Shown piece after piece: positions 1-53,139 of a stretch of 53,139 nucleotides of DNA. The translations under genes were made by a program, and so were the position numbers. The stretch lies in the NCBI GenBank assembly GCA_018266475.1, contig JAFEAI010000096.1, forward strand, positions 1 to 53,139, written 5' to 3'. The notes below the pieces were generated by a model. The model was not told where the DNA came from and ran no database searches. It saw only the letters and a program-made list of their open reading frames with translations. The stretch comes from Bacteroidota bacterium. GTDB taxonomy: Bacteria > Bacteroidota > Bacteroidia > Flavobacteriales_F > PHOS-HE28. The stretch's first letter is position 1, and each line of letters begins with the position of its first letter.

Positions 1-139
1 CAATGGCAGCGCGGGTTTCACCGAGAAGGAATAGCACAAGCTATTGCGCCGAGGGGAAAACCGGCGAAGCGTACGCTGCCGCAGTGATTTCGGGCCGTAG
101 TAGAAATCCTGCTGCATATTCCGGGTGCCAGGAAACCGG

Positions 140-370
140 CAGGAATCACGTTTCCCTTATCCGTGTCTGTCCGTGTGCATCCGTAGTTCAAGCCGGGATG
201 AAACACGTTCTCCTTATCCGTGTCTATCCGTGTGCATCCGTGGTTCAAGCCATGATGAAACACGTTCCCCTTATCCGTGTCTATCCGTGTGCATCCGTGG
301 TTCAAGTCAGGATGAAACACGTTCCCCTTATCCGTGTCTGTCCGGGTGCATCCGTAGTTCAAGGCAGGAT
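140..370. repeat. Tandem array of a 57-bp repeat, four copies
   Basis: Four head-to-tail copies are spaced exactly 57 bp apart: the common string TTATCCGTGTC starts at 157, 214, 271 and 328. Each unit contains three short ATCCGTG-like words, such as ATCCGTGTGCATCCGTGG. There are no unique spacers, so this is not a CRISPR array. The period is a multiple of three, which keeps spurious reading frames open across it. From memory, very similar text occurs in intergenic DNA of many environmental bacterial genomes; this was not checked here. Confidence 0.9.
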
Positions 371-684
371 GCGAATGCGCCGCCAGGCGCATGGACAAGG
401 CCCGTCTTGCTGGCCGGGCCCCACCCCCTGCAAAAGCACCGGGCTTCCGGTGCCGGACCCCTGGCAGCCTCACCCACGACCTATCCCCGGGCCAGCCACG
501 ATTTCCCAATTTATCTGCACGGAATCGGCGGAATATAAAGAGCCAAAACATCTGCCGGAAACACCGGCCATCACTAATTCCAGGTATTGTGAAACTACTT
601 TCTTCAGTATACCGTTGCAACCCGCCGACCGGCCACCCTATTGGTGGAAAAAGCCGGCCATACCATCCAAACCGACCCGCGCAC
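371..684. other. Intergenic stretch without a recognised gene
   Basis: No convincing gene is seen on either strand. A 7-bp perfect hairpin (GCACCGG at 436-442, CCGGTGC at 447-453) is flanked by AAAA on its left, so it could act as a weak terminator for leftward transcription. A TACTTTCT box at 596-603 is a poor candidate -7 element for the downstream gene. Confidence 0.4.
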
Positions 685-3600
685 ATGAAAAAGTTCATTA
701 CCCGCATGGCAGCCGCGCTTTGCGCCCTGCATTTTGCGGCAGGCGTGCAGCAAGCAACCGCCCAGGTGGCCTCCCTCTACAGCTTTTCCCAGTCCAGCGG
801 CACGCAAACGCTGATCTCCGGGGGAACCAAGCTGAACAGTGGGTCCAACTACGATGACGAGCAGTACGCCGTGTCCATCCCCAATTTCTATTTCGATGGG
901 AACTGGTACGGCACCATGTATGTGAGCACCAACGGTTTCATCACCTTCGGGTCCGCGCCGGCCACGAACAACTACACGCCACTCATCAGTACGGCCACGT
1001 ACACCGGGGCCATCTCCCCCTTCGGCGCCAACATCATGAACTCCGGCAGCGGCACCCGCGAAGTGCGCTGGCAACAGGTGGGCACCGAGGTGGTGGTGCA
1101 ATGGCAAGGTGCCCGGCGGGCTTCTTCAGCCAGCAGCGAATCGTTCACCGTACAGGCCCGCATGGACACGGCCACCGGTGTGATCAAGTTCGTGTACAGC
1201 GCGGTTACCAGCCTTAACAACAATACCGGCGAGCAACCCCAGGTGGGCCTCCGCGGGCCGAACAACACGTTTGCCACGAACGTGAACAACCGCATGGTGA
1301 ACACCGGGATCAATGACTGGAACAGCTCCATTGCAGGCACGGCGAACTCTTCCACCTGCCGCTTCACCAATGCCAGCCCGATCCGCTCCTTCACCGCCGG
1401 GCAGACCTACACCTGGACGCCCGCCTGCGTGTCGCCCATGGCCACCGCTGCGGCCAGCGCGGGGGATTGCACCACAGGCATGTACAGCATCACGGTAAAC
1501 GTGGCCAGGTTGGGCTCGGCCGCCAACGTCACCATCCAGTCACCGGCAGGCACCAACGTGCTGGCCAACGTGGGCACGGGCACCTACACCATCGGGCCGA
1601 TCCCCGTGGGCACCTCCCGCACGGTGCGCGTGGTACACAACGGCAATGCCGCCTGCAACCTGGACCTCGGCAGCTTCACCAGCGACATCAACCTGTGCAT
1701 GGCCAACGGCGCCTGCCTCAGCAGCCCCTACTTGGCCATACCGGACAACGGATGCAGCAGCTCCAATACCGCCACGGCGGGCATCGCCATCAGCGGATTG
1801 AACAACGCGCTGGGCACCACCGTGGACCTGCAAAGCGTGGAGATGATCGTAGCCCACGCCAGCCGCGGCGAACTGCAGATCACCCTCACCTCGCCCAGCG
1901 GCCAAACCCGCCAACTGAGCATGAACAACGGGGGCAACAAGGACAACCTCGGCGACCCGACCAACTGCCCGGGCGGCTCGCTCACCTTCAGCGATGGCGC
2001 GGCCACGGCGTTCAGCAGCAATAACAGCAACAACCCCACGGGCAATTACCAACCGGACCAAACCCTGGCCGGCTTCACCGGCGATCCCAACGGCACCTGG
2101 ACGGTAACCATCTGCGACGGAACCAGCGGCACCACCGGCACCCTGCGCCGCATAAAGCTCAACTTCTGCGACCGCCCGGTGATCAACTCCACCACCAGCA
2201 ACTCGCCCGTATGCCAGGGCACCGCCCTGCAGCTCGGCGTTTCCGCCACGGGCAACAACCTCACCTACGCCTGGAGCGGCACGGGCACCTTCAGCCCCAA
2301 CGCCACCAGCGCCAATGTGAGCGTGGCCGGCGCCGCCACCGGCAGCTACGGCATCACGGTGGGCAACGGCTGCAACAGCACCAGCGCTTCCGTGCCGGTC
2401 ACGGTGAAATCCTCCCCCACCGGTGTTACCGCCTCCGCCAGCGCCGCATCCGTGTGCTCCAATGCCAACACGGTAAACCTGTCCTCCGCAGGCACTGCGC
2501 CCAACGTCACCATACTTTCCCAGGACTTCAACGGCGGCATTGCCCCATGGACCACCACCAACACCAGCACCGGCGGCACCCCCGCCAATGCGGCGTGGAC
2601 ACCCCGGGCGGACGGATACCAGTTCAATGCCTACGACGGGCTTGTCACCTTCCACAGCAACGACGCTTCACAGTTTGTGCTGAGCAACTCCGATGCCCAA
2701 GGCAGTGGCAGCACCACGGCAACCACATTGGTGTCGCCAAGCTTCAGCACCGTAGGGTACTCGGCGGCCAGCCTGGGCTTCTTCCATTACTACCGGTATA
2801 ACTCAGGCAACGATGACCGCGCATACGTGGAAGCATCCACCAACGGCAGCACGTGGACCACGCTGCAGACCTATTCCACCACGCAAGGCAGCGCCACGGG
2901 CTTTGCCCAAGTCACTGTGAGCCTGGGCAGCTACCTGAACCAGGCCACGGTGTATGTGCGGTTCCGCTACGCCGCCACCTGGGATTACTACTGGGCCATC
3001 GACAATGTGACCGTAAGCGGCACCACCACGCCCTCCTTTGCATGGAGCTCCACCCCGGCAGGGTTCACCTCCAACCAGCAGAACCCCGCCAACGTGGCGG
3101 TAACCCAAAACACGGTGTACACGGTTACGGCCACCTCGCCCAACGGATGCACCACCTCGGCCAGCACCGGCACCGTCAGCTTTGTGCAAGCGCCGGCCGC
3201 CACCATTGCCTACGGCGGATCGCCCTACTGCGCCAACGCCGGCAGCATTGCCGTAACGCGCACGGGCACTGCGGGCGGCACCTACACCGCCCCCGGCGGC
3301 CTCTCCATCAACGCCAGCACCGGCGCGGTGAACGCAGGCGCCAGCACCCCGGGCACCTATACCGTTACCTACACGGTGCCCCCCGCCAGCCCGTGCGGGC
3401 AATTCCAGACCACCGCCAGCATCACCATCAATGCCGCGCCGTCGGCCACCATCAGCTACACCGGCAGCCCGTACTGCAACAGCGGCACGGCCACCGTAAC
3501 CCGCACGGGCACTGCGGGCGGCACCTACACCGCCCCGGGCGGCCTCTCCATCAACGCCTCCACCGGTGCCATCGACCTGGGCGCCAGCACCCCGGGCACC

Positions 3601-6600
3601 TACACCGTTACCTACACCATCGCGGCCTCCGGCGGCTGCGCGGCCTTTAACGCCACCGCCGGCATCACCATCAATGCCGCGCCTTCAGCCACCATCAGCT
3701 ACACGGGCAGCCCGTACTGCAACAGCGGCACGGCCACCGTATCGCGCACGGGCACTGCGGGCGGCACCTACACCGCCCCCGGCGGCCTCTCCATCAACGC
3801 CAGCACCGGCGCGGTGAACGCGGGCGCCAGCACCCCGGGCACCTATACCGTTACGTACACCATCGCGGCCTCCGGCGGCTGCGCAGCCTACAGCACCACC
3901 GGCGGCATCACCATTGATGCCCAGCCCACCACGGCCGCGGCAGGCAGCGCCCAGTCCGTGTGCCTCGGCGGCAGCGCCACCCTCGCCGCAAATGCGGCCC
4001 TCTCCGGCACCGGTGCGTGGAGCGTGGCCTCCGGCCCCAGCCTGAACACTTCGCAGTTCAGCAACACCGCCGACCGCACGGCCACCTTCCTGCCCGACGG
4101 CGGCGCGGGCGTGTACACCCTGCGCTGGACCATCAGCCACGGGGCCTGCACCCCCAGCACCAGCGACGTGGCCATCACCATCACCGATTGCGCCTACTAC
4201 AGCCAATCCTCCGGAACCTTCGCCGACCCCATTTGGGCCACCGCCCCCGTGGGCACGCCCGGTCCGGCCACCTTTAGCGCCTCCACCAGCATGGTGGTGC
4301 AGGGCGGCCACACCGTTACCGGCACCGCCAATGCCGACGTGCGCCAGCTCACCGTGCAGGCCGGCGGCACGCTGGCCCTCAATGCGGGCACCACCCTGAC
4401 GGTGAACGGCGACGCGGCCACCTTCAACGGCACCGTGAACGCCGCCGACAACAGCACGCTGAAACTGGCCGGAAGCACCGCCACCACCCTGGCCGCCAGT
4501 AGCGCGCTCAGCCTGTGGAACCTCACGGTACACACCGCGCAGGGCACTTCCACCGCAGCCACCATCGCCATCCGCGGCACCCTGCAGCTGGATGCGGGCA
4601 CCTTCAACGCCAGCGGCGCCGACATCACCCTGCGCAGCCAAGCCAGTGGCACCGGCCGCTTAGGCCCCGTGGCCGCAGGCGCCGCCTACACGGGCAACCT
4701 TACCGTGGAACGCTACATCCCCGCAGGACACACAAACTGGCGCATGCTGGCCAGCCCCGTGCAGGGCCGCACCGTGCAGGACTGGAAAGACGACTTCTTC
4801 ACCGCAGGCTTCCCCGGTTCGCACTACCCCAACTTCTACAACCCCGTGGGCAGCAACACCCTGTGGCCCAGCATCCGCTGGTACAATGAGGCCGTGGCCT
4901 CGGCCAATGCCGATGACGGCATCACCGGCGTAAGCTCCGCCAGCCAGGCGCTCACCCCCGGGCAGGGCTTCTTAGCCTGGTGCGGCGACAACTTCAGCAC
5001 CACCAACGCCTTCACCGTGGACGTCACCGGTGCGCCCACCATCGCTGCAGCACCCTTCACCCTGCCCATGAGCTTCACCTCCTCGGGCAACCTGGCCGCC
5101 GACGGCTGGAACCTGGTAAGCAACCCGCTGCCCAGCCCCATCGACTTCACCAAGCTCAACCGCGGCGCCGATGTGCAGAACGCCTACTGGATCTTCGACC
5201 CCGTGGCCGGCAACAACAAGTCGTGGGTGAACGGCGTGGGCCAGGGCGGCCTCAACGGAAAGATCCAAAGCAGCCAAGGCTTCTGGATGAAGGCTGACGG
5301 CAGCGCCACCACCACCACCCTGGATGAATCCGCCAAGGTGAACCAGCCCGCCGGCGGCATCTTCGGCGGCGACCAGGCCCCGGCGCTGCCCCTGCTCAAC
5401 CTCACCATCGCCAGCAGCATCAACAGCTTCAGCGACGAGGCCACCATCGCCTTCGCGCAGGGCACCCCCGCCTACGACGCCATCGACGCGCTGAAGATGA
5501 CCTTCCGCTCGCCCGGTGCCCCGCAGCTCGGCATCCGCAGCAGCGACAACCAGCTGCTGGCCGTGGATTTCTACGGCAGCTACAGCGAGGCCATCACCAT
5601 CCCCCTGCAAGTGGGCGTGGACATCACCGGCACCTACACCATCACCGCGGCCATCAGCGGCATCAACACCCTCTCGTGCCTCACCCTCACCGACCTGCAG
5701 ACCGGCACGTCAACCCCGCTGACCGACGGTGCCACGTACAGCTTCAGCATGAACGCCACCGACAACCCCGCACAAACACGCTTCGTGCTCAATGGCAGCA
5801 GGCCCCTGCCCCTGGCGGTGGCCGATGCGCAGTGCAGCGGGCAGGCCGGCAGCGCCACTGCGGACCTGGGGCAGGCACCCGCCAACATCACCTGGGCCGA
5901 TGCCTTCGGCAACACCCTGCTGGCCCAGGAAAACGTGGCCGGGCAGGCCCAGTTCACCGCCAATGCGGGCAACTACCAGGTGCGCATCACCCCCGGCGGC
6001 GCATGCAGCCAGCTGGCCGCCGACTTCACCATCACCGCGCCGGCAGCCCTTGATGCCGCAGCCACCACCGCCGCCACCAGCTGCCCCCACGGCAGCGACG
6101 GCAGCGCACAGGTGGCCGTGGCCGGAGGCACCGCACCCTACACCTTCCTGTGGAGCAACGGCACCACCGGTGAAACGCTCACCGCCGCCGCAGGCACCTA
6201 CACGGCCACCATCACCGATGCGCACGGCTGCACGGAAGCGGTGCAAGCCGCCATTCCCGCCGGCGAAGGCGTGATCGCCCAATTTGCCGTGGCCGGTGAC
6301 GTGGCCGTGGCCGGAAGCCCCGTGCAGTTCATCAATAACACCGTGCTCGGCCAGGCCTATGCGTGGGACTTCGGCGATGGCCAAACCGGCACGGAGGAGG
6401 CACCCGCCCACACCTACGCCACGCCGGGCACCTACACGGTGAGCCTTGGCGCCACCGGCGGCACCTGCACGGACACCTACACCATGGCCCTTACCGTGGA
6501 GGCCGCCACCGCCGTGGCCAGCGCAGACCCCGCCGCGCCCTTGGCCGTGTGGGCCACCCCCGACCAATTGGTGATCGAACATCCCTTCGGCAACGCACCC

Positions 6601-6771
6601 GTGGACGTGGACGTGTTTGACGCCACGGGGCGCTTGGCGATGAGCCATGCCCGCATGGCCAAGCCCGGCCGCATCACCCTTGGCGACCGCAGCCTGAACA
6701 CCGGCGTGTGGTATGTGCGCATCACCAGCGGCGAAGTGCAGCGCACCTTCCGCGTGCCGCTGGTGCGCTGA
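685..6771 (+). CDS. Giant T9SS-secreted multidomain adhesin-like protein (2028 aa)
   Basis: The start is placed at the ATG that begins a clear signal peptide (MKKFITRM..., cleavage near ATAQ at residue 26); the longer upstream frame crosses intergenic DNA. Order of regions by eye: an N-terminal beta-sandwich (about 30-220); a proprotein-convertase P-like domain (about 345-498, with ...GNWTVTICD-like text reading DPNGTWTVTICDG); an Ig-like segment; a jelly-roll/MAM-like domain (about 609-782); three 81-residue repeats (about 836-1079); a long threonine-rich beta-solenoid-like stretch; an SprB-like repeat (about 1787-1852); a PKD domain with YAWDFGDG (about 1868-1935); and a type A C-terminal sorting domain ending in RTFRVPLVR. 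The protein is presumably exported by the Sec system and then T9SS and attached to the cell surface. It is a paralogue of the next gene. No enzymatic domain is visible, so a structural or adhesive role is inferred. Confidence 0.85.
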   Translation: MKKFITRMAAALCALHFAAGVQQATAQVASLYSFSQSSGTQTLISGGTKLNSGSNYDDEQYAVSIPNFYFDGNWYGTMYVSTNGFITFGSAPATNNYTPLISTATYTGAISPFGANIMNSGSGTREVRWQQVGTEVVVQWQGARRASSASSESFTVQARMDTATGVIKFVYSAVTSLNNNTGEQPQVGLRGPNNTFATNVNNRMVNTGINDWNSSIAGTANSSTCRFTNASPIRSFTAGQTYTWTPACVSPMATAAASAGDCTTGMYSITVNVARLGSAANVTIQSPAGTNVLANVGTGTYTIGPIPVGTSRTVRVVHNGNAACNLDLGSFTSDINLCMANGACLSSPYLAIPDNGCSSSNTATAGIAISGLNNALGTTVDLQSVEMIVAHASRGELQITLTSPSGQTRQLSMNNGGNKDNLGDPTNCPGGSLTFSDGAATAFSSNNSNNPTGNYQPDQTLAGFTGDPNGTWTVTICDGTSGTTGTLRRIKLNFCDRPVINSTTSNSPVCQGTALQLGVSATGNNLTYAWSGTGTFSPNATSANVSVAGAATGSYGITVGNGCNSTSASVPVTVKSSPTGVTASASAASVCSNANTVNLSSAGTAPNVTILSQDFNGGIAPWTTTNTSTGGTPANAAWTPRADGYQFNAYDGLVTFHSNDASQFVLSNSDAQGSGSTTATTLVSPSFSTVGYSAASLGFFHYYRYNSGNDDRAYVEASTNGSTWTTLQTYSTTQGSATGFAQVTVSLGSYLNQATVYVRFRYAATWDYYWAIDNVTVSGTTTPSFAWSSTPAGFTSNQQNPANVAVTQNTVYTVTATSPNGCTTSASTGTVSFVQAPAATIAYGGSPYCANAGSIAVTRTGTAGGTYTAPGGLSINASTGAVNAGASTPGTYTVTYTVPPASPCGQFQTTASITINAAPSATISYTGSPYCNSGTATVTRTGTAGGTYTAPGGLSINASTGAIDLGASTPGTYTVTYTIAASGGCAAFNATAGITINAAPSATISYTGSPYCNSGTATVSRTGTAGGTYTAPGGLSINASTGAVNAGASTPGTYTVTYTIAASGGCAAYSTTGGITIDAQPTTAAAGSAQSVCLGGSATLAANAALSGTGAWSVASGPSLNTSQFSNTADRTATFLPDGGAGVYTLRWTISHGACTPSTSDVAITITDCAYYSQSSGTFADPIWATAPVGTPGPATFSASTSMVVQGGHTVTGTANADVRQLTVQAGGTLALNAGTTLTVNGDAATFNGTVNAADNSTLKLAGSTATTLAASSALSLWNLTVHTAQGTSTAATIAIRGTLQLDAGTFNASGADITLRSQASGTGRLGPVAAGAAYTGNLTVERYIPAGHTNWRMLASPVQGRTVQDWKDDFFTAGFPGSHYPNFYNPVGSNTLWPSIRWYNEAVASANADDGITGVSSASQALTPGQGFLAWCGDNFSTTNAFTVDVTGAPTIAAAPFTLPMSFTSSGNLAADGWNLVSNPLPSPIDFTKLNRGADVQNAYWIFDPVAGNNKSWVNGVGQGGLNGKIQSSQGFWMKADGSATTTTLDESAKVNQPAGGIFGGDQAPALPLLNLTIASSINSFSDEATIAFAQGTPAYDAIDALKMTFRSPGAPQLGIRSSDNQLLAVDFYGSYSEAITIPLQVGVDITGTYTITAAISGINTLSCLTLTDLQTGTSTPLTDGATYSFSMNATDNPAQTRFVLNGSRPLPLAVADAQCSGQAGSATADLGQAPANITWADAFGNTLLAQENVAGQAQFTANAGNYQVRITPGGACSQLAADFTITAPAALDAAATTAATSCPHGSDGSAQVAVAGGTAPYTFLWSNGTTGETLTAAAGTYTATITDAHGCTEAVQAAIPAGEGVIAQFAVAGDVAVAGSPVQFINNTVLGQAYAWDFGDGQTGTEEAPAHTYATPGTYTVSLGATGGTCTDTYTMALTVEAATAVASADPAAPLAVWATPDQLVIEHPFGNAPVDVDVFDATGRLAMSHARMAKPGRITLGDRSLNTGVWYVRITSGEVQRTFRVPLVR
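3190..3921 (+). repeat. Three intragenic repeats of about 243 bp
   Basis: The units begin near 3190, 3436 and 3679. They encode near-identical 81-82-residue Ig-like modules, recognisable by SPYCNSGTATV and GGLSINASTG. Units two and three are almost identical, which points to recent duplication or gene conversion. Confidence 0.85.
4190..6771 (+). repeat. Long paralogous module, copy 1 (copy 2 at 9517-12100)
   Basis: The last 860 or so codons of the two adjacent giant genes match along their whole length. They share landmarks in the same order: IPAGHTNWRML, QGFLAWCGDNFSTTNAF, NLVSNPLPSPIDFTKL, QSSQGFW and LGIRSSDNQLLAVDF. Copy lengths are about 2582 and 2584 bp. The domains upstream are unrelated, so the module behaves as a shared surface-anchoring and secretion tail. 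Confidence 0.85.
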
Positions 6772-6791
6772 TTCCTTCACACCTCCCGCCG

Positions 6792-6824
6792 AAAGGGGCC
6801 GCCCGACCATGGGCGGCCCCTTTT
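6792..6824 (+). terminator. Intrinsic terminator after the first giant gene
   Basis: The stem AAGGGGCCGCCC pairs with GGGCGGCCCCTT around a GACCAT loop, and the descending arm runs into TTTT. It lies about 20 bp after the stop codon. Confidence 0.85.
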
Positions 6825-6872
6825 CATTGGCCGCCTCCCAATATGGGAATCAGGCGGTTCGCGCTCCGCGAT

Positions 6873-6880
6873 TAGCTTTG
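6873..6880 (+). promoter_or_regulatory. -7 box TAGCTTTG for the second giant gene
   Basis: Exact match to the Bacteroidota TAnnTTTG core, 36 nt before the ATG and downstream of the preceding terminator, so the two giant genes appear to be transcribed separately. No clear -33 TTG was seen. Confidence 0.5.
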
Positions 6881-6916
6881 GCCTCCAACCCCCCCGGCGG
6901 GTAAGATCCATCTCCC

Positions 6917-9900
6917 ATGAAAAAGATAGCTACGTTACGTGCCATTGGATTCGCTGCAGCGGCATTAGTCCTTGGCCAAGTTTCCGCGCAGGTCACCCTG
7001 TATTCCCAGGATTTCGGTACTGGTACTACATTCCCCGCCGGATGGGCCAATTCCGGAAGCCCGGCGTGGACAATCAACTCGGGGGGAAGTTCCGACTATA
7101 CCGGTGCTTCCGGGGGTTCGCAAGCACGATCGGGCAATGGAACCGGCACTGCCACGCTCACCTTCTCCAACTCCCTTTCCACGGTTGGCTATAGCAACAT
7201 TACAGTGCTGTATGGCGGAAGGCGCTCCAACACGCAAGCTGCCGTTACTTTTCAATGGAGTTCCAACGGTTCCACTTGGAACAACATTACGTTCACGGAT
7301 GTAACTGCCAATGCAACATGGGCATGGGTAAACGGCGGAACACGCATTACGCTCCCCACTGGCGCCGAGGGAGTAGCGAACCTCCAGTTCCGTTGGACAT
7401 TGACCAATCCGGTCTCCTATCGCATTGATGACTTCACAGTCCAGGGCACTGCTGCAGGCCCCAACCTCACCGCCACCGCCCTCACCGCCTTCGACTCCCA
7501 GTGCATCAACGGCACATACGGCCCCAATACCTTCACCATTACGGGCATCGCACTTAGCAACGCCGACGTAACCGTGGGTGCATTGAGCGGCTACATGTAC
7601 AGCACCACGGCGGGCGGCACGTACACCAGCAGCCTGTCGCTCGCCCAGCCGGGCGGTGCGTATTCGCAGACCATTTATGTGAAGTTCGATCCCGTGGCGG
7701 TGGCCTCGTACAACGGCAACATTCCCGTGGGCGGCGGCGGCGCCACCAGCATCAACGTGGCGGCTTCCGGCAGCGGCGTGAACACGGCGCCCACGGTTAC
7801 TACGGGCGCGGTCTCCGGCATCACCAGTGCCTCGGCCACGGTGGCCGGCACGCTGAACACCGCCTCCTCCTGCGGCACGGTAACCGCTTATGGCATTGAG
7901 TACAGCACCACCTCCGGCTTCACCGGTGGCACGGGCACGGCTATTCCCAGCACCAACCTCAGCGGCACCAGCTTCAGCAGCAACCTCACCGGCCTGAACC
8001 CCTGCACGGTGTACTACACCCATGCCTACGCCACCCGGGCTTCCGAGACCACCTACGGCAGCCAGGGCACCTTCACCACCGCAGCGCTCGCTGCCCCTGC
8101 GGCCACCGCCGCCACCGGTATTGGCGCCAATGGCTTTACGGCAAATTGGGGCGCCGTGGCAAGTGCTACGGGCTACTTCTTGGATGTGAGCACAAGCCCG
8201 ACGTTTGGTTCGCCAGGCGGGGAATTGGTGGGGTGGAACTTTACCAGTACAAGCACTACCGCTACCGACGGCATTGCTGCCAACCTCACCAAAACGATCA
8301 GCACCAACGCGGGCGGCACCTTGACTTATTCATCCAGCAACAATCAATTGTACTTGGATGGATGGGACTCAGGGAGCAATAGCAAGTACTGGCAGATCAG
8401 CCTCGTAACCACGGGCTATTCCAACCTCTCCCTTTCCTCCATTCAGCAGGGTTCCAATAGCGGCCCGAGAGACTTCAAGGTACAATACCGGATCGGTACC
8501 GGTGGTGCATGGACGGACGTGCCCAGCGGCACCGTGACGGTGGCGAACAACATCACTACGGGCAAACTCACCAACCTGGCCCTGCCCGCAGCCTGCGACA
8601 ACCAGCCGGACGTGTACCTGCGTTGGATCATGACCTCCAACACCAGCGTGAACAACGGAACCGTAGCAAGTGGAGGCAACAGCCGCATCAGTGCCATTTC
8701 CGTGGATGCCACTAGCCAGCCCAGCTTCGTACCCGGCTACAACAACCTTTCGGTGGCGGGCACAACCCAATCGGTTAGCGGCCTCACCCCCGGCACCACC
8801 TACTACTACCGTGTGCGTGCCCAGGCAACGGGCTGCACCAGCGCCAACAGCAATGTGATCACGGTGGCCATGGCGGATGCCGGCTGTATGGATCCCTTGG
8901 CGGACAACTACAACCCTACCGCAACAGTCAGTGATGGCAGCTGCACCTATTGCACGCCCACCATCACCTACAACGCACCCACGCCCACCCCTATCGTGAT
9001 CGGCAGCGGCATTCCCGACCAGAACATGGCGGTGTCCACGGATTGCCGCGACGTCAAGGTGGGCATTAGCGCGTTCAACCGCTATGTCGGCGCCATCATC
9101 CCCGCCGCCAATGTGTACACCACCACTACCGGCTACAGCCCCATTTCCCAAGGCAACCCCGCTCCGGACCCGGTAATGGCGCGCTGGAACCTGCTTGGCA
9201 CCGTGGACCTGGGCAGCTTCAACTTCACCAACATGAACGTATTCCTCGACCTGGACTTCGACCCGGCCGGCACCCCCGTATGGAACACAGTGAACATCAG
9301 CCAACAGATGATCGCAGGCGGCATGGGCGCCCTGCATGTTTACCAGGCCTCGGAAAACCTGGCCGCCGCGTACTGGGGCACCGCCTTCCCGGGCGTCTCC
9401 TTCGACCCCACGGTGCCCGGCACGTATGACGTGCGCGTTCGCCTGGAATCCGCATTCTCCAACGAGCCGCTGGTAACCTTGGCCATCCAAGTGGTGGTGG
9501 AAACGCCCGAAATAACATGGTACAGCCAGGCTTCCGGCAATGTGGGCGATGCCATTTGGGCCACCACCCCTACCGGCAGCGCCGGCACGGCCACCTTCAA
9601 TGCCACGGCCAGCATGGTGGTGCAGGCGGGCCACACGGTGGGCGCCACCGCCAGCACGGACGTAAAGAAACTGACCGTGGAGAGCGGTGCCACCCTGGCC
9701 TTGTCAAGCGGCACCACGTTTACAGTACATGGGGATGAGGCCATCTTCGATGGGGCGCTCACCGCACCGGACAACAGCACCCTTGCTCTGGCGGGAAGCA
9801 CGGCCACCGTTTTGGCCAGTGACGGCGGCCCGCTTAACCTGTGGAACCTGACGGTGAACACGCCGATGGGCACCCTCACCGATGCCACCATCGCCATCCG

Positions 9901-12100
9901 CGGCACCCTGCAATTGGATGCCGGGGAGCTTGATGCCAGCCTAGCCGACATCACCCTGCGCAGCCAGGCCGGCGGCACGGGCCGCCTTGGGCCGGTGGGC
10001 GCCACCGCCAGCTACACGGGCAACATCACCATGGAGCGTTACATCCCCGCAGGCCACACCAACTGGCGCATGCTGGGCAGCCCGGTGGGCGGCCAAACGG
10101 TGGCCAACTGGCAGGATGATTTCTTCACCGCCGGCTACCCGGGATCCCAGTACCCCAACTTCTACAACCCGGTGAACAGCAACATCCTGTGGCCCAGCAT
10201 CCGGTGGTACGACGAAACGGTGGTGACCAACGATGCCAACGCGGGCGTGGTGGGCGTAAGCAGCAATCTGCAATCCTTGGCCAAGGGCCAGGGCTTCCTG
10301 GCCTGGTGCGGCGACAACTTCAGCACCACCAACGCCTTCACGGTGAACGTTACCGGCGCGCCGTACATCGCCCACACGCCGGTCACCCTGCCGATGAGCT
10401 TCACCTCCTCGGGCACCGTGGCCGCCGACGGCTGGAACTTGGTGAGCAACCCGCTGCCCAGCCCCATCGACTTCACCAAGCTGGTGCGCGGTGCCGATGT
10501 GGGCAACTCCTACTGGATCTTCGACCCCGTTACCGGCAACAACCTGGCCTGGAGCAACGGCGTGGGCCAAGGCGGCCTCAACGGCAAGATCCAAAGCAGC
10601 CAAGGCTTCTGGCTGAAGGCCGGCGGCAGCGCCACCACCACCACGGTGGATGAATCCGCCAAGGTGAGCCAGCCCATGGGCGGCACCTTCGGCGGCGACC
10701 AGGCCCCGGCCCTACCCCTGCTCAACCTCACCTTGGCCAGCGGCATCAACAGCTTCAGCGACATGGCCACCATCGCCTTCGCCCAAGGCACCCCGGCCTA
10801 CGACGCCATCGACGCACTGAAGATGACCTTCCGCACCCCCGGCGCGCCGCAGCTCGGCATCCGCAGCAGCGACAACCAGCTGCTGGCCGTGGATTTCTTC
10901 GGCAGCTACAGCGAGGCCGTCACCATTCCCCTGCAGGTGGACGTGGACGTAACGGGCAGCTACACCATCACGGCCGGCATCAGCGGCATCAACACGCTGT
11001 CCTGCCTCAGCCTCACCGACCTGCAGACCGGGGCGGTAACACCGCTTTCCGACGGTGCCAGCTACAGCTTCAGCATCAACGCGGACGATGATGCCAGCCT
11101 GTCCCGCTTCGTGCTCCACGGCAGCAAGCCGCTGCCCTTGGTGGTGGACCAGGCCCAATGCCATGGCGGGCAAGGCGCCGGCACCGTGGTGGTGCCCGAC
11201 GGCGCCCCGGTGGACGTTACCTGGGCGGATGCCTTCGGGAACACCCTGCTGACGATGCAGGGCATAGCAGGCGGCATCGCCGAATACGAGGCCCCGGCCG
11301 GCAACTACCAAGTGCGCATCACCCCGGGCGGTGCTTGCGGCGCACTGGCCGCCGACTTCACCATCACCCAGCCCGAGGCCATCGGTGCTGACGTGCTGCA
11401 AACGGCCACCACCTGCCCCAACAGCGCGGACGGCAGCATCATGGTGTCCGGCGTAACGGGCGGCACCGCACCGTACAGCTTCCTGTGGAGCAACGGCGGC
11501 ACCACCAACAGCATCACCGGTGCGGCAGGCACCTACACGGGCACCATCACCGATGCGGCAGGATGCGTGGACCACGTGCTGGCCGCCATTCCGGCCGGGG
11601 AAGGCGTGGTCGCCCAGTTCTCCGTGCAGGGCGTGGCCGTGGCGGGCACACCCGTTGAATTTCTCAACCACACCGAGCTCGGCACCGATTATGCGTGGGA
11701 CTTCGGCGACGGCTCCTCCAGCGGGGAGATGGCCCCCAGCCACACCTACGCCCTGCCGGGCGTGTACACGGTAACGCTGTCCGCCACCGGCAACAGCTGC
11801 TACAGCACCTTCAGCCTGGACCTGACGGTGGAAGCAGCCACGGCCGTGGCCGCCGCCACCGCAGCACCCTTGGCGGTGTGGGCCACGCCGGATAACATCG
11901 TGGTGGAGCATAGCTTCGGCAATGCCCCGGTGAACGTGGACGTGTATGATGCCACGGGCCGCTTGGCCATGAGCCAATCCCGCTTGGTGAAGCCCGGGCG
12001 CATCACCTTGGGCGACCGCAGCCTGAACTCCGGCGTGTGGTTCGTGCGCATCACCAGCGGCGATGTGCAACGCACCTTCCGCGTGCCGTTGGTGCGGTAG
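6917..12100 (+). CDS. Giant T9SS-secreted fibronectin-III/PKD protein (1727 aa)
   Basis: Starts with the signal peptide MKKIATLRAIGFAAAALVLG. Regions by eye: an N-terminal jelly-roll domain (about 25-180); a fibronectin type III domain (about 288-391); a second Fn3 (about 393-651) interrupted by an inserted beta-rich domain (about 432-603); a GCMDPLADNYNPTA...DGSCTY motif (about 655-680); an unassigned domain (about 682-865); then the module shared with the upstream gene, with SprB-like (about 1495-1553), PKD (YAWDFGDG) and a T9SS type A sorting domain ending RTFRVPLVR. The first 170 codons and the Fn3 insert look less GC-biased than the rest, suggesting separate acquisition. A cell-surface structural role is inferred; no catalytic domain is recognised. 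Confidence 0.85.
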   Translation: MKKIATLRAIGFAAAALVLGQVSAQVTLYSQDFGTGTTFPAGWANSGSPAWTINSGGSSDYTGASGGSQARSGNGTGTATLTFSNSLSTVGYSNITVLYGGRRSNTQAAVTFQWSSNGSTWNNITFTDVTANATWAWVNGGTRITLPTGAEGVANLQFRWTLTNPVSYRIDDFTVQGTAAGPNLTATALTAFDSQCINGTYGPNTFTITGIALSNADVTVGALSGYMYSTTAGGTYTSSLSLAQPGGAYSQTIYVKFDPVAVASYNGNIPVGGGGATSINVAASGSGVNTAPTVTTGAVSGITSASATVAGTLNTASSCGTVTAYGIEYSTTSGFTGGTGTAIPSTNLSGTSFSSNLTGLNPCTVYYTHAYATRASETTYGSQGTFTTAALAAPAATAATGIGANGFTANWGAVASATGYFLDVSTSPTFGSPGGELVGWNFTSTSTTATDGIAANLTKTISTNAGGTLTYSSSNNQLYLDGWDSGSNSKYWQISLVTTGYSNLSLSSIQQGSNSGPRDFKVQYRIGTGGAWTDVPSGTVTVANNITTGKLTNLALPAACDNQPDVYLRWIMTSNTSVNNGTVASGGNSRISAISVDATSQPSFVPGYNNLSVAGTTQSVSGLTPGTTYYYRVRAQATGCTSANSNVITVAMADAGCMDPLADNYNPTATVSDGSCTYCTPTITYNAPTPTPIVIGSGIPDQNMAVSTDCRDVKVGISAFNRYVGAIIPAANVYTTTTGYSPISQGNPAPDPVMARWNLLGTVDLGSFNFTNMNVFLDLDFDPAGTPVWNTVNISQQMIAGGMGALHVYQASENLAAAYWGTAFPGVSFDPTVPGTYDVRVRLESAFSNEPLVTLAIQVVVETPEITWYSQASGNVGDAIWATTPTGSAGTATFNATASMVVQAGHTVGATASTDVKKLTVESGATLALSSGTTFTVHGDEAIFDGALTAPDNSTLALAGSTATVLASDGGPLNLWNLTVNTPMGTLTDATIAIRGTLQLDAGELDASLADITLRSQAGGTGRLGPVGATASYTGNITMERYIPAGHTNWRMLGSPVGGQTVANWQDDFFTAGYPGSQYPNFYNPVNSNILWPSIRWYDETVVTNDANAGVVGVSSNLQSLAKGQGFLAWCGDNFSTTNAFTVNVTGAPYIAHTPVTLPMSFTSSGTVAADGWNLVSNPLPSPIDFTKLVRGADVGNSYWIFDPVTGNNLAWSNGVGQGGLNGKIQSSQGFWLKAGGSATTTTVDESAKVSQPMGGTFGGDQAPALPLLNLTLASGINSFSDMATIAFAQGTPAYDAIDALKMTFRTPGAPQLGIRSSDNQLLAVDFFGSYSEAVTIPLQVDVDVTGSYTITAGISGINTLSCLSLTDLQTGAVTPLSDGASYSFSINADDDASLSRFVLHGSKPLPLVVDQAQCHGGQGAGTVVVPDGAPVDVTWADAFGNTLLTMQGIAGGIAEYEAPAGNYQVRITPGGACGALAADFTITQPEAIGADVLQTATTCPNSADGSIMVSGVTGGTAPYSFLWSNGGTTNSITGAAGTYTGTITDAAGCVDHVLAAIPAGEGVVAQFSVQGVAVAGTPVEFLNHTELGTDYAWDFGDGSSSGEMAPSHTYALPGVYTVTLSATGNSCYSTFSLDLTVEAATAVAAATAAPLAVWATPDNIVVEHSFGNAPVNVDVYDATGRLAMSQSRLVKPGRITLGDRSLNSGVWFVRITSGDVQRTFRVPLVR
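9517..12100 (+). repeat. Long paralogous module, copy 2
   Basis: Partner of the module at 4190-6771. The landmark strings are collinear over about 860 codons, and most residues are identical by eye. Confidence 0.85.
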
Positions 12101-12120
12101 GCGAATACTTGAATCCGTGA

Positions 12121-12152
12121 AAAAGGGCTGCCCGGACGGGTGGCCCTTTTTT
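12121..12152 (+). terminator. Intrinsic terminator after the second giant gene
   Basis: AAAAGGGC at 12121-12128 pairs with GCCCTTTT at 12143-12150. An inner CCCG/CGGG stem lies between them and a T run follows. It sits 20 bp after the stop codon. Confidence 0.85.
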
Positions 12153-12227
12153 CGTGCGGGTGAGCGGGTGGGGCCTTCGCGCCGGGCGCGGGGCGCCGGG
12201 CAACCGACAACGAACAACTGACACCAA

Positions 12228-14354
12228 CTACCGCACCTCCCCGCCCGGCGGCACTTCCCTGCCCGGCTGCACGAAGACCAGCTTCCCTTCAGCATCCTCG
12301 GCCATCAGCACCATGCCCTGGCTTTCCACGCCGCGCATCTTGCGGGGTTCCAGGTTGCAGAGCACCAGCACCTGCTTGCCGGGCAATTCCTCCGGGGCGA
12401 AGTGTTGCGCGATGCCGCTTACGATGGTGCGCGGTGCGGCCTCCCCCACCTCAATGGAGAGCTTCAGCAGCTTGTCCGCCTTGGGCACGCGCTCCGCAGC
12501 GGCAATGGTTCCGATGCGGATATCCAGCTTGGCAAAATCATCGAAGCTGATGTTCGGCTTGGCCACCACCTTGGTTTCAACCGCATCTGCCCTGGGCGGA
12601 GCCGAAGGGCCTTGTTCCGTACTGCGGCTTTCCATGGGTTCGTTCGCTTTCAGGCGTTCCACTTCCACCGCGATCTCCGCATCGGTAATGGGCTTGAAGA
12701 GATGTTCCGCCTTGCCGATCGCCGCACCGGGCACGATCAGGCCTTCGCGCAGCGCGTCGGCCCATTTCAGTTCGCCCAAGCCCAGCATGGTGCGCAACTT
12801 TTGCGCGGTGAAGGGCAGGAACGGCTCCAGCACCACGCTGAGGGCCGCAGTGATGCGCAGGCTGTTGAACAGCACGGTGCGCACGCGGTCCGGGTCGGTC
12901 TTCTCCAGTTTCCAGGGCTCGGTGTCGGTGAGGTACTTGTTGCCGAGGCGGCCCGCGTTCATGGCGCTAAGCAGCGCATCGCGGAAGCGGAACTTGTCAA
13001 TGTCCTCCGCCACTTTGCCGGGGATGGCGGAGAGCTCGGCCCACAGCACGGTATCCTGCTCGCCCTGTGCAGCATTGGATGCCGCAGGTTCGGGCACCTT
13101 GCCGCCGTAGTACTTGTTGCAGAGCACGAACACGCGCTGCACGAAGTTGCCGATGATGGCCACCAGCTCATTGTTGTTCTTGTCCTGGAAGTCCTTCCAC
13201 GTGAACTCGCTGTCGCGGAACTCGGGCAGGATGGTGGCCAGCGCATAGCGCAGCTCATCCTGCCTGCCGGGCCAGCGCGCGATGTATTCATGCAGCCACA
13301 CGGCCCAGTTGCGGCTGGTGCTCAGCTTGCGCCCCTCCAGGTTGAGGAACTCATTGGCGGGCACGTTCTGCGGCAGGATGAAGCCGCCGTGCTGCTTCAA
13401 CAGGATGGGAAAAATGATGGCGTGGAAGACGATGTTGTCCTTGCCGATGAAATGCAGCAGGCGGGTATCATCTGCCTTCCACCATTTTTCCCAATCGGTG
13501 CCGTGGTCCGCTGCCCACTGCTTGGCGGCGCTGATATAGCCGATGGGCGCATCCAACCACACGTAGAGCGCCTTGCCTTCGGCGCCGGGCAGGGGCACGG
13601 GCACGCCCCAGGTGAGGTCGCGCGTCATGGCACGGGGCCGGAGGCCTTCCTTCAGCCAGCTGTTGCACTGGCCCAGCACTTGCGGCTTCCACTCGGCGGG
13701 GTCGTGCTGTTGGTCGCCATCGAGCATGCCGGTGTTGATCCACTCCTGCATCCATTCCTGGCTGCGCTCCATGGGCAGGTACCAGTGCTTGGTGGGCTTC
13801 AGCACGGGCTTGCTGCCGCTGAGGGTGCTGCGCGGATCGATGAGGTCCCTGGGGCTGAGCGCGCTGCCGCATTTTTCGCACTGGTCGCCGTACGCGTCGG
13901 GATTTCCGCAGTTGGGGCAGGTGCCCATGATGTAGCGGTCGGCGAGGAATTGCTTGGCCTCGGTGTCGTAGTACTGCTCCTCGGTGTTTTCCGTGAATGC
14001 CCCGTTGGCGTACAGCTGCAGGAAGAACTCCTGGGAGGTTTTGCGGTGCAGTTCGCTGCTGGTGCGGTGGTAGATGTCGAAGGCGATGCCGAAGTCTTCA
14101 AAGGCCTTGCCCATCAGCGCGTGGTATTTGTCCACGATGGCCTGCGGGGTGGTGCCTTCCTTGATCGCGCGCAGGGTGATGGCGGCGCCATGCTCGTCGC
14201 TTCCGCAGATGAAGAGCACTTCCTTGTTGCGGGAACGCAGGCTGCGCACGTAAATGTCTGCCGGCAGGTAGGCCCCTGCGATGTGGCCGATGTGGAGGGG
14301 GCCGTTGGCGTAGGGCAGTGCGGCGGTAACGGTGGTGCGGGCGGGTGCTTTCAT
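12228..14354 (-). CDS. metG: Methionyl-tRNA synthetase
   Basis: Charges tRNA-Met with methionine using ATP; cytoplasmic and essential. The class Ia signature LHIGHIAGAYL lies at residues 20-30 (HIGH at 21-24). A zinc knuckle CPNCG/CEKCG lies near 145-162. The KMSKS-equivalent loop is GRKLSTSRN near 340-346, the KLSTS form typical of the MetRS subclass with a zinc insert. Residues 603-708 form a C-terminal tRNA-binding (Trbp111-like) domain, with LDIRIGTI and SQGMVLMAEDAEG. At 708 residues it matches the long, dimeric form. The start codon is 10 nt from a TAATTTCG box, so the leader must be very short. Confidence 0.97.
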   Translation of the reverse strand: MKAPARTTVTAALPYANGPLHIGHIAGAYLPADIYVRSLRSRNKEVLFICGSDEHGAAITLRAIKEGTTPQAIVDKYHALMGKAFEDFGIAFDIYHRTSSELHRKTSQEFFLQLYANGAFTENTEEQYYDTEAKQFLADRYIMGTCPNCGNPDAYGDQCEKCGSALSPRDLIDPRSTLSGSKPVLKPTKHWYLPMERSQEWMQEWINTGMLDGDQQHDPAEWKPQVLGQCNSWLKEGLRPRAMTRDLTWGVPVPLPGAEGKALYVWLDAPIGYISAAKQWAADHGTDWEKWWKADDTRLLHFIGKDNIVFHAIIFPILLKQHGGFILPQNVPANEFLNLEGRKLSTSRNWAVWLHEYIARWPGRQDELRYALATILPEFRDSEFTWKDFQDKNNNELVAIIGNFVQRVFVLCNKYYGGKVPEPAASNAAQGEQDTVLWAELSAIPGKVAEDIDKFRFRDALLSAMNAGRLGNKYLTDTEPWKLEKTDPDRVRTVLFNSLRITAALSVVLEPFLPFTAQKLRTMLGLGELKWADALREGLIVPGAAIGKAEHLFKPITDAEIAVEVERLKANEPMESRSTEQGPSAPPRADAVETKVVAKPNISFDDFAKLDIRIGTIAAAERVPKADKLLKLSIEVGEAAPRTIVSGIAQHFAPEELPGKQVLVLCNLEPRKMRGVESQGMVLMAEDAEGKLVFVQPGREVPPGGEVR

Positions 14355-14364
14355 CGGGAAGCCG

Positions 14365-14372
14365 CGAAATTA
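14365..14372 (-). promoter_or_regulatory. -7 box TAATTTCG of metG
   Basis: Variant of TAnnTTTG followed by CGGC. The same TAAnTTCGCGG text precedes lepA and dnaG. It ends 10 nt before the ATG. Confidence 0.55.
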
Positions 14373-14391
14373 GGCGGTGCGTGGAATGCGC

Positions 14392-14728
14392 TTTACCGCG
14401 AAGACGCGAAGAGCGCCAAGGGAGCCTCACGCGAAGACGGACTTAGCGCAGGGGGAACCGCCAAGACGCAAAGGGCGCCAAGGAATGCGGGATCACGCGA
14501 AGACGGACTTAGCGCAAGGGGAACCGCCAAGACGCAAAGGGCGCCAAGGAATGCGGGATCACGCGAAGACGCGAAGACGCGAAGGATGCGGTGTCGCGGG
14601 GGATTTTTACCGCCAAGACGCAAAGAGCGCCAAGGAATGCGGGATTCACGCGAAGAATGACTTAGCGCAGGGGGAACCGCCAAGACGCGAAGGGCGCCAA
14701 GGAATGCGGGCTCACGCGAGGACGCGAA
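14392..14728. repeat. Tandem array of a 66-67-bp GACGC-rich repeat
   Basis: Copies of CCAAGACGC(A/G)AAGGGCGCC start at 14461, 14527, 14613 and 14680. A first, diverged copy starts near 14396. Spacings are 66, 86 and 67 bp, and the 86-bp interval holds extra GCGAAGACGCGAAG words. It fills the gap between the stop of the nidogen-like gene and metG, and it would be transcribed with them. From memory, the motif family recurs in many unrelated environmental genomes. Confidence 0.9.
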
Positions 14729-14761
14729 AGGGTCCTGCGTTGGTCGGCCTCTGGTGGCGGG

Positions 14762-16195
14762 CTACTGCGCGGCTATGTGCATCAGGCGCTTTGCAACCGT
14801 GTTGTTGGTGCCGATGGCCCGAATGGTGTACAGCCCGGCGGGCAGGTGTTGCAGGTTCAACTGCATTTGCGCGGCGCTGGCCCCCACGGCCTGCTCCATC
14901 ACCAAAGTGCCGTCCGTGGCGAACACCTGCACGTGCTGCGGGCGCTGTGCGGCAGGCCAGGTGAGCTGCACCTGGTCCCCGGCAGGGTTGGGTTGCAGGG
15001 AGAACGTGGTTGCATCCGCAAGGCCTGCGAGGCCCACGGTGCTGGCAGGCACCACGCGCACATACGCCGTGTAGGCGGAGTTCAGGGGCACGGGTGCGTC
15101 GTTGTGCGCGGTGAACACGATGGCGTGCAGGCCCAGCTCGCTGGCCGCCGGGGTAAACGTGGCGTTGATCTTGGCTCCCCCGGTAACGTTCGTCACCACC
15201 GGTTGGAAAGCGGCGATCCCCGGGCACTCCGCCCCGGCGGTGATCACCTGGCCACTTCCGCCGGCCACCACCATCATCGGGTAGTCGTAGGAACTGCCCA
15301 CCTCCACCTCCATCGTATCGCAGTTGATGCCTACGAAGATGGGCGCGATGGCTTCGGTGGCCGTGCTGAAGGAGAAGTGCCTTCCGGTAAGCCAGCCTAC
15401 GCCGCCCGGTGTGGCGAAGGGGCCTCCCCAATCATCGCCTGCATGGTCAAAACGCCCCACCTGCAGGTACTGCATGAAATCCCCCTTGTTGGCGCCCACG
15501 GTGGCGGCGGTGCCGCCGAAGCCTGATATACCGCCGGATGCCGAGCCGGTGGTCCATTCCATGCTGCCGTAGCAGAAGGCAACGTTGTTGCCACCGGGGA
15601 TCACGGGGTCGCCACCATCGGAAATGATGAGCTGGAAGGAGTTCAGCTTGTCCGTTTGCTGATTGTAGTAGCCCACGTTCTTCCAGCTTACCAGCAGGGC
15701 CGTGGGCGTCAGCTTGTACTGCACGGTATTGATGCCCGGGCCTGTTGCCCGCAGGTCCACATCCGCCCAGAACGGCGCGATGAGCGTGGGCCCTTCCATG
15801 GGGAACGGCGAGGAGGTATATGTGCCGAGCTGATTTCCGAAGGAGATGTTCCCATTGATGTTGATGTAGACCTGGGTGTAGGAGGCGCCGTAGATCTGGA
15901 AGGTGAAAGGCAGGTCGATGGGGCCATGGGAGCCATCATCCCCGTTGTTGAACCCGGATGCGTTCCATTGGGTGCCAAGGTCGATAGTGGTCCAGGATGT
16001 GTCGGGAGCAACCCAGCACCCGCAGGAATCGGCATCGCGGTTGGTGCCGCGCAAGGTGGGCGGTGATGGATGGCCCATTGCCCCTGGGGGCACCAATGCC
16101 GCCTTGATGGCGTCATACTGCGCGGCCGTCATGCCTTCTTGGGCGGCTGCCGTGCCAAGCGCGCAGATCAGCAGCAGGGTAGTTGCAGTTTTCAT
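14762..16195 (-). CDS. Secreted nidogen-like T9SS protein (477 aa)
   Basis: The start is set at the ATG of MKTATTLLLICALG, a clean signal peptide; the longer frame adds 35 residues with no signal character. The middle carries a NIDO-like beta-sandwich with the family's YININGNISFG, APFWADVD, NSFQLIISDG and NNVAFCYG signatures, followed by a cysteine-containing Ig-like stretch. The C-terminus is a T9SS type A sorting domain (FSLQPNPAGDQVQLTW ... LPAGLYTIRA). It is a paralogue of the gene just upstream, which shares the same block order. Predicted extracellular or surface-attached; ligand unknown. Confidence 0.8.
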   Translation of the reverse strand: MKTATTLLLICALGTAAAQEGMTAAQYDAIKAALVPPGAMGHPSPPTLRGTNRDADSCGCWVAPDTSWTTIDLGTQWNASGFNNGDDGSHGPIDLPFTFQIYGASYTQVYININGNISFGNQLGTYTSSPFPMEGPTLIAPFWADVDLRATGPGINTVQYKLTPTALLVSWKNVGYYNQQTDKLNSFQLIISDGGDPVIPGGNNVAFCYGSMEWTTGSASGGISGFGGTAATVGANKGDFMQYLQVGRFDHAGDDWGGPFATPGGVGWLTGRHFSFSTATEAIAPIFVGINCDTMEVEVGSSYDYPMMVVAGGSGQVITAGAECPGIAAFQPVVTNVTGGAKINATFTPAASELGLHAIVFTAHNDAPVPLNSAYTAYVRVVPASTVGLAGLADATTFSLQPNPAGDQVQLTWPAAQRPQHVQVFATDGTLVMEQAVGASAAQMQLNLQHLPAGLYTIRAIGTNNTVAKRLMHIAAQ

Positions 16196-16214
16196 GGTTC
16201 GGGGAATTACGTTG

Positions 16215-16222
16215 TGAATGTA
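16215..16222 (-). promoter_or_regulatory. Possible -7 box TACATTCA
   Basis: Weak TAnnTT-type match 19 nt upstream of the nidogen-like gene's ATG. It suggests that gene can be transcribed separately from its upstream paralogue. Confidence 0.3.
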
Positions 16223-16303
16223 GACAGTTCCATCTGGAAAAATGTTGCCCGGGTCCGGATTCTTCCCGCCGCTTGTCCTGTGTGGAAAAGAGGGATGCAT
16301 GAT

Positions 16304-17608
16304 CTACCTGGTGATGGTCAGCCGGGCCACCGCAGTGCCCTCGCGTGAAACAAGGCGCACCACGTACACCCCCTCCGGCAGGCCGCCTGCATCCCATTGG
16401 AAGGTGCGCCCGGCAACCGGCGTGGCAACCAGGATGCGCCCTTCGGCATTGGCCACTTGCAGCTCGGCCCCTGCCCAAGGCCCGTTCCAGGAGATCTGCA
16501 CCAGACCACTTGCGGGGTTGGGAAAGATGGTGATCGGCACCTGCCCGGAAGGCGCGGCAACGCCCAGCGGCAACTGCACCTTTACAAAGCGCTGCGTGGT
16601 GGAGAGCGGCCCCAAGTTGGTGGCTGCCTGAAAATACAGCGTGTGCAATCCTGCTTCATCCGCCGTGGGCGTGAAGGAAGCGGTAAGCAGGTGGGCGCCG
16701 TCCACCTGCTGGTCGGCGATGGCGAAACTTGAAAGCGTAGGGCAGGCGGCACTTACGACCACCGGTGGTGCCGGGCCGCCCCTGTGCGCAATGATCCGAT
16801 AATATCCCGTGCTGCCGGCCTCCACCTCCACCGTATCACATTCGGTGGTGCTGAAGATAGGCGGAATGCTCTGCGGCACCGTGTTGAAGGCCAGGCTGCG
16901 GCCGTTCAGCCAGCCGACGCCGGATTGGGCGATCCTTCCGTTCCAGGTGCTGTCCACCGTGGCGAACCGCCCCAGCTGCATGTAGTACAGGTCATCGCCG
17001 GTGTTTGCCCCGGCCAGGGATGGCGTTACCGGATGCCCATAGGCACGACCTACCGCCCATTGCATTTCCTTGTAACAGAACGCCACATTGTTGCCGTCGC
17101 GCACCTCCGCGCTGTTGCCGTTGGTGATGGTGAGTTGAAAGGAGTTCAATGAATCCGTTAGGTGGGTCATCCTCCCCATGCGCGCCCAGCTTACCCGCAA
17201 TGCGGAATCCGTCAGCTTATAGGCCACAATGCCATTGTCTGGCGGGGCATTGTAGGACAGGCTGACCTCCATGGGCGCCCAAAACGGGGCGAGCATGGGC
17301 GCCCCGGGCAGCGGCAGGTTCACCGGCGGCTCCCCACCCCAAGTGTGGCCGAATGAAACGATGCCTGCGGCATTGATGAACACCGAATCAAGGGTTTGGC
17401 CGCCAAAGGTGAAGGGGAACGGCAGGACCAGCGGGCCATAGCTCGATTGGCCATATTCGTTATTGCTCCAAAGCGAGCCCGGACGGTACGGGTGCCCCAG
17501 GAAAACCCACGAACTGTCGGGCTCCACCCAGCAGGTACACGCCTCCTGCGGAAAGGCATGCAACGCAGCCTGTGCGCACAACCCGAAAAAGAAGTAGCGG
17601 AACCCCAT
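16304..17608 (-). CDS. Secreted nidogen-like T9SS protein (434 aa)
   Basis: The frame stays open far into lepA on the other strand. The real start is the ATG of MGFRYFFFGLCAQAAL, which gives a signal peptide and lies 20 nt after a TACGTTCG box. It has the same architecture as its neighbour: CTCWVEPDSSW, FPFTFGGQTLDSVFINAAG, APFWAPM, NSFQLTITNGN, NNVAFCYKEMQW, then an Ig-like segment and a sorting domain (ITIFPNPASGLVQISW ... GVYVVRLVSREG). The tandem paralogues probably arose by local duplication. Confidence 0.8.
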   Translation of the reverse strand: MGFRYFFFGLCAQAALHAFPQEACTCWVEPDSSWVFLGHPYRPGSLWSNNEYGQSSYGPLVLPFPFTFGGQTLDSVFINAAGIVSFGHTWGGEPPVNLPLPGAPMLAPFWAPMEVSLSYNAPPDNGIVAYKLTDSALRVSWARMGRMTHLTDSLNSFQLTITNGNSAEVRDGNNVAFCYKEMQWAVGRAYGHPVTPSLAGANTGDDLYYMQLGRFATVDSTWNGRIAQSGVGWLNGRSLAFNTVPQSIPPIFSTTECDTVEVEAGSTGYYRIIAHRGGPAPPVVVSAACPTLSSFAIADQQVDGAHLLTASFTPTADEAGLHTLYFQAATNLGPLSTTQRFVKVQLPLGVAAPSGQVPITIFPNPASGLVQISWNGPWAGAELQVANAEGRILVATPVAGRTFQWDAGGLPEGVYVVRLVSREGTAVARLTITR

Positions 17609-17628
17609 GGCATGCCTGTATTGGTCCA

Positions 17629-17636
17629 CGAACGTA
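17629..17636 (-). promoter_or_regulatory. -7 box TACGTTCG
   Basis: TAnnTTCG form, 20 nt before the nidogen-like gene's start, divergent from the lepA promoter about 80 bp away. Confidence 0.45.
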
Positions 17637-17716
17637 GGATGCGGTGCAAGGGCCGCCACGGCATCCCGGGCAACGGCGCGGCTGCACCAGGGAACGGCGT
17701 TGCAGCCGCTTGTAGC

Positions 17717-17724
17717 TAAATTCG
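17717..17724 (+). promoter_or_regulatory. -7 box TAAATTCG of lepA
   Basis: Followed by CGGGCC. Identical to the box in front of dnaG and close to that of metG. It lies 22 nt before the ATG. Confidence 0.55.
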
Positions 17725-17746
17725 CGGGCCTTTTCGCCTCCGCCGC

Positions 17747-19534
<1,788 letters not shown>

Positions 19535-19614
19535 GCAAGTCCCTGCAAGGAGAAGCCCCGGCGCAGGATCCCGAGGTGGTTGCCCTTCGGGGACATCAAG
19601 GTGCGGACCGTTGC

Positions 19615-19622
19615 TATCTTTG
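19615..19622 (+). promoter_or_regulatory. -7 box TATCTTTG of the DUF433 gene
   Basis: Exact TAnnTTTG match ending 4 nt before the ATG. This predicts a leaderless toxin-antitoxin transcript. Confidence 0.55.
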
Positions 19623-19626
19623 GTTC

Positions 19627-19866
19627 ATGGACTGGCACAAGTACATCACCAGCAATCCCAAGGTGCTGGACGGAAAGCCAACTGTAAAAGGAACACGGCT
19701 GTCCGTGGAATTCATTTTGGGGCTGATGGCGAACGGGTGGACGGAAGCTGCACTCCTGGAGAATTATGAGCGCTTGAGGGCGGTACACATCCGGGCGATC
19801 TACGGCTTCATGAGCGAGAACATCGCAGCCGGGCGGTATCCGCAACCGTTGGGCGGCCTCAAATGA
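19627..19866 (+). CDS. DUF433 antitoxin
   Basis: A 79-residue protein with the DUF433 winged-helix pattern: ITSNPKVLDGKPTVKGTRLS, then FILGLMANGWTEAALLENY and a C-terminal helix. Members of this family are antitoxins encoded just ahead of DUF5615 Mut7-C/PIN-like toxins, and the next gene is one, starting inside this gene's stop codon (ATGA overlap). It probably neutralises the toxin and represses its own promoter. The pair lies between the two copies of the lepA 3' end. Confidence 0.85.
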   Translation: MDWHKYITSNPKVLDGKPTVKGTRLSVEFILGLMANGWTEAALLENYERLRAVHIRAIYGFMSENIAAGRYPQPLGGLK

Positions 19867-20216
19867 GGTTCCTCGTTGATGAGTGCGTGGCCAAGTCCTC
19901 CGCCATCCGGTTGCGCATGCTCGGTCATGATGTGGTGCGCATCGGTACGGATATCCGCATAGCGGAAGATGTGGACATCCTGGCATTGGCCACGTCCGAA
20001 ATGCGGACCGTGATCACGCATGACCAAGACTTCGGTGAATTGGCCTTCAAGCGGGAGCACCGTGCCCCCCACGGGATCGTGCTGTTCCGCTATGAGCCGC
20101 CAACCCCCGAAGAAGTGGCGAACCGCCTATCCGTGATCATCCGTTCAGGGATCTATCGCTTTGAAGGCTACTTGACCGCCGTGGATGAAGGCAAAGTGCG
20201 GCAGCGCCCATGTTGA
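19863..20216 (+). CDS. DUF5615 PIN-like toxin
   Basis: A 117-residue protein beginning MRFLVDECVAKS, with the conserved LxDE acidic pair. It also has the family's RxLGHDVVRIG, DVDILALA, VITHDQDFGELAF and GIVLFRY blocks. DUF5615 proteins are PIN-like nucleases predicted to cut RNA, paired with DUF433. The 4-bp overlap with the antitoxin gene implies translational coupling. Target RNA unknown. Confidence 0.85.
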   Translation: MRFLVDECVAKSSAIRLRMLGHDVVRIGTDIRIAEDVDILALATSEMRTVITHDQDFGELAFKREHRAPHGIVLFRYEPPTPEEVANRLSVIIRSGIYRFEGYLTAVDEGKVRQRPC

Positions 20217-20238
20217 ACTGCTTCTTCAGCATGGAGGT

Positions 20239-20278
20239 CCGCAGGAGGCGTTCCTGGCGGTGCTGAAGCTGGATTGAG
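20239..20278 (+). repeat. Direct repeat, right copy (orphan lepA 3' end)
   Basis: Identical to the 3' terminal 40 bp of lepA including the stop codon, but with no lepA reading frame in front of it. It lies 743 bp from the left copy and closes the DUF433/DUF5615 segment. The following bases (AAGCCCCCCTGTGCAGGG) partly resemble the DNA after the true lepA stop. Confidence 0.9.
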
Positions 20279-20315
20279 GAAAGCCCCCCTGTGCAGGGTC
20301 CGGGGGTGGGGACCT

Positions 20316-20756
20316 TCAACCCAGCACCAGGATGTCCAAGCCCTTGAACTGCTTGAACGCCCTGTCCGTGGTGACCAGCGTAAAGTTGCCCGCCACGGCA
20401 AACGCGGCCAAGTAGGCGTCCATCCACAGTTTTGGGGATGCGCTACGAACGGCCCCGAACTTCTCCCAGGCCGGACCGAGGTGCAAAGGCTCATCGGCAA
20501 ATTCGATCACCGGGTCGGTCAGCCAAACGCCATAGTTCCGCCATGCCGCTACGTTGGTGATGGGGCCGGTTCCATACAGGGCCATGATCGCCGCCGTGGA
20601 GGACAACCGCAACAGTCCCTGCTGGGTGGGGCGGCAAAAGGCGACTTTATCCGGGGCATGAACGCCCTGTAGCCATGCCTGGGCAGCGCCATGGTGCTGG
20701 TGCTGCACTTGGGATAGCGCAAACCACACGTTCACATCGGGAAGGAATTGCTTCAT
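20316..20756 (-). CDS. PIN-domain toxin (VapC-like ribonuclease)
   Basis: A 146-residue PIN protein. The N-terminal strand MKQFLPDVNVWFALSQ carries the first catalytic Asp. Further family landmarks are FCRPTQQGLLRL, the acidic-residue segment PKLWMDAYLAAFA and the C-terminal TLVTTDRAFKQFKGLDILVL. VapC toxins are Mg-dependent RNases, several of which cut tRNA anticodon loops or rRNA. Its ATG overlaps the stop codon of the upstream RHH gene by 4 bp, the usual antitoxin-first order. Confidence 0.85.
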   Translation of the reverse strand: MKQFLPDVNVWFALSQVQHQHHGAAQAWLQGVHAPDKVAFCRPTQQGLLRLSSTAAIMALYGTGPITNVAAWRNYGVWLTDPVIEFADEPLHLGPAWEKFGAVRSASPKLWMDAYLAAFAVAGNFTLVTTDRAFKQFKGLDILVLG

Positions 20757-21007
20757 TCGCCAGTGCCGTACAAGGCATCATGGACATGCTCAGGGGTAAG
20801 CTCCTTCCCTGCCGGAGCCTTCCGTCTTCCTTTCAACAAGGGCATCTCCGCATAGTTCAAGCGATGTGCATGCTTGGTGCCGGGCTTGGTTCGGAGCAAG
20901 GAACGGATGGCCTCGGTCAATAGTTCCTTCAAAGTGGCTCCGCGCCTTGCAGAGAGCAACTTCACCTTTCGGTACAAGTCATCCGGCAGTTCAATGGTTG
21001 TTTTCAT
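20753..21007 (-). CDS. Ribbon-helix-helix antitoxin (VapB-like, 84 aa)
   Basis: Begins MKTTIELPDDLYRKVKLLSA, the RHH strand and first helix, then RRGATLKELLTEAIRSLL. A charged C-terminal tail (HRLNYAEMPLLKGRRKAPAG) would wrap the toxin. The ATG is preferred over a TTG nine bases upstream. It sits between another RHH gene 12 bp upstream and the PIN toxin downstream, so it is the likely cognate antitoxin. Confidence 0.8.
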   Translation of the reverse strand: MKTTIELPDDLYRKVKLLSARRGATLKELLTEAIRSLLRTKPGTKHAHRLNYAEMPLLKGRRKAPAGKELTPEHVHDALYGTGE

Positions 21008-21019
21008 CGGCTTCAACTG

Positions 21020-21196
21020 TCAGGGGTTCCCGCGTTTTGCTGGCCGGGGCCGTGCGCCCTTGCCCGGGTCGCCGGGTTCCTTCAGCATCTTCGTGAACAG
21101 TTCCTTCCAAAGGTCCTTCATCGTGCGGCCCTCCTGTGCCGCGCGGACCTTCAATGCGCGCACCAGCGCATCAGGCAGTTCAACCGTGGTTTTCAT
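21020..21196 (-). CDS. Short ribbon-helix-helix protein (58 aa)
   Basis: Begins MKTTVELPDALVRALKVRAA, a second RHH domain closely related in plan to the next gene. Its tail (KEPGDPGKGARPRPAKRGNP) is short and basic and lacks the toxin-wrapping segment. No toxin of its own follows; it is the first gene of an RHH-RHH-PIN unit. It could be a dedicated repressor or a decayed antitoxin. A TAACTTTG box ends 5 nt before its ATG, and a palindrome lies just upstream. Confidence 0.7.
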   Translation of the reverse strand: MKTTVELPDALVRALKVRAAQEGRTMKDLWKELFTKMLKEPGDPGKGARPRPAKRGNP

Positions 21197-21201
21197 CGGG
21201 G

Positions 21202-21209
21202 CAAAGTTA
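21202..21209 (-). promoter_or_regulatory. -7 box TAACTTTG of the RHH-RHH-PIN operon
   Basis: Exact TAnnTTTG match, 5 nt before the first ATG, so a leaderless operon transcript is predicted. Confidence 0.6.
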
Positions 21210-21221
21210 GGCTTGAATATG

Positions 21222-21243
21222 GGTATATGGGATTCCATATACC
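21222..21243. promoter_or_regulatory. Perfect 9+9 palindrome, candidate RHH operator
   Basis: GGTATATGG and CCATATACC flank a 4-bp spacer (GATT), 12 bp upstream of the TAACTTTG box. RHH antitoxins autoregulate through such palindromes, so this is the expected place for an operator. Binding itself is inferred. Confidence 0.5.
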
Positions 21244-21363
21244 TGTATCCAAATAAAGGACCGGCCAAGCCGGAGCGAATGCCGGAACAACCGGGGAACG
21301 TGTGAAAGCACCCTTACGGCCCTCCACTTCGGCCCCTTGCCGTGCAAGGATCCGCCCATTCTT

Positions 21364-21389
21364 TGTAACCCGCGAGAACATATTGCATC
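21364..21389 (+). promoter_or_regulatory. Possible ECF promoter TGTAAC-N16-CATC
   Basis: Same -35 hexamer and spacing as the promoters around the ECF sigma gene, with one mismatch in the -10 (CATC for CGTC). It lies 35 nt before the DUF4142 gene's ATG. Confidence 0.35.
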
Positions 21390-21424
21390 CAATGCGTGTT
21401 GACCCTGCAAAACCGATCAACATC

Positions 21425-21976
21425 ATGAAAAGCATAACATCAACCATCCAACGGAGTGCAACCCTGTTCGCGCTCTCCACCTTCCTGTATGCCGGGGCCT
21501 TTGCCCAAGACGCACCGAAGCTCACCGACCCCGAGATCGCCCATGTGGGCGTAACGGCAAACCAGATCGACGTGAACTATGGCAAGCTGGCATTGGAAAA
21601 ATCCAAGAACAAGGACATCCGCCACTTTGCGGAAACCATGATCAAGGACCACGAGGGCGTGATCAAGCAGGCCACGGAGCTGGCCGCCAAGCTGGGCGTT
21701 ACGCCTGCGGACAACGCCATGAGCAAATCGCTGAAGCAAGGCGAGGTGGCCGAAATGAAAAAGCTGCACGCCCTCAATGGCGTGGCTTTTGAGAAGGCCT
21801 ACATCGACAATGAAGTGGCCTACCACAAGGCGGTGATCAACGCGGTGAAGACGGTGCTGATCCCGCAAACGCAAAATGCGGACCTGAAGAACCTCTTTGT
21901 AACCATCTCGCCCGTCCTGGACTCGCACTTGGAGCACGCCGAGATGGTGGCCAAGGAGTTTGCCGCCAAGAGATGA
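21425..21976 (+). CDS. DUF4142 secreted protein (183 aa)
   Basis: The start is chosen at the ATG of MKSITSTIQRSATLFALST, a signal peptide ending at AFAQ; the longer frame adds unrelated text. The mature part is helical and ferritin-like, with DUF4142 landmarks: DVNYGKLALEKSKNKDIRHFAE, MIKDHEGV, EKAYIDNEVAYHK and the final EHAEMVAKEFAA. Family members are periplasmic and often stress-linked; their biochemistry is not established. Its stop overlaps the start of the cupredoxin gene (ATGA), so the two form an operon. A possible ECF-type promoter lies upstream. Confidence 0.85.
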   Translation: MKSITSTIQRSATLFALSTFLYAGAFAQDAPKLTDPEIAHVGVTANQIDVNYGKLALEKSKNKDIRHFAETMIKDHEGVIKQATELAAKLGVTPADNAMSKSLKQGEVAEMKKLHALNGVAFEKAYIDNEVAYHKAVINAVKTVLIPQTQNADLKNLFVTISPVLDSHLEHAEMVAKEFAAKR

Positions 21977-22347
21977 GCAACATCCACATCCGCAGGTCCT
22001 TCCGCGCCTTGTTCCTCGGCACGGTGATGTTGGCCGCATGCGGCACACCGGAGGTCCCGAAACAGGAACCGGCGATCCCTGTGGCACCACCGCCGCCCGC
22101 CTTGGTTCCCGTGAACATCGCCATGATGAAGTTCCAGCCGGACACGGTGCGCATCCACAAGGGCGACACGATCCTGTTCACCAACAAGGACGTGGTGGAG
22201 CATGATGCCACAGCGCTTCCGGACAGCGCATGGACAACAGGTCCGCTTCAACCCGGCCAGAGCAAGAAAATGGTGATCGACAAGTCCACGGACTACTTCT
22301 GCAGCATCCACGTGGTGATGCGTGGAAGAGTGGAAGTGGCACCATGA
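21973..22347 (+). CDS. Cupredoxin-fold lipoprotein (124 aa)
   Basis: A lipobox VMLAAC puts the lipidated Cys at residue 23, after an arginine-containing N-terminus. The rest is a plastocyanin/azurin-like domain: MMKFQPDTVRIHKGDTI, the first copper ligand in VEHDAT (His77), then FCSIHVVM, giving Cys110, His113 and probably Met116 as the other type 1 copper ligands. It is probably a periplasm-facing electron carrier or copper-binding protein. Translationally coupled to the DUF4142 gene. Confidence 0.8.
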   Translation: MSNIHIRRSFRALFLGTVMLAACGTPEVPKQEPAIPVAPPPPALVPVNIAMMKFQPDTVRIHKGDTILFTNKDVVEHDATALPDSAWTTGPLQPGQSKKMVIDKSTDYFCSIHVVMRGRVEVAP

Positions 22348-22366
22348 TTCCTTGAAACGCTACGCA

Positions 22367-22404
22367 ACGAAGGCCGCCAATTCAAGGCGGCCTTCGTTTT
22401 TTTT
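22367..22404 (+). terminator. Strong intrinsic terminator
   Basis: A perfect 12-bp stem (ACGAAGGCCGCC with GGCGGCCTTCGT) and a 7-nt loop are followed by eight Ts. It ends the DUF4142-cupredoxin operon just before the convergent rtcB stop. Confidence 0.92.
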
Positions 22405-22422
22405 GCGGAAAGCGCGGTATGG

Positions 22423-23838
22423 TCAATCCTCCGCAGCGCTTCCATCGCCGCACATGCGCACGATCTTCGGCGTGAACGAGCCGATCACCTCCACCAATTC
22501 CTGCTGGCTGTCCATCACCGTGGCAATGTCCTTGTAGGCCATGGGTGCCTCATCCAGCCCTCCGCCGATCAATGTGATGCCGTGTTGCTCCAAATGCTGC
22601 CTCACGCGTCCCGGGTCCAGCGTTTCCTTCGCCCGTGTGCGGCTCATCACGCGGCCCGCGCCGTGGCTGGCTGAGCTTAGGCTTTCCCCCCGGCCCGTAC
22701 CGCGCACGATGTAGCCGGGTGCCGTCATGCTTCCGGGGATCACGCCCAGCACGCCTTTCCCGGCGGGCGTTGCGCCCTTGCGGTGTACGACCACCTCCTT
22801 GCCCATGAAGGTTTCCTTCCATGCGAAATTGTGGTGGTTCTCCACCCGCGCAGCCGGCATTTCGCCAAGTGCCTCCGCAATGCGCGCATGGATCTGATGG
22901 TGGCAAGCGGACGCGAAATCACCGGCCAGGTTCATCGCGGCCCAGTACTCCTGCCCTTCGGCACTATCCAATGAAAGCCAGGCCAGGTTGCGTGCTTCAT
23001 CGGGCAGCTTGCACAGTTCCTTGGCCAGCCGGGTGTAGTGCTGTGCGATGCCCGCGCCAAGGCCGCGCGATCCGCTATGCGAGAGCAAGGCCATGTAGTG
23101 CCCCGGCAGCAGGCCGAACTCGTTGTGCGGGTCGGTGATCTCCACGGCACCGAACTCCACGAAATGGTTGCCGCTGCCGCTGGAACCGATCTGGCGCCAG
23201 GCACGGTCCTTCAGGTGTTTTACCACGGGTATGGCACCGAACTCTGCACGCTCCAGCACGGGGTGGTCCATGGGCTTTTCATGCACGGCACGGCCAAAGC
23301 GCGTATGCGTGGTGAGCAGGCGCTTGTGGTCTTCGCGGTGCGTGGCCCATACTTCCGGCGGGATATTGAAGATGCTCAAGCACATGCGGCAGCCGATGTC
23401 CACGCCCACGCCGTACGGGATCACCGCGTTCTCCACCGCCAGCACGCCGCCGATGGGCAGGCCGTAGCCTTGGTGGGCATCGGCCATCAGCGCACCGGCC
23501 ACGGTCACCGGCAGCTTCATCGCCACCTCCATCTGGTGAACGGCACCCTGCTCGATGTGCGCGCGGCCATACGTGCGGTAGGCTTTGCGCGGCACCAGGT
23601 CGTACAGGCCCTCGCGGGTGCGGTCGCGACCGGTGAGCGCATCGGAGATCGGCGCATAAAGTGCATGCTCCGCAAAGGCTGCCGGATCGGCGGCGATGCG
23701 CGCCAATTCCGCAAGCACCTCTTCTTTTTCCGCCTTGCGCTGGTGTTTCAGCATCACGTTGATAGCGATGCCGATCGCGCGGCCTTCCGGAAATCCGGCC
23801 GCGATCAAATCCTTGCCGTGGAGCTTCAATCCTTTCAT
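22423..23838 (-). CDS. rtcB: RtcB RNA-splicing/repair ligase
   Basis: Joins RNA 2',3'-cyclic-phosphate (or 3'-phosphate) ends to 5'-OH ends using GTP and Mn2+. Motifs seen: DAHQGYGLPIGGV, YGVGVDIGCRM, GSSGSGNHFVEFG, LSHSGSRGLGAGIAQHY, NHHNFAW, HRKGATPA, VIPGSM and SSASHGAGR, where the His is the guanylylated nucleophile. The ATG of MKGLKLHGKDLIAAG is used; a TTG 36 nt upstream gives only an odd extension. At 471 residues it is full length. It lies 58 bp after two tRNA-like genes and a TROVE-gene remnant on the same strand, the gene order of an RNA-repair operon. Confidence 0.95.
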   Translation of the reverse strand: MKGLKLHGKDLIAAGFPEGRAIGIAINVMLKHQRKAEKEEVLAELARIAADPAAFAEHALYAPISDALTGRDRTREGLYDLVPRKAYRTYGRAHIEQGAVHQMEVAMKLPVTVAGALMADAHQGYGLPIGGVLAVENAVIPYGVGVDIGCRMCLSIFNIPPEVWATHREDHKRLLTTHTRFGRAVHEKPMDHPVLERAEFGAIPVVKHLKDRAWRQIGSSGSGNHFVEFGAVEITDPHNEFGLLPGHYMALLSHSGSRGLGAGIAQHYTRLAKELCKLPDEARNLAWLSLDSAEGQEYWAAMNLAGDFASACHHQIHARIAEALGEMPAARVENHHNFAWKETFMGKEVVVHRKGATPAGKGVLGVIPGSMTAPGYIVRGTGRGESLSSASHGAGRVMSRTRAKETLDPGRVRQHLEQHGITLIGGGLDEAPMAYKDIATVMDSQQELVEVIGSFTPKIVRMCGDGSAAED

Positions 23839-23896
23839 TCGTTGTCCGCCATGCCCTGGCGGAGAGGGGTTCAAGTTCGTTACTTTTCAATTCGTC

Positions 23897-23968
23897 GGTG
23901 GATGGACGGGTTCGAACCGTCGCTTACTGCCTCACAAGCAGCCGTGCTTCCATTACACCACACCCAAC
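23897..23968 (-). tRNA. tRNA-His(GTG) or His-type tRNA-like RNA
   Basis: Folds as a cloverleaf of 72 nt without encoded CCA. The anticodon loop is TTGTGAG (anticodon GTG) on a GCTGC/GCAGT stem. The T arm is GACGG-TTCGAAC-CCGTC and the D stem is GTGT/GCAC. The histidine hallmark G-1:C73 pair is present. However, the first acceptor position is T1 opposite C72, a mismatch directly under the identity pair. Eight bases separate it from the next tRNA-like gene. It may be a genuine tRNA-His or a relic specific to the repair locus. Confidence 0.75.
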
Positions 23969-23976
23969 ATGTTCCG

Positions 23977-24047
23977 TGGAAGAGGATGGGATCGAACCAT
24001 CACCTGCCGGGCTTCAACCGGCCGCTCTACCCGAGAGCTGCTCTTCC
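23977..24047 (-). tRNA. Atypical tRNA-Phe(GAA)-like RNA
   Basis: Acceptor GGAAGAG/CTCTTCC, anticodon stem GCCGG/CCGGC and T stem GATGG/CCATC are perfect, with T loop TTCGATC and discriminator A. The anticodon loop TTGAAGC gives GAA. Several normally conserved core positions differ: C8 instead of U8, T14 instead of A14, C15 instead of a purine, and G37 instead of A37. The U8-A14 and 15-48 tertiary contacts would therefore be lost. Length 71 nt, no encoded CCA. The secondary structure is intact but the tertiary core is degenerate, so a tRNA mimic is a real possibility. Confidence 0.7.
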
Positions 24048-24070
24048 AATGCCGATCGCGGTCTTGCCTT

Positions 24071-24160
24071 TCACCAATGTCCATCTGGATGACCCTGCCC
24101 ACTTCCGCCCTCATGGTTGCGCACCTCGGTACGCTTGCGCGTGTTTGCATTGAACCTCAT
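24071..24160 (-). pseudogene. Remnant of a TROVE (Ro/Rsr) gene, N-terminal 19 codons
   Basis: A 29-codon frame begins MRFNANTRKRTEVRNHEGG and then runs into unrelated sequence (SGQGHPDGHW) and a stop. As recalled, the opening with its RNHEGG motif matches the start of bacterial TROVE-domain proteins, the Ro60 orthologues that bind Y RNAs. The remaining 500 or so codons are absent. It lies 23 bp before the tRNA-like genes and upstream of rtcB, where Ro genes sit in bacterial RNA-repair operons. It is probably a deletion scar. The assignment rests on a short match. Confidence 0.5.
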
Positions 24161-24221
24161 GATCGTCCCTCTTTTTCTTCTTCGTTGAAATCTCCTTATG
24201 CCTTCCAAATCGCCCCAAACG

Positions 24222-24255
24222 CAGCGAACCCGGCCTTGTGGGACCGGGTTCGCTG
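24222..24255. other. Perfect 12-bp hairpin upstream of the repair locus
   Basis: CAGCGAACCCGG pairs with CCGGGTTCGCTG around a 10-nt loop that can itself pair CC/GG. On the minus strand it is followed by CGTTTGG, too poor in T for a firm terminator call. It would lie in the 5' leader of the TROVE/tRNA/rtcB transcript. Confidence 0.5.
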
Positions 24256-24522
24256 CCGAGGATGCTGTGGATCACATCACTTCATGGAACACCGGTCTGG
24301 TTGCGTATCAAAATACTTCCGCACGCCACTACTGAGCAGGCTTGTGCCAAAGCCGCAGCCACACACGCAATCCGCTCCTCTGTGGAGAAGGGCCGTGGTG
24401 GTATGTGGCATCGTGCGAAGCATTGTGCGCTACAGTTCGGTCTTCCTTTCTGATGAATGCGGCTTGCGCGTTCGGAACCCAAGACGGAAGCACCACGGCA
24501 AGGGTTGCCTGCCAAGGGAAAA
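24256..24522. other. Intergenic stretch without a recognised gene
   Basis: Composition is less GC-biased than the flanking genes. A 44-codon minus-strand frame (24277-24411, ending RKYFDTQPDRCSMK) has no family I recognise. No RNA gene or repeat is apparent. Confidence 0.4.
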
Positions 24523-24530
24523 TATTTTTG
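24523..24530 (+). promoter_or_regulatory. -7 box TATTTTTG upstream of the ECF sigma gene
   Basis: Exact TAnnTTTG match with a TTG 15 bp upstream, shorter than the usual spacing. It could give basal housekeeping-sigma transcription in addition to the ECF promoter downstream. Confidence 0.4.
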
Positions 24531-24577
24531 TGGGCGCTGGCCGCATCCGCTTGCGCACGCAGTGCCGGAGTGCCCCG

Positions 24578-24603
24578 TGTAACTTTCGGAGCGCGTCCGC
24601 GTC
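24578..24603 (+). promoter_or_regulatory. ECF-type promoter TGTAAC-N16-CGTC
   Basis: TGTAAC (24578-24583) and CGTC (24600-24603) are 16 bp apart, and a start site would fall about 15 nt before the sigma gene's GTG. The same pair of elements recurs before the two genes after the operon, implying autoregulation. Confidence 0.6.
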
Positions 24604-24624
24604 ACACCTGCAACACCACCCCGC

Positions 24625-25110
24625 GTGACCCTCCACGAATACAACTGCGCCGTAGACCAGCATGCCGACGGCATCTACCGGTTCGCGGTGAAGCACCTGC
24701 GCGACCTGGACACCGCCAAGGACGTGGTGCAGGAGAGCTTTGCGCGGCTGTGGCAGAAGCTGGACGACGTGGACGGCGGCAAGGTAAAAAGCTACCTCTT
24801 CACCACTGCGCACCACCTGCTGGTGGACACCGCCAGGCGCGATACGCGAAGCACCCGCATGGAGGAGCGCCACGAGGACCTGCGCTGGGGCACGCAATCG
24901 CAACCCGATCTGAAGGAAGTGCTTGATGCCGCCCTGGCCACCTTGCCGGAAGTGCAACGCAGCGTGGTACTGTTGCGCGACCTGGAGGGGTACAGCTATG
25001 AGGAGATCGCGGAACTGGCGGGGCTGAACGTCACGCAGGTGAAAGTGTACATCTACCGCGGCCGCACCGCCTTGAAGGAATACATCGGCAGCTTGGAGAA
25101 CGTGCTATGA
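24625..25110 (+). CDS. ECF-family RNA polymerase sigma factor (161 aa)
   Basis: Sigma region 2 (about 10-75) reads DGIYRFAVKHLRDLDTAKDVVQES, then FARLWQKLDD and FTTAHHLLVDTARRD. Region 4 (about 105-155) has LPEVQRSVVLLRDLEGYSYEEIAELAGLN with a helix-turn-helix continuing VTQVKVYIYRGRTALKEYI. The length is typical of ECF factors. The start is a GTG. The next gene begins inside its stop codon and looks like a membrane-bound anti-sigma partner. A TGTAAC/CGTC promoter directly upstream suggests the factor drives its own gene. Confidence 0.92.
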   Translation: MTLHEYNCAVDQHADGIYRFAVKHLRDLDTAKDVVQESFARLWQKLDDVDGGKVKSYLFTTAHHLLVDTARRDTRSTRMEERHEDLRWGTQSQPDLKEVLDAALATLPEVQRSVVLLRDLEGYSYEEIAELAGLNVTQVKVYIYRGRTALKEYIGSLENVL

Positions 25111-26423
25111 AGCTGGACCGCACCACATACGAAGCTTGGCTGCTGGACCGCGCCGAAGGCAACTTGGGTCCGGACCAGGATCGGATGCTTGATGCGTTTC
25201 TCCACGCACACCCGGACCTTGCCGTTGCCCAAGAACCACTGCCGCGCGTAACCGCAGGAACTGAACCTTTCCCCAGCAAGGAATCCTTGTTGCATGCCTT
25301 TCCCCCTTCCGGCGCACCCACCGCTGCACGGCTGAACGACTTTCTCGCCGCACGGCTGGAAGGCGATCTTTCACCGGAACAGGAACAGCAACTTGACCAA
25401 TACCTGTATGAGCACCCTGAAGCGGCCATGGATGCAGCGGCCATGGCCAGGGCCAAAGCGATCGCGGCGCGCGTGGCATACGGCGCGAAGGCCGGCCTGG
25501 AACGGCATTTCCCCCCGGGAGGCATGCCGGATGCGCAGCACCTTGGCGATTTCCTCATTGCCGATGCGGAAGGCGACCTGACCGGGGAACAACGGGTAGC
25601 GTTGCGCCTGTATGTGCATGAGCATCCTGCGGCACAGCGTGAACAACGGCTTGTTTTGGCCTCCCGCATCCAACCTGCACCGCTGCGCTTTCCCTGGAAA
25701 CAGGAATTGAAAAAGCGCGAAGCCCGCGTGCTTCCCCTGTGGACCCGCTGGGCGGCGGCGGCCAGCATCATGCTGCTGATGGGCATGGGCTGGTGGATCA
25801 TCCGCAGCGACGGGCAACCCATTGCCGGCAATGCGACGGTGGCAGGCGGCACGGTGCCCCCCGCCCCTGCCGCCCAAACCGCATCGGCCTACGCGCAGCC
25901 CCTTCAGCAGCCTGGGGCAGCCGCAAGCACTGCGCACCAGGCGGTGCGGCGGGCCGCTGCGGCCCGCAACCGCAGCATGCACCAGGCGCCGGCAGCCGCA
26001 TGCAACAAGCCCGAGCCGGGGATGCCGCCACATGAAGCGCCCATGCCGGACCCCGTCCTGCCTGATCCAGCACCGGCACCCGGCAAGGCCGCAACATTGC
26101 TGGCCGAGGCTTCACCAAGGGAACAGGCGGCCCCGCAGGCACAGGGTGCCTCCGGCGAGAAGGGCGGAACCGCCACGACCGCGGCCTCCGGCGGCCAGGA
26201 CATAGGCGTGTACGTAGCCAACAAGCTGCGCGGTGATGTGCTGGAATCCCCGCAACGCCCCACCGGCCTTGATGTCCACGACATGGTGGCCGTGGCGGAC
26301 CGGGCGATCGCGGCCGTAAGCAGCGGCCAAGGTGGTGTGCAGGTGCAGCGCTCCGCCACCCGCGAGCGGATCCGGCTCAGCTTGGGCCGGAACTTTTCCA
26401 TCAGCGCGAGCCGTGCCCGCTGA
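25107..26423 (+). CDS. Putative anti-sigma membrane protein with three repeats (438 aa)
   Basis: Overlaps the sigma gene by 4 bp. The N-terminal 215 residues hold three related helical units: YEAWLLDRAEGNLGPDQ (about 8-24), LNDFLAARLEGDLSPEQ and LGDFLIADAEGDLTGEQ. Each is followed by a LxxFLxxHP-type helix. They resemble anti-sigma domains but lack the zinc-binding His/Cys. One membrane segment follows (about 210-230, ASIMLLMGMGWWII). The outer part is Ala/Pro/Gln-rich low complexity and ends in a small charged domain. Position and topology suggest it holds the sigma factor at the inner membrane; this is inferred, not a clear family hit. Confidence 0.65.
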   Translation: MKLDRTTYEAWLLDRAEGNLGPDQDRMLDAFLHAHPDLAVAQEPLPRVTAGTEPFPSKESLLHAFPPSGAPTAARLNDFLAARLEGDLSPEQEQQLDQYLYEHPEAAMDAAAMARAKAIAARVAYGAKAGLERHFPPGGMPDAQHLGDFLIADAEGDLTGEQRVALRLYVHEHPAAQREQRLVLASRIQPAPLRFPWKQELKKREARVLPLWTRWAAAASIMLLMGMGWWIIRSDGQPIAGNATVAGGTVPPAPAAQTASAYAQPLQQPGAAASTAHQAVRRAAAARNRSMHQAPAAACNKPEPGMPPHEAPMPDPVLPDPAPAPGKAATLLAEASPREQAAPQAQGASGEKGGTATTAASGGQDIGVYVANKLRGDVLESPQRPTGLDVHDMVAVADRAIAAVSSGQGGVQVQRSATRERIRLSLGRNFSISASRAR

Positions 26424-26473
26424 AGACCGTTCGCCAAGTCTGCCTTCCGTCCATCACAAGCCTGCCACTGGCG

Positions 26474-26500
26474 TGTAACTACTCCGGCCTCACCGGTGTC
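26474..26500 (+). promoter_or_regulatory. ECF-type promoter TGTAAC-N17-TGTC
   Basis: TGTAAC at 26474-26479 and TGTC at 26497-26500, one base wider and one base off relative to the sigma gene's promoter. It would start transcription around 26508, which excludes the ATG at 26503 and favours the start at 26536. Confidence 0.5.
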
Positions 26501-26535
26501 CTATGCCCAACAACCGGCAACCGGCCACAAACACC

Positions 26536-26922
26536 ATGACGATGAAAACCGCACATCTCTCCTTCGCACTTACCCTGGGCGCCCTCATGCACTTCGCTCC
26601 ATCCCGCGCCAGCACTGACGCGCCCGCAACGGTCCCCTTCACCAACCATGCCCTGGAACGCGCCGTGATGCACCAGGTCAACCGCCACGTGATCTTTCCG
26701 CTGCAGGCTGCGGAAGGCGACATGTACGGCGTGGTGGACGTGTCCTTTGCCGTGGACGTGCAGGGCCGCCTGGTGGTGAAGGAGGCCCGCTCCGAAAACC
26801 AGGCGCTGCGCGACTATGTGGTCCGCAAATTGGGCAAGGTGCAGGTGGGCGCAAACCCCTCCGGCCTGTGGAGCACCACGCACCTGCGCTTCATCTTCAA
26901 GCCTGAGCGAAAGGACCTGTAA
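26536..26922 (+). CDS. Small secreted protein, TonB-C-like (128 aa)
   Basis: The start at MTMKTAHLSFALTLGALM gives a signal peptide; an ATG 33 nt upstream would precede the predicted transcription start. The mature protein has the plan of a TonB C-terminal-like beta-alpha-beta unit: NRHVIFPLQAAEGDMYGVVD, VSFAVDVQGRLVVKEARSE, then a LRDYVVRKLGKVQV helix and a final strand THLRFIFKP. Such proteins in Bacteroidota are periplasmic with no defined activity. The ECF promoter in front places it in the sigma factor's likely regulon. Confidence 0.65.
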   Translation: MTMKTAHLSFALTLGALMHFAPSRASTDAPATVPFTNHALERAVMHQVNRHVIFPLQAAEGDMYGVVDVSFAVDVQGRLVVKEARSENQALRDYVVRKLGKVQVGANPSGLWSTTHLRFIFKPERKDL

Positions 26923-26943
26923 CTATTCCCCACCGGGGCCGTC
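26918..26943 (+). promoter_or_regulatory. ECF-type promoter TGTAAC-N16-CGTC
   Basis: Same hexamer, spacing and -10 as the promoter of the sigma gene. The TGTAAC overlaps the stop codon of the preceding gene. A start site near 26950 would exclude the ATG at 26946 and favour the one at 26967. Confidence 0.6.
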
Positions 26944-26966
26944 CCATGTTCAAATATCACCGCGCC

Positions 26967-27956
26967 ATGCGAATGCTTGCCTTCACCCCCTTGCTGCTTC
27001 TGCCCTGCCTTGCATCCGCCCAGCGGGACAGCACGGCCGCGGACAGCGCAAAGGTCCGCCCGAAACAGCACGCCATAGTGGTAAGCGCCGGAAACGGCGG
27101 GCTGCGGATGGACGTGGAACGCACGGACACACTGAAGGTACACCAGGGCGACACGGTGCGCATCAACACGCGGCGCAAGACCATCCGCATCATCACCACG
27201 CTGCGCAACGGCGCGGACAGCGTGGAATCCTTCCCCGACCGCTTGGCCAGCTTGAAGCGCCAGCGGCGCAACCTGTTCACTTACTGGGCCGGCCTGGAGC
27301 TGGGGGTAAACACCTTCATCGCACCCGACGGCCGCATCGGCGACGGGCCGCAAAGCGGGCCCCTGCAGCTGAACAACTCCAAGAGCCGCTTCCTTGCCAT
27401 CAACTTCATGGAGCGGAAAGTGGAGTTCGGCACCCACCACATCGGCCTGCTCACCGGGCTGGGCATCGAATTCCTGAACTACAAGCTGAGCGAGAACGCA
27501 ACGCTCGCCTACAACAGCGACAGCACCTACGCGGTGCCCATGGACCTGCCCGTGCTGAGCAAGAACAAGCTGCGGCAGATCGGGCTGCGGGTGCCGCTGA
27601 TGCTGGAGTTCAACACGGCGCGCGCCAAGCTGCCGGCGGATGCGCAGGAACTGCACGCCAAACCCGATTGGTCGTTCAGCCGCAAGAACAACTTCCATTT
27701 GGCGGCCGGGGTGGTGGGCAGCTGGTACTTCGACACCATGTACAAGCAGAAGTGGACTGCGGGCGGCCATGCCGAAAAGCAGCGAGACAAAGGCGGCTAC
27801 AACCTGCTGCCCTACCGGTTGGCGGCCCGCGCCCAGCTTGGCTTCGGCAGCGTGAACCTCTTTGCCGAATATGCGCTCACGCCCATGTTCGAGGAAGGGA
27901 CGGCACCGGACCTGCGGGCCTTGAACGTGGGCCTAACGCTGGTGGGCTTCAATTGA
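26967..27956 (+). CDS. Outer-membrane beta-barrel protein (329 aa)
   Basis: Using the ATG of MRMLAFTPLLLLPCLASAQ leaves a compact signal peptide and agrees with the ECF promoter position; an ATG seven codons upstream is possible. After a charged N-terminal stretch, the mature part shows alternating amphipathic strands: TYWAGLELGVNTF, IGLLTGLGIEFLNYKL, IGLRVPLMLEF, FHLAAGVVGSWYF, ARAQLGFGSVNLFAEYALTP and the final LRALNVGLTLVGFN ending in an aromatic-Asn. It resembles PorT/OmpA-like barrels of Bacteroidota. It probably contributes to an envelope-stress output of the neighbouring ECF factor. Confidence 0.7.
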   Translation: MRMLAFTPLLLLPCLASAQRDSTAADSAKVRPKQHAIVVSAGNGGLRMDVERTDTLKVHQGDTVRINTRRKTIRIITTLRNGADSVESFPDRLASLKRQRRNLFTYWAGLELGVNTFIAPDGRIGDGPQSGPLQLNNSKSRFLAINFMERKVEFGTHHIGLLTGLGIEFLNYKLSENATLAYNSDSTYAVPMDLPVLSKNKLRQIGLRVPLMLEFNTARAKLPADAQELHAKPDWSFSRKNNFHLAAGVVGSWYFDTMYKQKWTAGGHAEKQRDKGGYNLLPYRLAARAQLGFGSVNLFAEYALTPMFEEGTAPDLRALNVGLTLVGFN

Positions 27957-28001
27957 AGGGCCGGGTTTGCGACGAGGGGAAAGTCCGCAAAAGCCCGGAA
28001 C

Positions 28002-28030
28002 AGGGCCGCCGCGCTTGCGGCGGCCCTTTG
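28002..28030 (+). terminator. Hairpin terminator before the YebC-type gene
   Basis: The 11-bp perfect stem AGGGCCGCCGC pairs with GCGGCGGCCCT around a GCTT loop, followed by only TT. The stem is strong and the T tract short. Confidence 0.6.
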
Positions 28031-28038
28031 TACTTTCG
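28031..28038 (+). promoter_or_regulatory. -7 box TACTTTCG
   Basis: TAnnTTCG variant followed by CGGCCC, as before lepA, metG and dnaG. It lies 50 nt before the ATG. Confidence 0.45.
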
Positions 28039-28088
28039 CGGCCCGCCGCGCCGGTGTTCGGCCCGGGTTCACCAGCACCACTTCAGCC

Positions 28089-28841
28089 ATGGGCCGCATT
28101 TTCGAGAAACGCAAGCACAAGATCTTCGCCCGCAACGCCAAGCTCAGCAAGCTCTTCACCCGCATCGGCAAGGAGATCTCCATGGCCGTGAAGGCCGGCG
28201 GGCCCAGCCCCGAGGCCAACCATCGGCTGAAGGTGGCCATCCAGAACGCCAAGGGCATGAACATGCCCAAGGACAACATCGACCGGGCCATCAAGAAGGC
28301 GGCCGGCGGCACCGAGGACAACTACACGGAGATGACCTACGAAGGCTACGCCCCGGGCGGCGTGGCCATCTTCGTGGACACCGCCACCAACAACCCCACC
28401 CGCACCGTAAGCAACGTGCGCAGCTTCTTCAACAAGTGCGAGGGCAACCTGGGCAACTCCGGATCGCTCTCCCACGTGTTCGAGCGCAAGGCGGAATTCA
28501 CCGTGGAGCAAAAAGCCCTCAAGGGCATGGACCCCGACGAATTTGAGATGGCCATCATTGACGGCGGCGCCGACGACCTGGTGCATGACGAGGACGGCTT
28601 CATCATCCTGGCCCCGTTCACCGAGTTCGGCAATATCCAGCACAAGCTGGACGAACTGGGCATCGAGGCCAAGAGCGCCGAGCTGAAGCGCTTCCCGCTG
28701 AGCACCATCCCGGCGGACCTGGCCACGGCGCGCAATGTGATGAAGCTGATCGACATGCTGGACGACGACGACGACGTGAACGCCGTGTACCACAACATGG
28801 AGCTGAGCGAGGAAGTGGAAGCCGCGCTGGCGGAGGGCTGA
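28089..28841 (+). CDS. yebC: YebC/PmpR-family protein
   Basis: A 250-residue three-domain protein. It starts MGRIFEKRKHKIFARNAKLS, the Bacteroidota form of the YebC opening. It continues with KEISMAVKAGG, the conserved NMPKDNIDRAIKKA and GGVAIFVDTATNNPTRTVS, and a C-terminal ferredoxin-like domain. YebC proteins act as transcriptional regulators and/or as ribosome-associated factors that relieve polyproline stalling. The run EFDD-like acidic tail (LDDDDDVNAVYHNM) is typical. Start codon unambiguous. Confidence 0.92.
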   Translation: MGRIFEKRKHKIFARNAKLSKLFTRIGKEISMAVKAGGPSPEANHRLKVAIQNAKGMNMPKDNIDRAIKKAAGGTEDNYTEMTYEGYAPGGVAIFVDTATNNPTRTVSNVRSFFNKCEGNLGNSGSLSHVFERKAEFTVEQKALKGMDPDEFEMAIIDGGADDLVHDEDGFIILAPFTEFGNIQHKLDELGIEAKSAELKRFPLSTIPADLATARNVMKLIDMLDDDDDVNAVYHNMELSEEVEAALAEG

Positions 28842-28861
28842 TTCCGCATGGTGCTGCGTCC

Positions 28862-29364
28862 TTACTCCACCTTCAGGTCGTCCATCGCCTTCAGCACGAT
28901 CTCGGGTTTACCCTTGTAGGCCTTCACCAGCCCGGACACCTGTACTTTCTTCCCTGTGAGGCGCTTCACCAAGCCCTGCACATCATCACCGGCCACATCC
29001 GGGAAGATCACCACGGAAAATACCTGGTTGGGGTAAGTGCCCCCGAAATTCACGTGTACCGGCCCACCGCTCTTGGCGGAAACATGTACTACCAATGTGA
29101 CATTCAGATCAGTCCATAGGACGATCTGAATGTCTACAGTGGTATATGCCGTGTGTACAAACAAATGGTTGGATGAGGCGAAGCCGAAATCGGACCATAT
29201 TGTTTGTCACAACGGTAAACTTCATCGGGCGTACCGCAGAACACCACTGCGGCACCCACCTGCCCCGCCACGGTTTCAATGGTGGCCGTGCATGATTGCG
29301 CCCGCATGGCCGGGCAGAGGCCGAGCAGAAAAACACTGAAGGCGACAGCATGGAGGCGCGGCAT
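28862..29364 (-). pseudogene. Secreted OB-fold gene interrupted by a mobile repeat
   Basis: The upstream part encodes a signal peptide (MPRLHAVAFSVFLLGLCPAM) and CTATIETVAGQVGAAVVFCG, ending at PDEV. The downstream part resumes at VHVSAKSGG and runs through NFGGTYPNQVFSVVIF and GKKVQVSGLVKAYKGKPEIV to the stop. Removing 131 bp (29090-29220) fuses the two exactly in frame (GAA-GTA-CAT, E-V-H) to give a 123-residue protein, and 372 nt is divisible by three. The blocks fit small secreted OB-fold (tRNA_anti-like) domains as found near nucleases. With the insert, the first frame stops within the element, so the gene is broken. Confidence 0.8.
29090..29217 (-). mobile_element. 128-bp hairpin-bearing mobile repeat, copy A
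   Basis: Begins TACC and ends GGTA, flanked by AC on both sides (possible 2-bp target duplication). In the other orientation it aligns with 41078-41207, with about 100 of 127 positions identical by hand alignment. It contains a 12-bp perfect inverted repeat (GACATTCAGATC / GATCTGAATGTC) with an inner GTCC/GGAC stem. It encodes no transposase, so it would be moved in trans. It splits the OB-fold gene. Confidence 0.8.
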
Positions 29365-29574
29365 GAGGCGTTGGATAGGCCGCAATAATACAGTGGCATG
29401 AACGGGGAAGGCAATCCCGTGGGCGGCGCACAACCTTGCCGGGCGTGATCCACTGCCTGATGAGCGGAACCGAAAAATACCCGGAAGCGGGTATGGTGGA
29501 AAACGCCGGCATCCCCGACCTTCACCGGCCATAAGAAGCCCCATCTGCAACCTTACCTCTGAACCTGAAAACCG

Positions 29575-30486
29575 ATGAACCACCATTCGTTGTTCCCCAA
29601 GAACCCGTTCCTGCTCCTGTTGCCTGTTGCGTGTACCGCCATGTTTGCGGCATGCGCCGGAAGCGGGAGCGCAGGGGCTGAAACTACCAATGCGGCAGCG
29701 CGCACATCTGAGGCTGAAACTCCTGCGGCCCCGCCGGAGGCATTGGCCGATAGCAATTGCATCAGCTGTGAAAACCGTCAATCCATCTACACGAAGACTG
29801 AACTGGAAAGCGCCCAAAGGAAGTTCAAGCAAATGTTCGTCGTTGGCGATGCGCATGCCCCCATTAGGGATACCGTGCAACGGATCCCGTGGAAAGAAAT
29901 CAGGACCAAGGGCAAGGGGGCCCTGCCCGCCGGGAAGGGCGTGGCGGGCTTTTACATCTCATACGGGTTGAGCGGAAATGCCTTCCATCCGATCTTCCGA
30001 TTTATGTACCACGCCTACGAAGGCGCGAACCTATCCCTTGCCCCAAAGGCATTTTCCCTTGAAAATGGTACGCTTCTGGAGGAAAAGGACCCAGGCATCT
30101 ACGAGCAGGCCTATCGAAAGAACATCCGCATCGATCGGCTGGGGGACGGGAAGTTCAGTTCCTTGGTCCCTGATGACACCCTCGACGAGAAAGACCATCC
30201 GGACCCCTATGCCACCTGGTTTCCCTATTCGGACAAGCTGAACAATTTGATGGAACAGAACACAGCCCACGACACCATGCTTGTTGTAAGCTGCATCAGC
30301 GACAAATACCGGTATGGTGCCATCTTGGCCTTGGCCGATGTTCCGGAATATAGGCACCTGATGACCTTGCACGTTGGCGATGGCAATACGGACCTGTTGT
30401 CGTCCGCCCCGCCCGTATCCGGACGTCCATACCATGAGCATGCCATGGACCTCGGCAGCATGTGCCCTCCGAAGTACCCTCATTAG
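29575..30486 (+). CDS. Lipoprotein of unknown function (303 aa)
   Basis: A lipobox MFAAC puts the lipidated Cys at residue 27 of MNHHSLFPKNPFLLLLPVAC..., followed by a Ser/Ala/Glu-rich linker. A CxxC pair (NCISCEN, 62-65) precedes the folded part, which includes GKGVAGFYISYGLSGNAFHP, ENGTLLEEKDPGIYEQ and a final CPPKYPH. I do not recognise the family. Base composition is slightly lower in GC than the kinase genes downstream. It is 30 bp upstream of a membrane protein on the same strand and may be co-transcribed. Confidence 0.75.
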   Translation: MNHHSLFPKNPFLLLLPVACTAMFAACAGSGSAGAETTNAAARTSEAETPAAPPEALADSNCISCENRQSIYTKTELESAQRKFKQMFVVGDAHAPIRDTVQRIPWKEIRTKGKGALPAGKGVAGFYISYGLSGNAFHPIFRFMYHAYEGANLSLAPKAFSLENGTLLEEKDPGIYEQAYRKNIRIDRLGDGKFSSLVPDDTLDEKDHPDPYATWFPYSDKLNNLMEQNTAHDTMLVVSCISDKYRYGAILALADVPEYRHLMTLHVGDGNTDLLSSAPPVSGRPYHEHAMDLGSMCPPKYPH

Positions 30487-30516
30487 GGAACTTTTGGATA
30501 CTTGTCCAACCGCCAC

Positions 30517-31167
30517 ATGCCGTTCTACCTCCTCGTGGTGCTCATGCTCGCGGCCATGTTGGCGGCATGGCTGGCGTGCTGGCGCATACCACGCTCTGCA
30601 TGGCAGCTCCGCAACATTTTGCTCGCTTCGATCTCCTTGGCCATCGCCACGGAGGCGGCCGCGTTGGTCGGCATGTTCTATTTCATGGCAAACAGCATCG
30701 TGTACAATTGCTGCACACCGTTGGAGTTTTTTCTTCTATTGTGGCTCATTCATCGGTTCCGGCCCCATTGGGGCATGGCCCTTGGTGTTGCGGCCGTGAT
30801 CGGCTGCATAGCCATGGTGGTGGACGGCTTCTTCCAAAATCCCATGGATTTTGTGCTGGTGGAAGGCGTGCTGGTGATCTCCGCACTGCTGTCCATCATA
30901 CTGCTTGCGGCCTTGTGGAGCGTGGCTACCCGAAGCGACATTCCCTTGTACCGCGTTCCTGAGTTCTGGCTGTTCATGGGCATGCTGTTGTATTTTGGGG
31001 GCATGGTTCCGTACATCGGCATGGTCCGCTACCTGTTCCAGCGGAATCCGGTATTGGCGGAGCGGTTTTCAGTGCTGATGCCGCTGTTGTGCATCGGCCG
31101 GTACGCCCTTACCGGTGCCGCGTGCATCATGCAGTACAAACGCCCGCGGGGGCTGCAGCATGGATGA
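30517..31167 (+). CDS. Polytopic membrane protein (216 aa)
   Basis: The ATG of MPFYLLVVLMLAAMLAAWL is taken rather than an upstream TTG. About six or seven hydrophobic segments span the whole length, e.g. ILLASISLAIATEAAALVG, FFLLLWLIHRF and LLSIILLAALW. No catalytic motif was recognised. It overlaps the following histidine kinase by 8 bp, which suggests a membrane sensor or partner for that kinase. A few positions (YNCCTPLEFFLL) look conserved-like, but I cannot assign a family. Confidence 0.75.
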   Translation: MPFYLLVVLMLAAMLAAWLACWRIPRSAWQLRNILLASISLAIATEAAALVGMFYFMANSIVYNCCTPLEFFLLLWLIHRFRPHWGMALGVAAVIGCIAMVVDGFFQNPMDFVLVEGVLVISALLSIILLAALWSVATRSDIPLYRVPEFWLFMGMLLYFGGMVPYIGMVRYLFQRNPVLAERFSVLMPLLCIGRYALTGAACIMQYKRPRGLQHG

Positions 31168-32035
31168 CCAGGGCTTCATCTTCGTGGTGGTGGTGGGCAC
31201 GGCATTCGTGTTGTTGCTGGTGGGCCTGGTGGGCGTATTGATGGTGGTGAACACGGGCCGCAGGCACCAGCACCGCGCGAAAATGGCGGAAATGCAGCTC
31301 AGGCACGCGCGTGACCTGATGGAAGCCGAACGGGAGGCCGTGCGTGAAACGCTGCACGATGTGGGCAAGGAGCTCCATGACAACGTTTCCCAGCTGCTGA
31401 TGGTGATCCACATCGGGTTGAACTGGAGCAGGCAGGGGGAAGCACCGGACCCGCGCCTGGACCCGGCCCGGGAGGCCTTGGCGGAATGCATCAACGAAGT
31501 ACGCAGCCTAGGCCATGCACTTAACCTGGACCTCTGGAAGGTGAACACGCTGCAGGATGCCATTGCCCGCATGGCGGACCGGATCAACCGGTCGGGGAAA
31601 TGGGCCGTAACGGTGGAGGCCGGCCCGCGCCCGCTGATCCTGCCGCCCGATACCAGCGCGATCCTGTTCCGCGTGTGCCAGGAAGTGATGACCAATGCGA
31701 TGAAGCACAGCGGGGCGCGGAAGATCACCATCACCCTGAACGCCAGCCCGCCTGTGATCACCATCGCCGATGACGGCCAGGGGTTCGCCGTGGGCGAGGT
31801 GACGGCGCAGGCCGGGCTTCGCAACATCGTGGAGCGCACGGCGCTGGTCGGCTTCAAGGCTCGGTGTACCACTGCGCCCGGCCAGGGATGCACCTGGGTG
31901 CTTGCCGGTGCGCAAGAGGAGGATGAAGCGGAGGAGCCGCCCCTTCCCCTCCTTACGCGGCCCGCAGATCATGGGGCTGCCGCCCCCCATGGCTTCGGCG
32001 TATCCGGTCAACCGGCCCGGAACCGGATGTGGTAG
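31160..32035 (+). CDS. Sensor histidine kinase, HisKA_3/NarX type (291 aa)
   Basis: Starts at MDDQGFIFVVVVGTAFVLLL, which gives one N-terminal membrane segment. A coiled coil follows, then the dimerisation/phosphoacceptor helix with ELHDNVSQLLMVIHIGL, and an ATPase domain with NAMKHSGA (N box), IADDGQGF (G1) and GLRNIVERTALVG (G2). It has no large sensory domain of its own; the overlapping upstream membrane protein may supply sensing. No response regulator is adjacent. Its 3' end overlaps that of the NIT-type kinase on the other strand by 28 bp. Confidence 0.88.
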   Translation: MDDQGFIFVVVVGTAFVLLLVGLVGVLMVVNTGRRHQHRAKMAEMQLRHARDLMEAEREAVRETLHDVGKELHDNVSQLLMVIHIGLNWSRQGEAPDPRLDPAREALAECINEVRSLGHALNLDLWKVNTLQDAIARMADRINRSGKWAVTVEAGPRPLILPPDTSAILFRVCQEVMTNAMKHSGARKITITLNASPPVITIADDGQGFAVGEVTAQAGLRNIVERTALVGFKARCTTAPGQGCTWVLAGAQEEDEAEEPPLPLLTRPADHGAAAPHGFGVSGQPARNRMW

Positions 32036-33921
32036 CGCGTGCCCTCGCTGTCCGATTCCATGCGCAAGGTGCCGTTGAGCTGCTCCACGAGGCTGTCGAT
32101 AAGGCTGCGCCCCAGCGTATCGGATGGTTTACCGCGCTTCTCCTCGGGCATGCCCTTGCCATTGTCCCCGTAGTTCAGGTCGAACACATCGGCTTCGGCG
32201 CGGTGGATCCGCAGGTTGACAAAGCCCTCCTGCCCGGGCGAGAAGGCATGCTTGAAGGAATTGGTGATGAGCTCGTTGAGGATCAACCCCAGCGGCACCA
32301 TGGTGTCCATGTCCAGCACCAGGTCCGGATCGATGGCCGTGCGGTAGCGGATCTTCTCCTGCACCTTGTTCAGCTGCACCAGCTCGGCGAAGAGGTCGCG
32401 GATGTACTGCGCCAGGTTCAGCTGCGCCAGGTCATCGCCCTTGTACAGTTTCTCATGGAGCAGCGCCATGGAGGCCACGCGGCTCTGGCTTTGCGCGAAC
32501 ACCTGCTGCATGCGTTCATCGGCAAGGGTTCCGGACTGCAGGCGCAGCATGCTGGACACCAGCTGCAGGTTGTTCTTCACGCGGTGGTGGATCTCGCGGA
32601 TCAGTGTTTGGATCCGAGCATTGGCCTGCTCCAGTTTTTCCTTCTCGCCCAGCAGCGCCCGGTTGTTTTCCCGATCACGTTCGCGGGCCGCCTTCAGGTT
32701 GTCGCGCATGCGGGCCAGGGAATGGCCCAGGGCATCCTGCTCGCCCCGCACCACCACGGGCGTTTCATAGTTTCCCTGGCCGATGGCATCGGCACTGGCG
32801 GAAAGCGAGCGGATAGCCTCGATCATGGCATTGAAAGACCCGGCCATCTGCCCCAGTTCATCCTTTGTCTTCACGGGCACGCGCGCACGCACATCCCCCT
32901 TGGCCAAAGTGGCTGCGGCCTGCGTAACCTCCGAGATGGTGCTTCGCAATGCGTTCATGATCATCATGGCCATGACGATCACCGTGCCCACCACCAGCAT
33001 GAGCGCCACCAGCACCAGCACCAGGCGCCGTTGCGCCGCATTGGAGGCCTCGTTGCTGGCCTCCATGATGGAAGCAATGGAAGCTTCCTCCACGGTGCGC
33101 AGGCGCGCGGCGACCTTGCCGCTCATCTCCCACCATTGGGCCGCGTCCGTATCCAACCCGGCCACGTTGCGCCGCGCCCGCACCACGGCCAGCACCGAAC
33201 GCAGGAAGTTCACGTCCGGCCCCTGGAAGGTGGCCCTGTAGTCGTCCAGCACGCCGGAAGCCGCATCCCGCTCGAACAGGGCCATGTTCGTCTCATACTG
33301 GGCCGTGCGTGCATTCAGCTCATCAAGTCCGGGGGCGTCCAGCCCATGCACCAGGCCGCGCACCATCAGCGTGCGGATGCCGCCCATGGCCTGCTTGGCA
33401 TGCAACAGGCTTTGGTGCGCGAACAGCTTGTTGTTCACCTCCTGGTTGCCGGCCTGCTTGGACACCTCGCCCAGGCCGCGCATCAGTTCATCGCCCAGGC
33501 CTTGGTAGGCCAGGTCGGCTTGCTGGGTGGTGATCTGGCCCGCGTCCACGCGCTTGCGCAGCATGGCCAGCGGGGCCAGCACTTCCGCCGGGCGAAGCAA
33601 GGGAAGCAGGTTGTTCGCGGCATTGTCCAACCGCGCTGCGCGGGCATCGCCCTGGGTGCGCGCCAGCTCCAGCAGCCGCTTGTTGGGCACCACCCGCTCC
33701 AGGAGGGCCACCGTCAAGGCATCCTCCTGCTGCAGCGCGTCCATCACATCCCCGATCAGTTGGATGTTCCCCGCCTGCCGGGACACATAGCCCAGCACGC
33801 GGCTGCGCTTCAGGCTGCTGTCCACCTGCTTGCCGATCAGCAGCACCAGCCCGAGCACGGGAATGCCCAGGGTGACCATGAACTTGGTCCGGATGGGGAG
33901 GTCGGCAAAGCGCCAGCTCAT
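32008..33921 (-). CDS. NIT-domain sensor histidine kinase (637 aa)
   Basis: The start is set at [14 protein letters not shown]; the longer frame extends through the promoter. TM1 (about 13-33, [16 protein letters not shown]) and TM2 (about 305-327) flank a large helical periplasmic region resembling the nitrate/nitrite-sensing NIT domain ([16 protein letters not shown], then [16 protein letters not shown]). A HAMP linker follows ([20 protein letters not shown]), then a HisKA_2 phosphoacceptor [20 protein letters not shown] (about 441-460) and an ATPase domain ([20 protein letters not shown]). No regulator lies next to it. The TACATTCG box ends 6 nt before the ATG. Confidence 0.85.
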
Positions 33922-33927
33922 GGCCAG

Positions 33928-33935
33928 CGAATGTA
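33928..33935 (-). promoter_or_regulatory. -7 box TACATTCG of the NIT kinase
   Basis: TAnnTTCG variant ending 6 nt before the ATG, predicting a leaderless or nearly leaderless mRNA. Divergent from the carboxylase promoter 25 bp away. Confidence 0.5.
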
Positions 33936-33960
33936 GGCCAAGCAAGCGTGCCCAGCATCC

Positions 33961-33968
33961 TACATTTG
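33961..33968 (+). promoter_or_regulatory. -7 box TACATTTG of the carboxylase gene
   Basis: Exact TAnnTTTG match 39 nt before the ATG. Confidence 0.6.
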
Positions 33969-34007
33969 GCCGCACCTGCCGGGCGGGCAGAAAAAGCCGC
34001 ATCACCC

Positions 34008-35555
34008 ATGGACATGAAAATGAAATTTGGCCAGCTGGACCGGAAAAACGCGGAAGCGCTGCTCGGCGGTGGCGAGGAACGCATCGCGGCCCAGCACGGC
34101 AAAGGCAAGCTCAGCGCCCGTGAGCGCATCCACCTCCTGCTGGACGAGGGTTCCTTCCAGGAAACCGGGCGGCTGGTGATGCACCGCAGCATAAACTTCG
34201 GCCTGGACAAACAGCACTTCCTGGGCGACGGCGTGGTCACCGGCCACGGCACCATCAACGGGCGCACCGTCTTCGTCTTCTCCCAGGACTTCACCGTGCT
34301 GGGGGGCTCCTTGGCCGAAGCCCATGCCGAAAAGATCTGCAAGGTGATGGACCTTGCCATGCGCACCGGCGCCCCGGTGATCGGCCTGAACGACAGCGGC
34401 GGGGCGCGCATCCAGGAGGGCGTGGTATCGCTGGGCGGCTACGCGGACATCTTCCACCGCAACGTGATGGCCAGCGGCATGGTGCCCCAGATCAGCGCCA
34501 TCATGGGGCCCTGCGCCGGCGGTGCGGTGTACAGCCCCTCGCTCACGGACTTCGTGCTGATGGTGGAGAACACCAGCTACATGTTCGTTACCGGCCCCAA
34601 CGTGGTGAAAACGGTAACGCACGAGGAAGTGACCGCCGAGGAACTTGGCGGAGCGGCCACCCACGCGTCCAAGAGCGGCGTGGCCCACTTCACCGCGGCC
34701 GATGAGCTGGACGCCATCGACCAGCTGCGCCGCCTGGTGGCCTACCTGCCCAACAACTGCGAGGAGCGCACCCCCGCGCTCCCCTACACCCCCGGCGATG
34801 AAACCAGGCCGGTGCTGGACACGCTGCTTCCGGAAAACCCCAACCAACCGTACGACATCCGCGACGTGCTCAACGCGGTGATCGACCCGGACAGCAGCAT
34901 GGAGGTGCATGCCGACTATGCCCGCAACATGGTGATCGGCTTTGCGCGGGTGGCCGGCGAAACCGTGGGCTGCGTGGCCAACCAGCCTGCGGTGCTGGCC
35001 GGGGTGCTGGACATTGACGCCAGCCTGAAGGCGGCCCGCTTCGTGCGCTTTTGCGATGCCTTCAACATTCCGTTGCTGGTGTTCGTGGACGTGCCCGGCT
35101 TCCTGCCCGGCACCGAGCAGGAATGGCGTGGCATCATCAACCACGGGGCCAAGCTGCTGTACGCCTTCAGCGAGGCCACCGTGCCCCGCATCAGCGTGAT
35201 CACCCGCAAGGCCTACGGCGGCGCCTACGACGTGATGAACAGCAAGCACATCGGCTGCGACATCAACTTCGCATGGCCAGCGGCCGAGATCGCCGTGATG
35301 GGCGCCAAGGGCGCCGCGGAGATCATCTTCCGCAACGAGATCAAGAACGCCAAGGACCCGGCGGCCAAGCTCGCCGAGAAGGAGGCCGAATACAAGGAGC
35401 GGTTCGCCAATCCGTACGAGGCGGCCGCCCGCGGCTACATCGACGAGGTGATCCACCCGCGCGAAACCCGGCGCAAGGTGATCGAGGCCCTGCGCATGCT
35501 GCGCAACAAGGCGGAGCGGCATCCGCGCAAGAAACACGGGAACATTCCGCTCTAG
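34008..35555 (+). CDS. Acyl-CoA carboxylase beta (carboxyltransferase) subunit
   Basis: A 515-residue carboxyltransferase of the propionyl-CoA carboxylase / methylmalonyl-CoA decarboxylase family, which transfers carboxyl from biotin to an acyl-CoA. Landmarks: [65 protein letters not shown] (oxyanion-forming Gly-Gly), [14 protein letters not shown] and [14 protein letters not shown]. The length and the methylmalonyl/propionyl-type motifs favour PccB, but no biotin carboxylase subunit is adjacent, so the substrate is inferred. The ATG of MDMKMKFGQ is used; one two codons later is also possible. Confidence 0.93.
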
Positions 35556-35582
35556 GCCCGCTGCACCGGCACAGGACACGCC

Positions 35583-37553
35583 ATGCCCCCCGGCCCAGCC
35601 ATCATCCGCGCCGCACGCCGCCCCCGGGCCGCCTGGCTGCTGGCCTGCGCCGGCCTTGCGCCCACGACCGGGGCACAACACCCCGCCAAGGTGCTGGCCA
35701 TGCCCGACGACACCGCCAAGGTGCTGGCCTTGTCCGACCTCTGCTTTGCCTACCGCCGCACGGATGCCGACAGCGCCGCCTCCTTCGGCCATGCCGCCCT
35801 CCAGCTGGCGCAACGGCTGCACTTCCGCAAGGGCCAGGCCCAAGCGCTGAACGACCTGGCCATCCTGGACATTGACCGCAGCAGGTATGCACAGGCCGAA
35901 AGCCTGCTGGGGCGGTCGCTCGCGCTGCGCACCCGGCTTGCCGATTCCGCAGGCATGGCCGCCATACACAACAAGCTCGGCATCATCCACCAGGCACGCT
36001 TCCGCCTGGAGGACGCATTGGAGGAAGACCTCAAGGCCCTGGCCATCTACGAGCGCACCGGTCCGCCCGCCCATGAGGCCACGTTGCTCAACAACATCGC
36101 CATCCTGCAGTTCAACCTCAAGCGCCTGCCCGAAGCCCTGGCCACCCACCGCAGGGCGGCCGCCATCCGCGAACGCATCGGCGACGGCCCCGGCCTGGCG
36201 GCTTCACGCGGAAACATGGCCAACGTGGAAGCGCAACTGGGCGATACGGCAACCGCCGCCGGGCACTACCGCGAGGCGATCGGTTTTTTCCGCGCAAAGG
36301 GCCTGGAGGCCGAATTGGCCGTGCAACTGCACAACCTGGCCGGCATCGAAATGGCCCAGGGGAAATTGGAACAGGCGGCCCGCGATTATGGCGAAGCCCT
36401 GGCGCTGCGCACGGCCGCAGGCGACCGCAAGGGCACCGCCTCCTCGCTGGTGGGCCTTGGCGGCACCCGGTTGCGGCAAGGGCGCACCCGGGAGGCGCGC
36501 ACCCTGCTGGCCAACGCCCTGCACATAAGCCGCGAGGTAGGGGCGCGCAGCGAGGAAATGCAGGCCCTGCTCGACCTTGCCCGGCTGCATGCCCGCTTGA
36601 ACCCGGGCGACAGCGCATTCTCCTACTTCCAACAGTATTCCACCCTGAAGGACTCCGTGTTCAACGCCGAACTGGGCAGGCAGCTGGCCGAGGCCGAGAC
36701 CCGGTTCGAGACGGAAAAGAAGGAACGCCGCATCCAGGCGCAGCGCCTGCAGATCACCGAGCTGGAGGCGGGCAACGAACGCCGCCGGTTCTGGCTTGTG
36801 CTCGCCATCGGGATGGCCGCCCTGGCACTGATGGGCGCCCTGCTGCTGGTGCAAGTGCGCCAGCGCCGTGCGCGTGCCCGGCACGATGCCGCGCTGATCC
36901 GTGAGCGCGAGGCCGGGCTGCAGGGCGTGCTGCAGGCCACCGACCGGGAGCGCAAGCGGATCGCCGCGGAACTGCACGACGGCATCGGGCAGCAGCTCAC
37001 CGGCCTGAAATACCGGCTGGAGGAGATGGCCGCACCGGTGTCCGGTGCCGGGCAGCCCCGGCAGGAGGCCGCTGCGGAAGCCCTGGCCATCGCCACGGAT
37101 GCGGGCCGCGAAGTGCGCGCGATCGCCCATGCGCTGATGCCCCAGGCCCTGGAGAAGGTCGGCCTGCCGGCAGCGGCGGCGGACATGCTGCAGCGTTCGC
37201 TGGGCGGCGCCGGCATCACCCATGAGCTGGAGCATCACGGGCTTGAAGCGCGCCTGCCGCCCGCAGTGGAGGTCGGTGTCTTCCGGGTGATGCAGGAGCT
37301 GGTGCAGAACACGATGAAGCACGCGGAGGCCCGCCATGTGAACCTGCAACTCCTCAAGAACCGCGAGCACCTGGTGTTTATCTACGAAGATGACGGCAAA
37401 GGGATCACCGGCACACCGCACGGCAGCGGCATCGGCCTGCACAACATCCGGGAACGCGTCCGTGCCCTGCACGGCACCTTCTCCTTCGCGAACGGCGAGC
37501 AATGCGGCGTGCTGGCCACCTTGCGCGTGCCCTTGGCCGGGGCGGCAACCTGA
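35583..37553 (+). CDS. TPR-containing sensor histidine kinase (656 aa)
   Basis: The N-terminus has a signal-like segment, then about eight tetratricopeptide repeats (roughly 50-350), e.g. AMAAIHNKLGIIHQARFRLE and LLNNIAILQFNLKRLPEAL. A coiled stretch leads to one membrane span (about 402-424), another coiled coil and a HisKA_3 helix with ELHDGIGQQLTGLKYRL (about 462). The ATPase domain has NTMKHAEARHV, YEDDGKGI and GIGLHNIRERV. This periplasmic-TPR kinase layout is common in Bacteroidota. The LuxR-type response regulator 32 bp downstream is the likely partner. Confidence 0.9.
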   Translation: MPPGPAIIRAARRPRAAWLLACAGLAPTTGAQHPAKVLAMPDDTAKVLALSDLCFAYRRTDADSAASFGHAALQLAQRLHFRKGQAQALNDLAILDIDRSRYAQAESLLGRSLALRTRLADSAGMAAIHNKLGIIHQARFRLEDALEEDLKALAIYERTGPPAHEATLLNNIAILQFNLKRLPEALATHRRAAAIRERIGDGPGLAASRGNMANVEAQLGDTATAAGHYREAIGFFRAKGLEAELAVQLHNLAGIEMAQGKLEQAARDYGEALALRTAAGDRKGTASSLVGLGGTRLRQGRTREARTLLANALHISREVGARSEEMQALLDLARLHARLNPGDSAFSYFQQYSTLKDSVFNAELGRQLAEAETRFETEKKERRIQAQRLQITELEAGNERRRFWLVLAIGMAALALMGALLLVQVRQRRARARHDAALIREREAGLQGVLQATDRERKRIAAELHDGIGQQLTGLKYRLEEMAAPVSGAGQPRQEAAAEALAIATDAGREVRAIAHALMPQALEKVGLPAAAADMLQRSLGGAGITHELEHHGLEARLPPAVEVGVFRVMQELVQNTMKHAEARHVNLQLLKNREHLVFIYEDDGKGITGTPHGSGIGLHNIRERVRALHGTFSFANGEQCGVLATLRVPLAGAAT

Positions 37554-37585
37554 AAACATCCGATCTTGCGCCCGCATTGAAGACC

Positions 37586-38233
37586 ATGGAAGGAACCGCC
37601 GGACCCGCACGCGTGCTCATTTGCGACGACCACCGCATCGTCATAGAAGGCGTGGAGCGCCTGCTGGCCGATGTGCCGTGGATCGATTACCTGGGATCGG
37701 CCACCAACGGGCCTGAACTGCTGGCCCGGCTGGAACACGCCGCCGCGGACCTTGTCCTGCTCGACCTCAACATGCCGGGCATGGAAGGCTCCGAGGTGAT
37801 GCAGCAGATCAAGCAGCGCTGGCCTTCGGTGAAGGTCATCATCCTCACCATGGAGGACGGCCCCGCCATGGTGCGCCACCTGATGGACCACGGTGCCGAC
37901 GGCTATGTGGTGAAGACCAGCGGGCGCGATGAGCTCCTGCACGCCGTGGAGGAAGTACACAAGGGGCGCAAGCACTATTCCAAGGCGGTCACCGAGGCCC
38001 TGCTGATGCAACGGGGCGCAACACGGTCCGGCAAGCTGGGCGCGCTCAGCGACCGCGAGATCGAGGTGCTCGGCGCCTTGGCCGAGGGCCTTACGAACAA
38101 GGAGATCGGCGACAGGCTCTTCATCTCGCCGCGCACGGTGGACACCCACCGCACCAACATCATGAAAAAGCTCGCGGTACACAATGTGGCCGCACTGGTG
38201 CGCGTGGCCATCGCGGCCGGCCTGGTGCGCTGA
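37586..38233 (+). CDS. NarL/LuxR-family response regulator (215 aa)
   Basis: The start at MEGTAGPARVLICDDH avoids an overlap with the kinase gene. The receiver domain has the acidic pair in LICDDHRIV, the phosphoacceptor Asp in DLVLLDLNMPGMEG, then VIILTM and YVVKTS (conserved Lys). The C-terminal LuxR helix-turn-helix reads LSDREIEVLGALAEGLTNKE, then IGDRLFISPRTVDTHRTNIM. Directly downstream of the TPR kinase, which is a HisKA_3 type that normally pairs with NarL-family regulators. Targets unknown. Confidence 0.93.
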   Translation: MEGTAGPARVLICDDHRIVIEGVERLLADVPWIDYLGSATNGPELLARLEHAAADLVLLDLNMPGMEGSEVMQQIKQRWPSVKVIILTMEDGPAMVRHLMDHGADGYVVKTSGRDELLHAVEEVHKGRKHYSKAVTEALLMQRGATRSGKLGALSDREIEVLGALAEGLTNKEIGDRLFISPRTVDTHRTNIMKKLAVHNVAALVRVAIAAGLVR

Positions 38234-38327
38234 GGCCCGCCTTCACCGCCGCCCTTGTTGAATTGTTGGCAACTTCATTTTCCCGCACGGGGAAACGGCC
38301 CTTCCTTTGTACAAACGGATTTCCCCC

Positions 38328-39647
38328 ATGAACGTCCTCTTGATCGGCAGCGGCGGCAGGGAGCATGCCCTGGCCTGGAAACTGGCCCAAAGCACCCTGC
38401 TGGACGAACTTTACATCGCCCCCGGCAACCCCGGCACGGTGCGGCACGGGCGCAATGTGGACATCGACGTGAAGGACCACCGCGCCCTGCGCCAATTGAT
38501 CATCGACAAGCGCATCCGCATGGTGGTGGTGGGGCCTGAAACCCCGCTGGTGGACGGGCTCCACGACCGCATTGCGGCGGATCCCCAGCTCAAGGGCGTC
38601 ACCGTGATCGGCCCTGGCAAGGCCGGGGCCCGCTTGGAGGGCAGCAAGGAGTTCGCCAAGGAGTTCATGCTGCGGCACAACATTCCCACGGCAGCCTTCC
38701 GCGCCTTTGGCAAGGACCAGTTGGCAGAGGCCCTGGCCCACCTCAAGCACCTACATGCGCCCTATGTCATTAAGGCCGACGGCCTGGCGCAGGGCAAGGG
38801 CGTGGTGGTGGCCGCCGACCGGCGCGAAGCCGAGCAGGCGCTGCACGACATGCTGGGCGGAAAATCGCTCGGCCAGGCGGCCGACCGCGTACTGATCGAG
38901 CAATACCTCAAGGGAATCGAAGTTTCCGCGTTCCTGATCACCGACGGGGAGGCCTTCAAGATGCTGCCTCCGGCCAAGGACTACAAGCGCATCGGCGACG
39001 GGGATACCGGGCCCAACACCGGCGGCATGGGCGCCGTGTCACCCGTACCCTTTGCCGACAAGGAGTTCATGGCCAAGGTGCATGACCGCATCGCCGTGCC
39101 CACCATCCGGGGGCTGCGCAGCGAAGGGATCCCCTTCCAAGGCTTTCTCTTCATGGGGCTGATGAACGTGGACGGGGACCCGTACGTGATCGAATACAAT
39201 GTGCGCTTGGGCGATCCCGAGACACAGGCCATTCTGCCCCGCCTGCGCAGCGACCTCATGGACCTCTTCGAGGGGATCGCCACCAACACCCTCAGCGAAC
39301 GCCACGTGGACGTGGACGACCGCACCTGCGCCGCAGTGGTGCTGGCCTCCGAGGGCTACCCCGGCAAGTACGCCACCGGCAAGCCCGTGGTGGGCCTGCC
39401 CCTGGTGCAGGGGGCCCTGGTGTTCCAGTCCGGCACGGCCATGGAAGGCGGGCAATTAGTGACCAATGGCGGCCGCGTGCTCAGCGTAGCCGCCTTTGGC
39501 AAGGACCTGGAGCATGCCATCCTGAACACGTACGCCAATGCGGCGTTGATCGACTTTGAAGGGAAGGCCCACCGCACGGATATCGGCCACGACCTGCTGC
39601 GCAGCCCCGCGGGCCGCACCGAAGGGGCCAAGCTCGATGTCAAATGA
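38328..39647 (+). CDS. purD: Phosphoribosylamine-glycine ligase
   Basis: Catalyses ATP-dependent joining of glycine to phosphoribosylamine, the second step of de novo purine synthesis. An ATP-grasp enzyme of 439 residues beginning MNVLLIGSGGREHALAWKLA. Motifs: PETPLVDGLHDRI, the ATP-grasp segment PYVIKADGLAQGKGVVVA, EVSAFLITDG, GDGDTGPNTGGMGAVSP and EYNVRLGDPETQAIL. The ATG is used; an in-frame TTG 21 nt upstream is less likely. It overlaps the convergent small membrane gene by 8 bp. purQ, another gene of the pathway, lies 1.6 kb downstream. Confidence 0.97.
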   Translation: MNVLLIGSGGREHALAWKLAQSTLLDELYIAPGNPGTVRHGRNVDIDVKDHRALRQLIIDKRIRMVVVGPETPLVDGLHDRIAADPQLKGVTVIGPGKAGARLEGSKEFAKEFMLRHNIPTAAFRAFGKDQLAEALAHLKHLHAPYVIKADGLAQGKGVVVAADRREAEQALHDMLGGKSLGQAADRVLIEQYLKGIEVSAFLITDGEAFKMLPPAKDYKRIGDGDTGPNTGGMGAVSPVPFADKEFMAKVHDRIAVPTIRGLRSEGIPFQGFLFMGLMNVDGDPYVIEYNVRLGDPETQAILPRLRSDLMDLFEGIATNTLSERHVDVDDRTCAAVVLASEGYPGKYATGKPVVGLPLVQGALVFQSGTAMEGGQLVTNGGRVLSVAAFGKDLEHAILNTYANAALIDFEGKAHRTDIGHDLLRSPAGRTEGAKLDVK

Positions 39648-39825
39648 AATCACCGCGCTCCTTGGCCTTGCGCGTCAGCGTGCGCTCCTTGGCCAGCCAG
39701 TACCCCATGCCGAAAAGCAGCACGGCAATGATCACCACCGGCGCGCTCCACTTGGCCGCCTCCCAAGCCTTCAGCACCCACTGAACAAAATGGCCGATAC
39801 CAAAGAAGACGCTTGTGGAGGTCAT
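39640..39825 (-). CDS. Small single-span membrane protein, DUF6341-like (61 aa)
   Basis: Begins MTSTSVFFGIGHFVQWVLKA; a membrane segment (PVVIIAVLLFGMGYWLAKE) and a charged tail follow. Size, the FFGIGHF start and the position beside a DUF6427-like gene and purD match the DUF6341 family of flavobacteria as I recall it. Longer frames upstream run through the promoter. A TATATTTG box lies 24 nt before the ATG. Function unknown; convergent with and overlapping the purD 3' end. Confidence 0.65.
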   Translation of the reverse strand: MTSTSVFFGIGHFVQWVLKAWEAAKWSAPVVIIAVLLFGMGYWLAKERTLTRKAKERGDFI

Positions 39826-39849
39826 GGATGATTCCTTGTGTTGGAGGGG

Positions 39850-39857
39850 CAAATATA
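39850..39857 (-). promoter_or_regulatory. -7 box TATATTTG
   Basis: Exact TAnnTTTG match, 24 nt before the small membrane protein's ATG, in the short divergent gap with the DUF6427-like gene. Confidence 0.6.
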
Positions 39858-39894
39858 GCCGCACCGGTCGTTGGCACCACAACCCGCAGGGCAC

Positions 39895-40908
39895 ATGCTG
39901 ACAAGGCACTTCCGCCAGGACCGCCCCACGGCCTACCTCCCGGTGCCCCTGTTGCTGCTGCTGCTTTGGCCGGGGGCCGGCACCGGGGGCACCTCCTATT
40001 TTTCGTTGGCGGACCTGCCTGCCCGCGAAATGGTGGAGGGCATGCCCTTCCACCGGCCCGTGCAATGGCTGCTGGCCCTTTCCCCCTGGGCGGCGCTTGC
40101 GGTGTCCGTGGCCATCACCTTCGGCGTGGCCTACAGCCTGGACCGGTTGGCCAACAACGCGGAGCTGTATGTGCGGCGGAACCACCTGCCGGCCTTGCTC
40201 TTCCCGCTGTTGCTGGCACTGGCACCCTTCGGGTTGTTGGCGGACCCCGCCATGGTGGGCCTTTGGCCCGTGCTGTGGGCGCTGGGCCTGCTATGGCGTG
40301 CGGTGGGCCGCGCCAACATCCGGGGCGCCCTGTTTGATGGCGGCCTCCTGCTCGGCCTGGCCAGCCTCTTCTACCTGCCCTACGGCTTCCTCATCGTGGT
40401 GCTGTGGGCCACCCTGGCCCATACCCGTCCGCTGAACTTCCGCGAATACGTGCTGCCCGTGGCGGGCATGGCCGCAGTGCTGGCCACAGGCTGGGGCCTG
40501 GTACACTTTCTGGCCCCCGGAACATGGCACCCTGCGGCCTCGCTCCACTTCCCCAAAGATGTACTTGCACCCAAGGAGGCGCATTGGATGTACCGCATCG
40601 TGCTCACCGCAGTGCTGGGGGCGCTGGCCTTGGCGGCGATCATCTCCTTCGGCGCCATGTACGGCCGCAGCGTGCTGCGCGAAAAGAACATCAGGGCCTC
40701 CTTCCTGGCGTTCGCCTTCGCCATGGCCCTCCTGGCGTGCTTTGCCTGGTGGCTGGACCGGCGGATCCCGCCGGTGCTGATGGCCGCACCCGGCGCCCTG
40801 CTGGCAGCCACCCCGCTGCTGCAGCCACAGCAGCGGGGCGCAACCTGGGCCGATGCCGTGCCGTGGGCGTTGCTGCTGCTGGCTTGCTGGGCGCGGTGGG
40901 CGGGTTGA
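39895..40908 (+). CDS. Polytopic membrane protein, DUF6427-like (337 aa)
   Basis: Begins MLTRHFRQDRPTAYLPVPLL and has about ten hydrophobic segments. The opening and overall plan fit flavobacterial DUF6427 proteins, which are found beside DUF6341 genes and purD, exactly as here. The ATG is used in place of a TTG 24 nt upstream. No catalytic motif was recognised; envelope function unknown. Two mobile repeats begin 5 bp after its stop codon. Confidence 0.75.
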   Translation: MLTRHFRQDRPTAYLPVPLLLLLLWPGAGTGGTSYFSLADLPAREMVEGMPFHRPVQWLLALSPWAALAVSVAITFGVAYSLDRLANNAELYVRRNHLPALLFPLLLALAPFGLLADPAMVGLWPVLWALGLLWRAVGRANIRGALFDGGLLLGLASLFYLPYGFLIVVLWATLAHTRPLNFREYVLPVAGMAAVLATGWGLVHFLAPGTWHPAASLHFPKDVLAPKEAHWMYRIVLTAVLGALALAAIISFGAMYGRSVLREKNIRASFLAFAFAMALLACFAWWLDRRIPPVLMAAPGALLAATPLLQPQQRGATWADAVPWALLLLACWARWAG

Positions 40909-40912
40909 GCCA

Positions 40913-41075
40913 ATACCATTTAGACACTCAAGACCGGCCAAAGCTGCGCCGCAATCTGTTCGGAGGACGATCCGCGCATCGGGTTGCGTAGCGGTGCCTA
41001 CGGGACCCGATGCGCGGAGAAGTCATCCGGAAAGAGGGCAAGCAGATCGGGTGGTATTGAGTGTCTAAATGGTAT
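40913..41075. mobile_element. MITE-like element with 19-bp terminal inverted repeats
   Basis: The ends ATACCATTTAGACACTCAA and TTGAGTGTCTAAATGGTAT are perfect inverted repeats. Inside is a 13-bp perfect inverted repeat (CCGCGCATCGGGT at 40972-40984, ACCCGATGCGCGG at 41005-41017) with a smaller GTAG/CTAC hairpin at its tip. The 163-bp element has no coding capacity. Both strands could form a large cruciform. It lies right after the DUF6427-like gene. Confidence 0.8.
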
Positions 41076-41077
41076 AA

Positions 41078-41207
41078 TACCGTTGCGGCATGCAATCTGG
41101 TCCGATCTCGGCTTCGCACCTTATCCGGCCATTTGCCTGTACACCCGGCTAACACCGCTGTAGACATTCGGATCGTCCTTTGGACCGGTCCGAATGCCAC
41201 ATTGGTT
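41078..41207 (+). mobile_element. Hairpin-bearing mobile repeat, copy B
   Basis: Begins TACCGTTG and ends CATTGGTT; aligns with the insert at 29090-29217 (about 80 percent identity with a 2-bp indel). The internal hairpin is kept despite base changes: GACATTCGGATC/GGTCCGAATGCC here versus GACATTCAGATC/GATCTGAATGTC there, including a compensatory A-T to G-C exchange. It abuts the MITE-like element and the purQ promoter. Confidence 0.8.
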
Positions 41208-41214
41208 AACTTTG
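41207..41214 (+). promoter_or_regulatory. -7 box TAACTTTG of purQ
   Basis: Exact TAnnTTTG match starting at the last base of the mobile repeat, 43 nt before the ATG. A TTTG at 41179-41182 inside the repeat is a possible, slightly distant -33 element. Confidence 0.5.
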
Positions 41215-41257
41215 TGCCGCAGCGTGCAGTCCAAGCTGCAACAAGCTGTGATCGACC

Positions 41258-41947
41258 ATGAAGTTCGGCGTTGTCACCTTTCCTGGATCTAATTGCGATG
41301 AGGACATGGTGCATGCCGTGGAATCCATCACGCAGGGGCGCGTGGAGCGGCTGTGGCACAAGGAGCACGACCTCAAAGGCTGCGACATGGTGCTGCTGCC
41401 CGGCGGGTTCTCCTTCGGCGACTACCTGCGCAGCGGCGCCATCGCCCGCTTCTCCCCGATCATGCAGGAGGTGGCCGCCCATGCACGCAAGGGCGGCCTG
41501 GTCTTCGGCGTGTGCAACGGCTTCCAGGTGCTTTGCGAATCCGGGCTGCTGCCGGGCGCGCTGCTGCACAACGAGAGCCGGAAGTTCACCTGCCGCAATG
41601 TGTGGATCCGGCCGGCATCACGCAATACGGTGCTCACGGCCGGCCTGAAGGACAAGCCCCTGCGCATCCCGGTCGCGCATGGTGAAGGCCGCTACTATGC
41701 GGACAGCGATACCCTGCGCGCCCTGAACGACGAGGACCAGGTGCTCTTCCATTACTGCGATGCGGAAGGCCGGCTCAGGGAGGAGGCCAACCCCAATGGC
41801 AGCGCGGAGAACATTGCCGGGGTGTGCAACCGCGGGCGGAACGTGTTCGGCATGATGCCCCACCCGGAACGCGCCACCGACCCGCTGCTGGGCAACACCG
41901 ACGGGCGGCTTCTCTTTGAATCCCTGCTACAGGCCGCCCTTGCGTGA
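41258..41947 (+). CDS. purQ: Phosphoribosylformylglycinamidine synthase, glutaminase subunit
   Basis: Supplies ammonia from glutamine for the fourth step of purine synthesis. A class I glutamine amidotransferase of 229 residues: FPGSNCDEDM, LLPGGFSFGDYLRSGAIA, the nucleophile elbow GLVFGVCNGFQVL (Cys), and the His-Glu pair in MMPHPERA near the C-terminus. A separate PurQ implies the small PurS/PurL/PurQ enzyme rather than the fused large PurL. Partner genes are not in the window. Its 3' end overlaps the convergent CotH gene by 21 bp. Confidence 0.96.
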   Translation: MKFGVVTFPGSNCDEDMVHAVESITQGRVERLWHKEHDLKGCDMVLLPGGFSFGDYLRSGAIARFSPIMQEVAAHARKGGLVFGVCNGFQVLCESGLLPGALLHNESRKFTCRNVWIRPASRNTVLTAGLKDKPLRIPVAHGEGRYYADSDTLRALNDEDQVLFHYCDAEGRLREEANPNGSAENIAGVCNRGRNVFGMMPHPERATDPLLGNTDGRLLFESLLQAALA

Positions 41948-43945
41948 AAGTGCCTGGGGCCTGAAGACCGCCACAAGACGCATGTTCCCTTGGGGCGCCA
42001 GGGTGATCCCGGCTTCCTGGGCGGCAACACCGCGCCACCCGTCGAACTCCATGCCCGCCGCAGGCTTGGCCTCCAGCTGCAACGGCACGCCGGCAAAGCC
42101 CTCAACTGCGGTCCGGCTTCCCGCCAAGGCCAGGCCCTCCACCGCCACAATGCCCGCGCCCGCAGGCTCCACCTGCACGGACAGGCGGCATTGGGCCCTG
42201 CCCGTGTGCTCGGCCAATTGGCGGAGCACCTCCGCATTCCGTTGCGTGATGTGGCGCACCAGGGCGGCATGCGCTTCCGCGGGCGCCACCATGGGCATCC
42301 TTCCGCTCCACCGTGCATGGTCCGCCAACATGGCCGGGCCGTGCCGCGCAACCAGTGAATCCGCCAGCCCCCGGGCCTGGCCCGGGCTGAGGACGGTGGC
42401 GCAAAGCGCGGTGAAGCGCGCCAGGAACAGTTGCTGGCGGTCCTTTCGGCCCAGCAGTTGGGGCAGGAACGGTTCCTCCGCCGACCTGGCCCCGCACATG
42501 CGTTCCACGGTGCGCTCGGCAGGCGGCGCCCATTGGTCCATGTCGTACATCACCCAGCGCCACCGCCCGGCAGGCCCGGCCGAGCGCCAGGCGCGCACGT
42601 TGATCTCGTGGTCCGCGCGTCCGGTCCACAGGTCGAAGCAGGCCAGTTCCACCAAGCTGCGCAGGTCGATCAGGCGCTCCAGGCTGTCCCGGGAACAATC
42701 CCCCAGCAAGGCTGCGGCGGTCCGCTTGTAGCTCTCGGGCAGCTGGTGCTCCCCATCGTCCGCGGCCACCTGCACCTCCGCGCCCTTGTTCAGGCTGCGC
42801 AGCCACTCTCCGCCCTTGGCCGGCATGGCCCGGTAGAGGCCCTGGTAGGCCCCGTTGAGGTACAACGGCACCGCCAGGCCCGGCTGCACGTCCACCCTTC
42901 CCCCGCCCCGGCGCGCCACCTCCTCCATGAACGTATTGCGCAGGAATGCGTGCGGGGTGGCATCAGCCCTCAGCACCATGGTGCGCCACGCCGTACCGTC
43001 CGGCAGGTGCAGGGCATCGGTGCCGCCGAAGCGGTCGCGCACCGCCACCTTGTAGTTGCGCTTGGGCAGGCTGCGCGAGCCGCTGCCGGCAATGGAAAGG
43101 CCCACCGGCAGGGCCGTGCCGCCCTGCTGCAGCCAGGCCTGCCGCTGCCACGCCCTTCCGCTGCGCGCAAAATTGCCCGTGGCCGTGTCCGCGATGCCGG
43201 CAGGGCCGTACAGGTCGGCCTGGTCGATCGCCAGCGCCCATGCGGAATCGGGCAGGCCTGCGGTGAACACGGCCACAGGGCCCGGCGGTGCGCCTGCGGC
43301 CATGTTCCGTGCATGTACCACGGTACCCGCCGGCAAAGCGAGCGGAACCGTCCAGTGCGCCGAGCGGGGCGTGGGCACGGTTCCGTCGGTGGTGAAGCAG
43401 GTCTCCGCCCCATCCGGCGCGGAGATCACCAACCCCCTTTCCGTCTGCTTGAATTGCGGCGGAGGCCACAGCGTGGGGCATGCGCGCTTGTTCGGCCCCC
43501 CGGGCGTGGGCTCCTGGAAAAAGCCCCAGGCGCGCTCCCCGTCCACCGCGCGGCCTATGGACACCCCCGGGGGCAGCAGGGGCCAGGAAAACAGGTCCAG
43601 CACGGTAGCCCCGTCGGGTGCGATCAGCAACAGCGATCCGCCCATGCGCGGAAGCTTGAGCGGGATATGGTCTGCAAGTGCCTGCTTGCCGCACCACAGC
43701 ACACGGAACGCGCCGGGGGCGATCACCAGCCCTGGCGGCACGCGCGCGGTGCGGCCCTTGGCCACCAGGAGGTGGCCCCCAAGGTCCACGGTGCGGCTCC
43801 CTGCATTGTACAGCTCCACCCAATCCCCATCGGGTCCTTCACCGCTGGTGCCCGGCATGCGCGTGCATTGCACTTCATTGATGCGCACCTGGGCGGTGAG
43901 CAGCCCCGCCCAACAAATCCAGGCAAGGAAAAGAACCGGGCGCAT
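41927..43945 (-). CDS. Secreted lamin-tail/CotH-like protein (672 aa)
   Basis: Signal peptide MRPVLFLAWICWAGLLTAQ. A lamin-tail domain follows (about 18-140: RINEVQC, DWVELYNAGSRTVDLGGHLL). Next is a CHB_HEX-type segment (GTVPTPRSAHW), then a CotH-kinase-like region (about 300-560) with LPKRNYKVAVRDRFGG, LRNTFMEEVARRGG, VPLYLNGAYQGLYRAM and WVMYDMDQW. The end (EFDGWRGVA ... MRLVAVFRP) looks like a bacterial InlB-B-type repeat. CotH proteins are atypical secreted kinases, but whether this one is active is unknown. No T9SS sorting domain is seen. A -7-like box ends 4 nt before the ATG. Confidence 0.82.
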   Translation of the reverse strand: MRPVLFLAWICWAGLLTAQVRINEVQCTRMPGTSGEGPDGDWVELYNAGSRTVDLGGHLLVAKGRTARVPPGLVIAPGAFRVLWCGKQALADHIPLKLPRMGGSLLLIAPDGATVLDLFSWPLLPPGVSIGRAVDGERAWGFFQEPTPGGPNKRACPTLWPPPQFKQTERGLVISAPDGAETCFTTDGTVPTPRSAHWTVPLALPAGTVVHARNMAAGAPPGPVAVFTAGLPDSAWALAIDQADLYGPAGIADTATGNFARSGRAWQRQAWLQQGGTALPVGLSIAGSGSRSLPKRNYKVAVRDRFGGTDALHLPDGTAWRTMVLRADATPHAFLRNTFMEEVARRGGGRVDVQPGLAVPLYLNGAYQGLYRAMPAKGGEWLRSLNKGAEVQVAADDGEHQLPESYKRTAAALLGDCSRDSLERLIDLRSLVELACFDLWTGRADHEINVRAWRSAGPAGRWRWVMYDMDQWAPPAERTVERMCGARSAEEPFLPQLLGRKDRQQLFLARFTALCATVLSPGQARGLADSLVARHGPAMLADHARWSGRMPMVAPAEAHAALVRHITQRNAEVLRQLAEHTGRAQCRLSVQVEPAGAGIVAVEGLALAGSRTAVEGFAGVPLQLEAKPAAGMEFDGWRGVAAQEAGITLAPQGNMRLVAVFRPQALSRKGGL

Positions 43946-43949
43946 GGGG

Positions 43950-43957
43950 CCAAATTA
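43950..43957 (-). promoter_or_regulatory. -7-like box TAATTTGG
   Basis: Near TAnnTTTG match ending 4 nt before the CotH-like gene's ATG, so a leaderless mRNA is predicted. Confidence 0.4.
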
Positions 43958-43979
43958 GACGGGTGCATGGAAATCCTGC

Positions 43980-43987
43980 TATTTTTG
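43980..43987 (+). promoter_or_regulatory. -7 box TATTTTTG
   Basis: Exact TAnnTTTG match 19 nt before the start of the T9SS protein gene. Confidence 0.55.
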
Positions 43988-44006
43988 AGCACCGACCCCC
44001 ATCCAC

Positions 44007-45380
44007 ATGCATCGTTCACTCCTCCTCCCCTCCCTGCTTGCAGGCACCTTTGTTTCCGCGCAGCAGATCACCAACGTAACGGTGAACCCCAACCCGCTCC
44101 ATGCGTGCGTGCCCGCCACGTTCAACGTGATCGGCACCGGCCCTGCGGGCATGGAATTCACATACGTGAACACGTCCATCGGCACCAATGACATCACGTT
44201 GGTGTTCGACCTCAACACCGGGGCTTCGGGCAATGTGCCCTTCAACAAGCCGGTAGGGCCCATGGGCCCCTTTGCAGCCGGGCAATACACGCTGCATTTC
44301 AGCCTGCGGTACAACAACAACGTCCTCAACACCTGGAACGGCAACCTCACCATCCAGGCGCCGGTGCTGCCGAACCCCGGCGAGTACACGGCCATCCAAG
44401 TGTGCCCCAATGCCGCGCCATTCCAGCTCACCAGCCGCCTGGGGGGCAACCCTGACCCGGGGGGGCTGTGGATGGATCCCCAATTGGAGACCGTGCCCAA
44501 CGGCATGTTCACTCCCGGCACCAGCATGGCGGGTGATTACATGTACCACTTCGACCTTCCCTCCCCGTGCGAGATGCAGTTCCAGATGCTGTCCATTTCC
44601 TATTTGCCGAACACCAGTGCGGGCAGCAACGCCACCGTCACCCTATGCACCGCACCGGGCGCCCCTGCCGTTCCGCTCATCGGCAAGCTGGGCGGCACGC
44701 CCACCCCGGGCGGCACCTGGACGGGCCCTGGCACCTCGGGCATCTTCACCCCTGGCGTTAGCGCCCCCGGGAACTATGTGTACCATGTGGACGGCACCCC
44801 GCCATGCGCAGGCAGCACGGCCACGGTCACCGTGCAGCCCGGCGCCCCGTCCAATGCCGGCACGGGCGGAACCGCCTTCTTCTGCGCCGATGAGAACTAT
44901 GTGGACCTGAGCAGCTATGTATGGGGCGGCTCCACCACCGGGATCTGGTATTCCCCCACGGGGCTGGGCATCACGTACTGGAACCAGCCGGTGGACATCG
45001 GGGCGGGCCCGGGCGCATACATGTACATTGTTACCTCGCCACCCTGCCCTGCGGACACGGCATTTGTAGTGGTTACGCTGCTCAGCGCGCCCTGCACCGT
45101 GGGCATCGGCCCGGAGCAAGGGACGGCCGCGGACATGGCCCTGCACCCCAACCCGGCGCATGGGCAGGTGGTGCTGGACCTGCATGGGGCGCAAGCATCC
45201 CAGGGCCTCACCGCAGTGGTGGCTGATGTGAACGGCCGCACCGTGCTGTGCCAAGCGCTACCCGCCCTGGCGGGGGCCGCGCGCCAGGTGCTGGACATTT
45301 CGCGGTTGGCGCCCGGGGCCTACACCATCCGGCTGCAAGGGGGAGCGAAGTTCCCGGTGCAGCGCCTGATGGTGGAGTAG
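44007..45380 (+). CDS. Secreted T9SS type A protein with Ig-like repeats (457 aa)
   Basis: Signal peptide MHRSLLLPSLLAGTFVSAQ. Several Ig-like segments of about 80 residues follow, each with a cysteine pair and a GGTPTPGGTWTGPGTSGIFTP-like core (also LGGNPDPGGLWMDPQLE). The C-terminus is a sorting domain: MALHPNPAHGQVVLDL ... LAPGAYTIRL ... VQRLMVE. Predicted surface or extracellular; no enzymatic signature. Divergent from the CotH-like gene, with its own TATTTTTG box. Confidence 0.82.
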   Translation: MHRSLLLPSLLAGTFVSAQQITNVTVNPNPLHACVPATFNVIGTGPAGMEFTYVNTSIGTNDITLVFDLNTGASGNVPFNKPVGPMGPFAAGQYTLHFSLRYNNNVLNTWNGNLTIQAPVLPNPGEYTAIQVCPNAAPFQLTSRLGGNPDPGGLWMDPQLETVPNGMFTPGTSMAGDYMYHFDLPSPCEMQFQMLSISYLPNTSAGSNATVTLCTAPGAPAVPLIGKLGGTPTPGGTWTGPGTSGIFTPGVSAPGNYVYHVDGTPPCAGSTATVTVQPGAPSNAGTGGTAFFCADENYVDLSSYVWGGSTTGIWYSPTGLGITYWNQPVDIGAGPGAYMYIVTSPPCPADTAFVVVTLLSAPCTVGIGPEQGTAADMALHPNPAHGQVVLDLHGAQASQGLTAVVADVNGRTVLCQALPALAGAARQVLDISRLAPGAYTIRLQGGAKFPVQRLMVE

Positions 45381-45390
45381 GTCGAGGCGA

Positions 45391-45540
45391 TCAGAGCGCG
45401 TTGCGCGTTACCCAGTAGCGGTAGGCGGCAAGCAGCTTCCGTGCGGTGCCCAGCCGCGCCAGGTCGCGGTGCCATTGCTTGGGCAGCACCCTGCGGTTGA
45501 TGGCCGCCAACAGGCGGAAAGCGCGTTTCTGCCAGGTCAT
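45391..45540 (-). CDS. Conserved-looking basic small protein (49 aa)
   Basis: A short frame beginning MTWQKRAFRLLAAINRRVLP and ending with YRYWVTRNAL. It starts 5 bp after the cation-exporter stop and is probably co-transcribed with it. Arg/Lys-rich and helical. From memory, many Bacteroidota carry a 45-50-residue protein with the same plan (L..INK.ILPS ... YRYYVT..AL), sometimes mislabelled as SsrA-binding protein. Function unknown. Confidence 0.65.
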   Translation of the reverse strand: MTWQKRAFRLLAAINRRVLPKQWHRDLARLGTARKLLAAYRYWVTRNAL

Positions 45541-45545
45541 CTTGA

Positions 45546-46451
45546 TCAATGGTGCGCCAATTCGCAAAGGTCCTGCGGCCGTTCCATCTCGATGGTGGCG
45601 TGGTTTACGCCCATGCGCTGCAACAGCTCACGTGCGGAGGCGGTGAGCTGCGCCCGCTCCTCCGCATCGGTGGTATCCACTTCCAGGTGTACCGTAAGGA
45701 TGACATACTCCCCGTCCAGCGACCAGGCGTGCTGGTCGTGCGAGCCCGTTACATGCGGCAAGGCGCGCAAGGCCATGGTGATGGCCTCCCCGTCGATTCC
45801 CTCCGGCAGGCGCTGCATCAGGATGCCGGTGCCTTTGCGCAAGGTGCGCACCGCGTTGAAGAGCACGTAGATGTTGATGGCGATGGACAGCAAGGAATCC
45901 ACGATGCCCCATCCGGTAAAGCGGATCACAACGGCTCCCACCAGCACGGCGGCCCAGCCGAGCACATCCTCCATCAGGTGCAGAAAGGCGCCATGTTCAT
46001 TGAGCGAACTTCCGCCGTGCAGCTTCCAGGCAGCAATGCCGTTCATGGCCAGGCCGAACACGGCCAGGGCCATCATGCCTTCCGCATGGGGCTGGTGCCC
46101 GGCGTGCATGCGGGCAAGGGTGAACACCATGAGGACCAGGGAGCCTACGGCCAGCACCAGCGCGGTAAGCCAACCGCCCAGCATGCCGTAGCGGCCATAC
46201 CCGTAGCTGTACTTGCCGTCGCGGCCCCGCACGGCAATGTGGCTCAGGTACCATGCGGCCCCTAGCACCAGCGAATCGCCCAGGTCATGCAAGGCATCGC
46301 TGAGCACGGCCATGCTGTTGGTCCAAAGGCCGCCGAACACCTCCACCACGGTGAAGGCCAGGTTGAAGAAGAAGGCCATGCGTAGATTGCGCGCTCCGGA
46401 GGGATGCGAATGCCCGGAATGTCTTCCTTCGTGCGTGTGTGCATGGGCCAT
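45546..46451 (-). CDS. Cation diffusion facilitator (Zn/Co/Cd exporter)
   Basis: A six-span CDF antiporter of 301 residues. The N-terminus is His-rich (MAHAHTHEGRHSGHSHPSG). Family metal-site motifs are in SMAVLSDALHDLGDSLVLG (TM2) and LHLMEDVLGWAAVLVG (TM5), followed by a cytoplasmic ferredoxin-like domain ending near MGVNHATIEME. It exports divalent metals from the cytoplasm in exchange for protons and is closest in style to ZitB/CzcD. Its promoter box ends 4 nt before the ATG. A 49-residue gene follows in the same transcript. Confidence 0.93.
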   Translation of the reverse strand: MAHAHTHEGRHSGHSHPSGARNLRMAFFFNLAFTVVEVFGGLWTNSMAVLSDALHDLGDSLVLGAAWYLSHIAVRGRDGKYSYGYGRYGMLGGWLTALVLAVGSLVLMVFTLARMHAGHQPHAEGMMALAVFGLAMNGIAAWKLHGGSSLNEHGAFLHLMEDVLGWAAVLVGAVVIRFTGWGIVDSLLSIAINIYVLFNAVRTLRKGTGILMQRLPEGIDGEAITMALRALPHVTGSHDQHAWSLDGEYVILTVHLEVDTTDAEERAQLTASARELLQRMGVNHATIEMERPQDLCELAHH

Positions 46452-46455
46452 GGGC

Positions 46456-46463
46456 CTAAAGTA
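46456..46463 (-). promoter_or_regulatory. -7-like box TACTTTAG
   Basis: One mismatch to TAnnTTTG, ending 4 nt before the cation exporter's ATG (leaderless prediction). Confidence 0.4.
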
Positions 46464-46501
46464 GCGGGAGCTGCAAGAAGCGGGGAAACAATCCTCTGAT
46501 T

Positions 46502-48421
46502 ATGCCGAAAACAATGGCCTCCTCTTCCAAGTGGGCAGCCATACTATCGATAATCTGCATTGGCATTTTCGTTTATAGGGCCAGCTTTGCATCTGGCTAT
46601 TTCCAATGGGACGACCAGGACCTGGTGGTCGATAATACGCTGGTCCATCACCTCGCCTTTTCCAATCTCAATACATTCTTCAGAAGCACCTTCCTGGGAA
46701 ATTACCAGCCCTTGACCATGATGGCGTACATGCTGGAATGGCATGCCGGTAAAGGGGATCCATGGCCGTTTCATTTGGTCAGCATCCTGCTTCATGTTTG
46801 CTGTGCAATTGTCGTCTACCGCTTGGCTGATGCGCTCTCCAAGGAACAATACGTCGCATTAGGCACTGCGCTTTTGTTCGTTGCCTCCCCCGTTCAAGTT
46901 GAATCCGTTTCTTGGATTTCCCAGCAGAAAACCGTTCTTAGCGGTCTTTTCTATTTTTTAGCCATGCTGCAGTACAACCGATACTGCGGCAACGGTTCCA
47001 AATGGAGCTATTTCTTGGTATTGATATTCTTCATTTTAGGGATCATTTCCAAGGCGACAGCGGTCATGTTACCGATAAGTTTGTTCGGTATTGCCCTACT
47101 TACCGGGAATAAAGGAACCCTCACAAAACGATGGCTTGGCCTTGCCTTATTTGTTTTCGTTGCCATCGGTTTCGGATTGATCGCGATATGGGCACAAGCC
47201 CATGATGGCTACCTACGACCGGGGCGGCTAAATGCACCGTTGGTGGAGCGGTGTGTGTTCGCCGCCTATGCACTATGTCAATATGTGCTGCGCATGGTCC
47301 TTCCGTTCCACCTGTCCGCTCTTTATCCGATACCGCAAGAACTGCGGTGGTATCACTTAGCCATAGGCATTGGGGGATTGCTTTTTGCACTATTCATTTC
47401 CCTTAAACCTGGATTACAACGCAGGAAGCGGATAGGCCTGTTGCTGCTCTTTATTGGACCTCTTATCCCCTTGTTGCAGTTGATTCCATTTGGAGAAGCA
47501 TTGACAGCTGACCGCTATGGTTATGTGGCCTGCTTTCCCGTATTTTTTCTTATCTCCACGTTTCTTTTTCGCATTCCAAGCCATTTCAAGGTGGCAGCCC
47601 CGATTTCCATTGGCGCGGTTTGCGTGCTCATTTCCATCAACATCCATGCAGCTCAAGGACGGACGCATTTATGGAATGATGAACTGGCGATGTTCAAAAA
47701 TGTAGTGAGCCGCTATCCTGATAGTGATATCGCCCAATTCAATTTGGCCAATGCATATAGGCGGGTGAACCGGCTATCTGAAGCACGGGACCACTTTTCC
47801 ATGGCCACGAAGTTAAATAATGACTACCCGCAGGCATGGCTCGGCTTAGGGGTGGTAAACGCTTCTTTGCATCAATGCGACTCGGCCATCAGTGATTTTT
47901 CAAAAGTGATCAGCATAGCCCCTGATCATCCCAATACGTTCACCGCGTATTACCAGCGGGCAATGTGCTATCTCCAGCAAGGCAAAGCGGAGCTCGGCCG
48001 TGCGGACCTCTTGGAAGCGATCCATCGGAGGCCGGACTTTGCACCAGCCCACTACCGGTTGGCGCAACGCATGGCCGGGTCCGGGGATCATCGCAATGCC
48101 ATACGCGAGTATTCACTTGCACTGGCCTATGGCTATGACCGGCCAACTGATTGCCTGTTGAACCGGGCGATCAGCTTGGGCTGGTTGGGTGATAATGGAG
48201 CCGCGATCACCGACCTGAATGCCGTGATCGGGAGTGACCCGGGCAACGCCGCCGGCTGGTTTCTGCGGGGCATTGCCAAGTTGCGGCAGGGGGCGGAGGG
48301 CTGCCCCGACCTGGAGCGGGCCGCAGCACTGGGGTATCCGGAGGCTGGAAGAGCTGTTGCGGAGCTGTGCCAAAGGGGCGGTGCCGAAGCGGGACCTACC
48401 CCACCACCACGCGGCCGGTGA
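46502..48421 (+). CDS. Polytopic GT-C-like membrane protein with C-terminal TPRs (639 aa)
   Basis: The first 400 residues have about ten membrane spans with the TMTC/PMT-like luminal opening FQWDDQDLVVDN and NYQPLTMMAYMLEW. The rest is TPR repeats (e.g. AQFNLANAYRRVNRLSEARD, AWLGLGVVNASLHQCDSAI). Proteins of this plan are thought to be glycosyltransferases acting on the periplasmic face; donor and target unknown. Base composition is clearly lower in GC than everything around it up to about 48150. After that it returns to local composition, suggesting acquisition with a native 3' end. No TAnnTTTG box was found. It overlaps dnaG by 26 bp. Confidence 0.8.
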   Translation: MPKTMASSSKWAAILSIICIGIFVYRASFASGYFQWDDQDLVVDNTLVHHLAFSNLNTFFRSTFLGNYQPLTMMAYMLEWHAGKGDPWPFHLVSILLHVCCAIVVYRLADALSKEQYVALGTALLFVASPVQVESVSWISQQKTVLSGLFYFLAMLQYNRYCGNGSKWSYFLVLIFFILGIISKATAVMLPISLFGIALLTGNKGTLTKRWLGLALFVFVAIGFGLIAIWAQAHDGYLRPGRLNAPLVERCVFAAYALCQYVLRMVLPFHLSALYPIPQELRWYHLAIGIGGLLFALFISLKPGLQRRKRIGLLLLFIGPLIPLLQLIPFGEALTADRYGYVACFPVFFLISTFLFRIPSHFKVAAPISIGAVCVLISINIHAAQGRTHLWNDELAMFKNVVSRYPDSDIAQFNLANAYRRVNRLSEARDHFSMATKLNNDYPQAWLGLGVVNASLHQCDSAISDFSKVISIAPDHPNTFTAYYQRAMCYLQQGKAELGRADLLEAIHRRPDFAPAHYRLAQRMAGSGDHRNAIREYSLALAYGYDRPTDCLLNRAISLGWLGDNGAAITDLNAVIGSDPGNAAGWFLRGIAKLRQGAEGCPDLERAAALGYPEAGRAVAELCQRGGAEAGPTPPPRGR

Positions 48422-50351
48422 TCTGGGCCAGGGCCATCTTGACATCCAGCAGCCGCTTCAGCCTTTGCATGCGCTGCTCCAGTTCGTGCTCGTCGGTGAT
48501 CGCCTTCAGCTCTTCCTGCCCCTGCTTCAGCAGGCGGTCCACTCGGCGTTCCTTCAGGATGTTCAGGGCCTGCTGCACGGCATAAAAGAGCTGGTCCTTC
48601 TCATGCATGACGTGGATCTTGTGCTTGGCGGTCCAATTTTCGCTCAGCTGGTGGCGGTCCGTAAGCAGCTCTATGCACAGGTTGCGCCACTCGGGGTCGT
48701 CATTGTCGATGTAGCGGGAAGGATCCACGGCGAGGCCCATGTTGTGCGCGGTGCGGTAATCGCGGAAGATCGCCTGGAAGAGGGGATCCTCCAGCATGAT
48801 GTCGTCCACGGCCAGGGATTGGAAGATGAACTCGGCCACGGAATAATCCTCCTCGGTGGTGGTACCGTCCTCATCCACCATGGGTGCGGTGATCCGCTGC
48901 TGGCCGTAGGCGATAAGCATGCGCAGCAGGTCGCGTTCCTGGGGCGAGGTGCCCGGATCTTCTGGCCGGGGCTGCGGCGGTGCCACCTCCGGTGCCTGCA
49001 GCTCAGCGGCCTCGGCCGCCGCATCGCCTCCCAAGTGCTTGCGGTAGGCCCTCCGCAGCACCTTGTTCATTTCGCTCACCAGGGCCTGCTCGGGCACCTC
49101 GAACATGCCGGCGCACTGCTTCACGTACAGCGAGCGCAGCACCAGGTCGGGCACCAGGGCGATGCTCTCCACCAGGTCATGGATGGCGGCGGCCTTCTTC
49201 ACGGGATCGTTGCCGGCCTCGCCCACCAGGAGGTCCGCCTTGAACACGAGGAAATCCTTGGCATGGGTTTCCAGGAAGGCATTGATCTGTCCGCTGGCGT
49301 GCTTCCGGGCAAAGCTGTCCGGGTCGTCCCCGCCGGGCAGCGCGACCACCTTCACGCCCAGGCCCTCGGCGATCACCAGGTCCACCCCGCGCAAGGAGGC
49401 CTTGATGCCGGCGGCATCGCCATCGTAGAGGATGGTAACGGCCGGCGCGAAGCGTTTGATCAGGCGCACCTGCTCCACGGTAAGGCTGGTGCCGCTGCTG
49501 GCCACCACATTGCGAATGCCCGCCTGGTGCAGGCTGATCACGTCGGTATAGCCCTCCACCAGCAGGCAGGACCGCTGCTCCACGATGGCCTTCTTCGCCT
49601 GGGCAATGCCGTAGAGTGAACGGCTCTTCACATACAGGGCGCTTTCCGGGCTGTTGAAGTACTTGGGCAGCTTTTTGTCGCTCTTCAGGGTGCGGGCCCC
49701 GAAGCCGATGGGTTGTCCGGTAAGCCCATGGATGGGGAAGGTGACGCGGCCCTTGAAGAAATCCCATGCGGACCCGTCCTCGCGCAGCTTCACCCAGCCG
49801 GCCTTTTCCAGCAGCTCCGGTTGGAATCCATGCGCCAGCGCGGCCTTGGCAAAGGCATCGCCGCGCTCGGGCACGTAGCCCAGCTGAAACTCCCTGATGG
49901 TGGCCTCCTGGAACCCGCGCTCCTTGAAATAGGCCAGCCCGATGTGCCTGCCCTCTTCGGTTTCCCACAACTGCCCCACGCTCCAGGTGAGCGCCCACTG
50001 CTGCACCACGCCGAGGCTTTCGCGCTCATCCTGCTCCAGCTGCTGCTCCGGGGAGGGGGCTTCCTCCTCCAGCTCGATCTGGTAGCGCTTGGCCAACCAG
50101 CGCACCGCCTCGGTAAAGGAGAGGTGCTCCTGCTTTTGCAGGAAGGAGATGGCATCGCCGCTCTCGCCGCATCCGAAGCACTTGTAGATGCCGAGCTGCG
50201 GACTTACGTTGAAGGAGGGCGTTTTCTCGTTGTGGAACGGGCACAGCCCGAGGTAGCGCGGCCCCTTGCGCTTGAGCTGCACAAACTCGCCCAGCACCTC
50301 TTCGATGCGGACGGCATCCTTTACCTGCTGGATGGAGTGCGGCTGGATCAC
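48396..50351 (-). CDS. dnaG: DNA primase
   Basis: Makes RNA primers for replication. A 651-residue protein starting at GTG (MIQPHSIQQVKDAVRIEEVL). The CHC2 zinc finger is seen in GLCPFHNEKTPSFNVS and YKCFGCGESGDAISFL. The TOPRIM catalytic core is in CLLVEGYTDVISLHQAG and VTILYDGDAAGIKA. The C-terminal domain, which binds the DnaB helicase, is present. The TAAATTCG box identical to that of lepA lies about 37 nt upstream. Its 3' end overlaps the TPR membrane gene. Confidence 0.97.
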   Translation of the reverse strand: MIQPHSIQQVKDAVRIEEVLGEFVQLKRKGPRYLGLCPFHNEKTPSFNVSPQLGIYKCFGCGESGDAISFLQKQEHLSFTEAVRWLAKRYQIELEEEAPSPEQQLEQDERESLGVVQQWALTWSVGQLWETEEGRHIGLAYFKERGFQEATIREFQLGYVPERGDAFAKAALAHGFQPELLEKAGWVKLREDGSAWDFFKGRVTFPIHGLTGQPIGFGARTLKSDKKLPKYFNSPESALYVKSRSLYGIAQAKKAIVEQRSCLLVEGYTDVISLHQAGIRNVVASSGTSLTVEQVRLIKRFAPAVTILYDGDAAGIKASLRGVDLVIAEGLGVKVVALPGGDDPDSFARKHASGQINAFLETHAKDFLVFKADLLVGEAGNDPVKKAAAIHDLVESIALVPDLVLRSLYVKQCAGMFEVPEQALVSEMNKVLRRAYRKHLGGDAAAEAAELQAPEVAPPQPRPEDPGTSPQERDLLRMLIAYGQQRITAPMVDEDGTTTEEDYSVAEFIFQSLAVDDIMLEDPLFQAIFRDYRTAHNMGLAVDPSRYIDNDDPEWRNLCIELLTDRHQLSENWTAKHKIHVMHEKDQLFYAVQQALNILKERRVDRLLKQGQEELKAITDEHELEQRMQRLKRLLDVKMALAQITGRVVVG

Positions 50352-50387
50352 GGGCGGTAAGGTTCACGGGCCGGAAAAACCGGACCG

Positions 50388-50395
50388 CGAATTTA
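50388..50395 (-). promoter_or_regulatory. -7 box TAAATTCG of dnaG
   Basis: Followed by CGGTCC on the minus strand, matching the lepA box and its downstream GC-rich context. Confidence 0.55.
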
Positions 50396-50403
50396 TCTCC
50401 TGC

Positions 50404-50853
50404 TCAATGGGCTTCCTCCCGATCGTTGATAACTGCGCCGGTGCTGTCGTATTCCACGGTGCGCAGCAGGTTGCCCTGGTCGTCGTAGAACCGCCACTGC
50501 CCCACCTCCTTGTCGTTGCGGTACTGGCCGGTGTAGTACAGGGCGCCGTTTTCGCGGTACACGGTGGCTATCCCCTGGAGCTTTCCATCGCGGTATTCGC
50601 TTCGGCTGCGCTCCCGCCCGTTGGCGAAGAAGCTGGTCCACACGCCGTCCCGCTTGCCGGCCTTCATGTTCCCTTCCATTTGCAGCACCCCGCCCGCGCC
50701 GATCACCTTCATGGGCCCGTCCGATACCACCTGCGGGGCCGGGGCTGCCGTGGTGTCGCGTGCCGGGGCCTGGGGCGGCAGGGCGGGTCCTCCGCATGCG
50801 GCCAGGCCGAAGGCAGCGGCCAGGATGAACGGATGCAACGGGCGGTGCTTCAT
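50404..50853 (-). CDS. YwqK/MORN-type lipoprotein (149 aa)
   Basis: Starts MKHRPLHPFILAAAFGLAAC, with the lipidated Cys at residue 20. After a Pro/Ala linker come MORN-like repeats typical of the YwqK family: GVWTSFFANGRERSRSEYRD, GALYYTGQYRND, VGQWRFYDDQGNLLRTVEYD. Such proteins are labelled antitoxin-like in databases without good evidence. Its ATG overlaps the stop of the upstream polyprenyl synthase (ATGA), so the two are coupled. Confidence 0.8.
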   Translation of the reverse strand: MKHRPLHPFILAAAFGLAACGGPALPPQAPARDTTAAPAPQVVSDGPMKVIGAGGVLQMEGNMKAGKRDGVWTSFFANGRERSRSEYRDGKLQGIATVYRENGALYYTGQYRNDKEVGQWRFYDDQGNLLRTVEYDSTGAVINDREEAH

Positions 50854-51860
50854 TTGTTGCGTTCCACGGTCACTTCCAGCAGGCCTTCCAGGGCCATGCG
50901 GGCCTCCGTGGGGGGCAATTGGTGCAGCAGCGCCAGCGCTTGGTCGCGCTGGTGGTACATGCACGATCGGGCATGGGCGATCCCGCCGGTTTCCACCACC
51001 TTGGCCATCAGGCGGTCCACGGCCTTCCCGTCGCTGCTTTCATGCTTCACGGTGCGCACCATCCATCGCCGGTCCCTGGCATCCACGTGTTGCAGGGCGA
51101 AGATCAGCGGAAGGGTAAGCTTGCCCTCCTTGATGTCGATGCCGGAAGGTTTTCCGGTGTCGTTTCCGGATCCGTAGTCGAACAGGTCGTCCTTGATCTG
51201 GAATGCGGTGCCGGCATGCGTGCCGAAGCGGTGCATGAGGTCCACTTGCCCGTCGGTTGCCCCTCCCGCCCGTGCCCCGCTGGCGCAGCAGGCCGCTATC
51301 AGGCTGGCGGTTTTCTTCCGGATGATGTCGAAATAGACCTCCTCCTTGAAATTGAGGCCGCGCGCCTTTTCCATCTGCAGCAGTTCGCCTTCGCTCATTT
51401 CGCGCACGGCGGTGCTCACGGTGTGCAGCAGGCCGAACTGCTCCTGCTCCACGGCCAGGAGCAGGCCCTTGCTCAGCAGGTAATCGCCCACCAGCACGGC
51501 CACCTTGTTCTTCCAGAGGGCATTGATGCTGAAGAAGCCTCGGCGCAAGTTGCTGTCGTCCACCACATCATCATGCACCAGGGTGGCGGTGTGCAGCAGC
51601 TCGATCAGCGCGGCGGCGGTGTAGCCGGCCTCGTTCACCGGGCCGAACTGGCGGGCGCTGAGCAGGGTGAACAGGGGGCGGATCTGCTTGCCCTTGCGCT
51701 GCACGATGTAGTGCATCACGCGGTCCAGCAGGGCCACCTTGCTGCGCATGGCCTGCCGGAAGCGCTGCTCGAAGACCTCCATCTCCCGCGCCACGGGCCC
51801 GCGGATCTCCGCCAAGGTGCGCGGAAGCACCGGGGCGTGTGCCATGGAAGGAGCATCCAT
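50850..51860 (-). CDS. ispB: Polyprenyl (octaprenyl-type) diphosphate synthase
   Basis: Builds long-chain isoprenoid diphosphates for quinone side chains by condensing IPP with an allylic diphosphate. A 336-residue trans-prenyltransferase with KGKQIRPLFTLLSA, the first Asp-rich motif TLVHDDVVDDSNLRRG, GDYLLSKGLLLA, and the second motif FQIKDDLFDY. The start is MDAPSMAHAPVL, whose ATG is 4 nt from a CATCTTTG box; a second ATG five codons on is possible. The product length cannot be told from sequence alone. Coupled to the lipoprotein gene downstream. Confidence 0.9.
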   Translation of the reverse strand: MDAPSMAHAPVLPRTLAEIRGPVAREMEVFEQRFRQAMRSKVALLDRVMHYIVQRKGKQIRPLFTLLSARQFGPVNEAGYTAAALIELLHTATLVHDDVVDDSNLRRGFFSINALWKNKVAVLVGDYLLSKGLLLAVEQEQFGLLHTVSTAVREMSEGELLQMEKARGLNFKEEVYFDIIRKKTASLIAACCASGARAGGATDGQVDLMHRFGTHAGTAFQIKDDLFDYGSGNDTGKPSGIDIKEGKLTLPLIFALQHVDARDRRWMVRTVKHESSDGKAVDRLMAKVVETGGIAHARSCMYHQRDQALALLHQLPPTEARMALEGLLEVTVERNK

Positions 51861-51864
51861 CGGG

Positions 51865-51872
51865 CAAAGATG
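51865..51872 (-). promoter_or_regulatory. -7-like box CATCTTTG
   Basis: One mismatch to TAnnTTTG, ending 4 nt before the polyprenyl synthase ATG. Confidence 0.4.
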
Positions 51873-51959
51873 GGCAGTATGCGCAATTCCCGACATGCCG
51901 GAAGGCATGCCGGGCGGGCCTGGTGCCCGCCGCATGCGCCACATCCCGTTTCCGCCGCT

Positions 51960-51967
51960 TACATTTC
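51960..51967 (+). promoter_or_regulatory. -7-like box TACATTTC(G)
   Basis: TACATTTCGG ends about 5 nt before the ATG of the outer-membrane protein gene, another leaderless candidate. Confidence 0.4.
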
Positions 51968-51972
51968 GGCGC

Positions 51973-52689
51973 ATGAGGTTCCTTCCGTATCCACTTTGCC
52001 TCGCCTTGGCCCTGCTTGCCGCGGGGCAGGACGCGGCAGCGCAAGCCAAGGCAAAAAGCAACGGCGTGGTGCTGTACAAGGAACGGCTGGCGGCCCAATG
52101 GGACACGGTAAAGTGCGTGAAGAACGTGCTGAAGTTCAACCCGCTGCTCTTTCTGCGGGGGGAGGTGCCGGTCTATTATGAACGGGCACTATCGCCGCGC
52201 CTGAGCGCGGAACTGGCCGTGGGGATCACGGTGCGCAACTACATCGGCAGCGAGCTTGGGGGCGACCTGCCCGATGACTTTAGCGCAGGCACGCGCATCA
52301 TCCCAAAACCCTCGGCCCACATCGGCTTCCGCTGGTACCTTACGGACGACCTGGAGCCGCAGGGGCCATACGTGCAGGGCGAATTCGCCTACCTGGACCA
52401 CAGCAAGGACATTTTCAAGAAGGACAGCACCGGCGAGGTAACGGACGTGTCCCTGCGGGACCAACGGGTGTACAACGACCTGCGGCTCTACGCGGGCTAC
52501 CAACGCCTGTCCGGCACCAGCAATTGGCTGTGGGACCTATACGGCGGCATAGGCTTCCGGAACCGCTCCTTGACGCGGGTGCATGAAACGTTGGACCTTG
52601 CCGACCGGCACTGGAGCTACAGCGTGACCAAGGAGCACGGCAATGTGCCCGTGTTGTTCCTTGGCGTAAAGGTGGGCTACGGTTTTTGA
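51973..52689 (+). CDS. Outer-membrane beta-barrel protein, DUF3575-like (238 aa)
   Basis: Signal peptide MRFLPYPLCLALALLAAGQ. Amphipathic strands with aromatic girdles follow: VKNVLKFNPLLFLRGEVPVY, LSAELAVGITVRNYIG, AHIGFRWYL, YVQGEFAYLDH, LRLYAGYQRLSG, WLWDLYGGIGFRNRS and the terminal VLFLGVKVGYGF ending in Phe, as expected of a BAM substrate. It resembles DUF3575-type porin-like proteins. Its 3' end overlaps that of rlmN by 13 bp. Confidence 0.75.
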   Translation: MRFLPYPLCLALALLAAGQDAAAQAKAKSNGVVLYKERLAAQWDTVKCVKNVLKFNPLLFLRGEVPVYYERALSPRLSAELAVGITVRNYIGSELGGDLPDDFSAGTRIIPKPSAHIGFRWYLTDDLEPQGPYVQGEFAYLDHSKDIFKKDSTGEVTDVSLRDQRVYNDLRLYAGYQRLSGTSNWLWDLYGGIGFRNRSLTRVHETLDLADRHWSYSVTKEHGNVPVLFLGVKVGYGF

Positions 52690-53139
52690 GCGGTGGCCGG
52701 CTTCAGCAGGCGCTCACCGCCGGCCCTGGCCGGCTGGTTCTTGTTGGCCAGCTGCCCGCATGCCGCATCGATGTCGCGCCCGCGGCTGTGGCGGATGCGC
52801 GCGGTGATTCCCTTTGCCAGCAGGTACTGCTGGAAGCGCAGGGTCTGTTCGGGGTCGGAACGGCGGAAATCCATGCCGTCCACCGCATTGTATTCGATCA
52901 GGTTCACCTTGGCGTGTACCTGGCTGCAAAGGCGCACCAGGTGCCTGGCGTCATCCAGGGTATCGTTCACCTCGCGGAACAGGATATACTCGAAGGTGAC
53001 CTCCCTGCGGGTGACCCGCGTGTAGTAGCGCAGGGCATCCATCAGCTCCGCGATGCTGTTGGTGTCGTTGATGGGCATCAGGCGGCTTCGCTTCTCATCG
53101 GTGGCGGCATGCAGGGAAAGCGCGAGGTTGAACTTGGCG
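52677..53139 (-). CDS. rlmN: 23S rRNA (A2503-C2) / tRNA (A37-C2) methyltransferase RlmN, C-terminal part
   Basis: The gene runs off the right edge of the window, so the N-terminal and radical-SAM cluster portion is missing. What is visible starts AKFNLALSLHAATDEKRSRL, then MPINDTNSIAELMDAL, FEYILFREVNDTLDDARHL, NLIEYNAVDGMDFRRSD, GITARIRHSRGRDIDAACGQ. The Cys in AACGQL is the methyl-carrying residue that resolves the intermediate. RlmN is a radical-SAM enzyme modifying rRNA and some tRNAs. About 153 residues are present. Confidence 0.93.
   Translation of the reverse strand, partial: AKFNLALSLHAATDEKRSRLMPINDTNSIAELMDALRYYTRVTRREVTFEYILFREVNDTLDDARHLVRLCSQVHAKVNLIEYNAVDGMDFRRSDPEQTLRFQQYLLAKGITARIRHSRGRDIDAACGQLANKNQPARAGGERLLKPATAQKP

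Follow-up and report, generated by a model that had tools for sequence, protein, structure and literature searches.

The window, i.e. the whole stretch of 53,139 nt that was analysed, comes from an uncultured Flavobacteriales bacterium and encodes an ECF sigma factor at positions 24625-25110 (+ strand). This sigma factor very probably activates its own gene and two envelope genes, with very few targets besides. The explanation that we favour, and consider highly likely as a whole, is that this sigma factor reads three promoters, which drive its own operon, a gene for a secreted TonB-C-like protein and a gene for an outer-membrane beta-barrel protein. That it reads these sites, activates transcription from them and is autoregulated is, taken jointly, more likely still in our view. 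Judged by pattern searches, its recognisable regulon in its own genome is these three promoters.

The promoter motif and its conservation

Three sites of the same two-block form were located on the + strand. Promoter 1 (24578-24606; TGTAAC-N16-CGTCACA, core 24578-24603) precedes the sigma gene and has a predicted start site at about 24609-24612. Promoter 2 (26474-26503; TGTAAC-N17-TGTCCTA, core 26474-26500) precedes the TonB-C-like gene, with a predicted start site at about 26506-26509, and promoter 3 (26918-26946; TGTAAC-N16-CGTCCCA, core 26918-26943) precedes the barrel gene, with a predicted start site at about 26949-26952. The -35 element is TGTAAC, followed by TTT at the sigma gene. The -10 element is YGTC-N-Y-A, at a distance of 16 nt from the -35 element, or 17 nt at the TonB-C-like gene.

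The pattern TGTAAC-N16/17-(C/T)GTC matched the window exactly three times against 0.18 expected, a number that was reached in 0 of 100 shuffles. Genome-wide counts were obtained by pattern searches of the source genome (3.57 Mb, 97.9% complete), in which this loose pattern gave seven matches versus 52 for the reversed pattern. With the -10 element extended to YGTCNYA, three matches remained, all in the window, and the reversed pattern gave one. When the first T of the -35 element was dropped (GTAAC-N16/17-YGTCNYA), there were still only three, versus 14 for the reversed pattern. We also built a weight matrix from 77 congeneric training sites, with the window excluded. It scored the three sites at 29.8, 28.2 and 26.7, while the next-best place in the 53 kb scored 10.9 and the peaks in five shuffles ranged from 9 to 18; its training sites were picked by a regular expression, and these scores are a ranking aid rather than an independent discovery. 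Our literature search found no description of the TGTAAC-N16/17-YGTC motif.

Of 34 congeneric genomes, nearly all had an orthologue of the sigma gene. The exact motif preceded the sigma gene at 29 of the 32 genus loci (the other three had one mismatch in the -35 element), the TonB-C-like gene at 24 of 28 (the other four had one mismatch) and the barrel gene at 28 of 28. Those non-exact sites that were inspected carried a single change, either AGTAAC or CGTAAC, or GGTC in the -10 element. Within the genus the spacing was gene-specific, with N17 in all 24 exact TonB-C-like sites and N16 in 27 of the 28 barrel sites; the spacer sequences themselves had diverged and showed no conservation. The motif also stayed with genes that had moved. 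In one relative (G025, one main contig) the TonB-C-like/barrel pair lies 120 kb from the sigma gene, and in two others (G002 and G018) it is divergent relative to the sigma gene; the motif was retained in all three, in G025 at both genes. The sigma, TonB-C-like and barrel genes co-occurred in 18 of 20 genomes searched, and one of the 20 (82% complete) lacked all three.

A scan of 80 loci, from Flavobacteriales and Bacteroidales MAGs, Carboxylicivirga linearis, Prolixibacteraceae and others, extended this pattern across the phylum; in the culturable C. linearis (L230), the sigma gene carries the motif. Upstream sequence was available for 79 of these loci, and 75 of them had TGTAAC within 150 nt upstream of the sigma start, typically at 39-69 nt. 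Outside the genus, a fuller but looser site occurred before the sigma gene in 66 of 67 cases (1.4 expected) and before the barrel gene in 29 of 37 (1.7 expected). Several of the site-less barrel genes (L184, L185, L187, L223, L244 and L218) begin no more than about 20 nt from the end of the anti-sigma gene and probably belong to the anti-sigma operon. The sigma/anti-sigma/barrel module is present in many Bacteroidota families, and the promoter code TGTAAC-N16/17-YGTCNYA makes regulons callable from sequence in uncultured species.

An initial annotation of this DNA had described TGTAAC -35 elements at the three units, two of them with N16 and CGTC, and these were confirmed at the positions given above. 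It had proposed a genome scan for the motif, which yielded the seven loose and three strict matches, the latter all at these genes. It had also stated that a motif just as frequent inside genes as upstream of them would refute the reading; this was not what we found. Its central claim, a single ECF promoter common to three consecutive units, is supported by genome specificity, by footprinting in the genus and the phylum, and by the motif following moved genes. Beyond it, our analysis adds the NYA extension of the -10 element, the gene-specific spacing, the anatomy of the anti-sigma factor and a clade-specific fourth target.

Chance resemblance combined with shared ancestry of neighbouring DNA has a negligible probability. 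It could draw on the third site, whose -35 hexamer contains the TAA stop codon of the TonB-C-like gene, here and in four near relatives. Elsewhere, however, the barrel-gene site lies tens to hundreds of nt beyond this stop codon (tens in most congeners), so that promoter 3 is not explained by coding. Moreover, so few matches were expected in the window, and about 30 genomes keep the sites although their spacers have diverged; the comparative counts refute this reading. Also very improbable is a reading in which the element is no promoter at all, but an operator for a transcription factor or a dispersed repeat. Only the two-block form speaks for that, whereas the spacing of 16-17 nt, the AAC in the -35 element, the CGT in the -10 element and the location tens of nt before start codons fit an ECF promoter, the spacers are unconserved, and strict copies occur nowhere else in the genome.

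The sites might, alternatively, be real ECF promoters served by another ECF sigma factor of the cell, or by several, with the neighbouring sigma factor only a target or partner. The source genome contains about 11 ECF-like sigma genes. In three relatives another ECF gene has a similar site (N17-TGTCCCA or N17-CGTCCCA) immediately upstream (G004:C4:12528, G032:C93:12987 and G011:C179:2022), and paralogous ECF sigma factors may share promoter logic. Furthermore, the CGT-type promoters of Flavobacterium psychrophilum may serve several ECF sigma factors (PMC9723704), and one relative (G016) has the TonB-C-like/barrel pair and the motif with no sigma match, on a contig that stops about 1.4 kb upstream. 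We nevertheless consider this reading improbable. The motif precedes this sigma factor's own gene in nearly every relative, and the genome has no further strict site, which leaves the other ECF genes without one. For these two reasons the sites are best attributed to the sigma factor of 24625-25110.

The sigma gene and the two envelope genes

The sigma protein (161 aa, GTG start) matched Pfam Sigma70_r2 and r4_2 over the cut-off. It contains regions 2 and 4 only, and its length falls within the range of about 160-200 aa of ECF (group 4) sigma factors; its profile matches in the PDB were ECF sigma factors. The nearest NCBIfam model was NF058625 (sigma_PG0214), at 106-109 bits and below its 130-bit cut-off. 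An invariant Met-Thr in 12 aligned orthologues backs the GTG start. At the sequence level, promoter 1 has the features of an autoregulated ECF promoter, i.e. AAC in the -35 element, CGT in the -10 element, a spacing of 16-17 nt, a position before the sigma factor's own gene, and conservation. Upstream of the sigma gene, the Bacteroidota TAnnTTTG (-7) box is matched by TATTTTTG at 24523-24530. This candidate for a housekeeping promoter was rejected; no exact match to it was found before the sigma sites of relatives.

The TonB-C-like gene (26536-26922, +) encodes a secreted protein of 128 aa with a signal peptide, starting at ATG 26536 or 26542, downstream of the predicted start site and in agreement with the orthologues. 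It scored 13.1 bits against TonB_C (PF03544) and its orthologues 14.7-19.1 bits, and the gathering cut-off of 24.6 was not reached; 'TonB-C-like' remains a resemblance only. The gene is duplicated in tandem in some congeners (L049, L051 and L052).

The barrel gene (26967-27956, +) starts at ATG 26967 or 26973 and encodes an outer-membrane beta-barrel protein of 329 aa with a signal peptide. Its AF2 model (mean pLDDT 83) consists of N-terminal periplasmic strands and eight long strands forming an 8-stranded barrel, a fold that resembles the PDB structures of Ail, OmpA and OmpW. A sequence search of the PDB with this protein found nothing, and there was no match to OMP_b-brl_2 (PF13568) at E 0.001; its homologues in L071 and L072 scored above the gathering cut-off of that family. 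In other families, a barrel with an N-terminal DUF2807 head GIN domain occurs (L071:3159-4565). A likely intrinsic terminator, read from the sequence as GGGCCGCCGC-gctt-GCGGCGGCCC-TTT, follows the barrel gene at 28005-28032 (+).

Both envelope genes are preceded by an earlier ATG, at 26503 and 26946, respectively. Each of them starts 3 bases beyond the -10 tetranucleotide and is made up of the YAT of the -10 element plus a G, which yields a spurious start codon at 26498-26505 and 26941-26948. Because of this position they lie upstream of the predicted start site, which falls 6-9 nt beyond the -10 element. In every orthologue whose start can be read, a signal peptide opens at a later ATG (+18 to +48); the early ATGs are often missing from the orthologues. 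The initial annotation had set aside the upstream ATGs in favour of those opening a signal peptide; this choice holds, as the -10 element supplies part of each early ATG and the orthologues concur. Gene callers that use the first ATG would mis-annotate both genes, and the motif accounts for such wrong start codons.

The anti-sigma factor and related systems

The probable anti-sigma gene (25107-26423, +; 438 aa) shares a 4-nt overlap with the sigma stop, and its product was studied with an AF2 model, a conservation profile and an HMM of its helical unit. The model has three helical units resembling anti-sigma domains (about residues 6-39, 74-108 and 145-179, high confidence), one transmembrane helix (213-234), a disordered, Ala/Pro-rich tether of about 125 residues (240-364) and a conserved C-terminal domain of alpha-alpha-beta-beta-beta topology (366-437). 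Identity within the genus was high in the units and in the C-terminal block, and 0.24-0.33 in the tether. Of 29 genus proteins, 27 have three copies of the helical unit; in other families two copies predominate. The top two structural matches of unit 3 were RsiW (Z 5.1, rmsd 2.9 over 67 residues) and RslA (Z 4.5, rmsd 3.4 over 52 residues); these scores are modest, and for an anti-sigma fold of the unit they are suggestive, not decisive. The anti-sigma protein had no Pfam match over the cut-off, no credible match in the PDB by sequence and no Foldseek match at E 0.001.

SigW-RsiW and SigL-RslA are classical pairs of an ECF sigma factor and a class I anti-sigma factor, in which the sigma factor has regions 2 and 4 and the promoter a CGT in its -10 element. 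The window system shares the two sigma regions and the CGT, and its helical unit 3 matches RsiW and RslA. To our knowledge, however, RsiW and RslA are without the three tandem units, the tether and the C-terminal domain that are all present in the window anti-sigma.

The Dma/Das systems of Bacteroides (Dma1/Das1, Dma2/Das2 and EcfO-Reo) combine dual membrane-spanning anti-sigma factors with ECF21 sigma factors, and das2 is upregulated in a dma2 deletion, i.e. the sigma operon is induced once the anti-sigma factor is removed (PMC13088901, PMC13114119). EcfO-Reo is proposed to span all compartments and to sense outer-membrane stress (PMC13114119). Like these systems, the window encodes a Bacteroidota ECF sigma factor next to an anti-sigma factor with a cytoplasmic N-terminal anti-sigma domain (here with modest structural matches), one transmembrane helix and a long disordered tether in the periplasm. 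In Dma, however, the anti-sigma polypeptide itself forms the barrel at its C-terminus, whereas in the window the barrel is encoded separately, behind a sigma promoter of its own, and the anti-sigma factor has three helical units and a small, conserved alpha/beta domain at its end. As modelled, the window anti-sigma is not a Dma, because the barrel lies outside its polypeptide. The module resembles Dma and EcfO-Reo with the barrel split off. What is new is the combination of an anti-sigma factor that has three tandem units, a transmembrane helix, a variable tether and a conserved C-terminal domain with a barrel encoded by a separate, probably sigma-dependent gene. A 555-aa anti-sigma factor of one relative (L075:4868-6532, - strand) is fused to a C-terminal PorP/SprF barrel and is Dma-like, with a T9SS-type barrel.

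Two further Bacteroidota systems are related. In Porphyromonas gingivalis, PG0214 and PG0215, a sigma factor and its putative anti-sigma factor encoded in one ECF operon, are upregulated together under H2O2 (PMC10101095). PG0214 (NF058625) represents the nearest curated sigma family to the window sigma, at 109 bits, yet under the 130-bit cut-off. Unlike in the window, the genes downstream of PG0214-PG0215 include one for a DUF4252 protein, and no TonB-like/barrel pair is named (PMC10101095). The SM6 promoters of Flavobacterium psychrophilum are an ECF class with CGT in the -10 element, which includes one sigma/anti-sigma operon and T9SS genes (PMC9723704). The window promoters are likewise of a Bacteroidota ECF type with a CGT -10 element, but SM6 serves a wider set, including T9SS genes, than the three promoters found here.

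Proposed switch and a possible fourth target

At rest, the anti-sigma factor in the inner membrane would hold the sigma factor via its cytoplasmic helical units, while the periplasmic tether would carry the conserved C-terminal domain towards the outer membrane. There, this domain would most likely dock to the separately encoded barrel, perhaps together with the TonB-C-like protein. The sigma factor would be set free by a change in the outer membrane and would then transcribe its own operon with the anti-sigma gene, the TonB-C-like gene and the barrel gene, and newly made anti-sigma factor and barrel would return the switch to rest. Docking to the barrel is suggested by the anatomy of the tether, by co-regulation, by gene association and by the fused relatives (Bacteroides Dma, EcfO-Reo and L075). 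The combination of docking and outer-membrane sensing falls, by our estimate, slightly short of an even chance. Somewhat more tentative is the idea that a split Dma exists Bacteroidota-wide, in which the C-terminal domain of a tethered anti-sigma factor would read a separate barrel induced by the same sigma factor, the barrel being both sensor and product. If docking is true, it points to a way in which the fused five-compartment Dma/EcfO-Reo sensors may have evolved, and it offers two simple proteins for testing outer-membrane sensing.

A link to copper was considered and rejected. A gene for a CopZ-like chaperone has a loose match (G000:C194:10187) 55 nt upstream, but the -10 element of this match is not conserved in G004 and G002, which have only TGTAAC followed by a TTTG box.

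A gene for a lipoprotein with an HMA-like domain was looked for in the source genome and not found, and in the nearest relatives of that genome it has no ECF site. In 12 of the congeners that have the gene (L123, L124, L125, L132, L139, L146 and L148-L153), this lipoprotein, with the motif MSCEMMC (GMSCEMMCGGAIKKAL), has the same ECF promoter tens of nt upstream, mostly with N17. As a possible target it gives at most a hint of metal or thiol chemistry in the signal.
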